Positions 1 through 64,000 of a stretch of 64,000 bases of DNA are shown in pieces. Each line of letters starts with the position of its first letter. Within the stretch, counting starts at the first letter, position 1. Where the stretch lies: assembly GCA_017554145.1 (NCBI GenBank), contig JAFZIZ010000016.1, forward strand, positions 36,554 to 100,553. The letters are read 5' to 3'. The notes beneath the pieces are model-generated. The model saw only the letters and a program-made list of their open reading frames with translations. It ran no database searches and was not told where the DNA came from. A program made the translations under genes and the position numbers. This DNA comes from Prevotella sp. (GTDB lineage: Bacteria; Bacteroidota; Bacteroidia; Bacteroidales; Bacteroidaceae).

Positions 1-411
1 GAGCGCCTCTTTGGTTGTACGGAGCAGTTGTTTTTTCTCCTCACTGACTTCTCCTACACAGAACGTATAGCAGGAGTCTCCGCAGAAGCCGTTCAGTAAT
101 GTACCGCAATCGATGGAGATGATGTCTCCTTCCTGAAGTACAGTCTCGCTGTTGGGAACGCCATGCACCACTACATCATTCACTGATGTGCAGATGCTGG
201 CAGGAAACGGTCCTCCATATGGATTAGGGAATCCCTTGAAAGTCGGAACAGCCCCATGGTCGCGAATAAATTCGTCGGCTATTTGATCCAACTGGAGGGT
301 CGTTATACCAGGCTTGATATGTTTTGCCAATTCGCCGAGGGTCTTACCAACAAGTTGGTTGGCCTCGCGCATCAGCTCTATCTCATCTTCTGTTTTCAGA
401 AAGATTTTCAT
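1..411 (-). CDS. map: Methionine aminopeptidase type I (partial, C-terminus outside window)
   Basis: Removes the initiator methionine from nascent proteins. 137 codons are visible from ATG at 411; the rest lies beyond base 1. The N-terminus (MREANQLVGKTLGELAKHI) is typical of the family, H83 sits in VVHG, and the first two metal-ligand aspartates are D101 (SIDCG) and D112 (GFCGD), 11 residues apart as in E. coli MAP. The remaining ligands are not in the window. It follows secY by 8 bp, the usual position at the end of the spc operon. Seen: motifs and order. Known: family chemistry. Confidence 0.95.
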   Translation of the reverse strand, partial: MKIFLKTEDEIELMREANQLVGKTLGELAKHIKPGITTLQLDQIADEFIRDHGAVPTFKGFPNPYGGPFPASICTSVNDVVVHGVPNSETVLQEGDIISIDCGTLLNGFCGDSCYTFCVGEVSEEKKQLLRTTKEAL

Positions 412-419
412 ACACAGAC

Positions 420-1760
<1,341 letters not shown>

Positions 1761-1765
1761 CTTAT

Positions 1766-2212
1766 TTAGATAATTGTTGCGTTACCACCAACTGCCTTGA
1801 TAGCCTCTTCAGCAGTCTTTGAGAAAGCGTTAGCCTCTACGTCGATCTTTGCTTTCAGTTCGCCATTACCGAGGATCTTCACGAGCTCCTTACCGTTAGT
1901 CAGACGTGCAGCCACGAGTTCTGCAATACCGATCTTAGTAAGATTCTTCTCCTCAGCGAGTTTCTGAAGGGTAGAGAGATTAACAGCGAAGTACTCCTTG
2001 TGATTGATGTTCTTGAATCCAGACTTCGGAACACGGCGCTGCAGTGGCATCTGACCACCTTCGAAACCAATCTTCTTCTTGTAACCTGAACGAGCCTTGG
2101 CACCCTTGTGTCCACGAGTAGAAGTACCACCGAGACCAGAACCTGGTCCGCGACCGATTCTACGACGTGAGTGGGTAGAACCCTCAGCTGGTTTTAAAGT
2201 ATGTAGTTTCAT
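1766..2212 (-). CDS. rplO: 50S ribosomal protein L15
   Basis: Late-assembling large-subunit protein. The 148-residue product starts MKLHTLKPAEGSTHSRRRIG and carries the glycine/arginine-rich GRGPGSGLGGTSTRGHKG tract that threads into 23S rRNA, then the globular C-terminal domain (KSGFKNINHKEYFAVNL). Normal length. Lies between rpmD and secY as in most bacteria. Confidence 0.98.
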   Translation of the reverse strand: MKLHTLKPAEGSTHSRRRIGRGPGSGLGGTSTRGHKGAKARSGYKKKIGFEGGQMPLQRRVPKSGFKNINHKEYFAVNLSTLQKLAEEKNLTKIGIAELVAARLTNGKELVKILGNGELKAKIDVEANAFSKTAEEAIKAVGGNATII

Positions 2213-2237
2213 AATCGTATCTGTTTTAAAATGGATA

Positions 2238-2414
2238 TTAATCGATAACAGTCACTAAATGATGAACCTTACGGATCATACCACGGATAACGGGAGTGTC
2301 CTCTTTCTCAACGACCTGAGAGATCTTGTGAAGACCAAGGGCCTGAAGAGTACGCTTTTGATCTACGGGATATCCGATTTTGCTTTTGATTTGCTTAATC
2401 TTAATTGTTGCCAT
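2238..2414 (-). CDS. rpmD: 50S ribosomal protein L30
   Basis: A 58-residue protein read directly from the minus strand (ATG at 2414, TAA at 2238): begins [20 protein letters not shown] and contains RTLQALGL and [13 protein letters not shown], the core of bacterial short-form L30. It fills the gap between rpsE and rplO, its canonical place; 12 bp separate it from the rpsE stop. Confidence 0.96.
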
Positions 2415-2426
2415 AGTCTAATCTCC

Positions 2427-2939
2427 TTATCCTCTAAATACTTTTTCCATACTGATTCCACGGGTACCTGCGATGGTGTAGGCGTCACGCATCTCGCTCA
2501 GAGCGGCGATAGTAGCCTTTACCAAGTTGTGGGGGTTAGAAGAACCCTTAGACTTTGCAAGCACATCCTTAATACCAACACTCTCAAGTACGGCACGCAT
2601 AGCACCACCAGCTACCAGTCCGGTACCGGCTGCGGCTGGCTTCAAGAATACCTGAGCTCCACCGAAACGTGCCTCCATCTCGTGAGGAATAGTACCCTTG
2701 AGTACTGGAACCTTCACCAGATTCTTCTTGGCTGCCTCAACACCCTTGGCAATAGCAGCGGTAACCTCACCTGCCTTACCGAGTCCCCAGCCGATGATGC
2801 CGTTGCCGTCACCGACAACAACAATGGCTGCGAATGTAAAGGTGCGACCTCCCTTTGTTACTTTGGTAACACGGTTGATGGCAACCAGTCTGTCTTTCAA
2901 CTCTACGTCACTATTTACTTTAACTTTGTTCATTGCCAT
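2427..2939 (-). CDS. rpsE: 30S ribosomal protein S5
   Basis: Small-subunit protein near the mRNA entry channel, important for decoding fidelity. 170 residues: N-terminal double-stranded RNA-binding domain ([20 protein letters not shown], then [17 protein letters not shown]) and C-terminal domain ending KVFRG. ATG at 2939 gives MAMNKVKV; a second Met two codons later is an equally possible start. 6 bp after rplR. Confidence 0.98.
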
Positions 2940-2945
2940 AATCGT

Positions 2946-3290
2946 TTAAAAATTAAGTCCACCTTTACGTGCTGCATCGGCCAATGACTTCACACGACCG
3001 TGATAGAGATAGCCGTTACGATCGAAAACTACAGATGTAATGCCTGCAGCCTGAGCCTTCTGGGCTACCAACTCACCGACCTTCTCAGCCTGCTGAGTCT
3101 TAGGCATAGCCTCGAGACCGAGAGAAGATGCAGATGCGAGTGTTTTACCTTCCAAATCATTAATCACCTGAGCATAGATCTGCTTGTTGCTGCGGAACAC
3201 GCTCAAACGAGGACGCTCGGCTGTGCCGAACACGCTCTTACGAATTCTATATTTGATCTTAATTCGTCTTTCAACTTTCTTTGTTGTCAT
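2946..3290 (-). CDS. rplR: 50S ribosomal protein L18
   Basis: Binds 5S rRNA and, with L5, docks it on the large subunit. Start chosen at ATG 3290 ([20 protein letters not shown]), giving 114 residues; an in-frame ATG three codons upstream is possible but adds residues not usual in the family. Signature [18 protein letters not shown] and the end [11 protein letters not shown] are present. Confidence 0.97.
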
Positions 3291-3322
3291 AATCTTCAAT
3301 TTTTCAAAATTAATTTATAAGA

Positions 3323-3892
3323 TTACTTAGCGGCTGCCGACTTACCCGACTTACGACGGATAACCTCACCCTTGAACAAGATACCCTTGCCCTTGTAAGG
3401 CTCCGGCATGCGGAAAGAACGAATCTTGGCACAAATGAGTCCGAGCAACTGCTTGTCGCAAGACTCCAGAATAATCTGAGGGTTCTGGTTACGCTCCATC
3501 TTGGTCTCCACCTTTACCTCCTTAGGAAGCTGGATGAAAATAGGATGGGTATAACCCAGTGAGAATTCGATCAGGTTGCCCTGGTTGGAAACACGATAAC
3601 CAACACCGATGAGTTCCATCTCCTTCTTGTAGCCCTCGCTGACACCGACAACCATGTTGTTGACGAGTGAGCGATACAGACCGTGGAAAGCCTGCTTCTG
3701 CTTCAGGTTAACGGGATTGTTCTCATCGATCTCGAATGTAATATGACCATCCTCTATCTTCATTTTAATAGAGGAATCAACCTTCTGTGAAAGTTCGCCC
3801 TTTGGACCCTTTACGGTAACGACACCGTCCTGACCTTGCGTAACAGTTACGCCAGCAGGGATATTAATTGGTAATTTTCCTATTCTTGACAT
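3323..3892 (-). CDS. rplF: 50S ribosomal protein L6
   Basis: Two-domain protein near the sarcin-ricin loop, needed for late 50S assembly. Starting at ATG 3892 the protein is 189 residues and begins MSRIGKLPINIPAGVTV, as usual for L6; the frame stays open five codons further upstream but that extension is unlikely. The C-terminal signature PEPYKGKGI is followed by a basic tail (RRKSGKSAAAK). Confidence 0.97.
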   Translation of the reverse strand: MSRIGKLPINIPAGVTVTQGQDGVVTVKGPKGELSQKVDSSIKMKIEDGHITFEIDENNPVNLKQKQAFHGLYRSLVNNMVVGVSEGYKKEMELIGVGYRVSNQGNLIEFSLGYTHPIFIQLPKEVKVETKMERNQNPQIILESCDKQLLGLICAKIRSFRMPEPYKGKGILFKGEVIRRKSGKSAAAK

Positions 3893-3907
3893 AATCGAGT
3901 CCTCCAA

Positions 3908-4303
3908 TTAATAAACGTAGCAAAGCACCTCACCGCCGATCTTCAGCTGAGAAGCCTCTTTGTCTGTCATTACACCTTGGGATGTAGATATGATTGCAAT
4001 ACCTAATCCGTTAATTACTCTCGGCATGTCCTTGTAACCAGTGTACTTACGAAGACCTGGTGTTGACACGCGCTTCAGGCACTTGATAGCGTTTGCCTTT
4101 GTGGCAGGGTCATACTTCAAAGCAACTTTGATAGTACCCTGAGGGCCATCCTCTACGAACTTGTAGTTCAGGATGTAACCCTTCTCGAAGAGGATTTTGG
4201 TGATTTCCTTCTTCAAGTTAGACGCAGGAACCTCAACAACACGGTGATGAGCCATGATGGCGTTTCTGAGTCTGGTCAGATAATCTGCTATTGGATCTGT
4301 CAT
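3908..4303 (-). CDS. rpsH: 30S ribosomal protein S8
   Basis: Primary 16S rRNA-binding protein; in E. coli it also represses the spc operon. 131 residues, start MTDPIADYLTRLRNAIMAHH, end TDKEASQLKIGGEVLCYVY. The 55-bp gap to rpsN contains a small hairpin (TCGGG 4324-4328 with CCCGA 4334-4338); whether it is a regulatory site cannot be told from sequence. Confidence 0.98.
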   Translation of the reverse strand: MTDPIADYLTRLRNAIMAHHRVVEVPASNLKKEITKILFEKGYILNYKFVEDGPQGTIKVALKYDPATKANAIKCLKRVSTPGLRKYTGYKDMPRVINGLGIAIISTSQGVMTDKEASQLKIGGEVLCYVY

Positions 4304-4358
4304 AAAATAATTTGTTTAATTAATCGGGACTGCCCCGACAATATTAATACTTAAAAAT

Positions 4359-4661
4359 TTACCAGCTTGCCTTCTTCACACCTGGAATCAGACCGCTTGA
4401 AGCCATCTCACGGAACTGGATACGGCTGAGACCGAACTGACGCATATATCCTTTGGGACGACCTGTCAGTTTGCAACGGTTGTGCAGACGGATGGGGTTA
4501 GCGTTCCTGGGAATGCTTTGCAGTTTACGAGCAGCCTCGTAAGCCTCTGCGGGATCCTCAGATGTTGCGATAATCTTCTTCAAGGCTGCACGCTTTTCAG
4601 CGTAACGGGCAACGAGCTTAGCGCGCTTTACCTCACGAGCCTTCATTGATTCTTTTGCCAT
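4359..4661 (-). CDS. rpsN: 30S ribosomal protein S14 (zinc-free form)
   Basis: 100 residues starting [20 protein letters not shown]. The C-terminal block [20 protein letters not shown] has a single cysteine and lacks the paired CxxC motifs, so this is the long zinc-independent S14. It ends in GVKKASW as in other S14 proteins. 6 bp after rplE. Confidence 0.97.
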
Positions 4662-4667
4662 ATTCTC

Positions 4668-5222
4668 TTAATCTTTTTTAGCATTCTTGAATGGCAGACC
4701 GAAGCCCTTCAGCAGTGCGAAGCCCTCTTCGTCAGTCTTTGCAGACGTAACGAAAGTGATGTTCATACCCTGAATGCGGTCTACTGTGTCAATATTGATT
4801 TCAGGGAAGATAATCTGCTCCTGAACTCCGAGTGTGTAATTGCCACGACCATCGAACTTGCTCTCGATACCCTTGAAGTCACGGATACGGGGCAGAGCCA
4901 CGCGTACCAGTTTCTCCAGGAACTCGTACATACGCTCACGACGCAGTGTTACCATTACGCCGATAGGCATCTTCTTACGGAGCTTGAAGTTAGCGATATC
5001 TTTCTTTGAATAAGTGGCAACAGCCTTCTGTCCTGTAATGGCAGTGATCTCGTTGATGGCAACGTCGATAATCTTCTTATCCTGTGTTGCATCACCCAAG
5101 CCCTGATTGACTACGATCTTCTTCAGGACAGGAATCTGCATGGCTGAAGTGTAGTTGAACTGCTTCTGCAGAGCCGGAGCAATCTGCTCCTTATACTCTT
5201 TCTTTAACTGTGCTGTATCCAT
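4668..5222 (-). CDS. rplE: 50S ribosomal protein L5
   Basis: Contacts 5S rRNA and P-site tRNA. 184 residues; recognisable [28 protein letters not shown] and [20 protein letters not shown]. Its ATG (5222) overlaps the rplX stop by one base, suggesting translational coupling. Confidence 0.98.
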
Positions 5223-5539
5223 TACTTAATTTCCTCCCCTGACTTTTTAGCGACACGAATCACGTTCTTGCCATCGTGCTTGATAGAAACACGGGTAGCC
5301 TTACCGCTCTTCGGATCAATCAGACTTAAATTTGAGATATGTATAGGAGCCTCCTGCTTAACGATACCACCCTGGGGGTGCTTAGCACTCGGCTTCGTGC
5401 TCTTTGATACCATATTGGCGCCTTCTACCAGGGCTTTCTCATCCTTGACGAAGACCTTGAGCACCTTACCCTTCTGGCCTTTGTCCTTGCCAGCGAGGAT
5501 AATCACCTCATCACCTTTTCTAATATGTAACTTACTCAT
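5222..5539 (-). CDS. rplX: 50S ribosomal protein L24
   Basis: Assembly-initiator protein of the large subunit. 105 residues with the KOW motif at the N-terminus ([20 protein letters not shown]) and [19 protein letters not shown]. The stop codon overlaps the rplE start by one base. Confidence 0.97.
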
Positions 5540-5558
5540 GTCTTTAATACTTTAAATG

Positions 5559-5924
5559 TTAAAGAACCTCAGGTGCCAGTGAAACGACCTTCATATTTAC
5601 GGCACGCAACTCACGGGCAACAGGACCGAAGATACGGCTGCCGCGGAGCTCACCAGCGTTGTTCAACAGTACACAAGCGTTGTCGTCGAAACGGATGTAC
5701 GAGCCATCAGCACGGCGAATCTCCTTCTTGGTACGAACAACCAAAGCCTTAGATACTGCACCTTTTTTAACATCACTTGTGGGGATGGCGTTCTTGATAG
5801 CAACGACAATCACATCACCCACGCTGGCATAACGACGGCGGGTACCACCCAGTACGCGAATGCAAAGAGCCTCACGTGCACCGCTGTTGTCAGCAACTGT
5901 CAGTCTTGTTTCAGCTTGTATCAT
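5559..5924 (-). CDS. rplN: 50S ribosomal protein L14
   Basis: Sits at the subunit interface. 121 residues, [20 protein letters not shown] at the start, the family pattern [20 protein letters not shown], and SLAPEVL at the end. Two base pairs separate it from rpsQ, which is transcribed just before it. Confidence 0.98.
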
Positions 5925-5926
5925 AA

Positions 5927-6184
5927 TTACTTAGCTTTTTCTACGATTTGTACTAATCTCCATCTCTTGGTCTTTGACAAAGGACGGGTCTCCATGATGA
6001 GTACTGTATCACCTACATTGCACTCATTCTTCTCGTCATGTACATGGTATTTCTTTGTCTTCTGGACAAACTTACCATAAATCGGGTGCTTCTCCTTGAA
6101 CTTAGCAGCAATAACAATGGTTTTATCCATCTTGTTACTGATAACGACACCCTGTCTTGTCTTTCTTAAATTTCTTGTTTCCAT
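5927..6184 (-). CDS. rpsQ: 30S ribosomal protein S17
   Basis: Primary 16S rRNA-binding protein with an OB fold. Start at ATG 6184 gives [20 protein letters not shown] and 85 residues; the ATG three codons upstream (MVQ) is less likely by family comparison. Contains [19 protein letters not shown], the usual S17 signature region. Confidence 0.96.
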
Positions 6185-6195
6185 CTGGACCATTA

Positions 6196-6390
6196 TTATT
6201 TGTTAAGTTCTCTCTGACGGAGTTCTGTCTTCATACGTGCGATGTCACGACGTGCAGCCTTAATCTGTGATGGATTCTCCAGAGGAGTGACAGCATGATT
6301 GATTTTCATCTGGTTGTACTTGGCAACCTCTGCCTCCAGTCTCTCAGCCAAGTCTTTGGTCTCGAGCTCTCTTACTTCCTTGATTTTCAT
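6196..6390 (-). CDS. rpmC: 50S ribosomal protein L29
   Basis: 64-residue helical protein at the polypeptide exit tunnel, part of the docking platform for trigger factor and [23 protein letters not shown] and [20 protein letters not shown] match the family. Confidence 0.96.
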
Positions 6391-6395
6391 ACTTC

Positions 6396-6824
6396 TTAAG
6401 CGTTTTTATCGTAATCGCGTCTAACAACAAACTTAGTCTTCACGGGCAGTTTCTGAGCACCGAGGCGGAGAGCCTCTTTTGCGGTCTCGAAAGAAACGCC
6501 TTCTACTTCAAAGAGGATACGACCCGGAGTCACGGGTGCAACCCATCCTGCGGGATCTCCCTTACCTTTACCCATACGTACGTCAGCAGGCTTACGTGTG
6601 ATAGGTTTGTCGGGGAAGATGCGGATCCATACCTGACCCTCACGGTTCATATAACGGTTGATGGCAACACGGGCTGCCTCAATCTGACGGCTGTCAATCC
6701 ACTTGGCGTCAAGTGTCTTGATGCCGAATGAGCCGAAAGCCAGCTGTGTACCTCTGTGGGCGTTGCCTTTGTTGCCACGTCCGTCCTGAGGTCTTCTATA
6801 TCTTACTCTCTTAGGCTGTAACAT
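6396..6824 (-). CDS. rplP: 50S ribosomal protein L16
   Basis: Organises the A-site and peptidyl transferase region. 142 residues: [20 protein letters not shown] at the start, the conserved [20 protein letters not shown] and [20 protein letters not shown] in the middle. Five bp before rpmC. Confidence 0.98.
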
Positions 6825-6848
6825 GATAGCTTCTTACTTTAACGTTAA

Positions 6849-7571
6849 TTACTTTTTCTTATTACGGAACTTTCTGCCACCATTGTTACCACCATTTGAA
6901 CGACCTACGCCCTTCTCCTGAGTAAAGTTCGGAGCCAAGTCTACCTTACCGTAGATCTCACCACGGCAGATCCAAACCTTCAAGCCCAGAAGTCCGACTT
7001 TCGTCAGAGCCTCAGCCTGGCAGTAATCGATGTCAGCACGGAAAGTGTGCAGAGGAGTACGGCCTTCCTTGATCATCTCGCTGCGTGCGATTTCAGCACC
7101 GTTCAGACGACCAGAGATCTGTACTTTGATACCCTCGGCACCAGCGCGCATCGTGTTAGCCACAGCCATCTTGATAGCACGACGGTAAGCGATCTTACCC
7201 TCTATCTGGCGAGCGATGTTGTTAGCTACGATGTTTGCATCGAGTTCCGGTTTCTTCACTTCGAAGATATTGATCTGAATCTCCTTGTCATAGAGCTTCT
7301 TCAACTCTTCCTTCAACTTATCGACATCCTGTCCACCCTTACCAATGACAAGACCCGGACGGGCAGTGCAGATAGTGATGGTCACCAGTTTCAATGTACG
7401 TTCGATGACAATCTTCGAAACGCTGGCCTTAGCCAAACGCTCGTTGAGGTACTTACGGATTTTCTGATCCTCTACCAGGTTATCTCCGAAGTCCTTGCCT
7501 CCGAACCAATTTGAGTCCCAGCCTTTTACGATACCAAGGCGGTTGCTAATTGGATTAACTTTCTGTCCCAT
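6849..7571 (-). CDS. rpsC: 30S ribosomal protein S3
   Basis: Forms part of the mRNA entry pore. 240 residues with [20 protein letters not shown], a KH domain containing [20 protein letters not shown], and the C-terminal [15 protein letters not shown]. The tail is lysine, asparagine and glycine rich ([18 protein letters not shown]). Confidence 0.98.
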
Positions 7572-7576
7572 ACTTC

Positions 7577-7978
7577 TTACTTATCATTAGTTTTAGCGTC
7601 GACAAACAGAGTCACGTGGTTCGAACGCTTACGGATACGATAGCCACGGCCCTGAGGTGCCGGTCTCATACGTTTCATTGTCACACCTTCGTCAACGAAG
7701 ACACGGCTTACGAACAGTTCGCCGTCTTCTGCCTTGCGGTCATTCTTAGCCTCCCAGTTGGCGATAGCCGAACGGAGAAGCTTCTCAACGTCAGCTGCAG
7801 CATGTTTCTTCGAGAATCTCAGAACACCAAGAGCGCGGTTTACTTCCATGCCGCGAATCATATCAACGACATAGCGCATCTTGCGTGGAGAAGAAGGAAC
7901 ACCCTTCAGCTTTGCAAAATACTGTGTCTTATTGGCTGCTTTTCTTTTCTCAGCCGCTAATCTTTTTCTTGCTCCCAT
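7577..7978 (-). CDS. rplV: 50S ribosomal protein L22
   Basis: Its long beta-hairpin lines the exit tunnel. 133 residues; [32 protein letters not shown] and the hairpin region with [20 protein letters not shown] are clear. Six bp before rpsC and 36 bp after rpsS. Confidence 0.97.
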
Positions 7979-8014
7979 TATTTTATTCTTTTTATTTCTG
8001 GTGGGTTAGCCTGC

Positions 8015-8281
8015 TTATTTCTTATTACCTGCATGGCCACCGAAACGACGCGTCGGAGAGAACTCACCGAGCTTGTGTCCTACCATGTTCTCAGTAATGT
8101 AAACAGGGATGAATTTATTTCCATTGTGAACTGCAACGGTATGTCCCACGAAATCCGGGGAAATCATTGAAGCTCTGGCCCATGTCTTGACGACATTCTT
8201 CTTACCACTCTCATTCATAGCGAGAATTTTCTTCTCGAGTGATACATTGATGTACGGGCCCTTTTTTAATGAACGACTCAT
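8015..8281 (-). CDS. rpsS: 30S ribosomal protein S19
   Basis: Head protein of the small subunit that works with S13 at the A-site. 88 residues, [20 protein letters not shown], then [20 protein letters not shown] and [18 protein letters not shown]. Normal length. Confidence 0.98.
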
Positions 8282-8305
8282 AATTTTCTCTAATTAACTT
8301 CGTGA

Positions 8306-9133
8306 TTACTTCTTGTTAGCTCTTTCAATGATATACTTGTTCGACTGCTTCTTAGGTGCACGAGTCTTAAGACCCTTAGCGTACAAGCCCTTGCGTGAAC
8401 GTGGGTGACCTCCAGACTGACGTCCTTCACCACCACCCATTGGGTGATCATGCGGGTTCATAACAACACCACGGTTGTGAGGACGACGTCCCAACCAGCG
8501 AGAGCGACCAGCCTTACCAGACTGCTCAAGAGCGTGGTCAGAGTTACCTACACTACCTACAGTAGCTTTACAAGCCGAGAGAATCTGACGAGTCTCACCT
8601 GAAGGAAGCTTGATGACACAATAGCTACCCTCACGAGAAGTCAACTGAGCGAAATTACCTGCCGAACGGACGAGTTTGGCACCCTGACCGGGACGCATCT
8701 CAATGTTGTGGATGACGGTACCTACGGGGATGTTGGCAAGGGGAAGGGCGTTACCTACCTCAGGTGCAGCCTCCGTGCCAGACATCAAGGTTGAGCCAAC
8801 CTGCAGTCCATTAGGAGCAATAATATAACGTTTTTCACCATCAGCATAGTAGAGCAGAGCAATGCGAGCAGAGCGGTTAGGATCGTACTCGATTGTCTTT
8901 ACTACAGCTGGAACACCATCTTTCTCTCGTTTGAAGTCGATCAGACGATACTTCTTCTTGTGGCCGCCGCCCATGTAGCGGACAGTCATCTTACCGGTGT
9001 TGTTTCGACCACCGGTTGAACGCTTACCGTAAACGAGAGACTTCTCTGGCACGGATGCAGTAATATCCTCGAACGTGCCAATAATCTTGTGTCTTTGACC
9101 CGGAGTAACGGGTTTTAATTTACGTACTGCCAT
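8306..9133 (-). CDS. rplB: 50S ribosomal protein L2
   Basis: One of the oldest ribosomal proteins, required for peptidyl transferase activity and subunit joining. 275 residues; [20 protein letters not shown] start, [21 protein letters not shown], and the diagnostic C-terminal [20 protein letters not shown] that holds the conserved histidine near the active centre. Confidence 0.98.
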
Positions 9134-9140
9134 TTCTTAT

Positions 9141-9581
9141 TTAAATATTGCTATAAAAATCAATAGAATCGCCCTCCTTCAAGGTAACGATTGCCTTCTT
9201 GAACGCGTTCTTCTGTCCTCTCACGAGTCCAGCCTTTGTATAGCGGCTAGAACGCTTACCAGCGTAACGGAGCGTGTTCACACTCTCTACAGTCACATTA
9301 TACTGAGCCTCGACCTCTGCCTTAATCTCCAGCTTATTTGCCTCAGGCTTTACGATGAAACCGTAAGTCTGGCGAGCAGGCTTCGTATAAGTATAGATGG
9401 TCTTCTCCTTCTTCTCGTCTGCCTTGCCCTTGCGCTTTACGGTGTAGCTTACCTTCTCAGCCTTGGCACCCAGCTTCTGGGCAGCCTTCTCATTGCGGGC
9501 ACGCAGTTTCTTCTCGACAGAAGACTTCTCAGTAATATTGTTCATTTTCTCTGAAATCAGAGGCTTGATAATAAATGCCAT
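9141..9581 (-). CDS. rplW: 50S ribosomal protein L23 with internal charged insert
   Basis: Exit-tunnel protein that docks trigger factor and SRP. The ends are normal L23: MAFIIKPLISEKMNNITEKS and, from about residue 74, YGFIVKPEANKLEIKAEVEA through KKAIVTLKEGDSIDFYSNI. Between them, about residues 21-73 form an extra lysine-, alanine- and glutamate-rich segment, making the protein 146 residues instead of roughly 96. The insert is in frame with no sign of a frameshift, so it is a real extension, probably exposed on the ribosome surface. Function of the insert unknown. Confidence 0.95.
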   Translation of the reverse strand: MAFIIKPLISEKMNNITEKSSVEKKLRARNEKAAQKLGAKAEKVSYTVKRKGKADEKKEKTIYTYTKPARQTYGFIVKPEANKLEIKAEVEAQYNVTVESVNTLRYAGKRSSRYTKAGLVRGQKNAFKKAIVTLKEGDSIDFYSNI

Positions 9582-9597
9582 ATCCTATGTCTCCTCT

Positions 9598-10227
9598 TTA
9601 TTTATTTAATACACTGTCGATAGTCTTCAGCGAGTTCTCGGTGATAACCATTACATCAGCATTCAGCACCTTATAGGTATTGAGCGATGCAGCAAGGATC
9701 ACCTCAGAGCGCTGCAAGTTACGAGCCGACAAATAGACGTTCTTATTTGCTTCAGGCAAAACCATGAGAAGCTTCTTACCCTCAACCTTCAGGTTCTTGG
9801 CTACGTTCAAGAACTCCTTCGTCTTGGGAGCATCAAAGTTAAAGTCCTCAACCACGATGATAGCATTCTCCTGAGCCTTGTAGGCAAGAGCAGACTTACG
9901 GGCAAGAACAGTCACCTTCTTATTCAGTTTGAAACGATAGTCACGGGGCTTCGGACCGAAAACACGGCCACCACCACGCAACAGGGGTGAGTTGATATCA
10001 CCATGACGAGCACCGCCGCCACCTTTCTGACGACCGAGCTTGCGTGTAGAACCAGAGATCTCACTTCTCTCCTTCGACTTAGCTGTTCCCTGACGCTGAT
10101 CAGCGAGGTAACGCTTCACATCCAGATAAATGACGTGGTCGTTAGGTTCAATTCCGAAGATAGATTCGTTTAACGTAACCTTTCTTCCGGTCTCCTGACC
10201 ATTGATATTCAATACGTTAATTTCCAT
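9598..10227 (-). CDS. rplD: 50S ribosomal protein L4
   Basis: Assembly protein whose loop reaches the exit tunnel; in E. coli it also represses the S10 operon. 209 residues: [20 protein letters not shown], the tunnel loop [20 protein letters not shown], and the C-terminal [19 protein letters not shown]. Because it lies in the first part of the operon it is a candidate autoregulator, but no L4 site can be recognised with certainty. Confidence 0.98.
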
Positions 10228-10230
10228 TGC

Positions 10231-10845
10231 TTACTTCTGAATTAAAACAGTTGAACCATTACAACCAGCGCAGCTACCCTTCACGAGGATAAGATTGTGC
10301 TCTGGTATTACCTTTAACACTCTCAGGTTCTGCGTTGTTACGCGGTCGCCACCCATTTGGCCACCCATACGCATACCCTTAAACACCTTGGCGGGATAAG
10401 AACAAGCACCGATAGATCCCGGTTTGCGGGCGCGGTCGTCCTGACCGTGTGTAGCCTGACCTACACCACCGAAACCGTGGCGTTTCATAACGCCCTGGAA
10501 GCCCTTACCCTTCGATGTACCTACCACGTCAACGAAATCAGTGTCGTTGAAAAGTTCCACCGTGATAGTGTCACCGAGGTTGTGCTCCTCATCAAACTTG
10601 AACTCGGCCAAGTGGGCCTTTGGTGTTGTACCTGCTTTCTTGAAGATTCCCTGCATAGCTTTGGTGGTGTTCTTTTCCTTCTTCTCACCAAAAGCCAACT
10701 GAAGGGCTTCGTAACCGTCTTTCTCAACGGTCTTCACCTGAGTAACAACACAAGGACCAGCTTCGATAACAGTGCACGGTACGTTCTTACCGTCGGCACT
10801 GAAAACGGATGTCATTCCGATTTTCTTTCCAATTAATCCTGGCAT
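10231..10845 (-). CDS. rplC: 50S ribosomal protein L3, first gene of the S10-spc operon here
   Basis: Initiates 50S assembly. 204 residues, [20 protein letters not shown], the signature [20 protein letters not shown], and the end [18 protein letters not shown]. In many bacteria rpsJ lies directly upstream; here rpsJ is 640 bp away behind a terminator, so rplC is the first gene, driven by a promoter at 11028-11058 with an untranslated leader of roughly 175 nt. Confidence 0.98.
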
Positions 10846-10885
10846 TTCAGTTTAAAATTTAAAATATTAATGTGAATATATTCGT

Positions 10886-10936
10886 TCTTTTTAAGTGGTC
10901 TTTGCCTTTTCGCGCTCACAGAAACCCTTAAAAAGA
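10886..10936 (-). promoter_or_regulatory. Inverted repeat in the rplC leader
   Basis: A perfect 10-bp inverted repeat (10886-10895 with 10927-10936, core TCTTTTTAAG) lies inside the rplC 5' leader, about 40 nt before the start codon. It could form a hairpin with a 31-nt loop. Inference: a candidate autoregulatory structure of the ribosomal operon; no protein can be assigned. Confidence 0.4.
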
Positions 10937-11027
10937 CACGTTCACTTCTTCCAAACTGAAGGTTAAATCGCTCTTTTTCAAGGTATTGTTAGCCGTCGAG
11001 CCAGCGCAATACACACTTTAGCGGCTG

Positions 11028-11058
11028 CAAAGGTACACATAATTAATAACATACGCAA
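11028..11058 (-). promoter_or_regulatory. Promoter of the S10-spc operon
   Basis: On the minus strand TTG (11056-11058), 20-bp spacer, TACCTTTG (11028-11035): a full match to the Bacteroidetes sigma factor pattern. Transcription should start a few bases downstream, near 11021-11024. Confidence 0.85.
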
Positions 11059-11119
11059 CCCTAATTCTTATCAAAATAACATTATTTAAATAAATTAAGA
11101 TTATTTAATATATAAAAGG

Positions 11120-11375
11120 GACCACGTGGGCTCCTCGTTAGTTCTTGCTTCTCACATATGTCCTCTATTTCACTTTCTCTACCAGTTCGGCTGGATTCCC
11201 AAGGGAGGAATAATTTATTCCCGTACTGGGAACGTATTTCATGAGACATACCGTTTATTGAACAATAAGGGCGCCTTATTTGAAAATAAGTGGCGTTTAT
11301 CACAACACCTAGAGAAAGTGCCTGTATAAAGGGCTTCTGAGCGCTTTTCAGACGGCCAAGACCTAACAGGAGAGG
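11120..11375. ncRNA. Candidate structured non-coding RNA between rpsJ and rplC
   Basis: No convincing ORF, but dense nested complementarity. An outer stem pairs 11131-11147 with 11357-11372 (CTCCT, GTTAG and TCTTG blocks, 15 pairs with a bulge and a mismatch). A perfect 11-bp inner stem pairs CACTTTCTCTA (11171-11181) with 11310-11320. Between the two is an asymmetric bubble with a small hairpin (11336-11340 with 11348-11352). Inside the inner stem are five hairpins: 11183-11195, 11198-11232, 11231-11256, 11255-11268 and 11272-11295. Closing stem, large bubble and inner stem resemble 6S RNA, but the branched interior does not fit a simple 6S rod. Strand is undecided: the bubble hairpin would suit a plus-strand 6S; no consensus promoter is clear on either strand. 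Confidence 0.6.
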
Positions 11376-11395
11376 TAATATAAAGCGAAAAAAAG

Positions 11396-11416
11396 GAATC
11401 GCTTGGTTTCCGATTC
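11396..11416 (-). terminator. Second hairpin of the rpsJ terminator region
   Basis: GAATCG (11396-11401) pairs with CGATTC (11411-11416); on the minus strand it is followed by a run of T (complement of the A tract at 11388-11394). It lies just behind the stronger hairpin at 11430-11461. Confidence 0.55.
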
Positions 11417-11429
11417 AATACAATAAAAA

Positions 11430-11461
11430 AAAGGAACTCACACTTGATGTGGAGTTCCTTT
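11430..11461 (-). terminator. Intrinsic terminator of the str operon after rpsJ
   Basis: A 10-bp stem (11430-11439 with 11452-11461) with an inner CAC/GTG extension, followed on the minus strand by a long T run (complement of A tract 11423-11430). It ends transcription 27 bp after the rpsJ stop and isolates rpsJ from rplC. Confidence 0.9.
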
Positions 11462-11487
11462 CTTTGTATATAAACAGGAATCTGTTA

Positions 11488-11793
11488 CTATACCTTGATC
11501 TCTACCTCAACACCGCTGGGAAGTTCGAGCTTCATCAGAGCATCAACAGTCTTGGCTGTTGAGCTGTAGATGTCAATCAGACGCTTGTAGTCTGACAACT
11601 GGAACTGCTCACGAGCCTTCTTGTTAACGAAGGTTGAGCGGTTGACGGTGTAGATACGCTTGTGTGTGGGAAGGGGGATAGGACCGCTGATGATAGCACC
11701 TGTGGCCTTGACTGCCTTCACAATCTTCTCTGCTGACTTGTCTACGAGTTTGTGGTCGTAGCTCTTCAGCTTGATACGAATTTTCTGACTCAT
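11488..11793 (-). CDS. rpsJ: 30S ribosomal protein S10
   Basis: Head protein of the 30S subunit and, as NusE, a partner of NusG and NusB in antitermination. 101 residues: [20 protein letters not shown], the signature [18 protein letters not shown]. It follows fusA by 81 bp and is closed by a terminator, so it belongs transcriptionally to the str operon rather than to the operon that usually carries its name. Confidence 0.98.
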
Positions 11794-11874
11794 AATCTAA
11801 TTTTACAATTTTATAATTTAACTATTTTACTATTTACGCTGCTAAAGAGTCATTTGCTCAACAGCGTTGTTATT

Positions 11875-14004
11875 TTATACTAAGTCGGCGCGACCTTTCA
11901 CCTCTTCAAGCACTGCCTTAGCCAACTGGCTTGACAACGGTGCGTGGTGATCGTACTCCATAGAGCTGGTGGCACGACCAGAAGTGATGGTACGCAGAGC
12001 GGTTACATAGCCGAACATCTCTGACAGGGGAACCATAGCCTTAACGACACGGGCACCACTGCGAGCCTCGTCCATACCCTCTACCTGACCACGACGCTTG
12101 TTCAGGTCACCGATCACGTCACCCATGTTCTCCTCAGGAGTAACAACCTCGAGTTTCATGATAGGCTCCATCAGAACAGGCTTAGCCTGTGCGCAGACGT
12201 TCTTATAAGCCATCTGGGCAGCAATCTCGAATGAGAGCTGGTCAGAGTCAACTGGGTGGAATGAACCATCGACAACGACAACCTTCAGTGAGTCAACGGG
12301 ATAACCACCAAGGATACCGTTCTTCATGGCAGCCTCGAAGCCCTTCTGGATAGAGGGGATAAACTCCTTAGGAATGTTACCACCCTTCACCTCATTGACG
12401 AACTGCAAGCCACCGTTCTCCTTGATGTTCCAATCGTCATCAACAGGACCAACGTTAACGATGATATCGGCAAACTTACCGCGACCACCAGACTGCTTCT
12501 TGTAAACCTCACGGTAACCCATAACAGTCTTGGTGATGGCCTCCTTATAGTTAACCTGGGGCTTACCCTGGTTACACTCTACCTTGAACTCGCGCTTCAG
12601 ACGGTCGATAATGATATCGAGGTGGAGCTCACCCATACCAGAGATAATGGTCTGACCACTCTGCTCGTCGGTACGAACGGTGAATGTTGGGTCCTCCTCA
12701 GCGAGTTTGGCAAGACCGTTGTCAAGCTTGGCAACGTCGGCCTGTGACTTCGGCTCAACGGCGATAGAGATCACCGTATCGGGGAAGGTCATAGACTCCA
12801 GTACGATGGGCTTATCCTCGTCGCAGAGGGTATCACCAGTACGAATATCCTTGAAACCTACACCTGCACCGATATCACCAGCGTCGATTGACTCCATAGG
12901 AATCTCCTTGTTGGAGTTCATCTGGAACAGACGACTGATGCGCTCCTTCTTACCAGAACGTGGGTTGTAAACATAAGAACCGGCTTTCACGCTACCAGAG
13001 TAAACGCGGAAGAATACCAGACGTCCCATGTAGGGGTCGGTGGCAATCTTAAAGGCGAGAGCGGCTGTGGGCTCATCCTCGCTGGGCTTGCGTCCCTCTT
13101 CCTCCTCGGTATTGGGGTTGGTACCAGTTACCACCTCTACATCTACAGGAGCAGGCAGGAAAGCACATACATAGTCGAGCAGAGGCTGTACACCCTTGTT
13201 CTTATAAGAAGAACCGCAGATCATTGGAGTGCAGTCCATAGCGATAGTACCCTTACGGATAGCTGCGATAATCTCATCCTCTGTGATAGAGTTGGGATCG
13301 TCGAAGTATTTCTCCATCAGTGCCTCGTCATACTCAGCAGCGGCCTCGAGCAGTTTGTTACGCCACTCGTCGCACTCATCCTGCAGGTCAGCGGGAATCT
13401 CTTCAATGTCATATTCAGCACCCATGGTCTCATCGTGCCACAGGATAGCCTTCATCTTAATCAGGTCGACTACACCCTTGAAGTTCTCCTCAGCACCGAT
13501 GGGCACCTGAATGACTACAGGATTGGCACCAAGGATATCGCGCATCTGCTGTACTGTCTCGAAGAAGTCAGCACCAGAGCGGTCCATCTTGTTCACGTAA
13601 CCAATACGTGGAACATTGTATTTATCAGCCTGACGCCAAACAGTCTCAGACTGGGGCTGTACACCGTCAGCGGCACTGTAGGTGGCAACGGCGCCATCGA
13701 GTACACGCAGTGAACGCTCCACCTCAGCAGTGAAGTCAACGTGTCCCGGAGTGTCAATCAAGTTGATCTTGAATTCCTTGCCGTTCCATTTCCAGTTACA
13801 AGTAGTAGCAGCACTGGTAATAGTGATACCGCGCTCCTGCTCCTGAGCCATCCAGTCCATGGTGGCGGCACCATCGTGTACCTCACCAATCTTGTGCGTC
13901 TTACCCGTATAGAAAAGGATACGCTCCGACGTGGTAGTCTTACCAGCGTCGATATGCGCCATAATACCGATATTACGGGTCAAATGTAAATCGCGATTTG
14001 CCAT
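11875..14004 (-). CDS. fusA: Elongation factor G
   Basis: GTPase that drives ribosomal translocation. 709 residues with G1 AHIDAGKTT (about 16-24), the switch II motif DTPGHVDF (about 84-91), G4 NKMD, and the family-specific [10 protein letters not shown]. All five EF-G domains are present by length; the C-terminus ends VKGRADLV. 37 bp after rpsG. Confidence 0.98.
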
Positions 14005-14041
14005 TTCTTTTTACTTTCCTTAATTAATCTTTTTACCTACC

Positions 14042-14518
14042 TTAGAATCTGAAGTGAGCGAATGCACGGTTAGCCTCAGCCATGCGGTGCATATCCTCCT
14101 TACGCTTGAAGGCACCACCCTGGTTGTTGAAGGCATCCATGATCTCAGCAGCCAACTTGTCGGCCATAGACTTACCACTGCGCTTGCGAGCGAAATTAAT
14201 CATGTTCTTCATAGAGATGCTCTCCTTGCGGTCGGGACGAATCTCAGTAGGTACCTGGAAGGTAGCACCACCGATACGACGGCTCTTCACCTCCACCTGT
14301 GGGGTGATGTTGTCGAGCGCCTGCTTCCAAATCTCAAGGGCAGACTTCTCCTCGTCCTTCATCTTAGCCTTGACGTTCTCAAGAGCTGAATAGAAAATCT
14401 CATAAGAGACAGACTTCTTACCATCGTACATCAGATGGTTCACAAACTTTGACACCTTAATGTCATTGAAGACGGGATCTGGCAAGATCACCCTCTTCTT
14501 GGGTTTTGCTTTTCTCAT
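14042..14518 (-). CDS. rpsG: 30S ribosomal protein S7
   Basis: Nucleates assembly of the 30S head; in E. coli it represses the str operon. Start at ATG 14518 gives [19 protein letters not shown] and 158 residues, the family's usual form; the frame is open for 20 more codons upstream (lysine and glutamine rich), which I take as untranslated. Signature [20 protein letters not shown] and the end [10 protein letters not shown]. The 179-bp spacer to rpsL holds small hairpins (14646-14662 and 14681-14698). Confidence 0.97.
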
Positions 14519-14697
14519 TTTTGTTGTTGTTTTGTTGTCTGCTTGGGGCTGTTCTTTCTTGTTCTTCAACGCTCTCACATGAGCATTTACTCAACCTGTC
14601 TATAACAATTCTCCAGCAAAACAGTTTTACTTATTTCTTTTTTTTGCCTTATCATTCAAGGCGAAGTCCTTAAAGGCTTTATAACCCTCTCCGGTTA

Positions 14698-15078
14698 TTA
14701 TTTCTTAGCCTTAGGACGCTTGGCACCGTACTTAGAGCGACGCTGAGTGCGGCTTGCAACACCGGCAGTATCCAATGTACCGCGAACGATGTGATAACGT
14801 ACACCGGGAAGGTCCTTTACACGACCACCACGCACCAGAACGATGCTGTGCTCCTGCAAGTTGTGTCCCTCTCCGGGAATGTAACTGTTGACCTCCTTTT
14901 GGTTGGTCAGACGAACACGGGCTACTTTACGCATAGCCGAATTAGGCTTCTTCGGGGTCGTTGTGTAGACACGAACACATACGCCACGACGCTGGGGACA
15001 TGAGTCCAGCGCGGGTGATTTGCTCTTGTCAACGAGCACCTTTCTGCCTTTTCTTACCAATTGTGAAATTGTAGGCAT
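14698..15078 (-). CDS. rpsL: 30S ribosomal protein S12
   Basis: Decoding-centre protein; mutations at its conserved lysines give streptomycin resistance in other bacteria. 126 residues, [20 protein letters not shown] start. The regions corresponding to K43 and K88 of E. coli are wild type ([13 protein letters not shown] and [14 protein letters not shown]). First gene of the str operon. Confidence 0.98.
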
Positions 15079-15163
15079 AATTGTTTGATTTTTAAATTAT
15101 TATATTATATGTATATATTCAACTTGACATAATGCTCCCTAATCACAGGTCGCTTTTGGGCTG

Positions 15164-15195
15164 CAAAGGTACAAACTTTTCAGAAATTCACCTAA
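15164..15195 (-). promoter_or_regulatory. Promoter of the str operon
   Basis: TACCTTTG on the minus strand at 15164-15171; the upstream box is weaker (TTAG at 15192-15195, 20-bp spacer). About 85 bp before the rpsL start. Confidence 0.75.
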
Positions 15196-15270
15196 TTAAT
15201 AAGACAATAAAAAACACTTACCTTATGAAAATTAACATAAAATAAGTGTATTTAGATTAATTAACTACAT

Positions 15271-15594
15271 CTATGCTTCACCTTTGCCCACATTAAAGGG
15301 GGAAATGGTGCGTGATTCCTTGTTTGGAATCTGAATTTGTCCGAATTCGCGCTCATATCTCATGATATTCTCCTGCAGGGCGCCCAGCAATCGTTTGGCA
15401 TGTTCCGGAGCCAGTATGACACGGCTTTTCACCTGTGCTTTCGGCACTCCAGGCAACACCCGTGCAAAGTCAATCACGAAGTCACTACTCGAGTGTGTGA
15501 TAATTGCAAAGTTGGCATATTCGCCCTGTGCCACCTCTTGTGGCAGTTCCAGTTGCAGTTGATTCTGCTGTCCTTTCCTATCGTTATTGTCCAT
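15271..15594 (-). CDS. DUF3467 family protein
   Basis: A 107-residue cytoplasmic protein without signal peptide or membrane segment. Recognisable family core: EYANFAIITHSSSDFVIDFA, then RVILAPEHAKRLLGALQENI and RYEREFGQI. DUF3467 proteins are small, widespread in Bacteroidota and of unknown function. It has its own promoter at 15626-15657 and ends 192 bp before the rpsL start, where the str promoter lies. Confidence 0.85.
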   Translation of the reverse strand: MDNNDRKGQQNQLQLELPQEVAQGEYANFAIITHSSSDFVIDFARVLPGVPKAQVKSRVILAPEHAKRLLGALQENIMRYEREFGQIQIPNKESRTISPFNVGKGEA

Positions 15595-15625
15595 ACATTA
15601 TTATATATATAATACATTACGAGTG

Positions 15626-15657
15626 CGAAGGTACAAAAAACAAGGCAAATCACCAAA
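15626..15657 (-). promoter_or_regulatory. Promoter of the DUF3467 gene
   Basis: Minus strand TTTG (15654-15657), 20-bp spacer, TACCTTCG (15626-15633). Confidence 0.75.
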
Positions 15658-15671
15658 ATTATTCCTATAAA

Positions 15672-16136
15672 TTAATAGTTGTCTAATATTTGCTGTAGTT
15701 TCTCACGTTCTCGTTGTTTTTTCGACTTACGCTCGGGAAATATCTTTCTGATTAAATAGCCAATAAAAACCAATGGATTGAAACCAATAGTCATGGCACC
15801 TCCAATCTGACTCTTCTTTTGTTCCTCCAACCAATGGCCTTGATAAGCCAACTGCATATCCTGCCGTAATTTGGGCGTCATGATATTGATAGATACCGGT
15901 GGCTGCTTTTCTTTTAGTTCCATGGGGTCAACGATTGCGTCCGACGGGGATAAAGGACGAACTGACATACTATCACCAGATTCCGGTCTTAGCGGTTCAT
16001 TGCGTAACCACTCCTCGTAATCACTCTTGACAGAGTCTGACAATATGCGATTCCGATTATCATCATAAACCTGTGCCCTCACCGTGACGGTCAGGGCAAA
16101 CAGGAAGAGAGTCGTTATGAACAATCTATGATTCAT
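15672..16136 (-). CDS. Small exported protein of unknown function
   Basis: 154 residues. Residues 1-21 form a signal peptide (MNHRLFITTLFLFALTVTVRA, cleavage likely before QVYDDN). The mature part is charged and proline-rich in the middle (RPLSPSDAIVDPMELKEKQP), has a short hydrophobic patch near residues 115-132 (GGAMTIGFNPLVFIGYLIRK), and ends in a basic helix (ERKSKKQREREKLQQILDNY). I recognise no catalytic motif. It could be a periplasmic or membrane-attached protein; a possible -7 box lies at 16172-16179. Ends 77 bp before the DUF3467 start codon. Confidence 0.75.
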   Translation of the reverse strand: MNHRLFITTLFLFALTVTVRAQVYDDNRNRILSDSVKSDYEEWLRNEPLRPESGDSMSVRPLSPSDAIVDPMELKEKQPPVSINIMTPKLRQDMQLAYQGHWLEEQKKSQIGGAMTIGFNPLVFIGYLIRKIFPERKSKKQREREKLQQILDNY

Positions 16137-16314
16137 CCATCTAATGATAGTCCAAAATATATTTAACAGCGCAAAAATACGCTATATTCCCAAGAAAGAA
16201 GCAGAGAAGAACCTTATAAAATCTTACATATATTTAAATTAAGATTATCTTAAAGTATTTTTGGTTATCAAACCTTTCATAATACCAAACTATATATAAA
16301 ATAAGGGCAAAAAA

Positions 16315-16338
16315 GAAGTCTCCAAATTTGGAGACTTC
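16315..16338 (-). terminator. Intrinsic terminator after the GH2 gene
   Basis: A perfect 24-bp palindrome (GAAGTCTCCAAA and its complement) followed on the minus strand by a T run (complement of the A tract before 16315). It lies 22 bp after the GH2 stop. Confidence 0.9.
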
Positions 16339-16360
16339 AAGTATTCAAAGTATCAACTTA

Positions 16361-19408
<3,048 letters not shown>

Positions 19409-19417
19409 TTATGCCTA

Positions 19418-19445
19418 CAAAGATACGAAGAAAATATGAAAGCAA
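19418..19445 (-). promoter_or_regulatory. Promoter of the GH2 gene
   Basis: TATCTTTG on the minus strand (19418-19425) with TTG at 19443-19445; the 17-bp spacer is a little short. 27 bp before the start codon. Confidence 0.6.
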
Positions 19446-19447
19446 GA

Positions 19448-19485
19448 AAAAACCGCCATTGCATTTTATCGCAACAGCGGTTTTT
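19448..19485 (-). terminator. Intrinsic terminator after rpoC
   Basis: Nine-bp stem AAAAACCGC (19448-19456) with GCGGTTTTT (19477-19485) and inner TTGC/GCAA pairing; T-rich on both sides, so it may act in both directions. It is 20 bp beyond the rpoC stop and touches the GH2 promoter. Confidence 0.85.
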
Positions 19486-19505
19486 CATCATATAGGTATC
19501 AATTT

Positions 19506-22500
19506 TTACTTCTCATCCATAATAGCCTCCTCTGCAAAGTCGAGGACATTCTTCTTGTTAGCCTGCATACGCTCGTACTCCTCCTTAGAACCAACGATAA
19601 TCTTATCGAATTCACGGAGACCAGTACCGGCTGGAATGAGGTGACCTGCAATCACATTCTCCTTCATGCCTTCCAGCGTATCGACCTTACCACGGATGGC
19701 TGCTTCGTTGAGCACCTTCGTTGTCTCCTGGAAGGATGCGGCAGACATGAACGACTTCGTCTGGAGGGCTGCACGAGTGATACCCTGAAGAATCTGTGTA
19801 GAAGTAGCAGGCACAGCATCACGTACCTGAACAATCTTCATATCACGGCGCTTCAACATAGAGTTCTCATCGCGTAACTTACGTGCTGTCACGATTTGAC
19901 CCTTCTGCATATTCTCAGAGTCACCGGCATCGATAACCACTTTCTTACCCCAAATACGATCGTTCTCTTCCGTGAAGTCGAGTTTGTCGACAATCTCCTG
20001 CTCCAAGAATGAGGTATCACCTGGATCGTTGATCTGTACCTTACGCATCATCTGACGTACGATAATCTCGAAGTGCTTATCATTAATCTTCACACCTTGG
20101 AGACGATAAACGTCTTGAACCTCATTAACGATATACTCCTGTACAGCCGTCGGACCCTTGATGGCAAGGATGTCGGCAGGTGTGATGACACCGTCTGACA
20201 ATGGAGTACCAGCACGAACAGCATCATGCTCCTGTACCAGAATCTGCTTAGAAAGGGATACAAGATACTTACGCTGCTCACCAGTCTTAGAAGTAACGAT
20301 AATCTCACGGTTACCACGCTTTACCTTACCCATGGTTACCTCACCATCGATTTCAGAAACGATAGCAGGGTTAGATGGATTACGAGCCTCAAACAACTCG
20401 GTAACACGGGGCAGACCTCCAGTGATATCACCACCCTTGGCAGCAGCACGTGGAATCTTCACGAGAGTCTCACCAGTTTTAACAGTCTGACCATCCTCAA
20501 CAACCACGTGACCACCTACAGGGAAGTTATATGTACCAATAATCTCACCATCAGCACCAATGACATCACAAGTAGGAACCCTAGACTTATCCTTCGACTC
20601 AGTAACGATCTTCTCTGTCAAACCAGTAGTATCGTCAGTCTCAGCACGGAAGGTTACACCCTCGATAACATCGTGGAACTTCAGTGTACCAGCATATTCG
20701 GTTACAATAACGGCATTGAACGGATCCCACTGAGCAATCTTATCACCCTTCTTCACCGTGTCACCACTCTTGAAATAGAGAGAAGAACCGTAAGGCACGT
20801 TCATCGTAGAGAGAACGATCTTGGTATGTGGATCAACGAAACGAACCTCACCCAGACGGCTGACTACCATCTCGCACTCGCGACCATCCTCATCGAACGG
20901 TACGGTACGTACTTCCTCCAGTTCCAACATAGAGTCGTTCTTGGCTACGATGCTGGCATTAGCGGCTGCATTGGCAGCCACACCACCGGCGTGGAACGTA
21001 CGAAGTGTCAGCTGTGTACCTGGCTCACCAATAGCCTGAGCAGCAATCACACCAACGGCCTCACCCTTCTGTACCATACGACGGGTAGCAAGGTTACGAC
21101 CATAACACTTCATGCAGACACCATGCTTAGACTCACAGGTGAGTACCGAACGAATCTCGACACTCTCGATAGGTGAATCCTCGATAGCCTGTGCGATAGG
21201 CTCTGTAATCTCCTCACCGGCTGCAACAATCAGTTCGCCAGTAGAAGGATGGATAATATCATGTACGGAAACACGACCCAAGATACGCTCATAAAGTGTA
21301 GAGATTGTCTCATCGCCATTCTTCAGAGCGGTGCAAACCAATCCACGCAGCGTACCACAGTCTTCCTCATTGATAATCACGTCATGAGAAACGTCAACCA
21401 GACGACGAGTCAGATAACCGGCATCAGCCGTCTTCATGGCGGTATCGGCAAGACCCTTACGGGCACCGTGTGTAGAGATAAAGTACTCGAGCACTGACAT
21501 ACCTTCCTTGAAGTTCGACAGAATCGGGTTCTCAATAATCTGTGCTCCTTCTGCACCTGCCTTCTGAGGCTTAGCCATCAGACCACGCATACCAGAGAGC
21601 TGACGGATCTGGTCCTTACTACCACGGGCACCAGAGTCAAGCATCATGAATACAGCGTTGAATCCCTGGTCGGCCTCAGTCATCTCCTTCATCAGTACAT
21701 TACCGAGGTCGTTGTTGATATGTGTCCAGGTATCAATAACCTGATTATAACGCTCGTTGTCAGTGATGAATCCCATATTGTAGTTCTCGGTGATCTGCTG
21801 TACCTCGGCATTACCTTTCTCTACCAAAGCCTTCTTAGACTCTGGGATAATGATATCGTCAAGGTTGAATGACAGACCAGCCTCGTAAGCCATACGATAA
21901 CCAAGGTTCTTGATACCGTCAAGGAACTCACAAGCCTCAGCGAAACCTACATTCTTAATCACATCGGCAATAATATCGCGCAATGACTTCTTAGAGATGA
22001 TACGGTTGACATAACCTACCTCCTTTGGAATGATACCATTCACGATAACACGACCAACAGAGGTCTCTACCATGTGCTTCACCGGTTTGCCGTCGATAAT
22101 ATCGTCGACCATTACCTTCACCTGGGCATGCAAGTCACACTTACCCTCATTGTGGGCAATGATAGCCTCCTCAGGGCCATAGAAGGTCAGACCTTCTCCC
22201 TTGGCACCTGGACGGATCTTAGAGATATAATAGAGTCCGAGCACCATATCCTGTGAAGGAACGGTGATAGGAGCACCATTGGCCGGGTTCAGAATATTGT
22301 GACTCTGGAGCATCAGAATCTGTGCCTCCAGAATAGCCTCATTGCTCAAAGGAAGGTGTACAGCCATCTGGTCACCATCGAAGTCGGCATTGAAAGCCGT
22401 ACATGCTAATGGATGCAACTGAATAGCCTTACCCTCGATCAGTTTAGGCTGGAAGGCTTGGATACCCAGACGGTGAAGTGTCGGGGCACGGTTCAACAGA

Positions 22501-23834
22501 ACGGGATGACCCTTCATCACGTTCTCGAGGATATCCCAGATAACTGGCTCGCGACGGTCAACAATCTTCTTGGCCGACTTCACCGTCTTCACAATACCAC
22601 GCTCAATGAGCTTACGGATGATAAACGGCTTGTAGAGCTCGGCAGCCATCAGTTTCGGCAGACCGCACTCACCCATCTTCAACTCAGGACCTACAACGAT
22701 AACGGAACGGGCTGAGTAGTCAACACGCTTACCGAGCAAGTTCTGACGGAAACGACCCTGCTTACCTTTCAGTGAATCAGAGAGTGACTTCAACGGACGG
22801 TTGCTCTCACTCTTGACAGCACTGGACTTACGACTATTATCGAACAAGGAGTCAACAGCCTCCTGCAACATACGCTTCTCATTACGCAGAATCACCTCAG
22901 GAGCCTTGATTTCCACCAGTCTCTTCAGACGATTGTTACGAATGATGACACGACGATAGAGGTCGTTCAAGTCGGAAGTAGCGAAACGGCCACCATCCAG
23001 TGGTACCAACGGACGCAACTCTGGAGGAGTCACAGGGATAATCTTCATAATCATCCACTCAGGACGGTTGATGCCCTTCTCCACACTGCTACGGAAAGCC
23101 TCTACTACCTGCAGACGCTTCAATGCCTCGTTCTTACGCTGCATAGAAGAATCGCTGTTTGCACGGTCGCGCAGTTCGTATGACAAGGAGTCAAGGTCAA
23201 GACGGACCAAGAGGTCATAGATAGCCTCAGCACCCATCTTGGCGATGAACTTGTTAGGATCGCTATCGTCCAAATAGTCATTCTCTGGAGAAATCTTATT
23301 GTCAACAATATCGTTATACTCCTCTTCAGACAGCAGGTCGTACATATTAGAACCAATGGCATCATTGCCCTCAGCATCTTTCTTACCTGCCAGCACACCC
23401 GGCTGGATTACCACATAACGCTCGTAATAAATAATTGCATCGAGCTTCTTGGTGGGAAGACCCAGCAAATAACCAATCTTGTTAGGAAGGCTACGGAAAT
23501 ACCAGATATGGGCAACAGGTACAACAAGCTCGATATGACCTGTACGCTCACGACGAACTTTCTTCTCTGTTACCTCTACACCACATCGGTCACAGACAAT
23601 ACCCTTGTAGCGAATACGCTTATACTTTCCGCAGGCACACTCATAATCCTTTGTCGGACCGAAGATGCGCTCACAGAACAGACCGTCACGCTCAGGCTTG
23701 TAAGTACGATAGTTGATGGTCTCTGGCTTGGTCACCTCACCGCATGAGTTCTCGAGAATCTCCTCTGGTGAAGCCAGACCAATAGTAATCTTTGTAAAAT
23801 TACTTTTTATCTTTGAATCTTTCTTGAAAGCCAT
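19506..23834 (-). CDS. rpoC: DNA-directed RNA polymerase subunit beta'
   Basis: Catalytic subunit of RNA polymerase. 1442 residues. The N-terminal zinc ribbon has cysteines in [21 protein letters not shown] (about 65-85); the active-site Mg loop [12 protein letters not shown] is near residue 480; the bridge helix and trigger loop regions ([35 protein letters not shown]) are intact; the second zinc site has [15 protein letters not shown]. Full length, no split. 45 bp after rpoB. Confidence 0.99.
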
Positions 23835-23844
23835 ATTTCAATAT

Positions 23845-23877
23845 AACTCTTAATTCTTAACTCTTAATTCTTAACTC
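23845..23877 (-). repeat. 14-bp tandem repeat in the rpoB-rpoC spacer
   Basis: The 45-bp spacer consists mostly of 2.4 copies of AACTCTTAATTCTT (plus-strand reading), units at 23845, 23859 and 23873. Perfect copies. Function unknown; may be a recent slippage product. Confidence 0.85.
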
Positions 23878-23879
23878 GA

Positions 23880-26800
23880 TTAATCCATCTTGATACTCAA
23901 TCCGAGACCCTTCAACTCATGCAGCAACACATTGAGAGACTCAGGAATACCCGGAGTTGGCATCGGCTCACCTTTCACGATAGCCTCATAAGCCTTAGAG
24001 CGACCTACCACATCATCAGACTTGATAGTCAGAATCTCTTGCAGTACATGGCTGGCACCGAATGCCTCCAGTGCCCAAACCTCCATCTCTCCAAAACGCT
24101 GTCCACCGAACTGAGCCTTACCACCAAGCGGTTGCTGGGTAATCAGACTGTATGGACCAATAGAACGAGCGTGCATCTTATCCTCAACCATGTGACCGAG
24201 TTTCAGGAAGTAGGTGATACCTACTGTAGCGGGCTGGTCGAATTGCTCACCTGTCTCACCATCATACAGATGGGTAGAGCACAGACGAGGCAGACCTGCC
24301 TTATCAGTCCATTCTGCGAGGTCATCAAGTTTTGCACCATCAAAGATAGGAGTAGAGAACTTCACACCAAGGCGCTTACCTGCAGCACCGAGGATAGCCT
24401 CAAATATCTGACCAAGGTTCATACGAGAAGGTACACCCAGTGGGTTCAATACCAAATCTACAGGACGACCATCCTCCAAGAACGGCATATCTTCCTGACG
24501 TACTACCTTAGATACAATACCCTTGTTACCATGACGTCCGGCGAGCTTATCACCCACACCAATCTTACGTTTCTTGGCAACATATACTTTTGCCATCTGC
24601 AGGATACCCGAAGGCAGCTCATCACCAATCGTGATAGCAAACTTCTTACGCTTCATCTCTGCATCCAGCAACTTGAACTTCTTCATGTAGTTGATGATCA
24701 ACTGTGCGATCAGCTCATTCTTGTGCTCATCGGCTGTCCAGTTGCTAATCTGTACATCACCATACTCGAGATTCTTCAAAGCGGAGACAGTGAACTTACT
24801 GCCCTTAGAGATAATCTCAGCACCAGTATAATCCTTGACACCCTGTGAAGTCTTACCCTTCGTGAGTTTCATCAGTTTCTCAATCAGGATATCCTTCAAG
24901 TCATCAATCTTTGCCTCATGTTCCTCGTCAATCTTGGCCAACAGGATCTTATCCTGCTGCTTGGTGGCACGAGTCTTAGTGGCACGAGTGAAGAGTTTCT
25001 TGTCGATAACAACACCAGTCAGTGATGGATTGGCCTTCAGTGAAGAATCCTTCACATCACCAGCCTTATCTCCGAAGATAGCACGGAGCAACTTCTCCTC
25101 AGGTGAGGGATCGCTCTCTCCCTTCGGCGAAATCTTACCAATCAAGATATCACCTGGCTCAACACGAGCACCCACACGGATTACACCGTTCTCGTCCAAA
25201 TCCTTGGTAGCCTCCTCGCTGACATTAGGAATATCAGCCGTGAACTCCTCTGCACCACGCTTCGTCTCACGGACATCGAGAGAATACTCATCCACATGAA
25301 CAGAAGTAAGAATATCCTCACGAACAATACGCTCGTTCAGCACGATAGCATCCTCATAGTTATAACCCTTCCAAGGCATGTAAGCCACGAGCAGGTTACG
25401 ACCCAAAGCGAGTTCGCCATTCTCAGTAGCATAACCCTCAGTGAGGATATCGCCCTTCTTCACGCGCTGACCCTTCTCACAGATAGGACGCAGGTCAATC
25501 GTCATGTTCTGGTTGGTACGACGGAACTTTGGAATACGATACTCCTTCAAAGCTGGTTCGAAGCTAACAAACTCCTCGTCCTCTGTACGATCGTAAAGAA
25601 TACGGATAGTGGTAGCGTCAACATAGTCAATAACACCATCACCCTCGGCAGTAATCATCGTGCGAGAATCCTCACATACCTGCTTCTCAATACCTGTACC
25701 AACAATAGGAGCCTCATTATGAAGCAAAGGCACAGCCTGACGCATCATGTTAGATCCCATCAACGCACGGTGAGCATCGTCGTGCTCCAAGAACGGGATG
25801 AGAGATGCAGCGATAGAAGCAATCTGCTGCGGAGATACGTCAATCAGATCGACATCCGTAGGAGGTACTACAGGGAAGTCGGCATCCTGACGACACTTAA
25901 CGACAGGACGGATGAAGGTACCATCATCACGTAAGGGTGCATTACCCTGACCGATGATATGATCTTCCTCCTCCTCGGCAGTCAGATAAACTACATCGTC
26001 ATTATTAAGGTTAGCAATACCGTTCTCCACCTTACGATATGGAGTCTCGATAAAGCCAAGTTCGTTAATCTTAGCATATACGCAAAGTGACGAAATCAGA
26101 CCGATGTTAGGACCTTCAGGGCTCTCAATCGGGCAAAGACGACCATAGTGTGTATAGTGTACGTCACGTACCTCGAATCCTGCACGCTCACGAGACAGAC
26201 CGCCAGGACCTAAGGCTGAGAGACGACGCTTGTGAGTGACCTCAGCAAGTGGGTTGGTCTGATCCATGAACTGTGACAACGGATTAGTTCCGAAGAACGA
26301 ATTGATCACACTCGAGATGGTCTTGGCGTTAATCAGGTCTGTCGGAGTAAATACCTCGTTATCGCGAACATTCATACGCTCACGGATGGTACGGCTCATA
26401 CGGGCCAGACCGATAGAGAACTGATTACTCAACTGCTCACCAACAGTACGTACACGACGGTTTGACAGGTGGTCGATATCATCGACGGTAGCCTTTGAGT
26501 TGATTAACTGAATGAGATACTTGATAATCTCAATAATATCCTCTTTCGTCAAGACGCGAACATCCATCTCAGTATTCAGGCCCAGCTTCTTGTTGATACG
26601 ATAGCGACCTACATCGCCCAAATCGTAACGTTTGTCAGAGAAGAAGAGGTTCTGAATGACCTCACGGGCACTGGCATCATCAGCAGGATCAGCATTACGC
26701 AACTGACGATAGATATATAATACGGCTTCTTTCTCAGAGTTACTGGGGTCTTTCTGCAGCGTATTGAAGATGATAGAATAATCCTGAGCTACAGACTCGT

Positions 26801-27692
26801 CCTTGTGAATCAGGATTGTCTGAGCACCGCTTTCCAGGATGTCATTCATATTCTCCTCGGTAATCTCTGTCTCACGCTCCATGATTACCTCATTACGCTC
26901 AATAGATACAACCTCACCGGTATCCTCATCTACGAAGTCCTCGTTCCAGCTCTTCAGTACACGGGCAGCGAGCTTACGACCAAGTGATTTCTTCAAAGAT
27001 GCTTTGTTGACCTTCACCTCCTCGGCAAGTTCAAAGATCTCAAGGATATCCTTATCGTTCTCGTAACCGATGGCACGAAGCAACGTGGTAACAGGCAACT
27101 TCTTCTTACGGTCGATGTATGCATACATGACATTGTTGATATCAGTAGCAAACTCAATCCATGAGCCCTTGAACGGGATGATACGGGCACTGTAAAGCAG
27201 TGTTCCGTTAGCATGAATGTTCTGGCCGAAGAATACACCTGGTGAACGGTGCAACTGAGACACGACGACGCGCTCAGCACCGTTGATAACAAATGTACCA
27301 TTGGATGTCATGTAAGGAATCGGACCCAGGAACACATCCTGAATCACGGTTCCGAAGTCCTCATGATCCGGATCCGTACAATAAAGTTTCAACTTAGCTT
27401 TCAAGGGTACACTATAAGTCAGTCCACGCTCCAAGCACTCATCAATCGTGTAGCGTGGCGGATCAATATAGTAATCCAAGAACTCAAGAACGAAATTATT
27501 ACGTGTGTCGGTGATAGGGAAGTTCTCTGCGAACACCTTATACAAACCGTCATTCTTGCGTTCCTCAGGTGGTGTATCCAACTGCAGGAAATCTTTGAAT
27601 GACTTTAATTGCACATCAAGGAAATCCGGAAACGGCATCGGATTCTTGACACTGCCAAAGTTTACTCTGTTATCAACTAATTTTGAAGCCAT
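23880..27692 (-). CDS. rpoB: DNA-directed RNA polymerase subunit beta
   Basis: 1270 residues. Fork-loop and rifampicin region is recognisable: [20 protein letters not shown] and [20 protein letters not shown], both with wild-type residues at the classic resistance positions I can align by eye. The C-terminal clamp interface ([20 protein letters not shown]) is present. Preceded by an attenuator-like hairpin after rplL. Confidence 0.99.
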
Positions 27693-27726
27693 ATATTATT
27701 ATTTGTTTCTAGAAAAGACAAGAAAA

Positions 27727-27761
27727 AGGCTAAGAACCTCCGACTGGGAAGTCCTTAACCT
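27727..27761 (-). terminator. Attenuator-like hairpin between rplL and rpoB
   Basis: On the minus strand 27747-27761 pairs with 27727-27741 over 15 bp; three of the pairs are G-U, so the helix is perfect only in the RNA of this strand (the plus strand would have three mismatches). A five-base loop and a following T-rich stretch complete an intrinsic terminator shape. Partial termination here would lower rpoBC relative to rplJL, as known in E. coli. Confidence 0.8.
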
Positions 27762-27784
27762 ATTCTATTTTGGTTGTGCTTAAA

Positions 27785-28165
27785 TTACTTCAGCTCAACA
27801 ACGGCACCAGCCTCTTCGATAGCCTTCTTCAGGTTCTCGGCCTCGTCCTTAGCCATACCCTCCTTGATAGTAGCGGGAGCACCATCAACGAGATCCTTAG
27901 CTTCCTTCAGACCCAGACCACAAGCCTCCTTAACGGCCTTAACAACCTGGAGCTTGTTAGCACCTACCTCTTTCAGAACTACGTCGAAAGAAGACTTCTC
28001 CTCAGCAGCCTCAGCGGCACCTGCAGCAGCAGGACCAGCAGCAACTGCAACAGCTGCAGCAGCGGGCTCAATTCCATACTCGTCCTTCAGGACTGTAGCT
28101 AACTCTTGTACTTCTTTAACTGAAAGGTTTACCAACTCTTCAGCAATAGCTTTAATATCTGCCAT
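27785..28165 (-). CDS. rplL: 50S ribosomal protein L7/L12
   Basis: Stalk protein that recruits translation GTPases. 126 residues: N-terminal dimerisation helix ([20 protein letters not shown]), alanine-rich hinge (about 35-52), and the C-terminal domain with [20 protein letters not shown] and [20 protein letters not shown]. Confidence 0.98.
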
Positions 28166-28213
28166 TTTATTTAAATTTTAATGTTTTTAAATGTTAATTG
28201 TTATACTTTTCGC

Positions 28214-28729
28214 TTATTTGTTACGCTCAGCGATAGCGTCAAGCAGTCCATGGATCTTACCACCAGCGTTCAAGCCAGATACGACAGTCTTGATAGGAGA
28301 CTGCAGCAAAGCCACAACATCGGCGATAAGTTCGTTCTTGCTCTTGATTGAAACCAGTTCATCAAGCTTGTCGGCACCTACGAAGAAACCTTCCTCTGCA
28401 TAAGCAGCCTTCAGGGCGGGGATGCCTTCCTTCTTGTATTCCTTCAGCAACTTGGCGGGAACGTTTGCCTGCTGTGTGAACATCAGGGCAGTGTTTCCTT
28501 TCAAGCAACCGTAAAGGGGTTCGAAATCAATCTCAGAAGCCTCGAAAGCCTTGTGCAGAAGCTTGTTCTTCACAACGACCATCTTGATCTCACTCTTGAA
28601 GCACTTGCGACGAAGGTTGCTCGTCTGCTCAGCGTTCAGTCCAGTAACGTCTACCAGATAGAAATGAGGATACTCTTTCAGCTTCTCTCCGAGTTCTACA
28701 ATAATAGTATCTTTTACTTCCTTTTTCAT
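28214..28729 (-). CDS. rplJ: 50S ribosomal protein L10
   Basis: Base of the L7/L12 stalk. 171 residues; MKKEVKDTIIVELGEKLKEY, TSNLRRKCFKSEIKMVVVKN and the C-terminal helix that binds L12 dimers (NAGGKIHGLLDAIAERNK). 20 bp after rplA; in E. coli the L10-L12 complex represses this part of the operon. Confidence 0.97.
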   Translation of the reverse strand: MKKEVKDTIIVELGEKLKEYPHFYLVDVTGLNAEQTSNLRRKCFKSEIKMVVVKNKLLHKAFEASEIDFEPLYGCLKGNTALMFTQQANVPAKLLKEYKKEGIPALKAAYAEEGFFVGADKLDELVSIKSKNELIADVVALLQSPIKTVVSGLNAGGKIHGLLDAIAERNK

Positions 28730-28749
28730 TTTACTAAACTTTTACGGAG

Positions 28750-29442
28750 TTATTCAACTGATTTAGGATCCACCTTAATACCTGCACTCATCGTGCTTGA
28801 GATGAAGATACTCTTAATGTATGTACCCTTGGCAGCAGCAGGCTTCAGTTTAATGATAGTCTGAATGAACTCCTTAGCGTTCTCATAAATCTGATCAGCA
28901 GTAAAGGTCACCTTACCGATTGACGTGTGCACGATACCGGCCTTGTCAACCTTAAAGTCGATCTTACCCTGCTTAACCTCTTTCACTGCCTTAGCAACGT
29001 CCATAGTGACAGTACCACTCTTTGGGTTTGGCATCAATCCGCGAGGACCGAGCACACGGCCCAAGGGACCGAGCTTACCCATGCATGAGGGCATTGTAAT
29101 GATAACATCAACATCAGTCCAACCGCCTTTGATCTTGTTGATATACTCGTCAAGACCAACGTAGTCGGCACCAGCTTCCTTAGCAGCAGCTTCCTGATCG
29201 GGAGTACAGAGAGCGAGCACACGTGTTACCTTACCAGTTCCGTTCGGCAGCGAAACAACGCCACGAACCATCTGGTTGGCCTTACGCGGATCAACACCCA
29301 AGCGTACGTCGATATCCAGTGAAGCCTCGAACTTTGTAGTGGTGATATCCTTCACCAACTGTGAGGCTTCCTTCAAAGAGTATGCTTTCCCTGCTTCAAC
29401 CTTATCAGCTACTAACTTTTGATTTTTTGTCAGTTTACTCAT
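28750..29442 (-). CDS. rplA: 50S ribosomal protein L1
   Basis: Forms the L1 stalk at the E-site and represses its own operon in E. coli. 230 residues; signature [20 protein letters not shown] preceded by [16 protein letters not shown]. 21 bp after rplK. Confidence 0.98.
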
Positions 29443-29463
29443 TTTTCTAATTGAAGTTATTTG

Positions 29464-29904
29464 TTATTTACCAGGGAAGTCCCCTTTTACAGTGATACCC
29501 ATACTTCTTGCTGTACCGGCAACCAGCTTCATAGCCGACTCCACGGTGAAGCAGTTCAAGTCGCTCATCTTATCCTCAGCGATTGCACGTACCTGATCCC
29601 AGGTAACAGAAGCAACCTTCTTACGGTTAGGCTGAGCAGAGCCGCCCTTAATCTTAGCAGCCTCCATCAGCTGGATAGCTGCGGGAGGAGTCTTGATAAC
29701 GAAGCTAAATGACTTGTCTGCATAGTAAGTGATAACGACAGGTAATACCTTACCGGCCTTATCCTGGGTTCTGGCGTTGAACTCTTTGCAGAATCCCATA
29801 ATATTAATACCCTTTGAACCCAGAGCAGGTCCTACTGGGGGAGAGGGATTCGCTGCGCCACCTTTAATCTGTAATTTGATTAATCCAGCAACTTCTTTAG
29901 CCAT
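29464..29904 (-). CDS. rplK: 50S ribosomal protein L11
   Basis: Stalk-base protein needed for the stringent response and the target region of thiopeptides. 146 residues; [37 protein letters not shown], and the C-terminal domain with [16 protein letters not shown]. Confidence 0.98.
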
Positions 29905-29999
29905 TTCTGTAAATAATTAATTTGATTCTTTATATAAGTCTTGGGAGTGGAAGCCTCCTGCGACCGTATATATAGAACAGACGTACCGTAACTTACGCC

Positions 30000-30545
30000 T
30001 TATTCTTTCTCTACTTGTGTGAATGCCAGTTCCAGTGGAGTTTTTCGTCCAAAAATCTTCACCATCACCTTCAGCTTGCGCTTCTCGGTGTTCACCTCTT
30101 CGATAACACCACTGAATCCACTGAAAGGACCATCCACCACTTTCACTGTCTCGTCGACAGTATAAGGGATATTGATTTCTGCACTCTCAATTGTTGTCTC
30201 CTCTGCAGTACCCAGAATGCGATTGATCTCTGACTGGCGGACCTCCTGAGGATTGTCCATGCCACCCAAGAAACCAAGTACGTTCGGAATAAAGCGAAGC
30301 ATATGTGCCACCTCACCCTGAAGGCTTGCCTGAACAAGCACATAACCTGGCAGGAAGAGTTTCTCCTTGATGACGCGCTTGCCGTTACGAAGCATGGCAT
30401 ACTTCTCTGTAGGGAGCAACACCTCACCCACATTAGCCTCAAGAACATCGTTGTGCTTCTTGGCAGCCTCGATGAACTCCTTGACTTTGCCTTCTTTTCC
30501 ACTAACGGCACGCAACACGTACCACTTCATACCTGTCTCAGACAT
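30000..30545 (-). CDS. nusG: Transcription elongation and antitermination factor NusG
   Basis: 181 residues: N-terminal NGN domain (MKWYVLRAVSGKEGKVKEFI; LPGYVLVQASLQGEVAHMLR) and C-terminal KOW domain (VDGPFSGFSGVIEEVNTEKR). Start at MSETGMKWYVL; the internal Met is another possible start. It precedes rplK by 95 bp and follows secE by 17 bp. Partners rpoB/rpoC, rpsJ (NusE) are also in the window. Confidence 0.97.
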   Translation of the reverse strand: MSETGMKWYVLRAVSGKEGKVKEFIEAAKKHNDVLEANVGEVLLPTEKYAMLRNGKRVIKEKLFLPGYVLVQASLQGEVAHMLRFIPNVLGFLGGMDNPQEVRQSEINRILGTAEETTIESAEINIPYTVDETVKVVDGPFSGFSGVIEEVNTEKRKLKVMVKIFGRKTPLELAFTQVEKE

Positions 30546-30562
30546 CTTCTTCTTTCGAACGA

Positions 30563-30754
30563 TTAGTTAGGATAAATTGAACTCATGGCTGCCTTGAATA
30601 CAACATCCATCAGCCATACTACTACTGCAATGATAAGAGAAGCCGAAAGCACCAACACAGCACTTTGTGTCAGCTCTTTACGAGTCGGCCAAGTCGTCTT
30701 ATGTGCAAGTTCGTCGTAACATGCCTTGCAATAATTGATAATCTTCTTAAACAT
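30563..30754 (-). CDS. secE: Preprotein translocase subunit SecE
   Basis: 63 residues, single-membrane-span form. Cytoplasmic amphipathic helix YCKACYDELAHKTTWPTRKE with the conserved WPTRKEL, then the membrane helix (SAVLVLSASLIIAVVVWLMD). Lies between tRNA-Trp and nusG. Confidence 0.95.
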   Translation of the reverse strand: MFKKIINYCKACYDELAHKTTWPTRKELTQSAVLVLSASLIIAVVVWLMDVVFKAAMSSIYPN

Positions 30755-30770
30755 ACTATTAGTATTTTAG

Positions 30771-30843
30771 CACGGGAAGGAGGACTCGAACCCACGACCC
30801 TCGGTTTTGGAGACCGATGCTCTACCAACTGAGCTATTCCCGT
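30771..30843 (-). tRNA. trnW: tRNA-Trp (anticodon CCA)
   Basis: 73 nt with 7-bp acceptor stem ACGGGAA/TTCCCGT, D-arm AGCTCAGTTGGTAGAGC, anticodon arm CGGTCTCCAAAACCG (CCA), and T-arm GTGGGTTCGAGTCC. Discriminator G, 3' CCA not encoded. Between tuf and secE. Confidence 0.97.
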
Positions 30844-30847
30844 AAGT

Positions 30848-30873
30848 AAGCCCCCACCCTAAAGCGGGGGCTT
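30848..30873 (-). terminator. Hairpin between tuf and tRNA-Trp
   Basis: AAGCCCCC (30848-30855) pairs with GGGGGCTT (30866-30873). No strong T run follows on the minus strand, and the tRNA begins 4 nt later, so it may be an RNA processing or attenuation structure rather than a full terminator. Confidence 0.5.
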
Positions 30874-30889
30874 GGTATGTTACTAAGTT

Positions 30890-30936
30890 TCTAGGATTTC
30901 CTAGGACATCCTAGGTCTTCCTAGTTTCCTAGGATT
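30890..30936 (-). repeat. Short tandem repeat of CCTAGGA type at the tuf stop codon
   Basis: Five degenerate copies of about 10 bp (core TCCTAGGAnn) run from 30890 to the tuf stop codon. Each copy contains the self-complementary CCTAGG or a one-base variant. No known function. Confidence 0.8.
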
Positions 30937-32119
30937 AATCCTCGTAAACCTCAGTGATCTGACCAGAACCTACGGTACGACCACCCTCGCGGATAGCGAA
31001 GCGGAGACCTGGGTTCAGAGCAACAGCGTAGATCAACTCAACAGTGATCTCTACGTTATCACCAGGCATTACCATCTCAACACCTGCGGGGAGAGTAATC
31101 TCACCTGTGCAGTCCATGGTGCGGAGATAGAACTGAGGACGATACTTGTTTCCGAATGGAGTGTGACGTCCACCCTCTTCCTTCTTCAGGACATAGATAG
31201 AAGCCTTGAACTTCTTGAAAGGCTTGATCTGACCTGGATGGCAGAGTACCATACCACGCTTGATCTCGTTCTTGTCGATACCACGGAGCAGCAGACCAAC
31301 GTTATCACCAGCCTGACCCTCGTCAAGGATCTTACGGAACATCTCAACACCTGTAACAACTGACTTCTTGTCCTCACCGAGACCGAGCAGCTCAACCTCA
31401 TCACCAACGTGGATAACACCAGTCTCGATACGACCAGTAGCAACAGTACCACGACCTGTGATTGAGAAGACGTCCTCAACAGGCATCAAGAAAGGTTTGT
31501 CAGTAGCACGAGGAGGCTCCTGAATCCATGTATCACAAGTATCCATCAACTCCATAACCTTCTGCTCCCACTTCTCTACACCATTCAGTGCACCGAGGGC
31601 AGAACCACGGATGATAGGAGTATCATCTTCGAACTCATACTGGGCGAGAATCTCCTGAACCTCCATTTCAACGAGCTCCAGCATCTCCTCATCGTCAACC
31701 ATATCACACTTGTTCAGGAATACAACCAGACGGGGAACGTTTACCTGACGAGCGAGCAGAACGTGCTCACGAGTCTGAGGCATAGGACCGTCAGTAGCAG
31801 CAACAACAAGGATAGCACCATCCATCTGAGCAGCACCAGTTACCATGTTCTTTACATAGTCGGCGTGTCCCGGACAGTCAACGTGAGCGTAGTGACGAGC
31901 CTTTGTCTCGTACTCAACGTGAGCGGTGTTAATAGTGATACCACGCTCCTTCTCCTCAGGAGCATTGTCAATCTGGTCAAAAGACTTAATCTCAGAGAGA
32001 CCCTGCTTTGCCAATACCATGGTGATAGCAGCAGTCAGAGTAGTCTTACCATGGTCAACGTGACCAATAGTACCAATGTTTACGTGCGGTTTGGTGCGCA
32101 CAAAATTCTCTTTAGCCAT
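30935..32119 (-). CDS. tuf: Elongation factor Tu
   Basis: Brings aminoacyl-tRNA to the ribosome. 394 residues: G1 [10 protein letters not shown] (about 20-29), [11 protein letters not shown] (about 81-91), NKCDMVDD (about 136), and the beta-barrel domains ending [10 protein letters not shown]. Only copy in this window. Transcribed after four tRNA genes, whose products are its own cargo. Confidence 0.99.
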
Positions 32120-32176
32120 AGCTTTTCTTTTTTATTATATGAATGAATGATCGATTTAAATCGTCGTTTTCTCGAG

Positions 32177-32248
<72 letters not shown>

Positions 32249-32255
32249 GAGCGTG

Positions 32256-32328
32256 AGCGGAAAACGGGGCTCAAACCCGCGACCCCCAGCTTGGAAGGCT
32301 AGTGCTCTATCAACTGAGCTATTTCCGC
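32256..32328 (-). tRNA. trnG: tRNA-Gly (anticodon TCC)
   Basis: Acceptor GCGGAAA/TTTTCCGC region, D-arm AGCTCAGTTGATAGAGC, anticodon loop CTTCCAA (TCC), T-arm CGCGGGTTTGAGCCCCG. Seven bp from the following tRNA-Thr. Confidence 0.96.
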
Positions 32329-32353
32329 AACAGTTACTTCCTCTTTCAGGAAG

Positions 32354-32436
32354 TGGGTGGTGATGGATTCGAACCACCGAAGTCGAAAGACAACAGATTT
32401 ACAGTCTGCCCCATTTGGCCGCTCTGGAAACCACCC
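32354..32436 (-). tRNA. trnY: tRNA-Tyr (anticodon GTA)
   Basis: A class II tRNA of 83 nt with a variable arm. Acceptor GGGTGGT/ACCACCC, anticodon arm CAGACTGTAAATCTG (GTA), T-arm GGTGGTTCGAATCCATC, discriminator A. Confidence 0.97.
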
Positions 32437-32506
32437 TTCTTTATTCTCTTTGCTAGTAGGAGAGCCTTGGAATTGATTGATTTCATCTATCCTTCAGGCT
32501 CTTTCG

Positions 32507-32580
32507 AGCCTCTTGTCGGATTCGAACCAACGACCCCGAGATTACAAATCACGTGCTCTGGCCAACTGAGCTAAAGAGGC
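32507..32580 (-). tRNA. trnT: tRNA-Thr (anticodon TGT)
   Basis: Acceptor GCCTCTT/AAGAGGC, D-arm AGCTCAGTTGGCCAGAGC, anticodon loop TTTGTAA (TGT), T-arm GTTGGTTCGAATCCGAC. The anticodon stem CGTGA/TCTCG has a central U-U mismatch. First gene of the tRNA-tuf operon. Confidence 0.94.
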
Positions 32581-32588
32581 TTCACTAA

Positions 32589-32626
32589 GCATCCGCTCTC
32601 CGTGCGAAATATCGGAAAGCGGATGC
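32589..32626 (-). promoter_or_regulatory. Hairpin at the 5' end of the tRNA-tuf transcript
   Basis: Nine-bp stem (GCATCCGCT 32589-32597 with AGCGGATGC 32618-32626) extended inward by CCG/CGG. It starts at or next to the predicted transcription start, so the primary transcript would begin in a hairpin. May protect the 5' end or guide tRNA processing. Confidence 0.65.
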
Positions 32627-32656
32627 AAAGGTACACATTATTTTCGAATTACCAAA
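32626..32656 (-). promoter_or_regulatory. Promoter of the tRNA-tuf-secE-nusG-rpl-rpo cluster
   Basis: Minus strand TTTG (32653-32656), 19-bp spacer, TACCTTTG (32626-32633): full consensus. It lies in the gap after hpf. Confidence 0.85.
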
Positions 32657-32672
32657 ACTTTTCTTCTTTTTT

Positions 32673-32972
32673 TTAGTGTTTGCGTAATTTTTCCTTATAT
32701 TTTTGCAACTGCACCTTCATGGAGTCTACACAAAGGTCTGTGCTCTCCTCAAAGGTGTCGGCAATCTTCTCTACAAAGAGCTTAGATCCAGGCACAGTTA
32801 CCGTGATACTCACCTCCTTGTTCTGTGCTGTGGCCGGTTTTACTACCTTGCACTGCACCTCTACCTTCTGAATGTCTTCAAAAGTCTTCTCTAACTTGGC
32901 GACCTTCTTGTCGATGAACGCCTGTAGTTTCTCAGTAGCGTCAAAATGAATTGACTGAATCTTAATTTCCAT
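32673..32972 (-). CDS. hpf: Ribosome hibernation-promoting factor, short form
   Basis: 99 residues starting MEIKIQSIHFDATEKLQAFI; conserved KKVAKLEKTFEDIQKVEV and the positively charged end VQLQKYKEKLRKH. Binds the 30S A/P region and inactivates ribosomes in slow growth. It lacks the C-terminal dimerisation domain of long HPF. 28 bp after the recombinase gene, so the two probably share the promoter at 33909-33939. Confidence 0.92.
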   Translation of the reverse strand: MEIKIQSIHFDATEKLQAFIDKKVAKLEKTFEDIQKVEVQCKVVKPATAQNKEVSITVTVPGSKLFVEKIADTFEESTDLCVDSMKVQLQKYKEKLRKH

Positions 32973-32999
32973 AGTTACCTCCTATTTTAAAAGGTTAAG

Positions 33000-33881
33000 T
33001 TAAGCCCTTGGGTGGGCGTCTTTATATACTTTCTTTAATTGTTCAAATGTGGTATGCGTATAGATCTCCGTCGTTGCCACACTCTCATGGCCCAATAGTT
33101 TCCTCACACTTTCCAATCCTGCTCCGTTGTTGAGCATCGCCGTTGCAAAAGTATGGCGCAATACGTGGGGAGAACGTTTCTTCATCGTCGTCACCTGCGA
33201 CAGATACTTATGCACCAACGTCTCCACCTGATGACGCTTGATACGCTGGCCTTCTTCGTCTGTAAACAACGCCTCCGTCGTTCCGCCAGCGAGTTCATCG
33301 CGCAAACGGATATAGTCTTGAAGCACTTTCTCCGTCTCTTCACCAAAGGGAATGATACGTTGCTTATTGCGCTTACCCGTTACCTTCAACTGATGAGAGA
33401 TGAAATCCACGTCCTGCGTATTCAGGCCTACCACCTCTGCCAAGCGGATACCAGTACTATATAATAATATAATTAAGGTACGCGCACGTACATCTTTATA
33501 ATCTGTGCCCCACATTTCCTTGACGTCTATCAGTCGATCCATCTCCTGTTCACGAAGGAACTGCGGCAACGGTTTCTGTTTCTTCGGACCTTTCACCACA
33601 TGGGAAGGGTCTTTCTCTACGAGCCCTCGAGACAAAGCAAAACGGAAAAAAGAACGCACGGCACTCAAACAGCAATTTACTGTTGATGCCATGTCGCCTT
33701 TATCCATCATGCTCTCCATCCAATCACGGATGATGTCCGAGTCTACCGACTCCCACGAGAGCTGACTATCTCGATTTTTGAAATACGATTCGAAATCCCT
33801 TAGATACCGCTCATAGCCTGTTACTGTGAGTTCGGAGCGATTTCGCTCATATCGCAGGTAGTTTATGAACTTCTCTATCAT
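33000..33881 (-). CDS. Tyrosine recombinase, XerC/XerD-like
   Basis: Site-specific recombinase of the family that resolves chromosome dimers. N-terminal SAM-like core-binding domain (MIEKFINYLRYERNRSELTV) and C-terminal catalytic domain with R in STGIRLAEVVGL, HVLRHTFATAML (H-x-x-R), LGHESVATTEIYTH and the nucleophile tyrosine in this last motif. Start ATG 33881 was chosen because the -7 box at 33909-33916 puts the transcript start downstream of the other in-frame ATG (33908); length 293 residues. No att-like repeats flank it, and housekeeping neighbours (rpsU, hpf) argue for a chromosomal Xer protein rather than a prophage integrase. XerC or XerD cannot be decided. Confidence 0.9.
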   Translation of the reverse strand: MIEKFINYLRYERNRSELTVTGYERYLRDFESYFKNRDSQLSWESVDSDIIRDWMESMMDKGDMASTVNCCLSAVRSFFRFALSRGLVEKDPSHVVKGPKKQKPLPQFLREQEMDRLIDVKEMWGTDYKDVRARTLIILLYSTGIRLAEVVGLNTQDVDFISHQLKVTGKRNKQRIIPFGEETEKVLQDYIRLRDELAGGTTEALFTDEEGQRIKRHQVETLVHKYLSQVTTMKKRSPHVLRHTFATAMLNNGAGLESVRKLLGHESVATTEIYTHTTFEQLKKVYKDAHPRA

Positions 33882-33908
33882 ATTTTCGTTGCAATCGGTT
33901 TTCGGCAA

Positions 33909-33939
33909 CGAATTTACGAAGAATTTTTCAAACTACCAA
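33909..33939 (-). promoter_or_regulatory. Promoter of the recombinase-hpf operon
   Basis: Minus strand TTG (33937-33939), 20-bp spacer, TAAATTCG (33909-33916), a one-base variant of the -7 box. Confidence 0.6.
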
Positions 33940-33956
33940 GAAAATCCGCTACTTTT

Positions 33957-34148
33957 TTATTCCTCGGTAGCGCGCAGCTTCTGTACGTAAATAGCGTGTT
34001 CCATCTTCAGGCGCTTCAGTACAGAGGGCTTGTCAAACTGCTGACGGCGGCGGAGTTCCTTTACCACGCCTGTCTTTTCAAACTTTCTCTTAAACTTCTT
34101 GAGAGCCTTTTCGATGTTCTCGCCTTCCTTTACTGGTACAATAATCAT
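33957..34148 (-). CDS. rpsU: 30S ribosomal protein S21
   Basis: 63 residues, MIIVPVKEGENIEKALKKFK start, then KTGVVKELRRRQQFDKPSVL, typical for S21, which helps mRNA binding at the anti-Shine-Dalgarno region. Own promoter at 34206-34236. Confidence 0.96.
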   Translation of the reverse strand: MIIVPVKEGENIEKALKKFKRKFEKTGVVKELRRRQQFDKPSVLKRLKMEHAIYVQKLRATEE

Positions 34149-34205
34149 GTTGTTTTTTGATTTAATTCTTTTAAGTTAAACTTCTATTTTGCAATTAAGC
34201 GGGTG

Positions 34206-34236
34206 CAAAATTACAACTTATTTACGAATTGACCAA
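34206..34236 (-). promoter_or_regulatory. Promoter of rpsU
   Basis: Minus strand TTG (34234-34236), 20-bp spacer, TAATTTTG (34206-34213). Confidence 0.8.
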
Positions 34237-34271
34237 GTTTTTTTTGTTTTTTTTATTCCAAAGCCCTCATA

Positions 34272-35009
34272 TTACTTCATTTGCCTCATCACCGAAACGG
34301 GAGATTCTTCCCTCACAATCTTCCGCTCTACCTGCTGATAGAGGGTATAACAAACCTCATGGGGATCCAACAGGATATTATACTCAAAATAGTCTTTCAG
34401 TCCTTTGTTAATATCCTGACTGTTATGTAAAGTGGCCTTATTACTGTCTATCAGCAGACATACAACAACATCCTCGTCATGTTGCGTTTCGTCATCTTGC
34501 AGGTTCAGTGTCCAGGCAATATCCTCCCAACGCATCATCAGCATCCCGTCAGCATGCTGTTCCCTCAATGCGCGACGGATACGCGTCAACTTCATTTTTG
34601 TTTCCGCACTCGTGAGTTTCTGAGAAAGGGTCTCGATAAGATGAGGATTGGCAGCATTCTTCTTAATGATGCGCTGCAAGGGATTGAAATTCGTACGTAG
34701 CGTGATACCACCTTGCCGTTTCAGCGCCTCCTTCAACTCCTCCACATCAACCGTTGGATTCAGCATCCCGTCGATACCCACATCCTTGTCAGCCATATCC
34801 TCCAGTTCACGTCCTATCCATTCGGCTATCGTCATGTTTCCAGCATCCTGAGAGACACCATTCACCCACAAGGCGATACTCTTCAGTGTCACTACCACAT
34901 ATACCTTCCATTCAGGACGCAGGAAAGAGAATACGAAAGCACTCAAATGCTCCCGTCTCAGTTCCTCCCTCACCTCTTCTATCCGTTCCTTAATGATTTC
35001 CTGTTCCAT
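34272..35009 (-). CDS. Orphan creatinase/aminopeptidase-P N-terminal domain protein
   Basis: 245 residues without signal peptide. The pattern follows the two N-terminal domains of Xaa-Pro aminopeptidase: first IKERIEEVREELRREHLSAF and IALWVNGVSQDAGNMTIAEW, with GIDGMLNPTVDVEELKEAL; then a second domain starting KLTRIRRALREQHADGMLMM and RWEDIAWTLNLQ. In full-length family members these are followed by the metal-binding pita-bread catalytic domain; here the protein stops, so the D, D, H, E, E ligands are absent. Either a decayed enzyme or a non-catalytic partner. Own promoter with full boxes (35084-35115), no frameshift seen. Family assignment by pattern is moderately certain. Confidence 0.65.
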   Translation of the reverse strand: MEQEIIKERIEEVREELRREHLSAFVFSFLRPEWKVYVVVTLKSIALWVNGVSQDAGNMTIAEWIGRELEDMADKDVGIDGMLNPTVDVEELKEALKRQGGITLRTNFNPLQRIIKKNAANPHLIETLSQKLTSAETKMKLTRIRRALREQHADGMLMMRWEDIAWTLNLQDDETQHDEDVVVCLLIDSNKATLHNSQDINKGLKDYFEYNILLDPHEVCYTLYQQVERKIVREESPVSVMRQMK

Positions 35010-35083
35010 CCTCCCACTCTTCCCTATTACTTCTTTGATTATACTTTTATTTTACCTTTTATAGTCCTTTTTCTTTCAGACTA

Positions 35084-35115
35084 CAAAAATACACAATAAA
35101 GAGCAACCTACCAAA
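35084..35115 (-). promoter_or_regulatory. Promoter of the orphan aminopeptidase-P-like gene
   Basis: Minus strand TTTG (35112-35115), 20-bp spacer, TATTTTTG (35084-35091). The spacer is nearly the same as that of the RAYT promoter (see findings). Confidence 0.75.
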
Positions 35116-35127
35116 TTTCTTACTTCT

Positions 35128-36153
35128 TTATTTCATATCCCTTTCTTCGTCCCGTTCGTCGCACTTTAGTGCGATGTTAGCCAAATCCTCAGCATAATCA
35201 TTCATGTCAAGGCATTGTGCTCGTGTGATACGTTTCGCGGCTGTTTCTGCACTATAATCAGCATAAGGAGCCAAAACCAACAGAAAGCCATCCGAACAAC
35301 CCGCCAAATCTCTACCAGATGGATAAATAAATTTCCCGTCCAAACCACGATTAACAATATGTATCATCGGCATTTCCTCCTTGTAACAAGCATCATATAC
35401 GGCTTTCTCTGCCGGCGAGATGAAAGGCGATATCAGCACTGTTCCTCGCCGTGCTTCTCTGAGATATGTTGCTACCTCCGCTTGTATCTGCTCCTCTGTC
35501 AGATGACGATGGCAGCGAACTTGTAGGCGTTCCGGATATGTTACCAAAAACGTATTACCAACAGCTGTATATTGATGTCCTTTCTTTCCTGCCGAGAAAT
35601 CATAGACCTTGCGCAAGCGATTTGGGAAATGGATTTTGAGCCAGAGGCGGCGTGGATTATCTTTCAGATAGGCTATCCACGTTTGTAGTTGCCCTTTGCG
35701 AAATAAGATGCGATCATTAAAGCCGCGTGAGAAAAGAGGCGTTTTCTCTGAACTTAAGTTCTGAGCACGGAACGAAACATCATCCCAAAAAGCATGAGAA
35801 CAAGCGCTCTTCCATGCTGCGATTATCTTACCCAAAGCATAGTCAGTTGGGAGCGTGTCACGGACATATAGTATGCCGTGGAAATGGTCTGGCATGATTT
35901 GATAATGGAGCACTTGAACTCGGCAGCCAGTCTTCTTCGTTGTCTCTGTTGCTATCTTTCGGAATGCCTCAGCCACGTACGTACCCAAGGCCGTTGGCAC
36001 TATCTCTGCCGTATTCGGGCTATCGCCCACAAGCGAACCTAGAATACGCTTGCGGTCAACCGTCGTTACTGTAATCAGATAGATGCATACCGAAGTATAG
36101 TCATGCTTCTCCATTCGGCGCAACCTATTATGTTTGACAGGTGCTTTTTCCAT
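35128..36153 (-). CDS. REP-associated Y1 transposase (RAYT) with C-terminal extra domain
   Basis: 341 residues. The N-terminal part (about 15-185) matches the TnpA_REP Y1 family: an HUH motif in IMPDHFHGILYV (H90, H92) and the candidate nucleophile Y162 in WIAYLKDNPRRLW. Such enzymes cut single-stranded DNA at REP palindromes. The part after about residue 200 is not usual for RAYTs: KRGTVLISPF-type strand-loop (RGTVLISPFISPAEKAVYDA, then MPMIHIVNRGLDGK, SGRDLAGCSDGFLLVLAP) suggests a Rossmann-like domain of the DprA/LOG kind (inference). REP-like palindromes lie on both sides; the copy at 35145-35178 is inside the last codons (CDERDEERDMK). Promoter at 36280-36311. Confidence 0.85.
   Translation of the reverse strand: MEKAPVKHNRLRRMEKHDYTSVCIYLITVTTVDRKRILGSLVGDSPNTAEIVPTALGTYVAEAFRKIATETTKKTGCRVQVLHYQIMPDHFHGILYVRDTLPTDYALGKIIAAWKSACSHAFWDDVSFRAQNLSSEKTPLFSRGFNDRILFRKGQLQTWIAYLKDNPRRLWLKIHFPNRLRKVYDFSAGKKGHQYTAVGNTFLVTYPERLQVRCHRHLTEEQIQAEVATYLREARRGTVLISPFISPAEKAVYDACYKEEMPMIHIVNRGLDGKFIYPSGRDLAGCSDGFLLVLAPYADYSAETAAKRITRAQCLDMNDYAEDLANIALKCDERDEERDMK
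35145..35178 (-). repeat. REP-like palindromic repeat, copy 1, inside the RAYT 3' end
   Basis: CTTCGTCCCGTTCG lead followed by the hairpin TCGCACTTTAGTGCGA (35159-35174). Same orientation as copies 2 and 3 on the other side of the gene. Confidence 0.85.
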
Positions 36154-36173
36154 TCTTTCTGTTATCTTGATTT

Positions 36174-36274
36174 CTTCGTCCTGTTTGTCGCATTTTAGTG
36201 CGATGTTTGCATTTTTCTTCGTCCCGTTCGTCGCACTTCAGTGCGATGCATGCCCCCTCTCTTCGTCCTATTCG
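36174..36274 (-). repeat. REP-like array upstream of RAYT (copies 2, 3 and partial 4)
   Basis: Copy 2 starts at 36174 (hairpin 36188-36203, one G-U type variation), copy 3 at 36217 (hairpin 36231-36246), and a partial copy 4 at 36261 has the CTTCGTCC lead but no hairpin. Starts are 43 and 44 bp apart. The array lies in the RAYT 5' leader, between promoter and start codon. Confidence 0.85.
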
Positions 36275-36279
36275 AGACG

Positions 36280-36311
36280 CGAAGGTACAAAATAAAAAGC
36301 AACCAGCCAAA
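36280..36311 (-). promoter_or_regulatory. Promoter of the RAYT gene
   Basis: Minus strand TTTG (36308-36311), 20-bp spacer, TACCTTCG (36280-36287). The transcript leader of about 120 nt would carry the REP hairpins. Confidence 0.75.
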
Positions 36312-36378
36312 TGGAAAATGGCATGATACAGCTAAATTCCCTTCTATCATCGACCAAAGGGAAATAAATAACAATAAT

Positions 36379-37638
36379 TTAACCTTCAATTCTGATTTCG
36401 ACATCATCGATCGTTGTTGTCTTTGATATCACATTAACCATATCGGCAACAGAAAGATTCTCAAATCGGGTATTCCTATCCTTATGTATTGGAATGACTC
36501 CAATACTTGGATTCGTGATGTGACATACATCTTCCAATGTCTTTACATCAGCATGTCCGCTTGTATGAAGATAGTGATATTGTCCATGAAAGAGATTCAC
36601 GAAGTCAATGACGTTTTTGTTCTTTTGCTCTTCTGTGCCTTTATAATAACCTTTCCATATTGAGTAAATCAGTTCTGCATTAGGAAAATAATACAGCATC
36701 TTCCTCACAAAGTCCAATTGACTGCTTGCCCTAACAGGCATAATAAAACCATGTGGTCTCAAGTCTTTATCAAAGTTACAACTATCTCCCAATACAACAG
36801 TTGTGTCATCATCGAAATTGAAAAGCTCACTATGCTTGGCAGCATATTTTGTAAATATATCAAGGACGGATTTCTGATATGTGTCACATAAGAACTTAGC
36901 CCCTGTTTCCTTACATGCAGCATGGAAAGATGCTAAACGGTCCATATCCGTTGAAGAACATAGAGCAAACATATAATGAGGACAATTATCTTTTTTCAGC
37001 AATCTGATGGCACCAGTCTTAATAGTACATTCATGGTCAACCCTCTCGTCAAGTCTACTAAGCATAGTTCCTTCAGTTATCAGTATGTCTATATTCTGTG
37101 CCTTGGCTTGAAGAATCTTCATAAGTCCCTTACTAAGATAGCCATGTCCCCTGAAATCTCCTGTATGAAGAATTTTACGATGATCTGCCTCGATAAGGAA
37201 CATATAGGAATTAAAAGCAGAATGGTCGACAAAGAATGGTGTAATGAAAATCTCTCCTTTTCCACCTACGTTATACCTGTGTGCTTCTTCATAGGTTTTC
37301 ATATTCTGTGCAACCATCATGTCACGCTTGTATTTGGAATCATGGGAAGCTAATACTGTATATTTGCAGATATTCACCTCTTTAGCACCTTCCCCAATAT
37401 ATTGTGCAATATCATCTGGAACGAAACTACTAAGTCCTACATGGTCTCCATGGAAATGGGTATAATAGATACCATCCGCATCCTTTGTGATGTCCTCTAT
37501 TTCCTGTTTTGTAAACTCTCTGCCATTGCTGCCAGGTAGATTACTTCCTAAGTCAATAATAATTTTAGTATGGGCAGTGGATATCTCCGTTATACATCCA
37601 CCTATTTGGTCTATGCCACGATGAATGACGATTCTCAT
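36379..37638 (-). CDS. Metallo-beta-lactamase/beta-CASP fold hydrolase (RNase J-like)
   Basis: 419 residues, no signal peptide. Zinc motif THFHGDHVGLSS (about 80-91; HxHxDH), second ligand region VDHSAFNSYMFLIEAD, and HTGDFRGHG; then a beta-CASP-like insertion (ITEGTMLSRLD; FALCSSTDMDRLASFHAACK) and the late histidine in HYLHTSGHADVKTL. These are the features of RNA- or DNA-processing beta-CASP nucleases such as RNase J and CPSF-73, but the protein is shorter than RNase J and lacks its C-terminal domain. It overlaps the upstream gene by 4 bp (ATGA), so it is translationally coupled. The region looks more AT-rich than its neighbours, which with the RAYT next door suggests horizontal acquisition. 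Substrate unknown. Confidence 0.85.
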   Translation of the reverse strand: MRIVIHRGIDQIGGCITEISTAHTKIIIDLGSNLPGSNGREFTKQEIEDITKDADGIYYTHFHGDHVGLSSFVPDDIAQYIGEGAKEVNICKYTVLASHDSKYKRDMMVAQNMKTYEEAHRYNVGGKGEIFITPFFVDHSAFNSYMFLIEADHRKILHTGDFRGHGYLSKGLMKILQAKAQNIDILITEGTMLSRLDERVDHECTIKTGAIRLLKKDNCPHYMFALCSSTDMDRLASFHAACKETGAKFLCDTYQKSVLDIFTKYAAKHSELFNFDDDTTVVLGDSCNFDKDLRPHGFIMPVRASSQLDFVRKMLYYFPNAELIYSIWKGYYKGTEEQKNKNVIDFVNLFHGQYHYLHTSGHADVKTLEDVCHITNPSIGVIPIHKDRNTRFENLSVADMVNVISKTTTIDDVEIRIEG

Positions 37639-38522
37639 AAGTAAATATAATTTGGTTTAACATGAATGGTGGCTAATGCTTCTTCTATTGCTTCAATCCT
37701 CTTAGTTCTTTCATCCGTTGTCTTTTCATAGTTGTTGGCAATAAGTAACTGAGGTTCAGAAGACATTGTAACAGTATTGATATCTTTCACATCAGGAACA
37801 GTTAAACCTAGAATATTCTTCTTAATAGTGTAAAGTTTTCGATAGTATTTAGTCAAAGCCTCATGGTTCACACGAAGGAAATCCCTATAGTTTTCCATTT
37901 GAGTTAATATTTCAGGATTACCATCAGTATTACGCAGGCGATTGTCTCCGATTCTTTTCAGTTCTTCAAAAACAAATTGGTTGTTTTCTATTTTAATCAA
38001 GTCAATCCGAATGGTATTCTTTGAACCTTTTTCAAACTGGTGTGCAAATTCAGAATCAATATATTTGTCTCGCCCATTAATGATTAATGTTCCCTGTATT
38101 AGTTTCTCCTTCGTAGACTCTCCATTATCTTCTTTTGAATAAACATCTGTGATATTATCCTTTAATTCGGATAATCTTGAAGTCAACCATTCCTCACAAT
38201 CTGTATACTTTGCCACATAAATCGTTTTCCCCTTAGAATTGATGGTCTTTCTGTAATAATTGGAATCGCGTTCGTCTTTATATCCCATATACTTAGGGTG
38301 AGTAGTTACTTTTACCTTTTGTAACCTGAAGTCATATTTGGCTTCTGCAATTCTACCACCCATGAAATAGATATCGATGATATTCTGTTTTCTAACCTCA
38401 ATATAGAGGTCTTTATCCGCCTTGACCACAGACCACCATGCAGGGGCATCCTCACCTGCAAGCGTTGAGAACAATTGATGCTCTGCCTTCAACATTTCAT
38501 GATTGAATAATGCAATTTTCAT
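37635..38522 (-). CDS. Putative PD-(D/E)XK nuclease-like protein
   Basis: 295 residues from ATG 38522 (MKIALFNHEMLKAEHQLFST). The frame is open 24 codons further up, but the promoter -7 box (38582-38589) lies inside that extension, so the shorter start is right. No close family recognised. Residues near 185-215 have the order expected for a PD-(D/E)XK core: IRIDLIKIENNQFVFEELKR, i.e. an Asp in a strand followed by a hydrophobic strand ending in E-x-K (EELK), then GDNRLRNTDGNPEILTQMEN. The N-terminal half is rich in aromatic and charged residues. First gene of a two-gene unit with the MBL hydrolase; stop and start overlap by 4 bp. Nuclease call is inference from motif only. Confidence 0.6.
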   Translation of the reverse strand: MKIALFNHEMLKAEHQLFSTLAGEDAPAWWSVVKADKDLYIEVRKQNIIDIYFMGGRIAEAKYDFRLQKVKVTTHPKYMGYKDERDSNYYRKTINSKGKTIYVAKYTDCEEWLTSRLSELKDNITDVYSKEDNGESTKEKLIQGTLIINGRDKYIDSEFAHQFEKGSKNTIRIDLIKIENNQFVFEELKRIGDNRLRNTDGNPEILTQMENYRDFLRVNHEALTKYYRKLYTIKKNILGLTVPDVKDINTVTMSSEPQLLIANNYEKTTDERTKRIEAIEEALATIHVKPNYIYL

Positions 38523-38581
38523 GACTCCTTTATTCTTAACTTTCTTGTTTCTGTTTTGAAGTATTGAATGAGTGCCTAATA

Positions 38582-38612
38582 CAAAGATACTCATTATTTC
38601 TTAAAGTTGCAA
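38582..38612 (-). promoter_or_regulatory. Promoter of the nuclease-MBL operon
   Basis: Minus strand TTG (38610-38612), 20-bp spacer, TATCTTTG (38582-38589). Decides the start of the first gene. Confidence 0.8.
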
Positions 38613-38665
38613 GGATTTCGATAGAAAAATAATAAAGAACGACTTTTTCCTAGACCGCACTCTAA

Positions 38666-38693
38666 AACTTTTTCCTCCGAAGGGGAAAAAGTT
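38666..38693. repeat. Inverted repeat upstream of the nuclease-MBL promoter
   Basis: AACTTTTTCC (38666-38675) and its complement (38684-38693) with an 8-bp centre. A further ACTTTTTCC stands at 38642, and CTCCGAAG occurs twice (38675, 38697). Could be an operator or the remains of a terminator. Confidence 0.6.
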
Positions 38694-38722
38694 CTGCTCC
38701 GAAGAGGAGGAAAAACCGCAGC

Positions 38723-38848
38723 CTATATACTTAGCCACCAAAACCTATATGTTTAGCACTCCTAAACTATATATTAAGCAAGCGTAAACTATATACTTTC
38801 ACCTCGTAAGTCATATACTTTTCGGGCAGAAACATATTATCTATTTGC
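38723..38848. repeat. Degenerate 22-bp tandem repeat between divergent promoters
   Basis: Six units beginning CTATAT or CATAT at 38723, 38745, 38767, 38789, 38812 and 38833 (steps 22, 22, 22, 23, 21). Conserved parts are the CTATATAcTT start and an AAA near the end; the middle varies. It fills much of the gene-free stretch 38595-38979. Two helical turns per unit would put all copies on one face of the DNA. Confidence 0.85.
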
Positions 38849-38895
38849 CACACGGAGTTAGCAACGGGAACGCTTTTAGAATAAATAACATATTT

Positions 38896-38927
38896 AATTG
38901 AGAATTGAGAATTGAGAATTGAAAATT
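38896..38927 (+). repeat. 7-bp tandem repeat in the mdh promoter region
   Basis: About 4.5 copies of AATTGAG, the last ones with one change. The repeat supplies several TTG triplets at different distances from the -7 box. Confidence 0.8.
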
Positions 38928-38940
38928 ATTTGTATCTTTG
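38912..38940 (+). promoter_or_regulatory. Promoter of mdh
   Basis: TTG (38912-38914), 18-bp spacer, TATCTTTG (38933-38940). 39 bp before the start codon. Confidence 0.75.
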
Positions 38941-38979
38941 CATGCATTCAAGAACAATTAAAATAAAAATATTCGAATT

Positions 38980-39966
38980 ATGGCATTTTTAACAGACGAG
39001 AAATTGGTGATTGTTGGTGCTGGTGGTATGATTGGCTCTAACATGGTGCAGAGTGTGTTGATGCTGGGTTTGACTCCCAACATTAGTTTGTATGATATCT
39101 ATGAGCCTGGTGTTCATGGTGTTTACGACGAGATGTGTCACTGCGCTTTCCCTGGTGCAAACATCTCTTACACGGTAGATGCCAAGGAGGCTTTCACAGG
39201 TGCTAAGTACATCATTTCTTCTGGCGGTGCTCCACGTAAGGAAGGTATGACACGTGAGGATCTGCTGAAAGGCAACTGCCAGATTGCAGCTGACTTCGGT
39301 GAGAACATCAAGAAATACTGCCCAGACGTAAAGCACGTAGTGGTTATCTTCAACCCTGCTGACGTAACAGCTCTTACAGCGCTGATTCACTCCGGTTTGA
39401 AACCCAACCAGTTGACCTCTCTGGCAGCCCTCGACTCTACCCGTTTGCAGCAGCAGTTGGCTCAGGAGTTCGGTGTTCGTCAGGACAAGGTTACTAACGC
39501 TTACACTTATGGTGGACACGGTGAGCAGATGGCAGTATTCGCCAGCAAGGCTCTCATCGACGGCAAGCCCCTCTCTGAACTTCCTCTCTCTGACGAGCGT
39601 TGGGCAGAGATCAAGCACATGACAACACAGGGTGGTAGCAATATCATCAAGCTCCGTGGTCGTTCTTCATTCCAGAGCCCCGCTTATCAAGCAGTTAAGA
39701 TGATTGAGGGTGCTATGGGTGGCGAACCATTCAAGTGGCCTGCTGGTTGCTATGTAAACGCTTACGGTTTCAAGAACGTGATGATGGCAATGCCTACCGT
39801 TATCGACAAGGACGGTGTTCACTTCACTCAGCCAGAGGGTACTGCTGAGGAGATGGCTGCATTGCAGGCTTCCTACGAGCATTTGCAGAAGATGCGCGAC
39901 GAGATTATCTCGCTCGGCATCATTCCTGCCGTAGAGGACTGGAAGACAGAAAATCCGAACTTGTAA
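38980..39966 (+). CDS. mdh: Malate dehydrogenase (LDH/MDH superfamily)
   Basis: Interconverts malate and oxaloacetate with NAD(H); in Prevotella it serves the reductive branch that leads to succinate. 328 residues. NAD loop VGAGGMIGS (12-20), substrate-binding R86 and R92 (GGAPRKEGMTR), N125, R155 (LDSTR, with D152) and the catalytic H180 in YGGHGEQM. R86 at the specificity position fits malate rather than lactate. Single gene, closed by a strong terminator. Confidence 0.93.
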   Translation: MAFLTDEKLVIVGAGGMIGSNMVQSVLMLGLTPNISLYDIYEPGVHGVYDEMCHCAFPGANISYTVDAKEAFTGAKYIISSGGAPRKEGMTREDLLKGNCQIAADFGENIKKYCPDVKHVVVIFNPADVTALTALIHSGLKPNQLTSLAALDSTRLQQQLAQEFGVRQDKVTNAYTYGGHGEQMAVFASKALIDGKPLSELPLSDERWAEIKHMTTQGGSNIIKLRGRSSFQSPAYQAVKMIEGAMGGEPFKWPAGCYVNAYGFKNVMMAMPTVIDKDGVHFTQPEGTAEEMAALQASYEHLQKMRDEIISLGIIPAVEDWKTENPNL

Positions 39967-39973
39967 GAATAAC

Positions 39974-40008
39974 AAATGGGGAACGGAAAAACAACGTTCC
40001 CCATTTTT
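39974..40008 (+). terminator. Intrinsic terminator after mdh
   Basis: A perfect 12-bp stem (39974-39985 with 39995-40006) with a 9-base loop and a T run. Begins 7 bp after the mdh stop. Confidence 0.93.
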
Positions 40009-40019
40009 CTTAAAAAGAG

Positions 40020-41108
40020 ATGAAGACGATGTGGATGTTGCTCTTTTTCGCTCTTCCCTTTATCGCCATCGGCTATATCGGATGGCACCTCTGGTGTTTG
40101 CTGCCTCTGTCGGGGGTATGGAAGACGTTGGTCATTGCCTGTATGGTGGGCTGTTTCCTGTTGACCTTCGCCAACTTCTCCCGTGCCACAGATGGTATGC
40201 CGATGCCTGCGGCTATCTTCTGTTATGAAGTAGCGAACTCGAGTCTCATCATCCTGCTCTATCTCTTCATCCTCTTCCTGTTGCTCGACTTAGGAAGACT
40301 GGTACGCTTGGTTCCGCGTACCTTATTATATAATAACGGGGCGATGGCGATTGGCATACTCGTCGTCATGACGGCACTCTTCACCTACGGTTATTTCCAT
40401 TACCTGCATAAGCATCGCGAGGAAATCGAATTGACAACGGAAAAGACCCTCACAAAACCTATGAAGGTGGTGATGCTGAGTGACCTGCATCTGGGGTATC
40501 ACAACAGAAGGGCGGAACTGCATCGCTGGGTGGATATGATTAACGAGGAACATGCCGACCTCATCCTGATAGCCGGCGACATCATCGACATGAGTATGCG
40601 CCCCTTGAAAGAGCAACGGATGTTTGAAGAGTTCCACCGACTGAATGCCCCTGTCTATGCCTGCATCGGCAATCATGAGTTCTATAGTGGTGAGCCAGAT
40701 GCCCAACAGTTCTATCAACAGGCAGGCATCCATCTGTTGCAAGACTCCTGCGTAACCGTCGGCGACCTCTGTATCATCGGCAGGGACGACCGCACCAATC
40801 GGCAGCGAAAGAGTCTGGTAGACCTCATGAAACAAGCCGACAAGAGTAAGTTCACCATCCTACTCGACCATCAGCCATTCTTCTTAGACCAAACAGCACA
40901 ACAGAAGATCGACTTCCAGTTTAGTGGACATACCCATCATGGACAGGTATGGCCTATCTCATGGATCACACATAACGTTTACGAATGTGCCTTCGGTCCC
41001 CTAAAAAAAGGGAACACGCAATATTATATCACTTCAGGAATGGGTATCTGGGGTGGTAAGTTCCGCATCGGAACACGCTCAGAATATGTCGTAGCAACGA
41101 TTAAATAG
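40020..41108 (+). CDS. Membrane-anchored calcineurin-like metallophosphoesterase
   Basis: 362 residues. About four hydrophobic helices in residues 1-130, then the phosphoesterase domain: VVMLSDLHLGYHN (about 150-162), LIAGDIIDM, CIGNHEFYSG, and FSGHTHHGQVWP. These are the metal-binding motifs of the YkuE-type family, whose substrates are unclear (phospholipids or nucleotides have been suggested for relatives). It lies only 12 bp after the mdh terminator; no clear promoter was seen. Its stop overlaps the convergent carbonic anhydrase-like gene by 8 bp. Confidence 0.88.
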   Translation: MKTMWMLLFFALPFIAIGYIGWHLWCLLPLSGVWKTLVIACMVGCFLLTFANFSRATDGMPMPAAIFCYEVANSSLIILLYLFILFLLLDLGRLVRLVPRTLLYNNGAMAIGILVVMTALFTYGYFHYLHKHREEIELTTEKTLTKPMKVVMLSDLHLGYHNRRAELHRWVDMINEEHADLILIAGDIIDMSMRPLKEQRMFEEFHRLNAPVYACIGNHEFYSGEPDAQQFYQQAGIHLLQDSCVTVGDLCIIGRDDRTNRQRKSLVDLMKQADKSKFTILLDHQPFFLDQTAQQKIDFQFSGHTHHGQVWPISWITHNVYECAFGPLKKGNTQYYITSGMGIWGGKFRIGTRSEYVVATIK

Positions 41109-41649
41109 TCTTTGTCTCCAACTCGTTGCTAAAGCGACAATCAGGATTCTCCTCTAAAAAGAACTTGCTATAAGCGACATAATGCTTGGCATTATCCGTC
41201 TGACCAGGACGGACAGGCTTGATATACTTGGCGGGCACGCCTCCCCAAATCTCATGAGGGGGAATCTTCGTGTTCTGAAGTACCAAGGCACCAGCAGCCA
41301 CAATAGCGCCTTCGCCTACTTCGCAGTTATCCAACAACGTAGCGCCCATACCTATCAAAGCACCATCATGGATCGTGCAGGCATGAACAGTGACATTATG
41401 TCCGATAGTCACATCGCTGCCGATATGTGTTGGACCTGTATCGTGAGTGACATGCACACAAGAGCCATCCTGGATATTGGTACGGTCACCTATCGTGATA
41501 GGAGCGACATCACCACGAACGACAGCATTGAACCATACGGAACACTCGTCGCCCATCGTCACCTCACCTACTATCGTTGCATTCTCACTGAAATAGCAGT
41601 CACGTCCCCATTTGGGGGTTAAGCCTCTATAACTCTTAATTAAAGCCAT
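41101..41649 (-). CDS. Gamma-carbonic anhydrase family protein (left-handed beta helix)
   Basis: 182 residues with hexapeptide repeats. Histidines typical of the zinc site appear in CVHVTHDTG and TIGHNVTVHACTIH; GALIGMGATLLDNCEVGEGA and the conserved WGGVPAKYIKP follow. Members of the YrdA/PaaY group may be active or inactive carbonic anhydrases; activity cannot be predicted. Third gene after gltX and waaA, 6 bp behind waaA. Confidence 0.88.
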   Translation of the reverse strand: MALIKSYRGLTPKWGRDCYFSENATIVGEVTMGDECSVWFNAVVRGDVAPITIGDRTNIQDGSCVHVTHDTGPTHIGSDVTIGHNVTVHACTIHDGALIGMGATLLDNCEVGEGAIVAAGALVLQNTKIPPHEIWGGVPAKYIKPVRPGQTDNAKHYVAYSKFFLEENPDCRFSNELETKTI

Positions 41650-41655
41650 TGTTCT

Positions 41656-42945
41656 TCAAAATTGTACGTCGGAAAGAACCATCTGGGTAGCACCAGCACG
41701 TTGTTTTACGAAATCACCTGCTGCCTGACTTGCCTGTGTCAATGAGTCAGGTTCTTTCTCAAAACGATTCATTACTGCACTGAACTCCTCGTAATCATGA
41801 ATCTCAAAGCCACCACCACACTCTTTCAAACCTTGTGCCTCTTGGAACTTCTTGTTCTCAGGACCAAAGATAACTGGCTTGCCCCACACGGCAGCCTCTA
41901 ATGTATTGTGGATGCTCACGCCAAAACCGCCACCCACATAACAAACATCGGCATAGTGATAGATGCTGGAAAGTAAGCCAAAGCAGTCGATGATCAAAAC
42001 ATCATAAGAAGTGAGAGGATTCCCGCTGACGCGCCTACCCGTAGCCTTTGAGAGGTGAGAGGTGAGAGATTTCTCTGCTTCGGTGTAGCGGATAACCTTG
42101 CGGCCTTCGAGTAACTTTTCAATCTGCTTCAAATGGTCCTCGCCAATCACGTGAGGGGCAATAATCATCTTCCAATCAGGGTGCTCATTGAAATATTTGA
42201 TAAAGATATCCTCGTCTGGTTGCCATGAGGAACCTGCCACGAATATTTGGGGCTGTTGGCCATTGGCTTTTGGCTGTTGGCAGAGGCTCTCAACGATAGG
42301 CAGCTGCTTGGCTGCCTCCTTAATCTGCAGCACGCGATCGAAACGGGTATCGCCTACGATAATAACATCCGTCACACCTATCGTTGCCAGCAAATCCTTG
42401 CTCGTCTGATTCTGTACATAGAAACGGGTAAAGCACTTCAGCACATGTGCATATTGCTTTCCATACCATTTGAAGAATATTTGATCAGGACGGAAGATAC
42501 TGCTGACACTATATACTGGAACATTCCTGTGTTTCAGGATATGCAGGTAGTTATACCAAAACTCATACTTGATGAAGAATGCCATCACAGGACGGATGGC
42601 ACGAAGGAAACGACGTGCATTGGTGATTGTATCAAGTGGCAGATAACAGATAATATCCGCTCCCTCGTAATTCTTACGTACCTCATAGCCAGAAGGCGAG
42701 AAGAAGGTCAAAAGAATCTTATACTCTGGATGCTCGCGACGTAACTGCTCCATCAGAGGGCGACCTTGTTCAAACTCACCCAAAGAGGCTGCATGGAACC
42801 AGATATACTGAGCCTCAGGATCAACCTTCTCTTTCAGCACTCGGATGGCATTACGCTCCCCTCGCCACATCTTACGAACCTTCTCGTTGAAAAGGCTGGC
42901 AATGGCAACGCCGATGAGATAGAGATATATTCCGAGGTTATACAT
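41656..42945 (-). CDS. waaA: 3-deoxy-D-manno-octulosonic acid (Kdo) transferase
   Basis: Adds Kdo to lipid A precursor at the inner membrane. 429 residues: N-terminal membrane anchor (MYNLGIYLYLIGVAIASLFN), WFHAASLGEFEQGRPLMEQL, then the GT30 acceptor/donor core with FIKYEFWYNYL, VGDTRFDRV, and the nucleotide-sugar region VGGGFGVSIHNTLEAAVWGK. Two bp from gltX. In Bacteroidales a single Kdo is usually added; not testable here. Confidence 0.95.
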   Translation of the reverse strand: MYNLGIYLYLIGVAIASLFNEKVRKMWRGERNAIRVLKEKVDPEAQYIWFHAASLGEFEQGRPLMEQLRREHPEYKILLTFFSPSGYEVRKNYEGADIICYLPLDTITNARRFLRAIRPVMAFFIKYEFWYNYLHILKHRNVPVYSVSSIFRPDQIFFKWYGKQYAHVLKCFTRFYVQNQTSKDLLATIGVTDVIIVGDTRFDRVLQIKEAAKQLPIVESLCQQPKANGQQPQIFVAGSSWQPDEDIFIKYFNEHPDWKMIIAPHVIGEDHLKQIEKLLEGRKVIRYTEAEKSLTSHLSKATGRRVSGNPLTSYDVLIIDCFGLLSSIYHYADVCYVGGGFGVSIHNTLEAAVWGKPVIFGPENKKFQEAQGLKECGGGFEIHDYEEFSAVMNRFEKEPDSLTQASQAAGDFVKQRAGATQMVLSDVQF

Positions 42946-42947
42946 AC

Positions 42948-44465
42948 TTAGCCTAATACTTCAATAGCACGTTTCATTCGCTGGATGGTTTCTTCTTTAC
43001 CAAGGAAGGCAGAGATATCGAACATACCTGGTCCTTTACCCTCACCCACAAGTGTCAAACGCCAAGCGTTCATGATATTACCAAGTTTATATTCTTTCTG
43101 CTCAATCCAAGCGTGAACAATCTGTTCCTGATTCTCCAAAGAGAAATCATCAATGCCTTCCAATACACCCATCAGTTCTGTCAACTGCTGCGCGCTGTCT
43201 TCCTTCCAACGCTTCTTGGCAGTCTTCTCATCATACTCAGTAGGTGCCTCGAAGAAAAACGAGCACAGAGGCCATAGTTCCTTGACGAACGACACACGGT
43301 CTTTCATCATCGTCACTACCTGCAGGATGCGCTCAGAAGAATCCTTAACGCCATGCTCACGACAGATAGGTTCAAAGAGCGAGGCTATCTCCTCATTACT
43401 CTTCTTCAGGATATATTCATGATTGAACCAGATTCCTTTCTCGTAAGCGAAACGGGCACCTGCCTTCGAACATTTCGTAATATCAAACAACTGAACCAGT
43501 TCTTCCAAGGTAAACAGTTCCTGCTCAGTACCAGGATTCCATCCCAACAAAGCGAGGAAGTTGATGACTGCCTCTGGGAAATAGCCACTCTCACGATAAC
43601 CAGAAGATACCTCTCCAGTCTTGGGGTCGTGCCACTCTAAGGGAAATACAGGGAATCCCAAGCGATCACCATCACGCTTCGAGAGTTTTCCTTTTCCATC
43701 GGGCTTGAGCAATAAAGGAAGATGAGCAAAACGAGGCATCGTATTCTCCCAGCCAAAAGCACGATAAAGCATCACATGCAAAGGTGCAGAAGGTAACCAT
43801 TCCTCACCACGAATCACATGGGATATCTCCATCAGATGGTCATCCACGATATTGGCAAGATGATAAGTTGGCAGTTCATCAGCGCTCTTATACAACACCT
43901 TATCGTCACAGATATCACTCTTCACACGTACTTCACCACGAATGAGGTCGTTGACCAGAATCTCCTGATCAGGCTCTATCTTAAAGCGGACAACGTATTG
44001 ATTGCCATCAGCAATCAAACGCTCCACTTCCTCCTTGGGAAGTGTCAGCGAGTTACGCATCTGCTGACGTGTATGACAATCGTATTGGAAGTTCTGAACC
44101 TCAGCACGCTTGGCTTCCAGTTCTGCAGGAGTGTCGAAAGCGATATACGCCTTGCCTGCGTCCAACAACTGCTTGACATACTTCTTATAGATATCACGAC
44201 GCTCACTTTGACGATAAGGACCTTTATCACCACCGAAGGAAACACCCTCGTCAAACTGAATGCCTAACCACTTAAAAGACTCTATGATATATTCCTCTGC
44301 CCCAGGAACGAAGCGAGTGGAATCTGTATCCTCAATACGGAACACTAAATCGCCCCCATGTTGGCGGGCAAACAAATAATTATACAAGGCTGTACGTACT
44401 CCACCGATATGCAAAGCCCCTGTAGGACTGGGAGCAAAACGCACTCTTACTCTTCTTTCTGCCAT
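42948..44465 (-). CDS. gltX: Glutamyl-tRNA synthetase
   Basis: Charges tRNA-Glu. Start at the second of two adjacent ATGs ([20 protein letters not shown]); 505 residues. Class I signatures: HIGG (about 19-22) and the KMSKS equivalent KLSKRDGD (about 250). The C-terminal anticodon-binding domain is present. A discriminating type cannot be told apart. First gene of gltX-waaA-carbonic anhydrase. Confidence 0.97.
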
Positions 44466-44497
44466 CATCCGATAACGGTATTACTATAAAATTGCTG

Positions 44498-44505
44498 CAA
44501 AATTA
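44498..44505 (-). promoter_or_regulatory. Probable -7 box of gltX
   Basis: TAATTTTG on the minus strand; no matching TTG box at 19-21 bp was found. 33 bp before the start. Confidence 0.5.
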
Positions 44506-44548
44506 CGCATTTTTTTTGATAATCTATGCTTTTCTTCCTTGAAATCCA

Positions 44549-44577
44549 TTGAGTTCCCAAATTTTTCTGTACCTTTG
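44549..44577 (+). promoter_or_regulatory. Promoter of the 7TM-HD gene
   Basis: TTG (44549-44551), 18-bp spacer, TACCTTTG (44570-44577). The box ends 8 bp before the ATG, which predicts an almost leaderless mRNA. Confidence 0.75.
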
Positions 44578-44585
44578 CGGATAGA

Positions 44586-46640
44586 ATGAAGAATATCAAT
44601 TATAATATCATAGAGGAGCAGACGTGGCGCAACATTGTGACACGTATCGTTTTGGTCATCCTGTCTGTTGGACTGATCGTATGGGCGATGCCACGTGATA
44701 ATCGTAATTATTTCCATGTAGAGCAAGGTAAACCATGGAAATATGCCGACTTCACTGCGCCTTTCGATTTCCCTGTCTATAAGTCGGAAGAAGCTATCCG
44801 CATTGAGAAAGACAGCCTGATGAAGAACTATGAGCCCTATTATAAGTTCAATCAAGAAAAGGAGTCCCAGATGGTGAAGAAGTTCCAGACGGACTATGCC
44901 GAGGGCATTCCCGGATTGGAAGGAGATTACGTGAAGATTATCTCCAACCGACTACACAGTCTTTACCAACAGGGCATCATGGCTCCGACAGAGTATTCGG
45001 AACTACGTGCAGATACGACTCACATGATTCGTGTTGTCAATGGGAAACAGGCAGTCAGCGTCTCCATCATGGAAATCTATTCTGCCAAGACCGCCTATGA
45101 ACAACTCTTCCAAGATGAGACACTTGCCCTGCAGCGTCCCATCCTTCAGAAATGTAACCTCAACGACTATATCACACCGAACCTGATCTATGACCGTGAA
45201 CGCAGTGAGACAAGCATCAACGATATCATGTCGAGCATTGCCTTGGCAACAGGTGTGGTACAGAAGGGACAGAAAATCATTGGTCGTGGTGAGATTGTAA
45301 CAGACAAGACATACCGCATCATCGAGTCGTATATCAAAGAGAACGAAAGACTCCATCAGGACGACACACTGAATCAGTTTGCCCTGCTAGGACAAATCAT
45401 TTATGTCTCGATTCTGATTATTGCATTTACGCTCTATCTCCATCTTTATCGGAAAGACTACCTCGTTAAGTCGCGTAAGATCATGATGGTCTATGCCCTG
45501 ATTGTCGTCTTCGCTCTCTTGACGGCCTTATTTATGCGGAACACATTCATACATGTGTATATCCTACCTTATGCCATCGTCCCCATCTTCGTCCGAGTGT
45601 TTATGGATTCACGTACCGCTTTTATGGCACACATAACAATGGTGCTTATCTGTGCGGTGATGCTTACCCATTCCTTCGAGTTCGTTGTGGTAGAAACGAT
45701 AGCAGGGTTGGTGGCTATCACTTCGCTGAGGGAATTGTCACAACGCTCCCAGTTGTTTAAGACTGCCATCTTCATCACAATAGCGGCAATGGCAGTCAAT
45801 CTTTCATTTGACTGGATGCATACCGACTCATTGTCAAAGATAGACTATAGTACCTACAATTATCTGATTGCTAATGGTATTGGATTGTTATTCGCCTATC
45901 CCCTGCTCTATCTGATAGAAAAGGCATTTGGATTTACCAGTGATATTACCCTCATTGAACTGTCCAACACCAATAATGACCTACTGCGCCGTATGAGTGA
46001 GGTGGCACCAGGCACCTTTAACCACTCTATACAGGTAGCCAATCTGGCTGGTGAGATTGCCAACAAGATTGGGGCTGAAGCTCAGTTGGTCCGTACAGGT
46101 GCCCTTTATCACGACATCGGAAAACTGACCAATCCAATCTATTTCACAGAGAATCAGTCAGGCATCGATCCGCATGAGATGCTCAACGATATTGAAAGTT
46201 CACAGATGATCATTAGTCATGTAACTGAGGGACAGAAGATGGCAGACAAGCATAATCTTCCCAAAGAGATTCGTGACTTCATCTCTACCCATCACGGACA
46301 AGGAAAAGTGAAATACTTCTATATCAAATATCACAATGAGCATCCTGACGAGTCCGTAGATGATCTGCTGTTTACTTATCCAGGACCCAATCCGTTTACC
46401 AGAGAGCAGGCTATCCTTATGATGGCCGATACCGTTGAAGCGGCTTCACGCTCATTGCCTGAATATACGGAACAGGCTATCCGGGACTTGGTTAACCGTC
46501 TGATTGATGCACAAGTCAGTGAAGGATACTTCCGTGAGTGTCCTATTACTTTCCGCGATATCCAGTATTCCAAGACCGTCCTCATTGAGAAACTGAAGAC
46601 GATTTATCATACCCGTATCAGTTACCCGTCCGAAAAATAG
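44586..46640 (+). CDS. 7TM-HD family phosphodiesterase (PgpH-like)
   Basis: 684 residues. One N-terminal membrane helix (IVTRIVLVILSVGLIVWAMP), an extracytoplasmic 7TMR-HDED domain (about 40-260), a block of membrane helices (about 265-455), and a cytoplasmic HD domain with TFNHSIQVANLAGEIANKIG and ALYHDIGKL (about 505-512), then STHHGQGKV and MADTVEAASRS. PgpH relatives hydrolyse cyclic di-AMP; that activity is inferred from the family. Divergent from gltX; sits alone. Confidence 0.93.
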   Translation: MKNINYNIIEEQTWRNIVTRIVLVILSVGLIVWAMPRDNRNYFHVEQGKPWKYADFTAPFDFPVYKSEEAIRIEKDSLMKNYEPYYKFNQEKESQMVKKFQTDYAEGIPGLEGDYVKIISNRLHSLYQQGIMAPTEYSELRADTTHMIRVVNGKQAVSVSIMEIYSAKTAYEQLFQDETLALQRPILQKCNLNDYITPNLIYDRERSETSINDIMSSIALATGVVQKGQKIIGRGEIVTDKTYRIIESYIKENERLHQDDTLNQFALLGQIIYVSILIIAFTLYLHLYRKDYLVKSRKIMMVYALIVVFALLTALFMRNTFIHVYILPYAIVPIFVRVFMDSRTAFMAHITMVLICAVMLTHSFEFVVVETIAGLVAITSLRELSQRSQLFKTAIFITIAAMAVNLSFDWMHTDSLSKIDYSTYNYLIANGIGLLFAYPLLYLIEKAFGFTSDITLIELSNTNNDLLRRMSEVAPGTFNHSIQVANLAGEIANKIGAEAQLVRTGALYHDIGKLTNPIYFTENQSGIDPHEMLNDIESSQMIISHVTEGQKMADKHNLPKEIRDFISTHHGQGKVKYFYIKYHNEHPDESVDDLLFTYPGPNPFTREQAILMMADTVEAASRSLPEYTEQAIRDLVNRLIDAQVSEGYFRECPITFRDIQYSKTVLIEKLKTIYHTRISYPSEK

Positions 46641-46680
46641 CTCCTCGCTATTGCGCACTTTTTGTCATTTTGTGCAGTGT

Positions 46681-46714
46681 TTTCTTGCACAAAATAGCAC
46701 ATTTGTGCAAGAAA
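46681..46714 (+). terminator. Long inverted repeat after the 7TM-HD gene
   Basis: A perfect 13-bp stem TTTCTTGCACAAA (46681-46693) with 46702-46714 and an 8-base loop. A proper T run is missing, so it may be a terminator, an operator or both (see findings on TGTGCA clustering). Confidence 0.55.
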
Positions 46715-46752
46715 TGTGCAATATTTTGTTAATAAACCTTAATCTGTGTGCG

Positions 46753-46789
46753 TTTACAAGAGAGAGTTTAAACATTTCTTATACCTTTG
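46753..46789 (+). promoter_or_regulatory. Promoter of the FadL-like porin gene
   Basis: TACCTTTG at 46782-46789, 44 bp before the start; upstream box weak (TTTA near 46753). Confidence 0.65.
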
Positions 46790-46833
46790 CAGCCGGTTTT
46801 GAAAAATTTGTTTAAATCGTAAAGTATAAGAAA

Positions 46834-48312
46834 ATGAAAAAGAGTATTATCTCGTTAGTTGTTTTCATGATGACTACATTAGGTGCCTTTGCAGGAGGTA
46901 TCCTTACCAACACCAATCAAAGCGTATTATTTTTGAAGAACCCCGCACGTGATGCTGCCATCGGACTTGATGGCGTATACAGCAATCCCGCAGGTGTCGT
47001 CTTTTTGCCAGAGGGTTTCCATATTGCCTTCAACTGGCAGTATGCTCATCAGACTCGTACTATCAACTCCACCAGTCCTGTCTATGCACTGGGGAAAAAG
47101 AACAATAGCAGTGACAACAAGATCTTCGAAGGTGTAGCTGATGCTCCTATCATCCCTTCTTTGCAAGCCGCATGGAACAAAGGAAACTGGAGCGTACAGT
47201 TCAACTTCTCTGTTCCTGGTGGTGGAGGCTCTTGTGAATTTGCTGACGGATTAGGTTCTTTCGAGCGTGTCGTTGGAAGTCTTGCCAGTATGTTACAGCC
47301 TCTTGGTGCACAGGGCTACGACATGGACGGATATATGAAAGGGCGCCAATACTTTTATGGAATACAGTTAGGTGCTGCCTATAAAATCAATCCTAACTTC
47401 TCCGTTTATGGTGGTCTGCGTCTGCTTTATGGCGATGCTACCTACAAGGCTAAGATCAGCAATATCCAAGTAAAGACAGAAGCTGGCTATGTAGACTTCG
47501 CTGACTTCCTGCAGAACTCTTCTACCACCGTTAACAATGGTCTCGACCAGGTGAATGCAGGAATTGCACAGTATGAGGCTGCTGGTGTGCCCGTCCCTGC
47601 TGAATTACTGGCTCAACAGGCTCAACTGGAAGGAACCAAGCAGAGTCTCACCTATCTGCAGAAATACGCCCAGGGTGTTAACCTGCTCTGTAATCAGGAT
47701 GGTGTCGGAATCGCACCTATTATTGGTGTAGACTATAAGGTGGGTAACTTCAACTTCGCTGCCAAATACGAGTTCAAGACACAGATCCGTATGAAGAACG
47801 AGTCAACCGTCTTTGAAGCCAGTGAGATCAATGCCGTCAATAAGTATAAGGATAGCGAGAAGGTGAATGAAGACGCCCCTGCCCTCCTGACCGTTGGTGC
47901 ACAATGGAAACCCATTGACGCTGTCAGCCTCAACTTCGGATGGCACCACTACTTTGATAAGGATGCCAGTTGGTATAATAATGCTCAGGATCTGCTAAAG
48001 AATAACACCAACGAGTTCCTGGCTGGTATCGAATGGGACGTTACAGACAAATTGAATGTCTCTGCTGGTACCCAGATTACCCGTTACGGATTGAGCGACG
48101 ACTACATGAACGATATGTCTTTCGTTGTTAACAGCTACAGCATTGGTCTTGGCTTCAGTTATAAGGTAAAAGACAATATCACCCTTACTGCCGCCTATTT
48201 CCAGACCAACTATAGCGATTACAATAAGGTTGTTACAGAGTCTATCCCTGTCAACGAGACCTTCACACGTACCAATCGTGTATTAGGTATTGGCTGCCAA
48301 GTTGACTTCTAA
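46834..48312 (+). CDS. Outer-membrane transporter of the OmpP1/FadL family
   Basis: 492 residues, signal peptide 1-20 (MKKSIISLVVFMMTTLGAFA, then GGILTNTN). Residues after the signal (NPARDAAIGLDGVYSNPAGV) match the N-terminal hatch of FadL-type channels, which let hydrophobic compounds through the outer membrane. The rest shows alternating beta-strands and ends in an aromatic/charged strand (RVLGIGCQVDF, terminal Phe) as usual for barrel insertion. Substrate unknown. Three bp from the convergent priA stop. Confidence 0.88.
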   Translation: MKKSIISLVVFMMTTLGAFAGGILTNTNQSVLFLKNPARDAAIGLDGVYSNPAGVVFLPEGFHIAFNWQYAHQTRTINSTSPVYALGKKNNSSDNKIFEGVADAPIIPSLQAAWNKGNWSVQFNFSVPGGGGSCEFADGLGSFERVVGSLASMLQPLGAQGYDMDGYMKGRQYFYGIQLGAAYKINPNFSVYGGLRLLYGDATYKAKISNIQVKTEAGYVDFADFLQNSSTTVNNGLDQVNAGIAQYEAAGVPVPAELLAQQAQLEGTKQSLTYLQKYAQGVNLLCNQDGVGIAPIIGVDYKVGNFNFAAKYEFKTQIRMKNESTVFEASEINAVNKYKDSEKVNEDAPALLTVGAQWKPIDAVSLNFGWHHYFDKDASWYNNAQDLLKNNTNEFLAGIEWDVTDKLNVSAGTQITRYGLSDDYMNDMSFVVNSYSIGLGFSYKVKDNITLTAAYFQTNYSDYNKVVTESIPVNETFTRTNRVLGIGCQVDF

Positions 48313-48315
48313 GAT

Positions 48316-50589
48316 CTACAACGGATCTACATCATAATAGATCTGTAAAGAAGCATAGCGTTTATCCGTGAGTATCTGACTCTGAGCCATGAGCAGATAC
48401 TCACGGACTTTCTTCATGTCGATACCGTTCTCCAGTTTAAGAACGAGTTTACGGATGTTCTGTGATTTCACTTTGGCAACAGAAGGTTTATCAGGACCTA
48501 ATACACGACCAGAGAACCATTGACGCAAGCGAGAACCAAGTTCAATACTGGCTGTATGGACCACTTCTTCATAACGATGTTTCAGATAGACATATACCAG
48601 ATGATAATAAGGGGGATAATGGAAAGCCTGTCGTTCTGCAATTAAATCTTTATATAAAGCAACGTAATCGTTATGAACCACCTGTTGGATAACGGGTAAT
48701 TCTTTACTCTTAGTCTGTAGGATGACCAGTCCGCGTCTCCCTTTACGACCAGCCCTTCCTGCCACCTGAGACATCATCATAAAGGCATGTTCATAAGCAC
48801 GGAAGTCAGGATAGTTGAGCATCGAATCAGCATTAAGGATACCTACCACACTAACTTTATCGAAGTCCAAACCCTTCGAAATCATCTGCGTACCTATTAA
48901 TATATTAGTACGACCTGCTCCAAAATCCATGATGATACGCTCATAGGCATTACGCGTACGAGTGGTATCCAAATCCATACGAGCCACTCGAGCCCCTGGA
49001 AATACCTCACGAACCTGTTCCTCTATCTTCTCCGTACCATAGCCTTTTGTCCTCAAATCAGTACTTCCGCAACAAGGACATTCCGTAGGAATGCGGTAAG
49101 TAAAACCACAATAATGGCACGTCAACTGGTTCATCTGCCGATGGAGCGTCAAGGATACATCACAATGCTGGCAATGAGGCACCCATCCACATTGTCGGCA
49201 CTCTATCAAAGGAGCAAAGCCACGCCGGTTTTGGAAGAGAATAGCTTGCTCACCACGTTCCAAAGCCTCCCTGACTCGAGTCAACAAAAGTGGAGAGAAC
49301 GGACCAGCCATCATCTTGCGATGTTGCAAATCGGCAATATCTACCACCTGTATCTCTGGAAGTTCTATGTCCTGAAAACGTTTCTTCAGTTCCACCAATC
49401 CATACTTTCCTGTCTTGGCATTATGGTAACTCTCCAAAGAAGGAGTCGCAGTACCAAGAAGGACTTTGGGCTGTTGGCAGAGATGAGCCAGCATGATTGC
49501 AGCAGAACGGGCATGATAACGTGGAGCAGGATCCTGTTGCTTATAGCTCGTCTCATGCTCTTCGTCCACAATAACAAGACCGAGTTTCTGGAAAGGAAGG
49601 AACACTGCAGAGCGTGCTCCTAATATCACATCGTACGGATTCTTAGAGAGTTGCTTTTGCCAAATCTCCACTCTCTCCGCATCAGAATATTTCGAATGAT
49701 AGATACCAAGTCGATTGCCAAAGACTCGTTGCAAGCGCTGCATCATCTGAACCGTCAGCGCAATCTCGGGCAAGAGATAGAGCACCTGTTCTTTTCGCTC
49801 CAAAGCCCGTTGGATGAGATGGATATATATCTCCGTCTTTCCACTACTCGTTACACCATGCAGCAACGTAACGGGCTTCTTCATCATCGACATCAGGATA
49901 CTATTGTATGCCGTCTGTTGGGCTTCATTGAGTTTTTTGATGAGTTCTGGATGATACTCTCCACCATGATTCAGTCGACCGACTTCCACTTCATAAGTCT
50001 CCAATATGCCCCGCTTCTCCAGCTGCTGCAGAGTCGCGGCTGATGCATGACTGGCATTCAACAATTCCTCACGAGTAATCTCAGCCGAATCTATCCGCTT
50101 GCCTTCCTCCAACTGATCCCAACCCGATAAAGCAAGATACTCCGTAAAGGCCTCCAACTGCTTAGGTGCACGTCCCAAGATGTTCAGTGCCACATGCAAT
50201 GCCTGCTCGTTCTGAAAGGAAGGAGTCAGGCGGATATAAATCTCCGTCTTGGGGTGATAGCCGTCTTCTGCCTTTAGTCCTGCAGGCAAAGCCGCCTTAT
50301 AGACATCACCAATGGGCGACAAGTAATAGTCGGCTATCCATTGCCATAGTCTCAGTTGGTGTGCCGTAACTATAGGCTCTGCATCCACCAACTGCGCAAT
50401 ATCCTTGACCTCATAACCTTTGGGCTTCATATTATGCAACTTGGCGACTATACCCAAATATGATTTGTTACGCCCAAAAGACACCAAGACACGCATACCT
50501 ACCTGTATCGTCTGCTGCATCTGGGCAGGGACGGCATAGGTGAAGGTACCTTGTAAGGGTACTGGCAAAATGAGGTCAGCGTAATTCAT
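48316..50589 (-). CDS. priA: Primosomal protein N' (replication restart helicase PriA)
   Basis: 757 residues from ATG 50589 (MNYADLILPVPLQGTFTYAV). The open frame extends 36 codons upstream, but the promoter box at 50596-50603 excludes it. 3'-DNA-binding domain at the N-terminus; Walker A in LLHGVTSSGKTEIY, Walker B VIVDEEHETSYKQ, and the paired zinc-finger cysteines CRQCGWVPHCQHCDVSL and CHYCG/CPCCGS. Restarts stalled replication forks. The mRNA is predicted to be nearly leaderless. Confidence 0.97.
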   Translation of the reverse strand: MNYADLILPVPLQGTFTYAVPAQMQQTIQVGMRVLVSFGRNKSYLGIVAKLHNMKPKGYEVKDIAQLVDAEPIVTAHQLRLWQWIADYYLSPIGDVYKAALPAGLKAEDGYHPKTEIYIRLTPSFQNEQALHVALNILGRAPKQLEAFTEYLALSGWDQLEEGKRIDSAEITREELLNASHASAATLQQLEKRGILETYEVEVGRLNHGGEYHPELIKKLNEAQQTAYNSILMSMMKKPVTLLHGVTSSGKTEIYIHLIQRALERKEQVLYLLPEIALTVQMMQRLQRVFGNRLGIYHSKYSDAERVEIWQKQLSKNPYDVILGARSAVFLPFQKLGLVIVDEEHETSYKQQDPAPRYHARSAAIMLAHLCQQPKVLLGTATPSLESYHNAKTGKYGLVELKKRFQDIELPEIQVVDIADLQHRKMMAGPFSPLLLTRVREALERGEQAILFQNRRGFAPLIECRQCGWVPHCQHCDVSLTLHRQMNQLTCHYCGFTYRIPTECPCCGSTDLRTKGYGTEKIEEQVREVFPGARVARMDLDTTRTRNAYERIIMDFGAGRTNILIGTQMISKGLDFDKVSVVGILNADSMLNYPDFRAYEHAFMMMSQVAGRAGRKGRRGLVILQTKSKELPVIQQVVHNDYVALYKDLIAERQAFHYPPYYHLVYVYLKHRYEEVVHTASIELGSRLRQWFSGRVLGPDKPSVAKVKSQNIRKLVLKLENGIDMKKVREYLLMAQSQILTDKRYASLQIYYDVDPL

Positions 50590-50595
50590 CACTTG

Positions 50596-50628
50596 CAAAG
50601 ATACAATTAAGTGAGCAAAAAAGCAAAA
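50596..50628 (-). promoter_or_regulatory. Promoter of priA
   Basis: Minus strand TTTTG (50624-50628), 20-bp spacer, TATCTTTG (50596-50603). The box ends 6 bp before the ATG. Confidence 0.8.
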
Positions 50629-50653
50629 GGAATAGTCATTTTTTTTAATAAAA

Positions 50654-50681
50654 AAGCACCCTTGCATTTGCAAGAGTGCTT
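50654..50681 (-). terminator. Intrinsic terminator after the outer-membrane barrel gene
   Basis: AAGCAC/GTGCTT outer stem (50654-50659, 50676-50681) with TTGCA/TGCAA inner stem, followed on the minus strand by T-rich sequence. Confidence 0.85.
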
Positions 50682-50710
50682 CCTTATATCTAATCAAGTG
50701 TCTCTAATTA

Positions 50711-51310
50711 TTAGAAGAAATATCCCAGACCCAACTGCCAAGAGTTGAAGTTCAACTTACCGCTTTCAGTATTTCCACCAATCTGATACTCAACCTCACT
50801 TGTCTTACTCAACTGGAAGTTATAATTTGCAGTAATTTGCAGTTTACTAAAAACAGTAGCACCGATACCAACATTGCCACTGATACTGCTGCTCTTCAGT
50901 TTCCAAGTACTCATGTCATCCAGCAACTTTGTCTTGTCACCAATATTGAAGCCAAACTGAGGACCTGCAAAAGCAAACACATTCACAATACTGCTCAAGC
51001 CGACTCCATAACGTACATTGATAGGAATTTGAATAGACTGGACCTTCAAAGTCTGATCTGTACCCTTAATCTTTGCATTACGCTGGTCATAAAGAGCAGA
51101 ACCATCAACACTTAACCCTACTACAGGAAGAGTAAATTTTACGGTAGGACCTGCAAAGAAACCTGCCTTATTGGAAATACCATCTGAATTTCCATCAGTT
51201 GTAATAGCTGTAAGATTCAAGCCACCTTTCAGACCGAACTTAACCTGCGCCTGTGAAGGCATTGCAAATGCCATACAAGCTACTGTCATCATTACAAAAA
51301 TCTTTTTCAT
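50711..51310 (-). CDS. Outer-membrane beta-barrel protein (porin family)
   Basis: 199 residues from ATG 51310 (MKKIFVMMTVACMAFAMPSQ, signal peptide; mature start near AQVKFGLKGG). The frame begins ten codons earlier, which would spoil the signal peptide. GLKGGLNLT and the final strand SWQLGLGYFF are typical of the small eight-strand barrels (PF13568-like) common in Bacteroidota. Function structural or unknown. Promoter 51338-51369. Confidence 0.85.
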   Translation of the reverse strand: MKKIFVMMTVACMAFAMPSQAQVKFGLKGGLNLTAITTDGNSDGISNKAGFFAGPTVKFTLPVVGLSVDGSALYDQRNAKIKGTDQTLKVQSIQIPINVRYGVGLSSIVNVFAFAGPQFGFNIGDKTKLLDDMSTWKLKSSSISGNVGIGATVFSKLQITANYNFQLSKTSEVEYQIGGNTESGKLNFNSWQLGLGYFF

Positions 51311-51337
51311 TTTCTTTTCTTTACTGTTAATTTGCGA

Positions 51338-51369
51338 CAAAAATAAACATTTTATTTGACATCTGCAAA
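51338..51369 (-). promoter_or_regulatory. Promoter of the outer-membrane barrel gene
   Basis: Minus strand TTTG (51366-51369), 20-bp spacer, TATTTTTG (51338-51345). Confidence 0.75.
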
Positions 51370-51389
51370 TTTTTTAACATATTTCTGCA

Positions 51390-52475
51390 TCAATGACGTT
51401 GACGACGTACCGACACACGTGGTGCCGATGAGGAAGAAGAAGCACCTCCGTCCGACGATTTCTTACTACTCTTCACCTTGGGTGCACGAGTACGACGACT
51501 GCTTCGCGACGACTTCTTTGACACTTTCTCGTTCTCTGGTTGTATCTTCGCGATAGAGTCTAAAGAGTCACGCTGAGGGGTATGTCCGAACATGCCACGC
51601 TCGAAGGCAAGCAGTTCTTTCTCAATCTTCTCCTGTTCTTTCTTGGCTGCATTATCAGCACTCTTCATATCGAAGTCTCCAAACTGTGGACGCTGCTGAG
51701 TTTGACTCATACGATTGCCCGCCTTATAAATCTTTCCCTGATAATGGTTCAATGTGAAATAATCCTCCAAAGTCATGGTGGCAGCATTGTTTAGATCTGA
51801 TGCCTGTACACTCTGACGACTCAAATAAGGTTCCAAATCAGTATATTTCACCCAAAATAATGGATATTTAGCGGCTTCACCTCCAAAGTCATCTTCCCTT
51901 ACCATAACTGGACAAAGAGCCATTACCTTACGACGGAACTGTGCATTCGACTGGTCGTAATAGGCCGATTCCTTCAGATAGTACATCTTCACTTCTGCAG
52001 AAGGGATGTCGCTATTCTCCACACGAATCTTTCCGTCACGTGTCTCATAGAGAATGTGATAGTTGTCCAACATGGTCTTGATAGCCACCTTCGAGGAATC
52101 ACTAAACGACTCATTGCCGTCTAACCGATACTCGTAGACAGGAATATAGCCATTCAAAGCCAGTTTGAAGACATAAGTGAAAAGATTCATCTGCTTGTCG
52201 ATAGGTTCAACAGGATAATAGAGTCCTGAATTTGCTTCGTCATCTAGATTAATCTCACGATAGATATCACGACGCCATACGACATCCTCTGGCATATCCA
52301 AGGAAGTCGGATACATCAGACGGGCACGCTGACTGATACCTTGATTCTGCTGCTGAGTAGCAGTCTGAGACTGTTGTTGTTTCTGAGCCTGGGCTTGTTG
52401 GCGACGTGCTTTTGGCTGTGCCATCGCTGATTGTGCTACCAGTGCTATCATTATAAAGAACAAAACTCTCTTCAT
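51390..52475 (-). CDS. porN: Type IX secretion component GldN/PorN
   Basis: 361 residues; signal peptide ends at AMA before QPKARR. A glutamine-rich linker (about 24-46) leads into the conserved DVVWRRDIYREINLDDEANS and NGYIPVYEYRLDGNESFSDS. The C-terminus is a long basic serine-rich tail (about 315-361). GldN forms the periplasmic ring with GldK. Last gene of the porPKLMN cluster, 14 bp after gldM. Confidence 0.94.
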   Translation of the reverse strand: MKRVLFFIMIALVAQSAMAQPKARRQQAQAQKQQQSQTATQQQNQGISQRARLMYPTSLDMPEDVVWRRDIYREINLDDEANSGLYYPVEPIDKQMNLFTYVFKLALNGYIPVYEYRLDGNESFSDSSKVAIKTMLDNYHILYETRDGKIRVENSDIPSAEVKMYYLKESAYYDQSNAQFRRKVMALCPVMVREDDFGGEAAKYPLFWVKYTDLEPYLSRQSVQASDLNNAATMTLEDYFTLNHYQGKIYKAGNRMSQTQQRPQFGDFDMKSADNAAKKEQEKIEKELLAFERGMFGHTPQRDSLDSIAKIQPENEKVSKKSSRSSRRTRAPKVKSSKKSSDGGASSSSSAPRVSVRRQRH

Positions 52476-52489
52476 ATCTATTTGTTTTA

Positions 52490-54052
52490 TTATTTCACAA
52501 TTACTTCCATAGAGGCGTTCAACTTACGGGCTGTTCCATCAGGACCTGTTGCTGTAACTCTCGAGATATAGAAACGACGATTACGTTGCAACTTGCGGAA
52601 TGTCTCTTTCTGACGGGCAGAGAAACGAGGACCATCACTTACCATCGGGACGGCATTACCCATATTGTCAAAGAAGACAGCCTCAAAACTCTGAACATGG
52701 AACGGAACATCAAGGATTCCATCATCAATAGCAGCTCCGATACCATCGGCAGCCAATAACTGAGCCTTTGTCAATCCACCGCCCTTGAAACGGTCTGCTC
52801 CATTCTCATCCTTTACAGTAATATAAGGTGTTGGATCTGGCAGGCGACGAACACGGAAAGTGAAACTTCCCATCTGCTGGGCACGACCTGTATTAGTAGA
52901 GGTAACAGTAATGGTTACATTCTGTCCTGCTGCCGAAGGACGGGCGATATACTTACCTGGTCCTACTGGCTGTAAGGTTCCACCTGTCATCGATGCTTGT
53001 ATCTTAGTTACAGGAACTCCAGGCACACTGATGCTTAATGGATTGCTATATCCTGCATAAAGCACGTTCATCAAGTCAGCACTGACAGTCGCGGAAGGAT
53101 CAACTACAGAGTACTTCTGTTCGAAATTACGTTTGATATAGTCGCCATTACCATTTTGCACCTGTATATAACCCGTAAGAGTAAAGTCACCTGTACGTCC
53201 TGCTATCGTTTCATAAAGTCCGTCTGGCAAATTCATCTCCTTACCTCCAATAAATATCTGAGGAGCCTGGGTAGTATCTACTGCTGCCATGACAATACGG
53301 GCAGAGAACTTATCTCCCCTAACCACTGTCTGGGCATTAGGAATCACAAAAGCATTGAGGGCATTGACACGGATATCTTTCACATCGATATTAGACACTA
53401 ACATGTGAAGTACCTCACCCTCAGCATAACGCACATCATTCTGTAACTTACTAAGAAGGGTAACGGCTGCTGCCACAGGCATATCTTCAAACATATATTC
53501 CTGCCAGTTCTTACCCATCGCCTTTGCTGTAGCCGAAGGCTCTGTAGAGAGACTGGAGGCAATCGTCTTCCGCTGGGTCTCATCAGTTACCATCGTCAAA
53601 ATACGCTCACGAAACTGATTGACAGCCTGATATAACTCACCGCCACGACCACGTCCTGGGGCAAGCATCACCTGAGAGGCAGCCTCCAAGTCTTCCTTAT
53701 TTCGAATATTGGCAATATCGCCATCCTTGCCATCAGCCTCCTGCACAATGGCAAGTTTCAACTCTGCCGCAAGTTGATAAAGAGAATCACTCATCTGGCG
53801 TACCTGCTGGGCACGGTCGAACCATTGCTTGACCTTTTGAGGATTTTTCTTCAGTTGTTCGGCAAAGTCATCATAGATAGCCTTATTCTCCTGCGCTGCA
53901 TTGGCTGTGGTGCGATTGAGACTCTCTTCAACCACAGAGAAACCATTGAGCACCTCTGTAGAGACGTTCAACGCCAATAATGCCATCAAGACGACATACA
54001 TCAAGTTAATCATCTTCTGGCGGGGAGATATCGGGCGTTTCTTGATAGCCAT
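52490..54052 (-). CDS. porM: Type IX secretion and gliding motor component GldM/PorM
   Basis: 520 residues. Short cytoplasmic N-terminus and one membrane helix (MINLMYVVLMALLALNVSTE, about 14-33), then a long periplasmic part: a helical D1 domain followed by beta domains (DPSATVSADLMNVLYAGYSN; VPGVPVTKIQASMTGGTLQP). GldL and GldM form the proton-driven motor of the secretion system. 2 bp after gldL. Confidence 0.95.
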   Translation of the reverse strand: MAIKKRPISPRQKMINLMYVVLMALLALNVSTEVLNGFSVVEESLNRTTANAAQENKAIYDDFAEQLKKNPQKVKQWFDRAQQVRQMSDSLYQLAAELKLAIVQEADGKDGDIANIRNKEDLEAASQVMLAPGRGRGGELYQAVNQFRERILTMVTDETQRKTIASSLSTEPSATAKAMGKNWQEYMFEDMPVAAAVTLLSKLQNDVRYAEGEVLHMLVSNIDVKDIRVNALNAFVIPNAQTVVRGDKFSARIVMAAVDTTQAPQIFIGGKEMNLPDGLYETIAGRTGDFTLTGYIQVQNGNGDYIKRNFEQKYSVVDPSATVSADLMNVLYAGYSNPLSISVPGVPVTKIQASMTGGTLQPVGPGKYIARPSAAGQNVTITVTSTNTGRAQQMGSFTFRVRRLPDPTPYITVKDENGADRFKGGGLTKAQLLAADGIGAAIDDGILDVPFHVQSFEAVFFDNMGNAVPMVSDGPRFSARQKETFRKLQRNRRFYISRVTATGPDGTARKLNASMEVIVK

Positions 54053-54054
54053 GC

Positions 54055-54861
54055 TTATTGTTGTCTATTAATATTTTGTACTGACATCGCCTCTATCATA
54101 CGGGCATAGATAGCGTTCAATTCTGCTATCTGACGAGCCATGTGGCGAGTCTGTTCATTAATCTCATCGATGGTTCCCATCTGTGAACTTGCACTCTTCA
54201 ACTGCATCTCATATACGCGACTGATGCCTGTCAAAGTACGGTTCAGATTCTCCATCTCCTCAGAGTCTGCAGTAAGTCGCTTGCTCTGTTCGCTAACCTT
54301 ACGGAGAACTTCTGTCAGTTCGTTCAACTCATCGATATAGTTACCTGTAGCCTCAGCAACACCAGCAGGGGCACCTGTGGTAAATGCCGCTACAGAAGGT
54401 TGTACTGGCTCAGTTGCAGCAGCAACAGGCTCAACATTAGCGATGCCTCTGCCTCCTTGAATAGTACCACCACCTTGACTACCACCGCCACCGATTACAC
54501 CGCTGCCATTAATAATAACAGTACCGCCACCGACGCCACCAATAGCAGCATGAGATTCTTCACCATTCACTACAGTGGTAGCTTCAACATCACCACCGGC
54601 ATGAAGATCCAAATCCATTCCATCGGTAGTCTTGTCGAAAGGACGATCAAAGGCTGACAGGAAGAACACAAAGACCTCCGTACCCATACCCAAATACAGG
54701 AAGAAATTGGCTCCCGGCAAGTGGGTCAGTTTGAAAAGCGTTCCTAAAATCACAATAGAAGCACCCCAACTGTAGGCATAGTTCAGGAATGTCTGGCCAG
54801 GCACGCTGTCCATCCATTTCTGTAACTTATAAATGATATTCAGTTTACTGTATTCTGTCAT
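54055..54861 (-). CDS. porL: Type IX secretion and gliding motor component GldL/PorL
   Basis: 268 residues. Two membrane helices (about 30-48 and 52-70, GASIVILGTLFKLTHLPGAN and FFLYLGMGTEVFVFFLSAF) with the conserved glutamate in GTEVFVF thought to carry protons. A glycine-rich linker (about 110-140) is followed by a helical C-terminal part (TEVLRKVSEQSKRLTADSEE). Start overlaps the gldK stop by 4 bp. Confidence 0.95.
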   Translation of the reverse strand: MTEYSKLNIIYKLQKWMDSVPGQTFLNYAYSWGASIVILGTLFKLTHLPGANFFLYLGMGTEVFVFFLSAFDRPFDKTTDGMDLDLHAGGDVEATTVVNGEESHAAIGGVGGGTVIINGSGVIGGGGSQGGGTIQGGRGIANVEPVAAATEPVQPSVAAFTTGAPAGVAEATGNYIDELNELTEVLRKVSEQSKRLTADSEEMENLNRTLTGISRVYEMQLKSASSQMGTIDEINEQTRHMARQIAELNAIYARMIEAMSVQNINRQQ

Positions 54862-56315
54862 TTCTTGCTACGTTTTGAATTCTTACTCTTAACCTTATCA
54901 CTGGCTGTGTTTGCCATACTGCGTACACAACGGAATCCTATATAACTGCGTGGCTGGTTCTGATATTCAAAAGTACGCCATGCAGAACGGATAAACGACT
55001 CTGGATCTTTCCATGAACCACCCCTTACGCTCTTTTTCTTCAGACGATAGGGATCCTCCAAGGCTGCATTATACTTCAACTGAGGATTGATGTCATTCAT
55101 AGACTCCACACCAGCCTCTGTATAGATAGTACTTGTCCATTCAGCAACGTTACCTGCCATATCATAAAGACCATTAGTATTCGAGGAATAGATGCCCACA
55201 CGACTGGTAATCAAATTTCCGTCTTTCGTATAGTTACCTTTATCCGGTTTGAAATTAGCATAGAAGCAGCCATTGCCTGAAGCAACATCCTTATTCTCCC
55301 ATGGGAACTCATTCTGGTCTTTGCCACGAGCCGCATACTCCCATTCTGCCTCTGTCGGCAGGCGATAACGCTGGATATAACGGGCTGCTGCACCTAAACC
55401 TCTTAGAAGATATTCCGTACGCCAAGCACAGAAAGCATTTGCCTGTTCCCACGTAACGCCCACTACTGGATAGTCATTATAGGCAGCACTAGAGAAATAA
55501 TAGCGCATATAACTCTCATTTTCCGCATTGGGGAAGTCATTCACCCAACATGTTGTATCGGGATATACATTAACAATATAGGTATTCAGGAAGTCCCATG
55601 GACCAGTATATTGGCGGTTGATGGTTTGACGGACGATTCTTCCTTCGTCATCAATATATGCCGTGTCCTTGGAAATCCATACCTGCTCATTAGCATTGGG
55701 ACGTAAATCTGTATTCAGGATACGCTCCTGTGGATTGACACGATACTTACGCTTTGCTGCCTCCGTATAATCATAAATCTCATAACGATAGTTCAACTGA
55801 CGCCAATCAATCATCTTCTCACCAGTCACAGGATTGGTAGTGTAAAGACTCTCGAAGGCACGCTGCTCATCTTCGTTAGGTTTACGGGGCAATGGCTTTT
55901 TCCAGTTCAGATGAGGAGTAACAGGCTCACCATACTTATCCTCCTCAATCTTATAACTCTCATCACCACCATAGTTGGGATCGGCAAGACGTTCACGGAG
56001 AATAGAATCACGCACATAGTTTACAAACTGACGATACATCGAGTTTGTTACCTCATGCTCATCCATCCAGAAACTCTCAACGGAGATGTCGCGAACAGGC
56101 ATTGTCTTACCCCACAGGCTATCCTGTTGCTCTATGCCCATTTTCAAATGACCTCGCTTAATCAGCGTCATGCCATATGGGGTTGGTTCACTGAACGCAC
56201 GACCACTGGCACCTGTCACCTCGCCACCTTTCGACGAAGCAAGCTTCGAACCGAAACAGCCCGAAAGCATCAGTACTGCACAGAGGCAGCCAAATATACT
56301 AATAGTTTTCTTCAT
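54858..56315 (-). CDS. porK: Type IX secretion lipoprotein GldK/PorK
   Basis: 485 residues. Lipobox LSGC with C20 at the end of MKKTISIFGCLCAVLMLSGC. The body has a formylglycine-generating-enzyme-like (FGE-sulfatase) fold: GHLKMGIEQQDSLWG, FWMDEHEVTNSMYRQFVNYV, YRLPTEAEWEYAARGKDQNE, VRGGSWKD and IGFRCVRS. The fold is used structurally here, forming the outer-membrane ring with GldN. Starts 12 bp after the porP stop. Confidence 0.95.
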   Translation of the reverse strand: MKKTISIFGCLCAVLMLSGCFGSKLASSKGGEVTGASGRAFSEPTPYGMTLIKRGHLKMGIEQQDSLWGKTMPVRDISVESFWMDEHEVTNSMYRQFVNYVRDSILRERLADPNYGGDESYKIEEDKYGEPVTPHLNWKKPLPRKPNEDEQRAFESLYTTNPVTGEKMIDWRQLNYRYEIYDYTEAAKRKYRVNPQERILNTDLRPNANEQVWISKDTAYIDDEGRIVRQTINRQYTGPWDFLNTYIVNVYPDTTCWVNDFPNAENESYMRYYFSSAAYNDYPVVGVTWEQANAFCAWRTEYLLRGLGAAARYIQRYRLPTEAEWEYAARGKDQNEFPWENKDVASGNGCFYANFKPDKGNYTKDGNLITSRVGIYSSNTNGLYDMAGNVAEWTSTIYTEAGVESMNDINPQLKYNAALEDPYRLKKKSVRGGSWKDPESFIRSAWRTFEYQNQPRSYIGFRCVRSMANTASDKVKSKNSKRSKK

Positions 56316-56326
56316 ATTCTCTATTA

Positions 56327-57259
56327 TTATAATATTCTTACACTTTGATGACGGTTACGCCCCTTCTTATAAAGGTTCAAATCCGTTTGATAACCTACGA
56401 ACAACTCATGGCACCCATGGCCAAGCCCTGTCCCAGAAGTAAACATCTCATAGCTATATCCTAAACAGACGCCATGAAAGTTTCCACCAATCATCGCTGT
56501 CACTGAATTAGACGGACTATATCCGACTCCGCCATACAGCATTTTACGATCATGAGTGTACTTTACCCTTGCTGTCACATCTACCCGATAAGCGACTCCG
56601 TCTGTACGGGCGAGAACAGTGGGGTGTATTGTTAGAAACGGATTTTTTAATCGAATATTGTATCCACCCGTTAAATAATACATTCTACTAATATCTAAAA
56701 TCGATTTGTCGCCTAATTCTATTGAGGGAGCTGTCGCATGAAGCATCGATACTCCAGCGAACCAACTTCCATGCTGATAATAGAGTCCGGCACTAAGATC
56801 TAATGCCGTACCATTAACATCTGTCGTTACAAAAGCTGGGTCAGAGGGATTCTCCAAATCTATCTCTGAGCCTTTAAAGCCCTCACTCAGCATTCCTCCT
56901 TGTATTCCAATACTCAAGGTTCCTCCGAATAAACGTCGTTTCAAGGCATATTGCAACACGATACGCTTATGTGTGAAAAGACCTATCTCGTCATTCATCA
57001 ACTGGATACCCACTCCATGAAGTGTTCCTATCAGTTGTAAAGGCATATCGGCGGCAACATACATGGTTCGAGGATTGTGCTCATAACCTGCCAATGACAT
57101 GTTATAAGCACCTGTTACATTGATCTTAGCTTCCTTACCCACTGCTGCAGGATTGAAAGAAGGTTCCATCGCCCAATAATGAGCAAAAGAAGCCTCCTGT
57201 TGTCCCTTAACACAGATAGTCAATAGACATAGTAATCCTATCAGTAACCATTTTTTCAC
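56327..57259 (-). CDS. porP: PorP/SprF family type IX secretion membrane protein
   Basis: 310 residues with signal peptide (MKKWLLIGLLCLLTICVKGQ). The family start QEASFAHYWAMEPSFNPAAV and YNMSLAGYEHNPRTMYVAAD are clear; it is a predicted outer-membrane barrel found first in the operon. No consensus promoter was recognised in the 96 bp upstream, which are shared with the divergent GH43 gene. Confidence 0.93.
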   Translation of the reverse strand: MKKWLLIGLLCLLTICVKGQQEASFAHYWAMEPSFNPAAVGKEAKINVTGAYNMSLAGYEHNPRTMYVAADMPLQLIGTLHGVGIQLMNDEIGLFTHKRIVLQYALKRRLFGGTLSIGIQGGMLSEGFKGSEIDLENPSDPAFVTTDVNGTALDLSAGLYYQHGSWFAGVSMLHATAPSIELGDKSILDISRMYYLTGGYNIRLKNPFLTIHPTVLARTDGVAYRVDVTARVKYTHDRKMLYGGVGYSPSNSVTAMIGGNFHGVCLGYSYEMFTSGTGLGHGCHELFVGYQTDLNLYKKGRNRHQSVRIL

Positions 57260-57323
57260 GAATATATAACGTTAAAGACTTGTAATTTATTTTATAGCGG
57301 AAGCCGAACTGAAAAAAAAGTAG

Positions 57324-57331
57324 TATCTTTG
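57324..57331 (+). promoter_or_regulatory. -7 box of the GH43 gene
   Basis: TATCTTTG 24 bp before the ATG; no good TTG box about 20 bp upstream, so activation by a regulator is possible. Confidence 0.65.
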
Positions 57332-57355
57332 CATCCAAATTCGAAACTCATTTTT

Positions 57356-59407
57356 ATGAAAAAATTTTTACTCCAATTATTACTGCTAACTGTTGCAACA
57401 ACTGTTAATGCACAAAATCCGTATCTTCCCCTTTGGGAACATCTTCCCGACGGAGAACCCCGTGTATTTGAAGACCCTGATAATCCAGGCAAACTTCGTG
57501 CCTATATTATTGGATCGCACGATACAAAGTACACTGATTATTGTGGCCCAGACATCCGCATGTGGTCGGCACCTGTCGAGGACCTGAGCCAATGGCGTGA
57601 TGAAGGTCCCATCTTCTCATGGTTCGTACAAGGACAATGGGACACCATGTTTGCTCCCGACCTTGTTGAAGTTGTCGATAAATCCACTGGTAAGAAAACC
57701 TATTGGCTCTATCCCCATAGTCGCGGCTGGCGTCGTGTGCCAATGGTCTGCAAGAGCGATCGCCCTAATGGCCCCTTCGTACCTGTCAACCTGACGGAAG
57801 ACGGTACACAGTGCCTAGCCGGCTCGCTCATCGACTTCGACCCCTCGGTATTCATCGAGACTATCACCGATAAAAAGGACAAAGACTTTGACAAGGGCTA
57901 TCGCGCCTATGTATTCTATGGCTTCCAACATTCTACTGCTTGTGAACTCGACCAGAATACAATGTATTCAAAGCGCGAAGGAACTGAACTGATTGACCCA
58001 TTCATCCCTGCCAGCAGTGCCGACGGTCGCTTGCTCGATAAGGAGGGCAGTGCGTATAAGGCTCTCTATGAGGGACAGAATCCGCTGGACTTTAATTTCT
58101 TCGAAGCATCGAGTATCCGTCAGGTGGGTAACAAATATGTGATGGTATTCTCTGGCTACTCTGGCAAGGAGTATGGCTTGGGCAATACCAACTCGGCTCT
58201 ACGCTATGCTTTCGGTGACTCTCCTCTCGGTCCTTGGCGCTCGGGAGGCGTACTCGTCGACTCACGTGGTGTGGTGCTCAACGAAGATGGCTCCAAGTTG
58301 ATTACCACCAATACTGGTCATAATACCCACGGCTCACTACAGGAAATCAATGGTCAGTGGTATGTGTTCTATCATCGTCCACCACGCGGCTTTGGTTATG
58401 CCCGTCAAGCAATGGTGGCTCCTGTGAAGATTACATGGGACAAGAAGCCCGTTGCCAAGGGCGGTGTGGTGAAGATTACCGCCTACGACCCCTATACTAA
58501 AGACAATATGTGGACCGCTAAGGCTACTGACGGTAATGAATATACTGGTGCTGAAGTGACCAGCGAGGGTTTCCAAATCTTCGGCCTGCCTCCCTATCAA
58601 TACTATAGCGCAGGTTTGGCCTGCTTCATGACTGGTGGCACGAATGCCAACGAATGGATGCAGGACAACTTCGACGTATGGAACAATTCCATGGATTTGG
58701 CCGGCATCACGAATGGCGGTATCGTCGGTTTCAAATACTTCGGCTTTGGCGGTCTGGCTCAGGACACGAAAGGTGTGAAGGCCTTTGAAGGCACGAAGAA
58801 AGGTGACAACACTCATCTTTATGTGAACCTGACCAACAGCGGCAAGGGTGCGTTCAAGATTCACATCATGCTCGACAATCCTTGGAAGGGTAAGGAAATC
58901 GGGGTCTTAGCTATTGGCGACAAATTCCCTGTCAATCAGGCTGTGACGATTTCCCATTTAGTTCCTGACGTTGAAGGACTGACTGGCAAGCATGCCATCT
59001 ACCTCGTTGTAGAAGGTCCTGATTTGAAGCAGCTTGAACGGCCTCAAGGACCGTGGGGACGTCGTCCACAAGGTCCCCAACGTCCACAGGGACTCTTCGA
59101 CCTCCACGGCATCGGATTCACCAAGACTGATGCAAAACCCGTACCCTTTGTACCTGAGGTTACCATCACCGCTGACGGTCAGAAGCTGAATATCCCTGCA
59201 CGACCCATTATGTCAACCAATGCCAATGGTTATACTGACTACACTCACTACCAACTCTATGCTCCGCTGAAGGCTGGTTCTAAGTTACAGGCTACCTGCG
59301 AAAAGGCTCCTAACGCTGTCAAGTTCGATATCAGCCCCATTGTTGACGGCCGTGCTACGATAAAAGCGACTTACAAAGGCAAAGAAAAGATATTCCTCAT
59401 CAATTAA
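57356..59407 (+). CDS. Secreted glycoside hydrolase family 43-like enzyme
   Basis: 683 residues from ATG 57356 (MKKFLLQLLLLTVATTVNAQ, signal peptide). An upstream in-frame TTG lies inside the -7 box and is rejected. A five-bladed propeller (about 25-350) with the family's three acidic positions: Asp in RVFEDPDNPG (near 38), D161 in FDPSVF, and the acid Glu near 249 in FNFFEASSIRQVGNKYVMVF. C-terminal beta domains follow (about 370-680), including a proline-, glutamine- and arginine-rich linker (RPQGPWGRRPQGPQRPQGLF). Probably acts on arabinose or xylose side chains or xylo-oligosaccharides of xylan, as suggested by the neighbouring xylanase 23 bp downstream. Confidence 0.85.
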   Translation: MKKFLLQLLLLTVATTVNAQNPYLPLWEHLPDGEPRVFEDPDNPGKLRAYIIGSHDTKYTDYCGPDIRMWSAPVEDLSQWRDEGPIFSWFVQGQWDTMFAPDLVEVVDKSTGKKTYWLYPHSRGWRRVPMVCKSDRPNGPFVPVNLTEDGTQCLAGSLIDFDPSVFIETITDKKDKDFDKGYRAYVFYGFQHSTACELDQNTMYSKREGTELIDPFIPASSADGRLLDKEGSAYKALYEGQNPLDFNFFEASSIRQVGNKYVMVFSGYSGKEYGLGNTNSALRYAFGDSPLGPWRSGGVLVDSRGVVLNEDGSKLITTNTGHNTHGSLQEINGQWYVFYHRPPRGFGYARQAMVAPVKITWDKKPVAKGGVVKITAYDPYTKDNMWTAKATDGNEYTGAEVTSEGFQIFGLPPYQYYSAGLACFMTGGTNANEWMQDNFDVWNNSMDLAGITNGGIVGFKYFGFGGLAQDTKGVKAFEGTKKGDNTHLYVNLTNSGKGAFKIHIMLDNPWKGKEIGVLAIGDKFPVNQAVTISHLVPDVEGLTGKHAIYLVVEGPDLKQLERPQGPWGRRPQGPQRPQGLFDLHGIGFTKTDAKPVPFVPEVTITADGQKLNIPARPIMSTNANGYTDYTHYQLYAPLKAGSKLQATCEKAPNAVKFDISPIVDGRATIKATYKGKEKIFLIN

Positions 59408-59430
59408 AAACAACTTATAAGACATTCAAT

Positions 59431-62088
59431 ATGAAAAAGTATTTATTACTATTGGGTATTTGTCTGTTTGTCTCAAAGGCAAACGCACAACTATCATCTA
59501 ACCCTGATAAATTCTTGGGTAACATTACGACAAGTGGTCAAATAGACTACGGAAAAGAGAAGTACTATGAATTGTGGAACCAGATTACACCCGAGAACGA
59601 GGGGAAATGGGGGTCCATAGAAGGCTGGACGGGTTGGCCTGCTTGTACCAATATCTATAATTATGCCAAAGAACATAACATCCCGATGAAGTACCACGCA
59701 CTGGTCTGGGGAGCTCAATATCCTGACAGAATTGCGAGTCTGTCTGTGGAAGATCGATATCAAGCCATTGTAAAATGGTTTGACGATGTACAGAAACACT
59801 ACCCTGATCTCCCCTTGATTGATGTAGTGAATGAGGCTGTTTGGACTAACGAGAGTAACCCACACCAACCAGGTAATCCAATGATGAGAGAAGCCCTGGG
59901 TGGTAAAGGTAAGACAGGCTACGATTGGCTCATCAAGGCTTTCGAAATGGCTCATGAACGCTGGCCAAATGCCATTCTCATCTATAATGACTACAACTCA
60001 CTACTGTGGCAAGACAATCAGTATATTGACCTTGTCCGTGCTTTACGTGACGCTGGTGCGCCTATTGATGCATACGGTTGTCAGGCACATGAATTAAAAG
60101 GGTTAAGCCTTGAAGGTCTAAGGAATGCTGATAAAAAACTTCAAGACGCGTTAAAAATGCCAATGTATGTCAGTGAATATGACATTCAAGAGACAAACGA
60201 TGATAAACAATTGACTGACTACAGGAACCATATTAAATATTTTTGGGAGAATGATTATTGTGCCGGCATCACACTTTGGGGCTATGTCTACGGTCATACT
60301 TGGAATGAAAACACCTCTGGCATCATCAAGGAGGACGGCACAGACCGTAAAGCCATGACCTGGTTGCGAGAATATATGGCAAGTGATGACGCCAAGAATG
60401 CCAAAAGCCCATTCCCTGGAATGAAGAAAGAAGCATCTATCTATATTAAGCCAGCTGCACTGAAAGTAGCCAATGGTGACAAATTACCTATTCTCGTACG
60501 TGCCAGTTTGAATAATACAGAAAAGACGATCAATAAAATCGAGTTATACGCAAACGATGAACTGATTGCCACGATGACAGATGCTCCATACAAGACAGAA
60601 TACGTACCGACATCTGCTGGAACCAAGACACTAAAAGCGGTTGTTACTGATTCAGATGGAAAGACCTTTGAGCGTCTTTCCAGAGTGACCGTATTGTCAG
60701 ATGAAACACCTCATACTGCTTTCCAAGGAAAGATGGCTGAACTGCCTGGAGTTATCGAGGCTGAGAACTTTGACCAGGGAGCCAAAGACGTTGCATACCA
60801 TGATTCTGATAGTAAGAATAGTGGGGTAGATTATCGCGATGATGTTACTGGTGTGGACTTCGTTAAGATTGGTGACGGCTATGGAATTGGTAATACTACT
60901 TCTGATGAGTGGTTGGATTATACAGTTGATGTAAAAGAAGCAGGTCTGTATTCTATAGATATTGATGTCGCTGCTGAAAAGGATGGCTTAATCCATATCG
61001 TAGAAAACTCTTTAGGTAACATGAACTTTATCTCAGATTATATCAGGATTCCTGCGACAGGGGGTGCTGAAAATTTCCAAACTGTTCATATCAGAATGGA
61101 AAGACCATTAGAGGCAGGACAGCAGATATTCACATTGTTTATTGACAAAGGTAATATGAGTATTGACAAGATGTCTTTCAATCCACTGAATGTTGACGAG
61201 ACAATAGAGGTTACCGTTACTGCAGATCAGAAGACCATTGACATTGGCGATAATACCGAGATTACTGTAGAAGCCTCTTCTGTAAGTAGCACGATTGACT
61301 ACGTTAAAGTATATGCTAACGGTATGCTCATTAAGACAATGACAGAAGCACCATACACATTTACCTACGAACCTGTCGTTAAAGGTGCTCAGACAATTAC
61401 AGCCATCGCTACTGACGTTGATGGCAAGGAGTCTTTAGTTGCCAGTTACTCTCTGAAAGTCAATGGTAAGCGCGTACCTTATAATAATAATGTCGTTAAC
61501 ATTCCTGGTATTATTGAGGCCGAGAATTTCGACCAAGGCGGCGAGAATTTGTCTTTCCACGATTCAGATGACATTGATGAAGGTGATGCCAACTACCGTA
61601 CAGATGGTGAAGGTGTTGACATGGTGAAGGGCAATGGCGGTACTGCCATCGGTTATACTGCTACTAACGAATGGTTAGAATACAGTGTCAACGTGACAGA
61701 ACCCGGAGAGTATGTCTGCGTAGCGACAGTATCTTCTGGTACCACTGGTTCTGGATTCAGAGTGGGATATGTCAACCCAAATGGAAGTGTCACCAATTTG
61801 TGTCAGATTAATGTTCCCCAAACCGGCAATAATAATTGGAATAAATATGAAACCGTAACGAAGACTATTAATAAGCCGTTTGAGGCTGGCGAGAAAATCA
61901 TACGTATTACGATTACAGGTAATAGTTGCAATATTGATAAGATTGAGTTGAAACCCGTATCTACTGGTATTGACAATGTTGCTGCTAGCGAAAAGACTGG
62001 CAAGACTTACAACCTCAAAGGTCAGCAGACAAATGCCAACCACAAGGGCATCGTCATTAAGAACGGTAAGAAGTTCATCAACAAATAG
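59431..62088 (+). CDS. Secreted GH10 endo-1,4-beta-xylanase with two CBM6-like modules
   Basis: 885 residues, signal peptide MKKYLLLLGICLFVSKANA. GH10 barrel (about 22-330): NEGKWGSIEGWTGWPACTNI, WGAQYPDR, acid/base E135 in DVVNEAVW, nucleophile E249 in MYVSEYDIQ, and ITLWGYVYGHTWNEN. Then an Ig-like domain (about 335-425), a CBM6-like module starting GVIEAENFDQGAKDVAYHDS (about 440-590), a second Ig-like domain (600-690), a second module GIIEAENFDQGGENLSFHDS (about 695-840), and a C-terminal tail TYNLKGQQTNANHKGIVIKN ending GKKFINK that resembles Bacteroidales type IX sorting tails. Cuts the xylan backbone. Confidence 0.93.
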   Translation: MKKYLLLLGICLFVSKANAQLSSNPDKFLGNITTSGQIDYGKEKYYELWNQITPENEGKWGSIEGWTGWPACTNIYNYAKEHNIPMKYHALVWGAQYPDRIASLSVEDRYQAIVKWFDDVQKHYPDLPLIDVVNEAVWTNESNPHQPGNPMMREALGGKGKTGYDWLIKAFEMAHERWPNAILIYNDYNSLLWQDNQYIDLVRALRDAGAPIDAYGCQAHELKGLSLEGLRNADKKLQDALKMPMYVSEYDIQETNDDKQLTDYRNHIKYFWENDYCAGITLWGYVYGHTWNENTSGIIKEDGTDRKAMTWLREYMASDDAKNAKSPFPGMKKEASIYIKPAALKVANGDKLPILVRASLNNTEKTINKIELYANDELIATMTDAPYKTEYVPTSAGTKTLKAVVTDSDGKTFERLSRVTVLSDETPHTAFQGKMAELPGVIEAENFDQGAKDVAYHDSDSKNSGVDYRDDVTGVDFVKIGDGYGIGNTTSDEWLDYTVDVKEAGLYSIDIDVAAEKDGLIHIVENSLGNMNFISDYIRIPATGGAENFQTVHIRMERPLEAGQQIFTLFIDKGNMSIDKMSFNPLNVDETIEVTVTADQKTIDIGDNTEITVEASSVSSTIDYVKVYANGMLIKTMTEAPYTFTYEPVVKGAQTITAIATDVDGKESLVASYSLKVNGKRVPYNNNVVNIPGIIEAENFDQGGENLSFHDSDDIDEGDANYRTDGEGVDMVKGNGGTAIGYTATNEWLEYSVNVTEPGEYVCVATVSSGTTGSGFRVGYVNPNGSVTNLCQINVPQTGNNNWNKYETVTKTINKPFEAGEKIIRITITGNSCNIDKIELKPVSTGIDNVAASEKTGKTYNLKGQQTNANHKGIVIKNGKKFINK

Positions 62089-62108
62089 ATTAAGGGTTAG
62101 AAAAGAGA

Positions 62109-62141
62109 AAGGGCGAGATGAATGTCTCGCCCTTCTTTTTT
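62109..62141 (+). terminator. Intrinsic terminator after the xylanase gene
   Basis: A 10-bp stem AAGGGCGAGA with TCTCGCCCTT (62109-62118, 62125-62134), 6-base loop, then a T run. Confidence 0.93.
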
Positions 62142-62156
62142 CTTCTTTTCGATTAC

Positions 62157-62378
62157 TTAATACTCATCCTCGTTGAATAAAAAATCTTCCTTCGTGGGAT
62201 AATCTGGCCAGATATCCTCGATGCTTTCATATACATCACCTTCGTCTTCTATTTCTTGAAGATTTTCCAGTACTTCAAGCGGTGCGCCCGAACGGATGGC
62301 GTAATCTATAAGTTCGTCCTTGGTTGCTGGCCAGGGAGCGTCTTCAAGCTTTGATGCTAATTCAAGTGTCCAATACAT
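62157..62378 (-). CDS. DUF2795 family small acidic protein
   Basis: 73 residues, MYWTLELASKLEDAPWPATK, then DELIDYAIRSGAPLEVLENL, very acidic C-terminus (PTKEDFLFNEDEY). Matches the DUF2795 pattern of short helical proteins; function unknown. It often stands next to cobalamin adenosyltransferase in Bacteroidales, as here (55 bp downstream), but has its own promoter. Confidence 0.88.
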   Translation of the reverse strand: MYWTLELASKLEDAPWPATKDELIDYAIRSGAPLEVLENLQEIEDEGDVYESIEDIWPDYPTKEDFLFNEDEY

Positions 62379-62413
62379 AATCGTTAAATTTTAACTGTTT
62401 TAGAATTTGACCG

Positions 62414-62443
62414 CAAAAGTACTATTTTTTTTCTTAATCACAA
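62414..62443 (-). promoter_or_regulatory. Promoter of the DUF2795 gene
   Basis: Minus strand TTG (62441-62443, inside the end of the upstream gene), 19-bp spacer, TACTTTTG (62414-62421). Confidence 0.7.
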
Positions 62444-63000
62444 GCATTCTGCCATATTTTTTCACTCTGTCCTGCAATAAAATTCAACTTCTTAGCCAAA
62501 ACAAACAAATAATCACTCAAACGATTCACATATTGCAATACTTCTGATGAAACAGTTGCCGTTTCAGATAACTCGACGATACGTCTTTCTGCACGTCTGC
62601 AGACGGTACGACAAACATGTGTTTGGGCTGCCAAAGGAGTACCACCAGGTAGTATAAAACCTTGTTTTTCTGGTAACATATCCATAATAACATCCACTTC
62701 ATGTTCTAAGCACTCTATTTCCCCTTTGGGCAAAAACGCAGAAGGATAAAGCGGTGTCTTTTCCTGGTCAGTAGCAAGATTGGTACATACATTAAATAAG
62801 TTGTTCTGAATACGTTGGATCATCACCTTGTCTTCTCCCTCTGGTAACATAGAAGCAAGTAATCCAAGATGAGAACTCAATTCATCAACTGTTCCGTAAG
62901 ACTCCAGACGAACACTTGCCTTACTAACACGCTGTCCACCTACCAAAGAGGTTTGTCCTTGGTCACCACGACGAGTATACACTTTGGTTATTTTTTTCAT
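62434..63000 (-). CDS. Cob(I)alamin adenosyltransferase, PduO type
   Basis: Transfers adenosyl from ATP to cob(I)alamin, giving coenzyme B12. 188 residues with the ATP motif VYTRRGDQGQTSLVGGQRVS at the N-terminus, YGTVDELSSHLG, CRTVCRRAERRIV and the C-terminal NRLSDYLFVLAKKLNF. Useful for methylmalonyl-CoA mutase in the succinate-propionate route. 9 bp after the methyltransferase-like gene. Confidence 0.93.
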   Translation of the reverse strand: MKKITKVYTRRGDQGQTSLVGGQRVSKASVRLESYGTVDELSSHLGLLASMLPEGEDKVMIQRIQNNLFNVCTNLATDQEKTPLYPSAFLPKGEIECLEHEVDVIMDMLPEKQGFILPGGTPLAAQTHVCRTVCRRAERRIVELSETATVSSEVLQYVNRLSDYLFVLAKKLNFIAGQSEKIWQNACD

Positions 63001-63009
63001 TTTATGTTA

Positions 63010-63534
63010 TTAGAAATTTACTTTATAGTTCTTCTTATGTCGTTCTAAATCAAAGAATACGATACCACAATAATATAGATCAAAAGTCGTACCTGTTCTA
63101 TGATCATGCTCTATCTCATGCCACAAGTCCCAATTCTGATAAATACGCTCTATTACTACAACAGAATGACCTTCCACCTTATTATATATAGTAGCAATAG
63201 CATTTTTATCATGAATATCAAATCTTGCGAGTTCCACTCTTTCGGGATTTTCTGCCAGTATGACCCTTCGACATCCAGCCTTCCAATAGGGTTCATACTC
63301 GTCTTTTTGTATCATGAAGGGTTGACGCCAGTTTGCTAATCGAAAATATAGGCGGCCTAGTTTTCGAGTCAACCAATCATCACTCAATTCGTTGAATTGT
63401 TGATAGGCGTAATAGGGCCAGTGCTCACTAATCACATAACGGGCAAAAGCATAATCAGTAGGAGATTGTATTCCAAACCCCTGACAATAGAAAATACGGC
63501 TAAGCCACACTATGATACGTTTGACCCTATTCAT
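63010..63534 (-). CDS. Degenerate SAM-methyltransferase-like protein
   Basis: 174 residues from ATG 63534 (MNRVKRIIVWLSRIFYCQGF); the frame is open 20 codons further upstream from a TTG but the promoter at 63543-63573 excludes it. GIQSPTDYAFARYVISEHWP resembles the HSPFVF-type start of a Bacteroidales O-methyltransferase family, and FDLYYCGIVFFDLERHKKNY resembles its end. The glycine-rich SAM loop between them is missing, so catalysis is doubtful. Predicted near-leaderless mRNA. Confidence 0.6.
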   Translation of the reverse strand: MNRVKRIIVWLSRIFYCQGFGIQSPTDYAFARYVISEHWPYYAYQQFNELSDDWLTRKLGRLYFRLANWRQPFMIQKDEYEPYWKAGCRRVILAENPERVELARFDIHDKNAIATIYNKVEGHSVVVIERIYQNWDLWHEIEHDHRTGTTFDLYYCGIVFFDLERHKKNYKVNF

Positions 63535-63542
63535 ATCAAAGG

Positions 63543-63573
63543 CAAAGGTACGATTAAGTGAGTAAAAAACCAA
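63543..63573 (-). promoter_or_regulatory. Promoter of the methyltransferase-like gene
   Basis: Minus strand TTG (63571-63573), 20-bp spacer, TACCTTTG (63543-63550), 8 bp from the ATG. Confidence 0.8.
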
Positions 63574-63616
63574 GAGAATCTTGAGTTTTTTCAAACGTGA
63601 GTACCTTCGACGAAGT

Positions 63617-63648
63617 CAAAAGTACAAAAAAGAAATGATACCAACAAA
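63617..63648 (-). promoter_or_regulatory. Second upstream promoter behind the rRNA terminator
   Basis: Minus strand TTTG (63645-63648), 20-bp spacer, TACTTTTG (63617-63624). Would give a leader of about 75 nt to the same gene. Confidence 0.55.
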
Positions 63649-63651
63649 AAA

Positions 63652-63681
63652 AGTCCCTGCTATCTTTTGATAACAGGGACT
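63652..63681 (-). terminator. Terminator of the rRNA operon
   Basis: AGTCCCTG/CAGGGACT stem (63652-63659, 63674-63681) extended by a G-U pair and TATC/GATA, then a T run on the minus strand. Just after 5S rRNA. Confidence 0.9.
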
Positions 63682-63695
63682 CATCGTCTTGAAAA

Positions 63696-63806
<111 letters not shown>

Positions 63807-63882
63807 TATAGGTTATTGACATCTTACACAAGCAAGCTATAGATGTCGATTCATCACCAACACCTGAAAACACAACTACTGG

Positions 63883-64000
63883 CGAAAGACTTCGGGCAAT
63901 TAGTAGTGCTCGGCTTTGACGTCGCCGTCTTTACACCTGCACCCTATCAACGTCCTCGTCTCGGACGACCCTCATAAGGAGCCCTCATCTCGAGGCCGGC
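63883..64000 (-). rRNA. rrl: 23S ribosomal RNA, 3' end (partial)
   Basis: The last ~118 nt of 23S rRNA on the minus strand, with CTCGAGATGAGGGCTCCTTA and CGAGGACGTTGATAGG, and the near-terminal GCACTACTAATTGCCC. The rest lies outside the window; the exact 3' end is estimated. Confidence 0.92.

Follow-up and report, generated by a model that had tools for sequence, protein, structure and literature searches.

Here, we describe a gene on the minus strand of a Prevotella contig that we read as the centre of a new RAYT/REP variant, in which the enzyme would cut at repeats of its own and the element would move. On balance, the locus is probably a RAYT-type element: a gene for an HUH single-strand endonuclease, bracketed by its own recognition units, each consisting of a hairpin, 7 nt and a GACG tag, and all on one strand. 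A wider proposal, which we put forward tentatively and as a possibility only, is that the gene belongs to a separate Bacteroidales RAYT branch fused to a DprA-like domain, with palindromes that are compatible with protein coding and lie in frame both in the branch's own RAYT gene and, in genomes such as G246, in host genes, where one frame falls within lipoprotein signal peptides and another within enzyme loops (GltD, CarA). The features of the locus, numbered along the window (the whole 64,000-nucleotide stretch of DNA that was analysed), are as follows.

35128..36153, minus strand: RAYT-like Y1 HUH gene of 341 aa, with MPDHFHG and with Y162 in YLKDNPRR
35878..35886, minus strand: codons of the HUH motif, H90-F91-H92 (computed position)
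35668..35670, minus strand: codon of the presumed catalytic tyrosine Y162, present in 130 of 130 aligned rows
35179..35601, minus strand: C-terminal domain, approximately residues 185-325, distantly DprA-like in profile comparisons
35746..35765, minus strand: intragenic palindrome in the loop that holds the internal hairpin of relatives, diverged from the flanking copies
35159..35174, minus strand: 3' hairpin, within the last codons of the ORF (exact pattern match)
35145..35158, minus strand: tag of the 3' hairpin, CGAACGGGACGAAG on the gene strand (tag search)
36188..36203, minus strand: leader hairpin closest to the start codon (one mismatch)
36174..36187, minus strand: tag of the start-proximal leader hairpin (tag search)
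36231..36246, minus strand: outer leader hairpin (exact pattern match)
36217..36230, minus strand: tag of the outer leader hairpin (tag search)
36261..36274, minus strand: lone tag without a hairpin, the "partial copy" of an earlier note on this DNA (tag search and spacing)

The motif residues of the enzyme core are conserved among the aligned loci. In a draw of 301 genomes of the host family, 81 had a match at E of 1e-5 or below, and 130 loci were aligned as a non-random sample, 50 of them from the host-family search and chosen regions and 80 being the best 80 of at least 460 confirmed loci, mainly from rumen or gut Prevotella and Bacteroidales MAGs. H90 and H92 are present in 129 of the 130 rows, the remaining row having a gap; conservation of MPDH is circular for the 80 rows that had been fetched with an MPDH pattern. 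In the 41 aligned proteins whose rows came from protein searches, and in 50 of 50, MPDHxH, Y162, N166 and P167 are invariant; DHxH is found in all 50 loci, and the window protein itself carries DHFH and YLKDNP. By analogy with the family, Y162 would be the catalytic residue. The best NCBIfam match of the protein is REP_Tyr_transpos (NF047646), at 42.1 bits below the cut-off of 80, and all 41 members match that model at E up to 0.1; the protein is therefore supported as RAYT-like and of a divergent branch, and we do not assign it to the REP_Tyr_transpos equivalog. Pfam PF01797 (Y1_Tnp) gave 20.5 bits against a cut-off of 23 with the 341-aa protein, and the IS200 transposase model NF033573 gave 16.4 bits against 55. 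The earlier note had named a Y1 HUH enzyme of RAYT type here, a claim staked on the HUH residues being conserved in homologues, and both the invariance of HUH and Tyr in 41 of 41 members and the best, if sub-cut-off, NCBIfam match bear it out. Over 15 pairs from six relatives, dN lies well below dS in the core and in the C-terminal domain (with dS saturated in three of the 15 core comparisons), and both are under purifying selection. Neither the RAYT nor its three neighbour genes matched any of the defence models, and there was no match in either a plasmid collection or a phage collection.

With up to two mismatches allowed, the hairpin pattern occurs three times in the 64-kb window, against a mean of 0.07 and a maximum of 2 in 100 shuffles, and all three hairpin-tag units share one orientation, so that the bracketing of the gene by copies of one palindrome stands as first described. 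The tag CTTCGTCCYRTTCG has four copies (at 35145, 36174, 36217 and 36261) and one unrelated match with two mismatches, and by itself is less striking, the shuffle mean being 1.02 and five matches being reached in two shuffles. Along the gene strand the order is lone tag, hairpin-tag, hairpin-tag and start codon, followed at the far end by hairpin-tag and stop; the leader repeats are spaced at 43 and 44 nt, which agrees with the 5' array of two full copies and one partial copy that had been noticed before. It is possible that the lone tag at 36261..36274 is a left cleavage or target site. The copy reported at the 3' end is likewise present, but it does not follow the gene: this hairpin-tag unit encodes the last residues of the RAYT itself (...NIALKCDERDEE...). 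In the window's units CGAACGG is followed by GACG, the tag thus lying 7 nt from the TCGCACT stem, and CGTC is present on one strand. The proposed likeness of these lead tags to those of REPs does not hold, the tag being GACG at a distance of 7 nt and not GTAG at the foot; in the units examined, no GTAG-type tetranucleotide was found at the foot of the hairpin.

For the RAYT element we infer mobility, on which the comparison with relatives bears. The window protein is 83-87% identical to those of five relatives (L005, L106, L107, L118 and L119), and similarity to these reaches no further than 131 nt upstream of codon R12 and 49 nt past codon N318, with ends that fall in or near hairpins. Among all pairs of the six, with flanks compared up to 1.5 kb (L106 having just 311 nt after N318), similarity reaches at most 135 nt on the 5' side and 129 nt on the 3' side; the one exception to the dissimilar flanks is a separate second match of 243 nt, downstream, between L107 and L119. 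L108, L109 and L116 have a common genomic context, and L006 reads like L116. The stems of related units differ yet pair, and the tag is related: the 5' unit of L119 has TCGCACT as in the window, L005, L106 and L118 have CGCACT, the 3' unit of L119 has CACACT, L107 has TTGCACT and L006 has GGCACT, in a comparison from which units with stems of fewer than 5 pairs were left out and which is thus not a covariation test. In G340 (82%), which ranked nearest by XerC among 60 genomes of the genus, the window's site has 226 nt between anchors that are 3932 nt apart in the window, and the extra sequence of about 3.7 kb comprises two genes besides the RAYT, one of metallo-beta-lactamase fold and one of 319 aa. 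An empty site for just the 1.1-kb RAYT unit was not found; the G340 comparison does not isolate the RAYT junctions. Seven relatives were compared at the window's locus, of which G340 alone was usable as an empty site, the others holding different sequence or ending early.

The neighbouring genes are described here for their own sake. Downstream of the RAYT, the gene at 34272-35009 (minus strand) appears to be a degraded aminopeptidase P gene with a partial Creatinase_N_2 match and is without stretches that are present in the corresponding G340 gene. The metallo-beta-lactamase-fold gene at 36379-37638 (minus strand) has a weak RMMBL match and overlaps the 319-aa gene at 37635-38594 (minus strand), for which Pfam gave no match; this pair is absent from the corresponding G340 site.

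The assembly of the window genome (G000) comprises 2.80 Mb in 38 contigs and is 83.5% complete. Three sites in it match the hairpin with at most one mismatch, all at the RAYT locus, and hairpin plus tag with at most two mismatches again gave three sites, 3/3 at that locus. The "complete REP unit" of the earlier note, if taken as a dispersed REP population, accordingly fails in this 83.5%-complete assembly, where copies lie only at the gene; a genome-wide hairpin count was the check on which that note had let its own claim stand or fall, and as regards dispersal here it went against it. Searching the genome for the tag alone gave 11 matches, four of them at the locus, and the reversed control gave 12. 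Three of the seven off-locus matches were read and rejected as REPs, no hairpin preceding the tag, and the sites C5:38814 and C37:134987 were rejected because, although they match the hairpin pattern of the paralogues, the tag is absent. Two further family members are encoded in the genome (on C3 and C19), each with its own internal hairpin, and the nearest other protein matches to the window RAYT are 39 and 43% identical. The repeat was seen solely at the gene in the window genome, G262 and G010 (3, 2 and 7 places, respectively). The element in the window genome is a single unit without offspring REPs.

Arrays away from any RAYT gene occur in a relative. Contig C54 of G241 (L092; assembly 69% complete) carries, between other ORFs, a head-to-tail array of the window's repeat with 14 tags 38-43 nt apart, 11 of them with a full hairpin, and in the 12 kb fetched there no P0001 match was found beside it except a repeat-coded peptide. 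Repeats with another stem and the same tag, without a RAYT, lie on C4 (L093) and C62 (L239) of the same genome. In the covered parts of these contigs, the search for a cognate RAYT returned only the repeat-coded peptide and one stray match (E 0.58) at C54 or C4, and none on C62. As separate observations, the C62 repeats flank genes that, from translation only, read like polysaccharide-export genes, and at L094 (G038:C20:9855) one REP unit sits directly at the end of an array that looks like CRISPR by eye.

A further palindrome, missed by the earlier note, lies inside the window's ORF at 35746-35765, with a tag-like GAACGAA in the opposite orientation; compared with the flanking copies it gave no match (8.5 and 8.0). 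Of the 130 loci, 128 were comparable, 64 were left after removing those at least 75% identical, and 63 entered the palindrome test. In the loop between the post-HUH helix and the Tyr motif, a palindrome scoring at least 8 is present in 33 of these 63 loci and was not found in the other 30, while control windows taken from the same ORFs reach this score in 30 of 2178 cases; in 39 of 63 the internal palindrome beats all controls of its own locus. When repeats were compared within loci, palindromy not being required, matches above the cross-locus 99th percentile were obtained in 12 of 64 loci for the internal and 5' regions, in 12 for the internal and 3' regions and in 19 for the 5' and 3' regions, with about 0.6 expected for each, and the locus's own partner was strictly the best in 11, 9 and 17. 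At least one of the three comparisons lies above the 99th percentile in 28 of the 64 loci and none does in 36, and the internal-region medians are barely off background (9.0 and 8.5). Palindrome presence clusters on a quick tree (threshold 7, 37 of 64 loci positive, 20 of 61 inner branches open), with 10 changes against a shuffled mean of 20.8 and none of 500 shuffles as low. L114 and L117, identical in 283 of 284 residues outside the loop, have loops of 40 and 99 aa, and the RAYT L048 of G246 holds five internal copies of a CTGCGGC-type stem. Since the internal hairpin is similar to the flanking copies in many lineages, it may track the specificity of the enzyme.

Hairpins are also dispersed through some of the related genomes. 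The pattern YTGCGRYNNNRYCGCAR, counted in 10 chosen genomes with a reversed control of 0-2, occurs 30 times in G246, 17 times in G082, 7 in G233, 6 in G122 and 4 in the window genome, with one occurrence in each of three genomes and none in two; hairpins here are exact pattern matches, and 22 of the 30 sites in G246 were fetched and read. An [GA]AC lies exactly 7 nt from the stem, on either side, at 14 of the 17 dispersed hairpins of G082 and 15 of the 22 of G246, no other offset between 0 and 19 being shared by more than 4 sites. Exact GACG is found at 5 of 17 and 2 of 22 of these sites, the tag letters varying outside the window's clade, and over 41 internal hairpins from the whole set the signal is less sharp, up to 18 of them having AAC or GAC 5-7 nt away on their 3' side. 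Six of the 17 hairpins in G082 appear to form three pairs within a single duplicated stretch, and of the 16 outside the RAYT, nine are overlapped fully or partly by an ORF of 100 aa or more, counting both strands, and seven are not. Twenty of the 22 in G246 are covered by an ORF of 150 aa or longer, again with both strands counted, and "extragenic" therefore does not fit this genome. Among these hairpins inside host ORFs (L249-L268), ten of the 22 fall in lipoprotein-like signal peptides by a custom pattern and an eleventh (L253) by eye, and others lie in genes whose translations suggest a sigma factor, CarA, GltD and proteins of the outer membrane. The palindrome in GltD and CarA codes a variable loop just 0-4 residues longer than in palindrome-free homologues, so that replacement or drift could explain it just as well as insertion; the sister genome G335 has a decayed form of the palindrome in GltD, and G233 has a palindrome in the same gene. 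The CTGCGGC-type stem of the G246 signal peptides is the one also found within L048, and among the RAYTs examined none was found to match the CTGCGAT stem. The copies in host genes may have been made by RAYTs. Two side observations in G246 concern its CarA (L261), where two further in-frame inserts, TPSPSP.GEG...RGAGGEA, look like a second coding repeat family, and P0002, for which a first look gave 86 candidates.

The C-terminal domain sets the protein apart. G199 and E249 are invariant over the 130 rows. In a profile search of PDB the four best matches were DprA chains (E 0.11-0.16), followed by ribosomal protein S3 at 0.61, and hhalign of the domain against DprA gave E=0.0014 at a probability of 18%; a Pfam scan of 35 domain sequences returned no DprA (PF02481) match. 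A transitive link runs through L246, a stand-alone 162-aa DprA-like ORF in G501, which the domain profile finds at 1.1e-9 and which itself reaches 2.7e-6 against PF02481 (27.2 bits, under the cut-off of 29.6); the ORF adjoining it looks like Fic/Doc. Across the phylum, the domain profile was matched in 2 of 247 genomes, namely that of the window and another that has a stand-alone ORF. As judged from profiles, a likeness of the domain to DprA is likely, the direct link being weak. In the open-licence PubMed Central literature we found nothing that joins RAYT with DprA, no paper on tnpAREP in Bacteroides and none relevant on Prevotella REPs with a transposase gene.

As those are described in the portions of PMC6006769, PMC3733652 and PMC10969869 drawn on here, the window family fully fits none of the compared systems. 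According to the sections used of Quentin et al. 2018 (PMC6006769), RAYT subclasses 2.4 and 2.6 occur in Bacteroidetes, and the earlier remark that such systems are best known from Proteobacteria undersells what is in print. With the RAYT/TnpA-REP class 2 of those sections the window shares a Y1 HUH enzyme, low copy number and a gene flanked by cognate palindromes, the last being present in the window itself and, family-wide, corresponding to the 5'-3' match in 19 of 64 loci for which palindromy was not required. It differs in its 341 aa, its DprA-like C-terminal domain and its DHFH and YLKDNP motifs, and in having GACG 7 nt off the stem where class 2 has GT[AG]G at the foot. Subclass 2.4, to which REPs inside RAYT genes are there described as special, is similar in its in-frame REPs of variable length between HUH and Tyr and in its occurrence in Bacteroidetes, but its insertion between beta3 and alphaC, its NH[IFV]H and YIxNNP motifs and its GT[AG]G feet do not fit the window family, in which, by sequence alignment, the insertion appears to come after the helix following HUH. 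Subclass 2.6 is also found in Bacteroidetes and has an insertion between alphaC and beta4 and atypical flanking structures, whereas its median of 179 aa, its NH[LIV]H and YIH[QN]NP motifs and a table entry without a distal C-terminal domain set it apart from the window. The CGTC-tagged REPs, including Rickettsia RPE-4 and RPE-6, are similar in their CGTC, their copies inside ORFs and their presence in Bacteroidetes; in the part used of Di Nocera et al. 2013 (PMC3733652) they are repeats without a dedicated transposase, with copies in ORFs listed and N-terminal ones possibly reflecting mis-annotated starts. Their stem of 8-9 bp begins with AT and their tail is mostly CCA, against a 7-nt spacer and other stems in the window; they flank no transposase gene in that part of the source, whereas the window's units bracket a RAYT gene; and exact GACG does not hold throughout the wider window family. 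The Rickettsia palindromes are summarised in the consulted part of a MITE review (PMC10969869).

Insertion sequences of the IS200/IS605 group have hairpins near both ends on one strand and use HUH/Tyr chemistry. A simple IS200-like transposon of one gene, with the hairpins as its two ends, the leader array as a local duplication and no REP population, would account for a repeat seen only at the gene in three genomes and for a gene and hairpins set in dissimilar flanks among relatives, yet we think it unlikely: the sequence is single copy in the window genome, the relatives hold arrays and gene-free copies such as that of G241, other members have internal hairpins, and in G082 and G246 similar hairpins stand apart from the RAYT genes. 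The YLKDNP of the window protein is, moreover, not the Y[IV]ENQ given as the IS200 Tyr motif in the sections used of PMC6006769.

We regard as quite unlikely a domesticated host protein, immobile today, whose leader and ORF hairpins would be operators or mRNA elements for self-control; such a protein would suit the positions of the leader and internal hairpins, the strong purifying selection on both domains and the lack of offspring copies in the window genome, but dissimilar flanks in relatives, repeat numbers that change between near-identical genes and gene-free arrays all speak against it. That the hairpins are terminators, or palindromes that arose by chance next to a decaying transposase gene, is very improbable. 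Terminator-like matches do occur (the stretch has two, where shuffled sequence averages 1.3), one of them weak and on the plus strand at 36186, but none lies on the gene strand at the hairpins, and Rfam gave no match at gathering score in 34000-37500 (two matches, both far below). Three hairpins where 0.07 are expected, an intact reading frame and dN below dS argue against this explanation as well.

For the RAYT-type element that we prefer, we propose that the enzyme would bind the hairpin on single-stranded DNA and cut at the tag. Cutting at a pair of tags would mobilise the gene unit or, alternatively, one hairpin-tag unit on its own, and head-to-tail arrays would result from re-joining next to a tag already in place. 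Many members keep an extra hairpin in the ORF, within a loop that tolerates it, and the DprA-like domain may hold single-stranded DNA or link cutting to recombination.

How REPs arise and move is still debated. In this family the likely target stands at up to three places per gene and varies by member, which would provide a natural set of candidate enzyme-target pairs. If the proposed Bacteroidales branch with protein-compatible palindromes is real, it would be a transposase-linked counterpart of the Rickettsia coding palindromes, whose repeat class is without a transposase in the part of PMC3733652 drawn on here. If these enzymes make the copies in host genes, RAYTs would be linked to the spread of palindromes through proteins.
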